From: Acidimicrobiia bacterium
Lineage (GTDB): Bacteria > Actinomycetota > Acidimicrobiia > IMCC26256
Direction: 5' to 3'
Length of the DNA: 11,836 bases
Assembly: GCA_023262065.1 (NCBI GenBank)
Contig: JALRDW010000300.1
Coordinates: forward strand, 1 to 11,836
Program-made: the position numbers and the translations under genes
The notes under the pieces: model-generated
Database searches by the model: none
Seen by the model: only the letters and a program-made list of their open reading frames with translations
Told to the model about the DNA's origin: nothing
Shown: piece by piece, positions 1 to 11,836 of the stretch
How positions within the stretch are numbered: the first letter of the stretch is position 1
Layout: each line of letters opens with the position of its first letter

Positions 1-704
1 ATCATGGCATGCGCAATGTCAGCATCTAGACGATCAAAGACTGGCTCGCCCCAACCCACTGGCACTTTAGATGCAATGATCTCGAGTTTAGCGCCACAAC
101 TGGTACCTTGCTCACGCAAAGACGTCACTAGCGCTTCAAAACGTGGCACTGCATCCACATCACCACAGAAAAACGGATTACTTGGAACTTCATTCCAGTC
201 CAGTTTTTCTGCTTTTTCAGTACCGATCTGGGTTACATGACCACGAATCTCAATGCCAAATTTCTCAAAAAGGAATTTCTTGGCAATGGCACCCGCTGCA
301 ACACGCATTGCCGTTTCACGCGCACTTGAACGGCCACCACCGCGATAGTCACGGAAACCATACTTCTGGGTATAGGTATAGTCTGCATGACCCGGGCGGA
401 AAGTCTGCGCGATATTGCCATAGTCTTTCGATTTCTGGTCAGTATTGCGGATTAAAAGACCGATTGAAGTGCCGGTGGTTTTACCCTCAAACACACCGGA
501 AATAATTTCCACTTCATCCGGCTCTTTACGCTGCGTTGCAAATTTCGATGTACCCGGCTTGCGGCGGTCCAGATCCTTTTGCAAATCAGCTTCAGACAGT
601 TCAATTCCTGGTGGAACCCCATCAATGATCGCCATCAGGCCAACACCATGAGATTCACCACAAGTCGTTACACGGAAGAGTTGCCCTATACTATTACCTG
701 CCAT
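1..704 (-). CDS. aroC: Chorismate synthase, N-terminal 234 residues (runs off window)
   Basis: Chorismate synthase converts 5-enolpyruvylshikimate-3-phosphate to chorismate, the last shared step of aromatic amino acid synthesis, using reduced FMN. The protein begins [20 protein letters not shown], a classic N-terminus, and carries the conserved stretches [10 protein letters not shown] and [17 protein letters not shown], which bind FMN and substrate. The frame stays open to base 3, ending [10 protein letters not shown], which is expected internal sequence. About two thirds of the usual ~360 residues are present and the C-terminus lies outside the window. The ATG at 704-702 is preceded by a strong AAAGGAG site (714-720). 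Only 15 bases separate it from the prmB stop, so the two are probably cotranscribed, as in many gammaproteobacteria. GC content is far below that of the DNA after 1305, and the protein resembles Acinetobacter. Confidence 0.96.
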
Positions 705-713
705 GTCTAACGA

Positions 714-720
714 CTCCTTT
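714..720 (-). promoter_or_regulatory. Shine-Dalgarno site of aroC
   Basis: AAAGGAG on the minus strand, 9 bases before the aroC ATG. Its first base is shared with the prmB TAA stop, which suggests translation of aroC follows on from prmB. Confidence 0.8.
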
Positions 721-1304
721 TATGCTTGAACAGATTGAATGAATAAATCACGGAATTGACGGCATTGAGCCGCAGTCAATGCAAAGATTCCTGTACCGCC
801 TTTTTGGAACTGTAACCAGTAAAAATCAACAGTATTAAAGTTTTGGCGCATTGCCCATTCAGAATTACCCACTTCAATCACGATGAGACCATCTTCAGTT
901 AAGTAATCTGGCGCTTGAGCTAACATTTTACGAACCAAATCTAAGCCATCCTGACCTGCCGCCAATGCCAATTCTGGCTCATGGTGGAATTCTTCAGGTA
1001 AATCTGCCATGTCTTCAGCATCCACATAAGGTGGGTTCGACACGATAAGATCGTATTGATTTTCAGCAGGAATTTTGGAAAACAAGTCAGACTCAAGTAA
1101 AGCCACTTGATACTGTTTGTCGTGGTGTTCTGAGTTAATTTGAGCCACTTCTAAAGCTTCTTTAGAAATATCTGTTGCATCTACTTCGGCATCTGGGTAC
1201 GCATAAGCCAGAGCAATCGCGATACAACCTGAGCCCGTACACATATCTAAAATACGTTGTGGCGTTTTTGGATTCGGGTTTTCTGGCAAGTTGTTGACTG
1301 CCTC
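720..1304 (-). CDS. prmB: Ribosomal protein L3 glutamine methyltransferase, C-terminal 194 residues, cut by a join
   Basis: PrmB transfers a methyl group from S-adenosylmethionine to a glutamine of ribosomal protein uL3. Visible motifs, counted from the first retained residue, are the SAM-binding segment ILDMCTGSGCIAIALAYAYP (18-37), the acidic VDATDIS strand after it, and the NPPY catalytic motif (90-93) that holds the target glutamine amide. The C-terminus FIQSVQA ends at a TAA. The reading is normal back to EAVNN, equivalent to the ELINN of E. coli PrmB. Directly before it the residues become Arg-Arg and then high-GC antisense sequence with no family resemblance. About 130-145 N-terminal residues of a usual 310-340 are missing. 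It sits immediately upstream of aroC, the normal synteny. The truncation coincides with an abrupt GC change, so it is most likely an assembly join and not a natural deletion. Confidence 0.93.
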   Translation of the reverse strand, partial: EAVNNLPENPNPKTPQRILDMCTGSGCIAIALAYAYPDAEVDATDISKEALEVAQINSEHHDKQYQVALLESDLFSKIPAENQYDLIVSNPPYVDAEDMADLPEEFHHEPELALAAGQDGLDLVRKMLAQAPDYLTEDGLIVIEVGNSEWAMRQNFNTVDFYWLQFQKGGTGIFALTAAQCRQFRDLFIQSVQA

Positions 1305-1310
1305 ACGGCG
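1300..1310. other. Join between Acinetobacter-like and actinobacterial DNA
   Basis: On the left, minus-strand prmB is recognisable up to the codon at 1302-1304. On the right, plus-strand oxidoreductase sequence (TAEDGPVPSPGEGEAVVR) is recognisable from 1305. Both genes are broken at the same point, on opposite strands, and GC content jumps from roughly 45% to over 70%. No insertion sequence, tRNA, integrase or target-site duplication is visible at the boundary. Confidence 0.9.
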
Positions 1311-2261
1311 GAGGACGGGCCGGTGCCGAGCCCGGGCGAGGGCGAGGCCGTCGTCCGCCTCGCCTACCTCTCGATCGATCCCACGAACCGGGTCTGGATG
1401 CGCGAGGAGGACTCGTACCTCCCGGCGATCCGGATCGGGGACGTCGTGCGGTGCGCCGGTCTCGGCGTCGTCACCGAGTCCCGGAATCCTGCGTACACGC
1501 CGGGGGACCTCGTGCTCGGGCTCCTCGGTTGGCAGGAGTACGCCGTGGTCGACTCGGGGGAGCGCAGCGCGCAGGTGATCCCGCCGGGCCTCGCCCCGAC
1601 CGACGTCCTGTCGATCTACGGGTCGACCGGGCTCACCGCGTGGTTCGGGGTGCACGACGTCGCCCGGGTGGTCGAGGGTGACGTCTTCGTCGTGTCCGGC
1701 GCGGCGGGCGGGGTCGGCTCGGTCGCCGGGCAGCTCGCCGCTATCGCCGGTGCCCGCGTCATCGGGATCGCAGGGTCCGCCGAGAAGTGCCGGTGGGTGA
1801 CCGAGGACCTCGGGTTCGACGCCTGCATCGACTATCGACGCGAGGACGTGCCCGCCCGTCTCGCCGAGCTGTGCCCCGACGGCATCGACGTCTACTTCGA
1901 CAACGTCGGCGGTGCGATCCTCGATGCCGCGCTCGCGAACCTGGCGATCGGGGCGCGCGTCGCCCTGTGCGGCGCGATCTCGTCGTACACGGCGGCCGAG
2001 CCTCCGGCGGTGCGCAACACCTTCGAGCTCGTGAGCCGACGGGCTCGGATGGAGGGGTTCCTGCTGCTCGACTACGTGGACCGGTTCCCCGAGGCCGTCA
2101 TGGGGCTGCTGCCGCTCGTGCTCGAAGGACGTGTCCGTCACGCGGTCGAGGTCGTCGAGGGGCTCGAACGGGCCCCGGAGACCCTGAACCGGCTCTTCAC
2201 CGGCGACCACACCGGCAAGTTGCTCCTCCGGGTCTCCGACGCGGCGGACCGACCCGAGTGA
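1305..2261 (+). CDS. NADP-dependent oxidoreductase, CurA/PTGR medium-chain family, N-terminus missing
   Basis: This is a zinc-independent medium-chain reductase of the COG2130 group (prostaglandin/curcumin reductase type), which reduces the double bond of alpha,beta-unsaturated ketones or aldehydes with NADPH. Evidence, numbered from the first retained residue: the catalytic-domain segment GEGEAVVRLAYLSIDPTNR (11-29); the nucleotide-binding loop SGAAGGVGSVAGQLA (131-145); GSAEKCRWVTEDLGFDACIDY (157-177), where the lysine typically contacts the NADP 2'-phosphate; and YFDNVGG (197-203). It lacks zinc ligands. The 318 visible residues compare with about 335-345 for the family, so about 20 residues and the start codon were lost at the join. 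The few residues readable before 1305 come from the foreign DNA and should be ignored. The true substrate cannot be told from sequence. A small membrane gene follows on the same strand but seems to have its own promoter. Confidence 0.9.
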   Translation, partial: TAEDGPVPSPGEGEAVVRLAYLSIDPTNRVWMREEDSYLPAIRIGDVVRCAGLGVVTESRNPAYTPGDLVLGLLGWQEYAVVDSGERSAQVIPPGLAPTDVLSIYGSTGLTAWFGVHDVARVVEGDVFVVSGAAGGVGSVAGQLAAIAGARVIGIAGSAEKCRWVTEDLGFDACIDYRREDVPARLAELCPDGIDVYFDNVGGAILDAALANLAIGARVALCGAISSYTAAEPPAVRNTFELVSRRARMEGFLLLDYVDRFPEAVMGLLPLVLEGRVRHAVEVVEGLERAPETLNRLFTGDHTGKLLLRVSDAADRPE

Positions 2262-2269
2262 CCGGGCGG

Positions 2270-2291
2270 CGCACCGGTAACGTCCGGTGCG
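2270..2291. promoter_or_regulatory. Perfect 8-bp inverted repeat enclosing a -10-like element
   Basis: CGCACCGG (2270-2277) and CCGGTGCG (2284-2291) are exact inverted copies around the 6-base loop TAACGT, 8 bases after the oxidoreductase stop. The loop itself fits TANNNT and lies 34 bases before the GTG of the next gene. It could be a short intrinsic terminator (no T tract is visible) or an operator over the promoter of the small membrane gene. Confidence 0.45.
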
Positions 2292-2317
2292 TCCGCCGAC
2301 CCCGAGGGGAGACCACG

Positions 2318-2584
2318 GTGAACTTCGGAGCGCCCGAACTGCTGGTGATCGTGTTCCCGCTCATCGTCGTGGGCATCGCGTTCGCGACCTGGGTGATCGT
2401 GGATGTGCGGCGCTACCCGGTCGACGCGTTCGAGCGGGCCTCGGTGCACCGCACCGCATGGATCGCCGCCCCGGGCGCGGCCATCGTGGCGAGCGTGCTG
2501 TTCAACGTGGTCGGCGTGGCGGCCGCCCTCATCATCGCCCTCATCTGGCGCACGGCCATCCGACCGCAGGTCGCCGGGGCCTGA
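2318..2584 (+). CDS. Small two-helix membrane protein, 88 residues, unknown function
   Basis: I do not recognise the family. The GTG start at 2318 has a good purine-rich site (GAGGGGAGA, about 2304-2312) 5 bases upstream, making it one of the few genes here with a clear Shine-Dalgarno sequence. The protein has two hydrophobic helices, at about residues 8-28 (LLVIVFPLIVVGIAFATWVI) and 50-77 (APGAAIVASVLFNVVGVAAA and following). Between them lies a charged loop with DVRRYPVDAFERASVHRTAW, and the C-terminus is short and basic. By the positive-inside rule both Arg-rich parts probably face the cytoplasm, but two helices cannot satisfy this simply, so topology is uncertain. Codon use is like its neighbours and supports a real gene. 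It lies 56 bases after the oxidoreductase and converges on the hydrolase gene. No function should be assigned. Confidence 0.75.
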   Translation: MNFGAPELLVIVFPLIVVGIAFATWVIVDVRRYPVDAFERASVHRTAWIAAPGAAIVASVLFNVVGVAAALIIALIWRTAIRPQVAGA

Positions 2585-2606
2585 CGCGACGCCGCCGCCC
2601 GACCCG

Positions 2607-2621
2607 GCCCCGGACCGGGGC
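2607..2621. terminator. Possible bidirectional hairpin between convergent genes
   Basis: GCCCCGG-A-CCGGGGC is a perfect 7-bp palindrome around one base, realistically 5 pairs with a GGACC loop. It is placed in the 74-base gap between the membrane-protein stop (2584) and the hydrolase stop (2659). There is no T tract, as is common for GC-rich actinobacteria, so terminator function is inferred from position. Confidence 0.4.
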
Positions 2622-2658
2622 GGGACGAGCGGCGGGGAGCCGTCCGGATCGGCGCCGG

Positions 2659-3552
2659 TCAGGTTGCGGCGTGGGCGAGGTCCATGTGCCACCACAGGAA
2701 GTTGGTGGTCATGTCGTGGATCTCGGTCCGGTGGTTGTACGGCACGTGACCCTCACCGGTGTAGGTCTTGAGATGGGCGTCGATCCCGACCGCCCGCGCG
2801 GTGGAGACGGTGTTGACCGCCCACGCGTACGGGACGAGCGGATCGTTCGTGCCGTGCCAGTTCAGGAACGGCGAGTCGCCCGGATCGGGTCCACCGATGA
2901 TGTTGGCGCCGGACAGGGACAGGGCCGCCCGGACCGCGTTCGACTGGCCGGGGTCCGACGGGCCCTGGGGCTCGTCGGGGTTGAGCGCGACCTGGATCGC
3001 CGTGATCGCACCGGCCGAGGTGCCACCGATCGCGACCCGGGTCGGATCGACGCCGTAGGTCGCGGCGTTGGCCTTCACCCAGCGGACCGCGGCCTGGGCG
3101 TCGTGCATCGCATCCCGGATCGCGTCCACGCACTGCGTGCCCGGGGCCGAGGCCGAGCAGCCGGCCGCGGTGAGGCGGTAGCTGATCGAGAAGTTCACGA
3201 AGCCCTTCTTGGCGAACACGGTCGCCTCGTCCACGATCTCGCCCGAGGTCTTGTTGCCGCCACGGAACGAGCCGCCGTGCACCCAGATGATCGCCGGCCG
3301 CGAGGTCACCGAGTCCCCGGTGGGCTCGTAGACGTCGAGGTGCAGGACGTCGGTCTGGCCGTCCTGATCGATGGCGCTGCCGGAGCCGTACGGGATGTCC
3401 GAGGTGAGGGTGACGTCGGTGAACACCGCGTCCCGGTACCGCATCGGTGCGGCCCCCTGGGGTACGAGGTACGGGGTGCACGCGCCCGCGAGGAGCGTGA
3501 TGCCCGCGGTGAGGGCGAGGAGCCCGATCCGATGCCTGGTCGGGTGCTTCAT
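2659..3552 (-). CDS. Secreted alpha/beta-hydrolase (esterase/lipase-like), probable lipoprotein
   Basis: This 297-residue alpha/beta-hydrolase fold enzyme resembles carboxylesterase/lipase-like hydrolases with an HGG oxyanion hole. The N-terminus is a signal peptide: basic residues 1-8, a hydrophobic core 9-21, then LLAGAC. Cys25 could be lipidated, although Ala at -3 makes the lipobox imperfect. The catalytic set is visible: HGGS (92-95) for the oxyanion hole, GGTSAGA (176-182; IGGTSAGAI in context) with nucleophile Ser179, Asp237 in HGTNDP, and His269 in GEGHVP. Cys132 and Cys141 could form a disulfide outside the membrane. The ATG was chosen because the signal peptide starts there, GGAGG lies about 10 bases upstream, and its ATGA overlaps the stop of the DUF3817 gene. 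An upstream in-frame extension would be Arg/His-rich shadow sequence. It probably acts on an ester outside the cytoplasmic membrane; the substrate is unknown. Confidence 0.88.
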   Translation of the reverse strand: MKHPTRHRIGLLALTAGITLLAGACTPYLVPQGAAPMRYRDAVFTDVTLTSDIPYGSGSAIDQDGQTDVLHLDVYEPTGDSVTSRPAIIWVHGGSFRGGNKTSGEIVDEATVFAKKGFVNFSISYRLTAAGCSASAPGTQCVDAIRDAMHDAQAAVRWVKANAATYGVDPTRVAIGGTSAGAITAIQVALNPDEPQGPSDPGQSNAVRAALSLSGANIIGGPDPGDSPFLNWHGTNDPLVPYAWAVNTVSTARAVGIDAHLKTYTGEGHVPYNHRTEIHDMTTNFLWWHMDLAHAAT

Positions 3553-3881
3553 GCTGAGCCGCCTCCGGTGCGGTAGGGGACGCCGCCCCGTGTGATGCGC
3601 CACCACACGAGGATGCCGCCGATGGGGCCGGTCAGGACCGCGACCGTCGTGAACCCCCATGACCACCGGATGTCGGGGGTGATCATGAGGGTCATCGCGA
3701 CGAACGCGAGCCAGATGAGGCCGTGGAAGAAGCCGGCGATCGCCTTCCCGGGAACGCTCGGCTGGATGATCCAGAAGTAGAAGAGGACGCAGTACGTGAT
3801 CGTCTCGGCGAGTGCGACCACCTCGAGTGCCTTGGCCTTGCGCTCGAGTTCGGTGGTGGTCTCGTCGACGTAGTCGGGCAC
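3549..3881 (-). CDS. DUF3817-like integral membrane protein, 110 residues
   Basis: The segment ALEVVALAETITYCVLFYFW, a central FFHGLIWLAFVAMTLMI helix and the later WSWGFTTVAVLTGPIGGILV helix match the three-helix pattern of DUF3817 proteins, which are common in actinobacteria. In those proteins a conserved Glu sits in helix 1, a His-Gly opens helix 2 and an aromatic-rich turn precedes helix 3. Here these are Glu26, His53-Gly54 and Trp73-Trp75. Helices lie near residues 18-39, 47-68 and 76-95. Function is unknown for the whole family. The GTG at 3881-3879 was chosen because TACGCT lies 8 bases upstream, fitting a leaderless start, and because the frame further upstream lacks conserved sequence. 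Its TGA overlaps the ATG of the hydrolase (ATGA), so the two are translationally coupled. Whether the two proteins work together is not known. Confidence 0.82.
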   Translation of the reverse strand: MPDYVDETTTELERKAKALEVVALAETITYCVLFYFWIIQPSVPGKAIAGFFHGLIWLAFVAMTLMITPDIRWSWGFTTVAVLTGPIGGILVWWRITRGGVPYRTGGGSA

Positions 3882-3889
3882 GGTCGGAG

Positions 3890-3895
3890 AGCGTA
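3890..3895 (-). promoter_or_regulatory. -10 element for a leaderless DUF3817 transcript
   Basis: TACGCT on the minus strand ends 8 bases before the GTG start at 3881. It fits the TANNNT pattern seen before other starts in this window, and there is no Shine-Dalgarno sequence. No clear -35 element is visible. Confidence 0.45.
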
Positions 3896-3928
3896 GGCGC
3901 ACCCGGTGGGTCCTCGGCCGTCGGGTCC

Positions 3929-3961
3929 GGCCGGGACGTCCGGTCCCGGCCCGGGGACCGG
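3929..3961. repeat. Two overlapping, mutually exclusive inverted repeats in a divergent promoter region
   Basis: GGCCGGGAC (3929-3937) pairs with GTCCCGGCC (3943-3951). CCGGTCCC (3940-3947) pairs with GGGACCGG (3954-3961). The two share bases 3943-3947, so only one can form in RNA. They lie in the 129-base gap between the divergent DUF3817 and ABC ATPase genes, upstream of the predicted start on either side, so a DNA-binding site is more plausible than an RNA switch. Chance pairing in such GC-rich DNA is possible. Confidence 0.35.
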
Positions 3962-3997
3962 GCACGAACCGGGTCGCCCCGGACCCGATCGGTCTGC

Positions 3998-4003
3998 GAG
4001 CAT
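3998..4003 (+). promoter_or_regulatory. -10-like element for a leaderless ABC ATPase transcript
   Basis: GAGCAT ends 7 bases before the GTG at 4011. It keeps the A at position 2 and the T at position 6 of TANNNT but has G at position 1, so it is a weaker match than the others. No Shine-Dalgarno sequence is present. Confidence 0.35.
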
Positions 4004-4010
4004 CGGATCC

Positions 4011-4784
4011 GTGGAACCGGTCCTCGTCGCCCGCGGTCTCGTGAAGGAGTACCGGCGCACCCGTGCCGTCGACGGCGTCGACCTCACGGTCGGCGCGGGG
4101 GAGCGGGTCGCGCTGCTCGGGCCGAACGGGGCCGGCAAGACCACCACGCTGCTCATGGTCCTCGGTGCCATCTCGCCCGACGCCGGCGAGGTCGAGGTCT
4201 GCGGGGTGAGCCAACGCCGGAGCCGGAGCGCCGCGGCCGAGCACATCGGGTTCGCAGCCGGGTACCTCCCCCTCGCGGGGGAGCTCCGGGTCCACGAGTA
4301 CCTCACGATGTACGGACGGATCTACGGGATCCCGGATCCCGGGCCCGCGATCGCCGCCGGCCTCGCCCGCTTCCGGATCGAGCACCTCGCGGAGGCGATG
4401 GGACCCCAGCTGTCCTCGGGGCAGCGGACCCTCGTCGGCATCGTGCGCGCGTGCCTGCACCGACCGCGTCTGCTCGTGCTCGACGAGCCGACCGCATCGC
4501 TCGACCCCGATGTCGCGGCTCGCGTGCGCGATGGCATCCTCGAGTTGTGCGACGCCGAGGGGACCGCCCTGCTCGTCACGAGCCACGACATGCGCGAGGT
4601 CGAGCGTCTCAGCGAGCGGGTGCTGTTCCTCGCCCAGGGACGGATCGTCGCCGACGGCCGGCCCGAAGAGATCGCAGCCCGCTTCGACCGCGAGGACCTC
4701 GAGGGCGTGTTCCTGCACCTCGCCGAGGACCGTCTCCCCGAGCGGGAGCCGCCCGGTGGTCAGCAGACGGACTTCCACCTGTGA
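4011..4784 (+). CDS. ABC-2 type exporter, ATP-binding protein
   Basis: This 257-residue nucleotide-binding subunit energises the permease encoded next. Motifs: Walker A GPNGAGKT (37-44), signature LSSGQ (134-138), Walker B LLVLDEP (154-160) with catalytic Glu159, D-loop SLDPD (163-167) and H-loop His192 in TSHD. The overall order matches the DrrA/NodI/CcmA-like group that pairs with ABC-2 permeases. One oddity is the Q-loop region, which reads HIGFAAGYLPLAGELRVHEY with no glutamine where most relatives have one. The GTG at 4011 was preferred to an earlier in-frame ATG (3906) because the extra 35 residues are low-complexity Gly/Pro/Arg, the family starts directly with a short strand such as VEPVLVARGLVKEYR, and a -10-like GAGCAT lies 7 bases upstream. 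The last four bases overlap the permease start (GTGA), so expression is coupled. Substrate unknown. Confidence 0.92.
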   Translation: MEPVLVARGLVKEYRRTRAVDGVDLTVGAGERVALLGPNGAGKTTTLLMVLGAISPDAGEVEVCGVSQRRSRSAAAEHIGFAAGYLPLAGELRVHEYLTMYGRIYGIPDPGPAIAAGLARFRIEHLAEAMGPQLSSGQRTLVGIVRACLHRPRLLVLDEPTASLDPDVAARVRDGILELCDAEGTALLVTSHDMREVERLSERVLFLAQGRIVADGRPEEIAARFDREDLEGVFLHLAEDRLPEREPPGGQQTDFHL

Positions 4785-5629
4785 GCGGGACCGCCGACGC
4801 GCTCGATCCGACCCGGCCACTGCCGGCCGGGCCCCGACGGTCGTGGCTGCGCGTGCGCGCGATCGCGCGCCGCAACGCGTACGTGCTGCTCCGCGAGCCG
4901 CACCGGCTCTTCGACGTGACGCTGTGGCCGCTCGTCGACGTGCTCATGTTCGGCGCGCTGGCCGCCTTCGTCGGGCGTGGTGGGGCCGACGGAGGTCAGC
5001 AGGCGGCGGGATACCTGCTCGCGGGCATCATCCTCTGGCACGTGGTGTACCAGTCGCAGATCGCGGTCAGCACCGGCTTCCTCGAGGAGACCTGGACCCG
5101 CAACCTGCTCAACCTCATGGTGACACCGATCCGGGAGACCGAGTACGTCGGCGGCGTGGTGCTCTTCGGACTCGCGAAGCTGGTCATGGGGGTCGGGCTC
5201 ATGGCGGTCGGGGCCTGGGTGTTCTTCTCGTTCGACGTCGGTGGCATCGGCCTCGCGCTCGTCCCGATCGCCGCGGTGCTCCTCGTCGTCGGCTGGGCGA
5301 TCTCGTTGCTCGTCATCGCCTTCGTGCTGCGGTTCGGCCATGGGGCGGAGGCGCTCGCGTGGGGTGTGATGTTCGTGCTCATGCCACTGTCCGGCATCTT
5401 CTACCCGATCGATGCGCTGCCCCGGTTCGTCCGCCCGATCGCGTTGGCCCTCCCCACGACCTACGCGTTCTCCGCGCTGCGCGGCGTGGTCGACGGTGAT
5501 CCGCTCGACTGGGGCCTCGTCGGGATCGGCGCGATCGGGGCGGTGGTGCTCGGTGCGTTCGCGACCTGGTTCCTCGTCCGCATGTTGCGCCTGTTCCGTC
5601 GGCGTGGCTACGTCACGCGGTACTCCTGA
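4781..5629 (+). CDS. ABC-2 type exporter, permease
   Basis: A 282-residue transmembrane subunit of an ABC-2 exporter. Six hydrophobic segments are visible at about residues 46-64, 75-93, 124-150, 157-183, 192-210 and 246-267. The segment MPLSGIFYPIDALP (201-214) before the last extracellular loop is characteristic of the NodJ/DrrB-like permease group, as is the amphipathic N-terminal stretch before helix 1 (RAIARRNAYVLLREPHRLFD). Start: GTG at 4781 within the ATPase stop (GTGA overlap), which makes the two-gene operon certain and implies coupled translation. Related pairs export drugs, polysaccharides or lipids, but nothing here identifies the cargo; there is no neighbouring biosynthetic or resistance gene. 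The gene ends 69 bases before the convergent SRPBCC gene, with a strong hairpin between. Confidence 0.92.
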   Translation: MSGTADALDPTRPLPAGPRRSWLRVRAIARRNAYVLLREPHRLFDVTLWPLVDVLMFGALAAFVGRGGADGGQQAAGYLLAGIILWHVVYQSQIAVSTGFLEETWTRNLLNLMVTPIRETEYVGGVVLFGLAKLVMGVGLMAVGAWVFFSFDVGGIGLALVPIAAVLLVVGWAISLLVIAFVLRFGHGAEALAWGVMFVLMPLSGIFYPIDALPRFVRPIALALPTTYAFSALRGVVDGDPLDWGLVGIGAIGAVVLGAFATWFLVRMLRLFRRRGYVTRYS

Positions 5630-5635
5630 GCGCGA

Positions 5636-5668
5636 CGACGGCGCCGAGCCCGGGGGCCGGCGCCGTCG
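5636..5668. terminator. Strong bidirectional terminator-like hairpin
   Basis: An exact 11-bp inverted repeat, CGACGGCGCCG (5636-5646) and CGGCGCCGTCG (5658-5668), encloses an 11-base loop. It lies 6 bases after the permease stop and 30 bases from the stop of the convergent SRPBCC gene. A second, imperfect hairpin (about 5674-5696) follows. There is no T tract, but the position between convergent stops supports a shared terminator. Confidence 0.6.
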
Positions 5669-5698
5669 CAGTGCTCCCGCACCGATGGTGGGGGCGGG

Positions 5699-6088
5699 TC
5701 AGCCCTCGACGTGGGCCTTGAGCTGCTCGAGGGCCCCCGCGTAGACGCCGCCGATGGTCTCGGCGAGGTCGCCCGGCTCCATCTCGAGCGCCCAGGTCGC
5801 CTTCGACCCCTCGCCCTCGGCGACGACGGACACGGTCGCGAGCCAGGTGGTGATGCCCATGGCCGAGCCGTCGACCGTGTACGAGTACGTGCGCCCCGCG
5901 TCGTCGCGGGAGACCTCGTCCTCCTCGGCGGTCATGCCGCCCGCGAGTCCGACGGTGCGGTGCGTGCCATCGACGACGCAGGACTCGACGCCGTTCATCC
6001 AGGTGTCGAGTCCGCCGAACTGGCCGAGCACGGCCCAGACCTCGTCGGGGGTGCGGGCGATGCTGATGTCGTGCGAGACGCGGGCCAC
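5699..6088 (-). CDS. SRPBCC-fold (START/polyketide cyclase-like) protein, 129 residues
   Basis: The protein has the layout of small SRPBCC ligand-binding proteins. It has an N-terminal strand VSHDISIARTPDEVWAVLGQ, where PxEVWxxL is the usual start of the first helix, followed by FGGLDTWMNGVESCVV. Beta strands follow, with SYTVDGSAMGITTWLATVSV and TWALEMEPGD, and then a long C-terminal helix DLAETIGGVYAGALEQLKAHVE. The family binds hydrophobic ligands in a cavity, and members range from cyclases to stress proteins; the ligand here cannot be read from sequence. The GTG at 6088-6086 is supported by AGAGGAG (6094-6100) 5 bases upstream. A TACCCT -10 element further upstream (6131-6136) would give a leader of about 36 bases. 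It is transcribed divergently from the ABC1 kinase gene. Length is normal for a single-domain member. Confidence 0.85.
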   Translation of the reverse strand: MARVSHDISIARTPDEVWAVLGQFGGLDTWMNGVESCVVDGTHRTVGLAGGMTAEEDEVSRDDAGRTYSYTVDGSAMGITTWLATVSVVAEGEGSKATWALEMEPGDLAETIGGVYAGALEQLKAHVEG

Positions 6089-6130
6089 GGGTGCTCCTCT
6101 GGTGGTTCGTGGTGTGTGCCGGACGGCGGC

Positions 6131-6136
6131 AGGGTA
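6131..6136 (-). promoter_or_regulatory. -10 element for the SRPBCC gene
   Basis: TACCCT on the minus strand, 42 bases before the GTG at 6088. Initiation about 7 bases downstream would leave a short leader carrying the AGAGGAG ribosome site, in contrast to the leaderless starts elsewhere in the window. Confidence 0.4.
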
Positions 6137-6196
6137 GCCGCCGGTGGCGGCGTGGGGTGCCGGTCGGGGCCGATCGCGCGGCGCGCTCCGGACCCG

Positions 6197-6202
6197 TAGC
6201 CT
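6197..6202 (+). promoter_or_regulatory. -10 element for a leaderless ABC1 kinase transcript
   Basis: TAGCCT ends 6 bases before the ATG at 6209 and no Shine-Dalgarno sequence is present. The spacing favours ATG 6209 over the in-frame GTG at 6203, which would lie directly against the -10 element. Confidence 0.55.
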
Positions 6203-6208
6203 GTGGCG

Positions 6209-7495
6209 ATGGATCCGTCCGCCGAGGTCGTCCCGACCGCGGGGCCACGTGTGCGCGCCGTGGTCCGGGTCGTGGTGGCGAACGGGTTCGGCTCGCTCGC
6301 CGACCTGCTCCACCGGGACCGCACCCGGCGGCTCGCACGGCGCACCCGGCGGATGCTGGAGGCCCTCGGGCCGACCTTCATCAAGCTCGGTCAGGTGCTC
6401 TCGACCCGTCCCGACATCCTGCCCGACGCGGTCGCATCCGAACTCGCCCTCCTCCAGGACCACGCGCCGCTCGTCCGCTTCGCCGAGGTCCGGGCGGTCG
6501 TCGAGGCCGAGCTGGGTGCGTCGATCGAGGCCCGGTACGCAGAGTTCGACCCGGTGCCGCTCGCCGCGGCCTCGATCGGGCAGGTGCACGCGGCGGAGCT
6601 GCCCGACGGCACCGCCGTGGTGGTGAAGGTCCGACGACCGGCGGTGCGTCGCACCATCGAGGTGGACCTGCGCATCCTCGATCGGACCGCCCGGATCCTC
6701 GCCCGGATCTCGAGGATCGCCCGCCGCTACGACGTGGTGGGCCTCGCCGAGCGATTCGCGACCACCTTGCGGCGGGAGTGCGACTACATCCAGGAGGGCC
6801 ACAACGCCGAGGCGATCGCGGCGGCCCTCGCCGGAGTGCCGCACGTCGTCGTGCCCGGGATCGATTGGCCCCGGACCACCGACGGGGTGCTCACCGAGGT
6901 CCGGGTGGCCGGGGCGAAGGTCGACGACGTCGTGACGCTCGAGCGGATGGGGGTCGATCGCGCCGCGGTCGCGGTCACCTTCGCCGACGCATACCTCACG
7001 ATGGTGTTCGGCAACGGGTTCTTCCACGCAGACCCCCACCCGGGCAACGTGTTCGTCGACGAGGATGCCGTCGTCTCCTTCGTGGACTTCGGCATGACGG
7101 GACAGGTCGATCCGGTCACCGAGCGGTCGCTCGGCGGGGTGCTGCTCGCGATCGTCGCCGCCGACCGGGTGCGGATGGCCGACGCGCTCCTCGGGCTCGG
7201 GATGGCGACCCGGACGGTCGACCGGGCGCGCCTCGAGCACGATCTCGGACACCTCCTCGACCGATACGGTCACCGGTCGCTCGAGGAGATGCCGGTCGCC
7301 GAGGTGCTCGGCGAGGTGATGCACATCGTGCGGCGGCACCGCCTCACGCTCCCGCCCGATCTGGCGCTGCTCGTCAAGACCGTGATGATGTGCGAGGGGG
7401 TGGCCCTGCGGCTCGACCCCGGCTTCCTGCTCGTGCCGCGGTTGCTGCCCTTCGCGGCCCGCATCGCCGGGGGCGATGAGGTGCCGGATCCCTGA
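6209..7495 (+). CDS. ABC1/AarF/UbiB family atypical protein kinase-like protein
   Basis: A 428-residue member of the ABC1 (AarF/UbiB/COQ8) family. The signature elements appear in order: the family-specific KxGQ motif in FIKLGQVLSTRPDILP (Lys59-Gln62); the alanine-rich loop AAASIGQVHAAELPDG (119-134) that replaces the protein-kinase glycine loop; the VVVKV lysine strand (Lys140); ECDYIQEGHNAEA (190-202), which holds the ExxN-like metal/nucleotide residues; the catalytic-loop equivalent FFHADPHPGN (271-280); and VDFG (292-295), equivalent to DFG. UbiB and COQ8 support ubiquinone synthesis through ATPase activity. In actinobacteria, which make menaquinone, the role is unclear, and lipid or isoprenoid handling is only a guess. 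Unlike many UbiB proteins, the C-terminus ends with only a weakly hydrophobic segment (about 402-420), so membrane anchoring is uncertain. Start ATG 6209 is set by the -10 element just upstream. Confidence 0.93.
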   Translation: MDPSAEVVPTAGPRVRAVVRVVVANGFGSLADLLHRDRTRRLARRTRRMLEALGPTFIKLGQVLSTRPDILPDAVASELALLQDHAPLVRFAEVRAVVEAELGASIEARYAEFDPVPLAAASIGQVHAAELPDGTAVVVKVRRPAVRRTIEVDLRILDRTARILARISRIARRYDVVGLAERFATTLRRECDYIQEGHNAEAIAAALAGVPHVVVPGIDWPRTTDGVLTEVRVAGAKVDDVVTLERMGVDRAAVAVTFADAYLTMVFGNGFFHADPHPGNVFVDEDAVVSFVDFGMTGQVDPVTERSLGGVLLAIVAADRVRMADALLGLGMATRTVDRARLEHDLGHLLDRYGHRSLEEMPVAEVLGEVMHIVRRHRLTLPPDLALLVKTVMMCEGVALRLDPGFLLVPRLLPFAARIAGGDEVPDP

Positions 7496-7534
7496 ACCCC
7501 GCCGGGGGATTGGGGTCCCGGCCCGCCCGGGTGC

Positions 7535-7540
7535 GAGGAT
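7535..7540 (+). promoter_or_regulatory. -10-like element before the small membrane gene
   Basis: GAGGAT ends 8 bases before the ATG at 7549. It is a GANNNT variant like that before the ABC ATPase. The same bases contain GAGG and could also serve as a weak ribosome site at a rather long distance, so the assignment is uncertain. Confidence 0.3.
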
Positions 7541-7548
7541 GCCCGGCC

Positions 7549-7941
7549 ATGGACAACCGTCAGCGCGCCATCTACCTCTCCCGGGTCCGGGTCGGCATCG
7601 GCCTCACCATGCTCGCGATGCCGCGCACGGTGGGTCGTGCGCTGGCCGGTCGCGGTGCCGACTCGCCGGCGGCGGCCACGCTGTGCCGAGGGATGGGTGG
7701 GCGCGACGCGGTGCTCGGAGCGGGTGCGGCGATCGCGCTCGCCGAGCGCGACACGGGCCACAACTGGTTGTCCATGACGGCGTTGGCCGACGGCATCGAT
7801 GCCGCGGTGCTGCTGCTCACGCCCCGCCTCCCGCTGCGGGCCCGCCTCACCGGCGTGGTCGCCGCGGCCCTCGCCGTCGCCCAGCTCGCGGTGGCCAAGG
7901 AACTTGCCGAGGGCGCGGGCGTCACCGTCGACCAGCGCTGA
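7549..7941 (+). CDS. Small membrane protein, 130 residues, DUF4267-like
   Basis: The pattern is a short hydrophobic start with an AMPRTVGRALAGRG loop, then ATLCRGMGGRDAVLGAGAAI, WLSMTALADGIDAAVLLL and a final ARLTGVVAAALAVAQLAVAK helix. It resembles four-helix DUF4267-type membrane proteins, in which a conserved GxRD follows helix 1 and a D-xx-D pair sits in helix 3. Here these are Gly51-Arg52-Asp53, and Asp81 with Asp84. Helices lie at about 14-24, 53-65, 76-91 and 98-117. The family match is from memory of the pattern and is moderate. No function is known. The ATG at 7549 is 53 bases after the ABC1 kinase stop on the same strand, so cotranscription is possible, though a -10-like GAGGAT precedes it. 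Codon use is typical of the host. Confidence 0.7.
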   Translation: MDNRQRAIYLSRVRVGIGLTMLAMPRTVGRALAGRGADSPAAATLCRGMGGRDAVLGAGAAIALAERDTGHNWLSMTALADGIDAAVLLLTPRLPLRARLTGVVAAALAVAQLAVAKELAEGAGVTVDQR

Positions 7942-7946
7942 TCGGA

Positions 7947-7969
7947 GGTCGGCGCCCGGTGCGGCGACC
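7947..7969. terminator. Imperfect hairpin between convergent stops
   Basis: GGTCGGCG (7947-7954) and CGGCGACC (7962-7969) pair over 5 bases, one mismatch and 2 more bases around a 7-base loop. They fill almost all of the 31-base gap between the small membrane gene and the acyltransferase gene, which end facing each other. Confidence 0.4.
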
Positions 7970-7972
7970 CGC

Positions 7973-9376
7973 TCAGTCCCGGCGGGCGGGAACCGCGACC
8001 GGAAGCGCCACGATCCGGTCCACCTCGGCGACGACCGCGTCGCGTCCGGCCCGTGCTGCGGCGAGCCCCTCGGGCCGCCGGGCCCAACCCGCCGCTCGGA
8101 CCGATCGGCGGAGCTCGTCGACCGTGGCGGTCCAGGCGATCGCGGCGAGGCCGGTCACCGGACCCGCGACGAGCACGGCCACCGCGCCGCGCGGGCCCCA
8201 GCGGCGCCTCGCCGCCCAGGCCTCGACCGCGTAGGTGATCGGCACGGTGACGACCGCGCTCCCGCCCTTGGCCGTGGCCTTCCACGCCGGGTGCGCCGTG
8301 CGCCGCCCCAGTCCGTAGGAGACGGCGGCCGGCAGCGCGTGGAGGGCGTACCCGGCGACACCGAGCGGAGCGAGCCCCAGGCTCAGGGCGCCGAGCCCGA
8401 GGATGCGCCGGCGGGCGTGGGCCGCGTCGAGGTGCACCACGTCGGCGGGGGTGTGGGTCCCGAGGGCCTCGAGCCGCTCGCGCAGGTCGTCGACCCGGGC
8501 CTCGAGTCCCTTGAAGGCGGGGCCCGAGTCGCCGCCGTGGTCGGCCAGCCGGGTGGCGAGCTCCCGCTGGAGTTCCACGACGCGGGCGTACGGCTCGGCG
8601 GCGTCGGGGTCCTCGGTGCGCACGACGACCTCGGCCGCCGCGTGGGTGACCTCTGCGGACCGCCACGAGGCGTGGGTCGCCGCGACGGTGAGCAGCGCCG
8701 CGCCGATGGCCTCGGTGAGGGCGCGCACGGCGACGGCGTCCTCGTCGCCGGCGGCGCCGAGGAACGGGACGACCTCGACCGGTTCGCCGATCTGCAGGGC
8801 GACCTGACCCCGGAACCGCCCCCGCTCCTCGTAGGTGATGCCGAGCGGCACGATGACGACGTCGTCGACCCGGCCGCCGGCGACGGCGCTGAGTGCGATG
8901 CGGGCGGTCCCGGTCTTCAACGGGAGGGTGAGCCCCGGGTGGTCGTCGACCCCGCCCTCGGGGAACACCGCGACGCGTCCGCCCGCCGCCAGCACCCCGT
9001 GGCACTGTGCGAACGCCGCGGCGTTCGTCGCCGCGTCGAACGACTCCCCGTGGACGTCGTTCCGTCGCGCGACGGGCACGCACATCGCGTACCGGAGCAG
9101 CCACGAGAGCCCCCGGATCCGCCACATCGACTTCGCGACGAGGAACCGGGGGAAGAACCCGAGGCATCCGATGAGCACCACCGGATCGGCGAGCCCGTTC
9201 GAGTGGTTGCACACGAGGATCGTCGGCCGATCGGCCGGGATGTGGTGGCGGCCCGTGACGTCGACCTGGCGCATGAACACGCGTACGACGACCCGGCACA
9301 GCCAGATGAGCGAGCGGGCCCGACCGTTCGTCGGCGCGCCGGCCGTGTTCCGCGTCGTCGTTCCCCGCCCCCGCAT
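7973..9376 (-). CDS. PlsC-type glycerophospholipid acyltransferase with long C-terminal extension
   Basis: The 467-residue protein begins with a PlsC/LPLAT domain. Block I is CNHSNGLADPVVL (56-68), giving catalytic His58 with HX5D spacing to Asp64. This is the NHxNxxxDP form found in glycerol-3-phosphate/DHAP acyltransferase-like members and not the common HX4D form. Block III is VFPEGG (137-142), followed by LKTGTARIAL, and block IV is VPLGITYEERGRFRG (176-190). The family transfers acyl chains to a glycerol-phosphate backbone at the membrane face. Residues from about 220 to 330 are charged and helical with coiled-coil-like stretches. Residues about 330-430 contain several hydrophobic segments, including GALSLGLAPLGVAGYALHAL and AVAVLVAGPVTGLAAIAW, that probably anchor it. 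The ATG at 9376 was chosen because TACCGT lies 7 bases upstream; an in-frame earlier start (9478) would place that element inside the gene. It lies 43 bases after two hotdog genes on the same strand. Confidence 0.88.
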   Translation of the reverse strand: MRGRGTTTRNTAGAPTNGRARSLIWLCRVVVRVFMRQVDVTGRHHIPADRPTILVCNHSNGLADPVVLIGCLGFFPRFLVAKSMWRIRGLSWLLRYAMCVPVARRNDVHGESFDAATNAAAFAQCHGVLAAGGRVAVFPEGGVDDHPGLTLPLKTGTARIALSAVAGGRVDDVVIVPLGITYEERGRFRGQVALQIGEPVEVVPFLGAAGDEDAVAVRALTEAIGAALLTVAATHASWRSAEVTHAAAEVVVRTEDPDAAEPYARVVELQRELATRLADHGGDSGPAFKGLEARVDDLRERLEALGTHTPADVVHLDAAHARRRILGLGALSLGLAPLGVAGYALHALPAAVSYGLGRRTAHPAWKATAKGGSAVVTVPITYAVEAWAARRRWGPRGAVAVLVAGPVTGLAAIAWTATVDELRRSVRAAGWARRPEGLAAARAGRDAVVAEVDRIVALPVAVPARRD

Positions 9377-9383
9377 GGCCACG

Positions 9384-9389
9384 ACGGTA
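9384..9389 (-). promoter_or_regulatory. -10 element for a leaderless acyltransferase transcript
   Basis: TACCGT on the minus strand ends 7 bases before the ATG at 9376, with no Shine-Dalgarno sequence between. It suggests the acyltransferase has its own promoter even though it follows the hotdog operon closely. Confidence 0.5.
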
Positions 9390-9419
9390 CCGGACGGGTG
9401 CCGGCCCGGCGACGGGGGG

Positions 9420-10253
9420 TCAGGGTCGCCGGACGGTGACGATGGCCTCGGCCACCGCACGATCCCCGGCACCCGCATCGCGGACGGTCACCGCCACGAC
9501 CGCACCGTCCGGGCGCTCGCCGAGCACCCGGCCCGTCCCCACCACCGGTCCGGAGCGGGCCGGACGCAGGAAGTGCAGCACCGTGTCCCCCGAGTACCAC
9601 CGACCCCCGAGTCGGCGGCGCGCCGCGTGCTCGGCGGTCTCGGCCACGAGCACCGCGGTCGCGCCGCCGTGGAGGATGCCCCAGGGATTGCGCAGGTCGT
9701 CGACCAGGTCGAGGCGGACGTCCCCGGGGGCGGGACCGTCACGGGTCAGGCGGAAGAAGCCGTCGAGGGAACGCGGGCCGTCGGCGGGTGGGTCGATCGG
9801 CGCGAGTCGGAACGGGCGCGGATGGTCGGGTGGGCCGCCCTCCGGTACGAGCAGCGACGCGGTCAGCGAGCCCGTGGCCAACGGGGCGCCGTCAGCACCG
9901 TGATCGACCGCACGGACCCGCGTGACCGCCGCGGTCCGACCGACCCGGAGCACCTCGGCATCGATCCCGATCGGGCCGACGACGTGCGTGCGCAGGCGCG
10001 CGACGAGGAGGTCGGTCGAGACGATCCAGCGTGGGAGGGACGCCAGCCCGCTCGCGATCCCGGCCGCGATGTCGGCCACCGCGGTGAGGATCCCCGAGTG
10101 GACCACGCCGTGGACGTCCCGCGTGCCGTCGTGGGCCGGGCAGTGCCCGGTGATGCGGATCGGGCCACCGGCCCCGGTGGTCTCGTGGAGGTCGATGCCG
10201 AGGTGGCGGGCGACGGCGCGTCCGGCGTCCGGGTCGTCGAACGCCGGCCTCAT
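9420..10253 (-). CDS. Double hotdog-fold protein, PaaI-type acyl-CoA thioesterase-like (second of two)
   Basis: A 277-residue protein with two hotdog domains. Domain 1 (about 30-137) contains HGVVHSGILTAVADIAAGIA, with His52-Ser-Gly and the acidic Asp61 in the position of the PaaI-type catalytic residue, then the paired strands VVGPIGIDAEVLRVGRTAAV. Domain 2 (about 180-277) contains NPWGILHGGATAVLVAETAE, with LHGG (194-197) and Glu205 at the equivalent site, then GPVVGTGRVLGERPDGAVVAV. Both domains keep plausible catalytic residues. Enzymes of this fold hydrolyse acyl-CoA thioesters; some are dehydratases or non-enzymatic binders. The ATG overlaps the stop of the preceding gene (ATGA), so the two are coupled and their products may form a mixed assembly. 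The PlsC-type acyltransferase follows after 43 bases, which suggests an acyl-chain supply or salvage role (inference). Confidence 0.82.
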   Translation of the reverse strand: MRPAFDDPDAGRAVARHLGIDLHETTGAGGPIRITGHCPAHDGTRDVHGVVHSGILTAVADIAAGIASGLASLPRWIVSTDLLVARLRTHVVGPIGIDAEVLRVGRTAAVTRVRAVDHGADGAPLATGSLTASLLVPEGGPPDHPRPFRLAPIDPPADGPRSLDGFFRLTRDGPAPGDVRLDLVDDLRNPWGILHGGATAVLVAETAEHAARRRLGGRWYSGDTVLHFLRPARSGPVVGTGRVLGERPDGAVVAVTVRDAGAGDRAVAEAIVTVRRP

Positions 10254-11098
10254 CGCTCGGCCCCGGGTGTCCCGACGCGCACGGCGACCGCGCGGGCCAG
10301 CGCGGTGCGGCGATCGTCGCCTCCCTCGTCCCGCACCTCGACCTCGAACTGGGCCCAGTCCGACCCGGTCCGCAGCACGCGGGCTTCGGCCCGCACCGGC
10401 CCGTGCTTCGCGAGGGCGAGGTAGTCGATCGCGAGGTCGACGCACACGGTGGGCTCGCCGATGATCCGGTCGGCGGCGGTCGTCGCGGCCCCGGCGACGA
10501 GCATCGCCACCACGCCACCCTGCATCGCGCCGAGGGTGTTCACGACGAACGGGCTCATCGGAGCCCGGATCGAATCGGGACCGACCTCGATCCCGATCGC
10601 GGCCGCTAGGTCGGCGAGGTGGGCGTCGTCGAGTGGTCGGAACTCGTGCCGCACCGGCGCGTCGAGCGGTGCCATGACGGGGTTGGTGTCGCGCCTCGGG
10701 AGGATCGCGAACGTCATCGTCGCCGTCCCCACGGGCCGGCCTGCGTCGACGATGAGGTCGACCGCGAGCACCACCGTGGTCCGGCCGCGCCGGACCACGC
10801 GTCCCTCCGCGGTGACGGCCCCGGCCCGCACGGGTGCGAGGAGGTGGAGCGTGAGGCCGGAGGTCGCGATCCAATCGGGGCGGGCCGCGAGTGCGGCGAG
10901 GCCGCCGCCGGTGGCGTCAACGAGCGTGGCGAGTGCACCCGTGGTGACCTCACCCGTCCCGCCGAGCAGGTGCGGACCGACCGAGAGGTGCGCCGTGCTC
11001 GTGAGGTCGGGCCGGTGCTCGACCCCGTACCCGAGCGAGCGCAGCACGTGGTGCGCCGGCGGGTAGCTCACGCCGATCGTGGCGTCGGCGTCTGCCAT
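10250..11098 (-). CDS. Double hotdog-fold protein, thioesterase-like (first of two)
   Basis: A 282-residue protein again made of two hotdog domains. Domain 1 (about 35-134) contains GTGEVTTGALATLVDATGGG with acidic Asp61, then LLAPVRAGAVTAEGRVVRRG. Domain 2 (about 176-275) contains NTLGAMQGGVVAMLVAGAAT, where the usual acidic residue is replaced by an alanine or glycine, so this half is probably non-catalytic, then KHGPVRAEARVLRTGSDWAQ. The first half keeps Asp61 but has TTGAL in place of HGG. The start ATG at 11098 lies 9 bases after the ppk2 stop, with no Shine-Dalgarno sequence, and the stop overlaps the next start by ATGA. The three genes therefore probably share a transcript. Sequence similarity to the second hotdog protein is low, so these are old paralogues at best. 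Substrate unknown. Confidence 0.8.
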   Translation of the reverse strand: MADADATIGVSYPPAHHVLRSLGYGVEHRPDLTSTAHLSVGPHLLGGTGEVTTGALATLVDATGGGLAALAARPDWIATSGLTLHLLAPVRAGAVTAEGRVVRRGRTTVVLAVDLIVDAGRPVGTATMTFAILPRRDTNPVMAPLDAPVRHEFRPLDDAHLADLAAAIGIEVGPDSIRAPMSPFVVNTLGAMQGGVVAMLVAGAATTAADRIIGEPTVCVDLAIDYLALAKHGPVRAEARVLRTGSDWAQFEVEVRDEGGDDRRTALARAVAVRVGTPGAER

Positions 11099-11107
11099 CG
11101 CTCGCGA

Positions 11108-11767
11108 TCAGTCGGTGACGAGCGTGGCCGCCACGTCCGGGACGTAGCGCTGCGTCGACGTGTCGGGGCGCACGTACCCGCCGTCGGCCTGCCGCTTCGG
11201 CAGTGTGACCTTCGGCTCGAGGGTGTCGTGGTACGGGACCGAGGCGAGGAGGTGGCTGATGCAGTTGATGCGGGCGCGCCGTTTGTCGTCGGCCTCGACC
11301 ACCCACCAGGGGCTGTCGGGGGTGTCGGTGTGGACGAACATCGTGTCCTTGGCCCGTGAGTAGTCGACCCAGTGGGCCCGAGAGGCGACGTCGACCGGGC
11401 TGAGCTTCCAACGCTTGAGCGGATCGTGGATCCGGGCCTCGAAGCGGCGCTCCTGCTCGTCGTCGCTCACCGAGAACCAGTACTTGATGAGGATGATGCC
11501 GTCCTCGATGAGCATGTGCTCGAAGAGGGGGGTCTGTCGCAGGAACAACTGGTACTGCTCGGGGGAGCAGAACCCGAAGACGTGCTCGACGCCGGCCCGG
11601 TTGTACCAGGACCGGTCGAACAGGACGATCTCGCCGTTGGTCGGGAGATGCTCGACGTAGCGCTGGAAGTACCACTGTCCTGCTTCTTGCGCAGATGGTG
11701 CGGAAAGTGCGATCACACGTGCTCCACGCGGGTTCAGGTGTTCCATGAACCGCTTGATCGTTCCGCC
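11108..11767 (-). CDS. ppk2: Polyphosphate kinase 2, 5' end broken
   Basis: PPK2 enzymes transfer phosphate between polyphosphate and nucleoside phosphates. Seen in the protein: [32 protein letters not shown], the Walker B-like [20 protein letters not shown] with its Asp, the lid segment [20 protein letters not shown], and [20 protein letters not shown] near the end. This is class I-like by overall pattern. The N-terminal part, including the Walker A segment usually written GRDAAGKGG, is absent. At that point the frame runs into an ilvD fragment ([10 protein letters not shown]), joined at the shared GGTI. No start codon can be given: the Met at 11746 is an internal residue of the family. Codons of the first 23 residues from that Met end in A or T 14 times, unlike the rest, so this part may come from another genome. 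It is followed after 9 bases by the hotdog genes. Confidence 0.88.
11756..11767. other. In-frame join of ilvD and ppk2 at a shared GGTI-coding segment
   Basis: The 12 bases encoding Gly-Gly-Thr-Ile belong equally to the DHAD motif [10 protein letters not shown] and to the PPK2 motif GKGGTIKRF. The exact crossover cannot be placed within them. A join at sequence shared by two unrelated families is typical of assembly errors or template switching during amplification. Confidence 0.85.
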
Positions 11768-11836
11768 TTCCGCCGCCTCGGGCGAGACGTGTCCGATCGA
11801 AAGGCCCGAGGTGCCGCCGGAGAAGCGGCCGTCGGT
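11756..11836 (-). CDS. ilvD: Dihydroxy-acid dehydratase fragment, 27 residues (foreign to its neighbour)
   Basis: The last 81 bases read [20 protein letters not shown] followed by AAEGGTI. This is the highly conserved C-terminal block of dihydroxy-acid dehydratase, the branched-chain amino acid enzyme that turns 2,3-dihydroxyacids into 2-keto acids. The Ser of TDGRFSG is the proposed catalytic base. Normal proteins continue with GLVEDGD or similar after GGTI; here the continuation is [11 protein letters not shown] from PPK2. The fragment is GC-rich with mainly G/C-ending codons. It enters from outside the window, and whether a fuller ilvD lies beyond cannot be seen. Confidence 0.85.

Follow-up and report, generated by a model that had tools for sequence, protein, structure and literature searches.

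Two foreign gene pieces wrongly joined to the ends of a bacterial chromosomal contig in a draft genome

The window analysed here comprises contig C146 (11,836 bases) of the draft genome G000 from end to end, and therefore begins and stops where the contig does. The draft consists of 300 contigs with 2,102,117 bases in all, a completeness of 79.28% and a contamination estimate of 1.28%. At the left end, on the reverse strand, lies the 5' part of aroC (chorismate synthase; 3-704), which is cut by the contig end and matches PF01264 (E 9.3e-88) over positions 1-217 of the 327 in the profile. It is followed on the same strand by the 3' part of prmB (ribosomal protein L3 glutamine methyltransferase; 720-1306), cut at a junction and retaining 194 C-terminal residues with methyltransferase-family Pfam matches. 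On the forward strand a CurA-type reductase gene of the host chromosome (1296-2261; PF16884 and PF00107) lacks its N-terminus, and the 11-base stretch GACTGCCTCAC (1296-1306, forward strand), compatible with both parents, contains the join. From 1307 to 11755 the contig is a segment of host chromosome, mostly collinear by tblastx against loci L017 and L018 with two genomes of the same genus, G003 and G002. A host polyphosphate kinase 2 gene (PPK2; 11108-11776, reverse strand), likewise without its N-terminus, leads into a second foreign end (11768-11836, reverse strand) with a dihydroxy-acid dehydratase C-terminal motif in frame with PPK2.

The left part of the contig was compared with 175 Acinetobacter genomes, 174 of which matched positions 1-1306. 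The best DNA identity was 88%, to A. schindleri; four A. baumannii records reached about 80%, and a near-identical source was not found among the 175 genomes. In CM018764.1, the sole annotated record of the four, aroC and prmB are annotated beneath the match. DNA similarity to five Acinetobacter loci stops at 1301-1307. The preliminary description, made from the letters of the window, had reported an Acinetobacter aroC/prmB block abruptly fused to other DNA, with a shift of composition within a few bases. The genus-level assignment holds, and the shift is equally clear, GC being 0.458 in 1-1306 vs 0.728 in the remainder of C146, with a trinucleotide change-point at 1305 and 20 positions in 1292-1312 within 2 log units.

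An aroC of the draft's own was found on another contig, C189, where it spans 1-325 of the 327 profile positions. An 8-kb A. schindleri query against G000 gave a long match to C146 alone, the one other match being of 36 bases; a wider Acinetobacter contamination of the draft is thus not demonstrated, and the lack of a second long match in G000 counts to some degree against an artefact as the origin of the junction. A single short read could not span the 1.3 kb of the Acinetobacter part, and DNA of that genus must therefore have been assembled in its own right at this place, a further point that an artefact has to accommodate. Plain bin contamination, in which an Acinetobacter contig was wrongly binned with another bacterium, would agree with the occurrence of Acinetobacter DNA in G000, but both DNAs lie on one contig and the query found little else; the fused contig refutes it as a full explanation and leaves it with next to no probability.

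The preliminary description had placed the cut in both genes at about 1304/1305. Both the reductase and prmB are indeed truncated, but the exact point cannot be placed inside 1296-1306, because this stretch fits both parents. On the Acinetobacter side, ten distinct loci were compared at 1296-1306. All 11 letters were present in four of them (L029, L030, L031 and L033), which are four of the five nearest loci and which differ from C146 immediately past 1306; the fifth of the nearest loci, L032, had 8 of 11, and L010, L011, L012, L015 and L016 had 6 or 7. On the host side, similarity to the same-genus loci begins at 1296-1299 (tblastx), and six relatives were compared at 1296-1304. Eight of the nine letters were found in L003 and L004, seven in G002 and G003 as one continuous run, six in L009 and five in L007, the poor agreement of the last two being a point against an artefact. 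Judged from the relatives of both, the parents appear to have had 7 to 11 bases in common at the join, which suggests a microhomology join. With equal base frequencies, and assuming host letters as in the relatives, two parents joined at random would share at least 7 bases with a probability of about 4e-4 and at least 11 with one of about 2e-6. The earlier statement that no repeat is present thus stands for repeats of at least 20 bases, of which there are none in 800-1800 of C146, but it passes over these 7-11 bases that the parents seem to share. Among the proteins scanned there was neither a transposase or integrase nor a phage structural family, in agreement with the absence of a mobile-element signature noted before. 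The junction was sought in other genomes as well: neither the reductase loci of G002, G003 and G035 nor L003 and L004 contained a match to 1-1295.

Most of the right part of C146 follows the native gene order of the genus. Blocks matched in both G002 and G003 (the latter a single contig of 2.46 Mb) run from the reductase through a DUF3817 gene, an ABC transporter pair, a polyketide-cyclase-like gene and an acyltransferase gene to the first thioesterase gene; in G003 the collinearity reaches PPK2, while the stretch of G002 compared stops earlier, at its contig end. The two parts of C146 match different organisms, each in its usual gene order (prmB-aroC on the left, as noted in the preliminary description, and genus collinearity on the right). 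Two intervals, at about 2.3-3.5 kb and 6.2-7.5 kb, were unmatched by tblastx in the loci of G002 and G003. The first holds an alpha/beta hydrolase gene (2662-3558, reverse strand), whose place in G002 is taken, with the same neighbours on either side, by an unrelated gene (L018 5375-7201; amidohydrolase-like as judged by eye); the second holds an ABC1-type kinase gene (6203-7495, forward strand) that has no counterpart at the same place in either genome. The GC content of the region is about 55% in G002 and G003 vs 73% in the right part of C146, with gene order largely conserved.

Compared with the 354-residue copies in L017 and L018, the reductase of C146 is shorter at its N-terminus by 25-36 residues, the figure varying with the start codon chosen. 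In G002 and G003, where the reductase is intact (354 residues), it is preceded by dioxygenase-like, SDR, pirin and thioesterase genes, all named by eye. The last three of these neighbours were located in G000 on another contig, C90, on which the genes for the thioesterase (at 78% identity) and for pirin (at 73%) adjoin and are followed by one extra gene and then by the SDR gene, that is, in the order of the genus save for the extra gene. C90 ends within the SDR gene at a point equivalent to coordinate 3373 of G002, with the junction of C146 at 4330, about 960 bases apart. The dioxygenase-like neighbour of the reductase was not found by search of the draft G000. Its absence is compatible with a gap between C90 and C146 and equally with a replacement, and it is the sole result that leaves transfer some room. 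When the reductase protein was searched against plasmids, 495 records were obtained, every one below 60% identity and from mixed genera, a spread that singles out no host for the right part, which the preliminary description had called actinobacterial.

Recent horizontal transfer would have Acinetobacter aroC-prmB joined to the host by microhomology-mediated illegitimate recombination, with removal of the reductase start and of the dioxygenase-like gene. Microhomology joins happen in living cells too, and the neighbour of the reductase is missing from the draft as if it had been replaced, an outcome that a real replacement would also predict and that to this extent tells against an artefact. 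However, in a draft of 79% completeness the missing gene may just as well have fallen into a 1-kb assembly gap separating C90 from C146. The left part is, moreover, ordinary Acinetobacter sequence of low GC, and both of the joined genes are broken. Transfer also has to contend with a second foreign fragment at the other end of C146 and with the frequency of odd contig ends in G000, both described below. We consider it very unlikely, and its narrowest form, a very recent illegitimate transfer from Acinetobacter through a microhomology of at most 11 bases that replaced the reductase start and its neighbour, to be slightly less probable again.

At the right end of C146 the PPK2 frame stays open through to the end of the contig. 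The first 27 residues of this frame match the C-terminal domain of dihydroxy-acid dehydratase (PF24877, E 2.5e-11), and 11 of the 14 PDB matches listed to E 1 are dihydroxy-acid dehydratase sequences at E <1e-5. From residue 21 the same frame is PPK2 (PF03976, E 1.4e-86; 288-residue orthologue at L017 2336-3202), and similarity to G003 also begins there, at 11776. GGTI, the four residues at 11756-11767, is compatible with either protein and stands at the same place in the PPK2 of G003; the second break falls between 11756 and 11776, at or beside GGTI. The right end of C146 is a second, independent and chimeric join. Fragments of two other genes, one from Acinetobacter, were wrongly attached to the ends of C146 in sequencing or assembly; the contig is otherwise ordinary bacterial chromosome and should not be taken as evidence of gene transfer.

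Other contig ends of the draft were sampled from C146 and another 60 contigs, of which 20 had been picked by hand. Of these 61 contigs 57 could be read, and they supplied 57 left ends and 48 right ends. With a third-order Markov model and 150-base pieces, 29 of the 105 ends scored within the bottom 1% of interior pieces (pieces of 200 and 300 bases put 28 and 25 there), and in a segment test 26 of the 105 lay above the highest of 187 interior controls. In a common setting, ends below the 1% interior level numbered 23 of 105 in G000, 2 of 38 in G002 and 0 of 27 in G031 (Fisher p 6e-4 for 23/105 vs the 2/65 of G002 and G031, which are two control assemblies only). No end in any of the three assemblies scored under the lowest interior piece, which speaks against the artefact reading. 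An RNA scan, covering 10 of the 57 readable contigs, identified the right end of C153 as 16S rRNA and the right ends of C108 and C38 as tRNA genes; some ends of odd composition are thus not foreign, three of the 26 being rRNA or tRNA, and for most of the remaining odd ends composition is the sole support.

The clearest foreign ends outside C146 are the right end of C173, the left end of C163 and the left end of C90. The first (L090 7025-8312; 1.29 kb, GC 0.48) is foreign-looking and encodes a serine-hydroxymethyltransferase-type protein without its N-terminus, starting as soon as a long reading frame of the host has ended. The second (L088 1-1272; 1.27 kb, GC 0.50), also foreign-looking, carries a glycosyltransferase gene. 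Plasmid searches with these two ends gave no match. The foreign-looking ends are alike in length, at about 1.29 kb in C173, about 1.27 kb in C163 and 1.31 kb at the left of C146. On C90 (L049 1-275) a C-terminal fragment of MnmE adjoins the stop codon of an LLM-type oxidoreductase gene (type assigned by eye), and similarity to G002 and G003 starts only at 276-286, where the MnmE fragment ends. The left end of C143, which we take to resemble a tricarboxylate-binding protein, had no Pfam match, and neither had the left end of C153.

The SDR, pirin and thioesterase neighbours of the reductase, as predicted from the same-genus genomes, lie on another contig, C90; the host has its own aroC on C189; and C146 carries a second chimeric end in a draft with many odd ends. 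On these grounds the junction is almost certainly an artefact, a chimera formed in vitro or in silico. The preference for misassembly or contamination over transfer in the preliminary description was therefore well placed, although the microhomology and the second join had been overlooked.

Within the artefact reading, an error of the assembler alone would mean that paths of the host and of Acinetobacter were linked in a graph or scaffolding step without any chimeric molecule. The fragmentation of the draft into 300 contigs favours such an error, but usual de Bruijn word lengths exceed about 11 bases, and the stretch shared at the join is at most about 11 bases long. Since the shared stretch is shorter than these words, the join is more easily traced to a bridging read. 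Misassembly is named among the sources of chimeric contigs in metagenome-assembled genomes in PMC8201837, a point in favour of the assembler; even so, assembler error alone seems to us rather unlikely, and a chimeric molecule is the probable origin.

A chimeric molecule could have arisen if a host strand and a strand of Acinetobacter, from the same sample or from the reagents, had 7-11 bases in common and, while the DNA was being amplified or the library prepared, one of them acted as primer on the other. The resulting chimeric read would have lain at a host contig end, past the limit of true coverage, from which the assembler may then have walked 1.3 kb into Acinetobacter. Inside well-covered contigs chimeric reads would be outvoted, whereas at contig ends the assembler would follow them; from the pattern of ends we infer that chimeric reads were kept there. 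The host letters at the break, which are taken from the relatives, and the laboratory or assembly step responsible are likewise presumed.

Taken at face value, C146 would imply that a distant bacterium had acquired genes from Acinetobacter. At an estimated contamination of 1.28%, G000 nevertheless seems to hold many short foreign contig ends, which would hardly be visible to marker-gene checks. Given their number, the contig ends of G000 should be checked or trimmed before any analysis of transfer or gene fusion.

Chimeras formed in multiple displacement amplification (MDA) offer one comparison. In PMC1855051 priming at their junctions is reported to have started at complementary stretches of 2-21 bases in more than 70% of cases. 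As in C146, DNA there is joined in mid-gene, over a short stretch compatible with both parents. In contrast, 85% of the chimeras described in that paper are inversions within one genome, while the partners in C146 come from different organisms, in a sample that may or may not have been amplified by MDA. The chimeric contigs of metagenome-assembled genomes treated in the GUNC paper (PMC8201837) resemble C146 in that one contig holds DNA of several lineages. The same paper describes misassemblies as relatively rare, whereas odd contig ends are frequent in G000.
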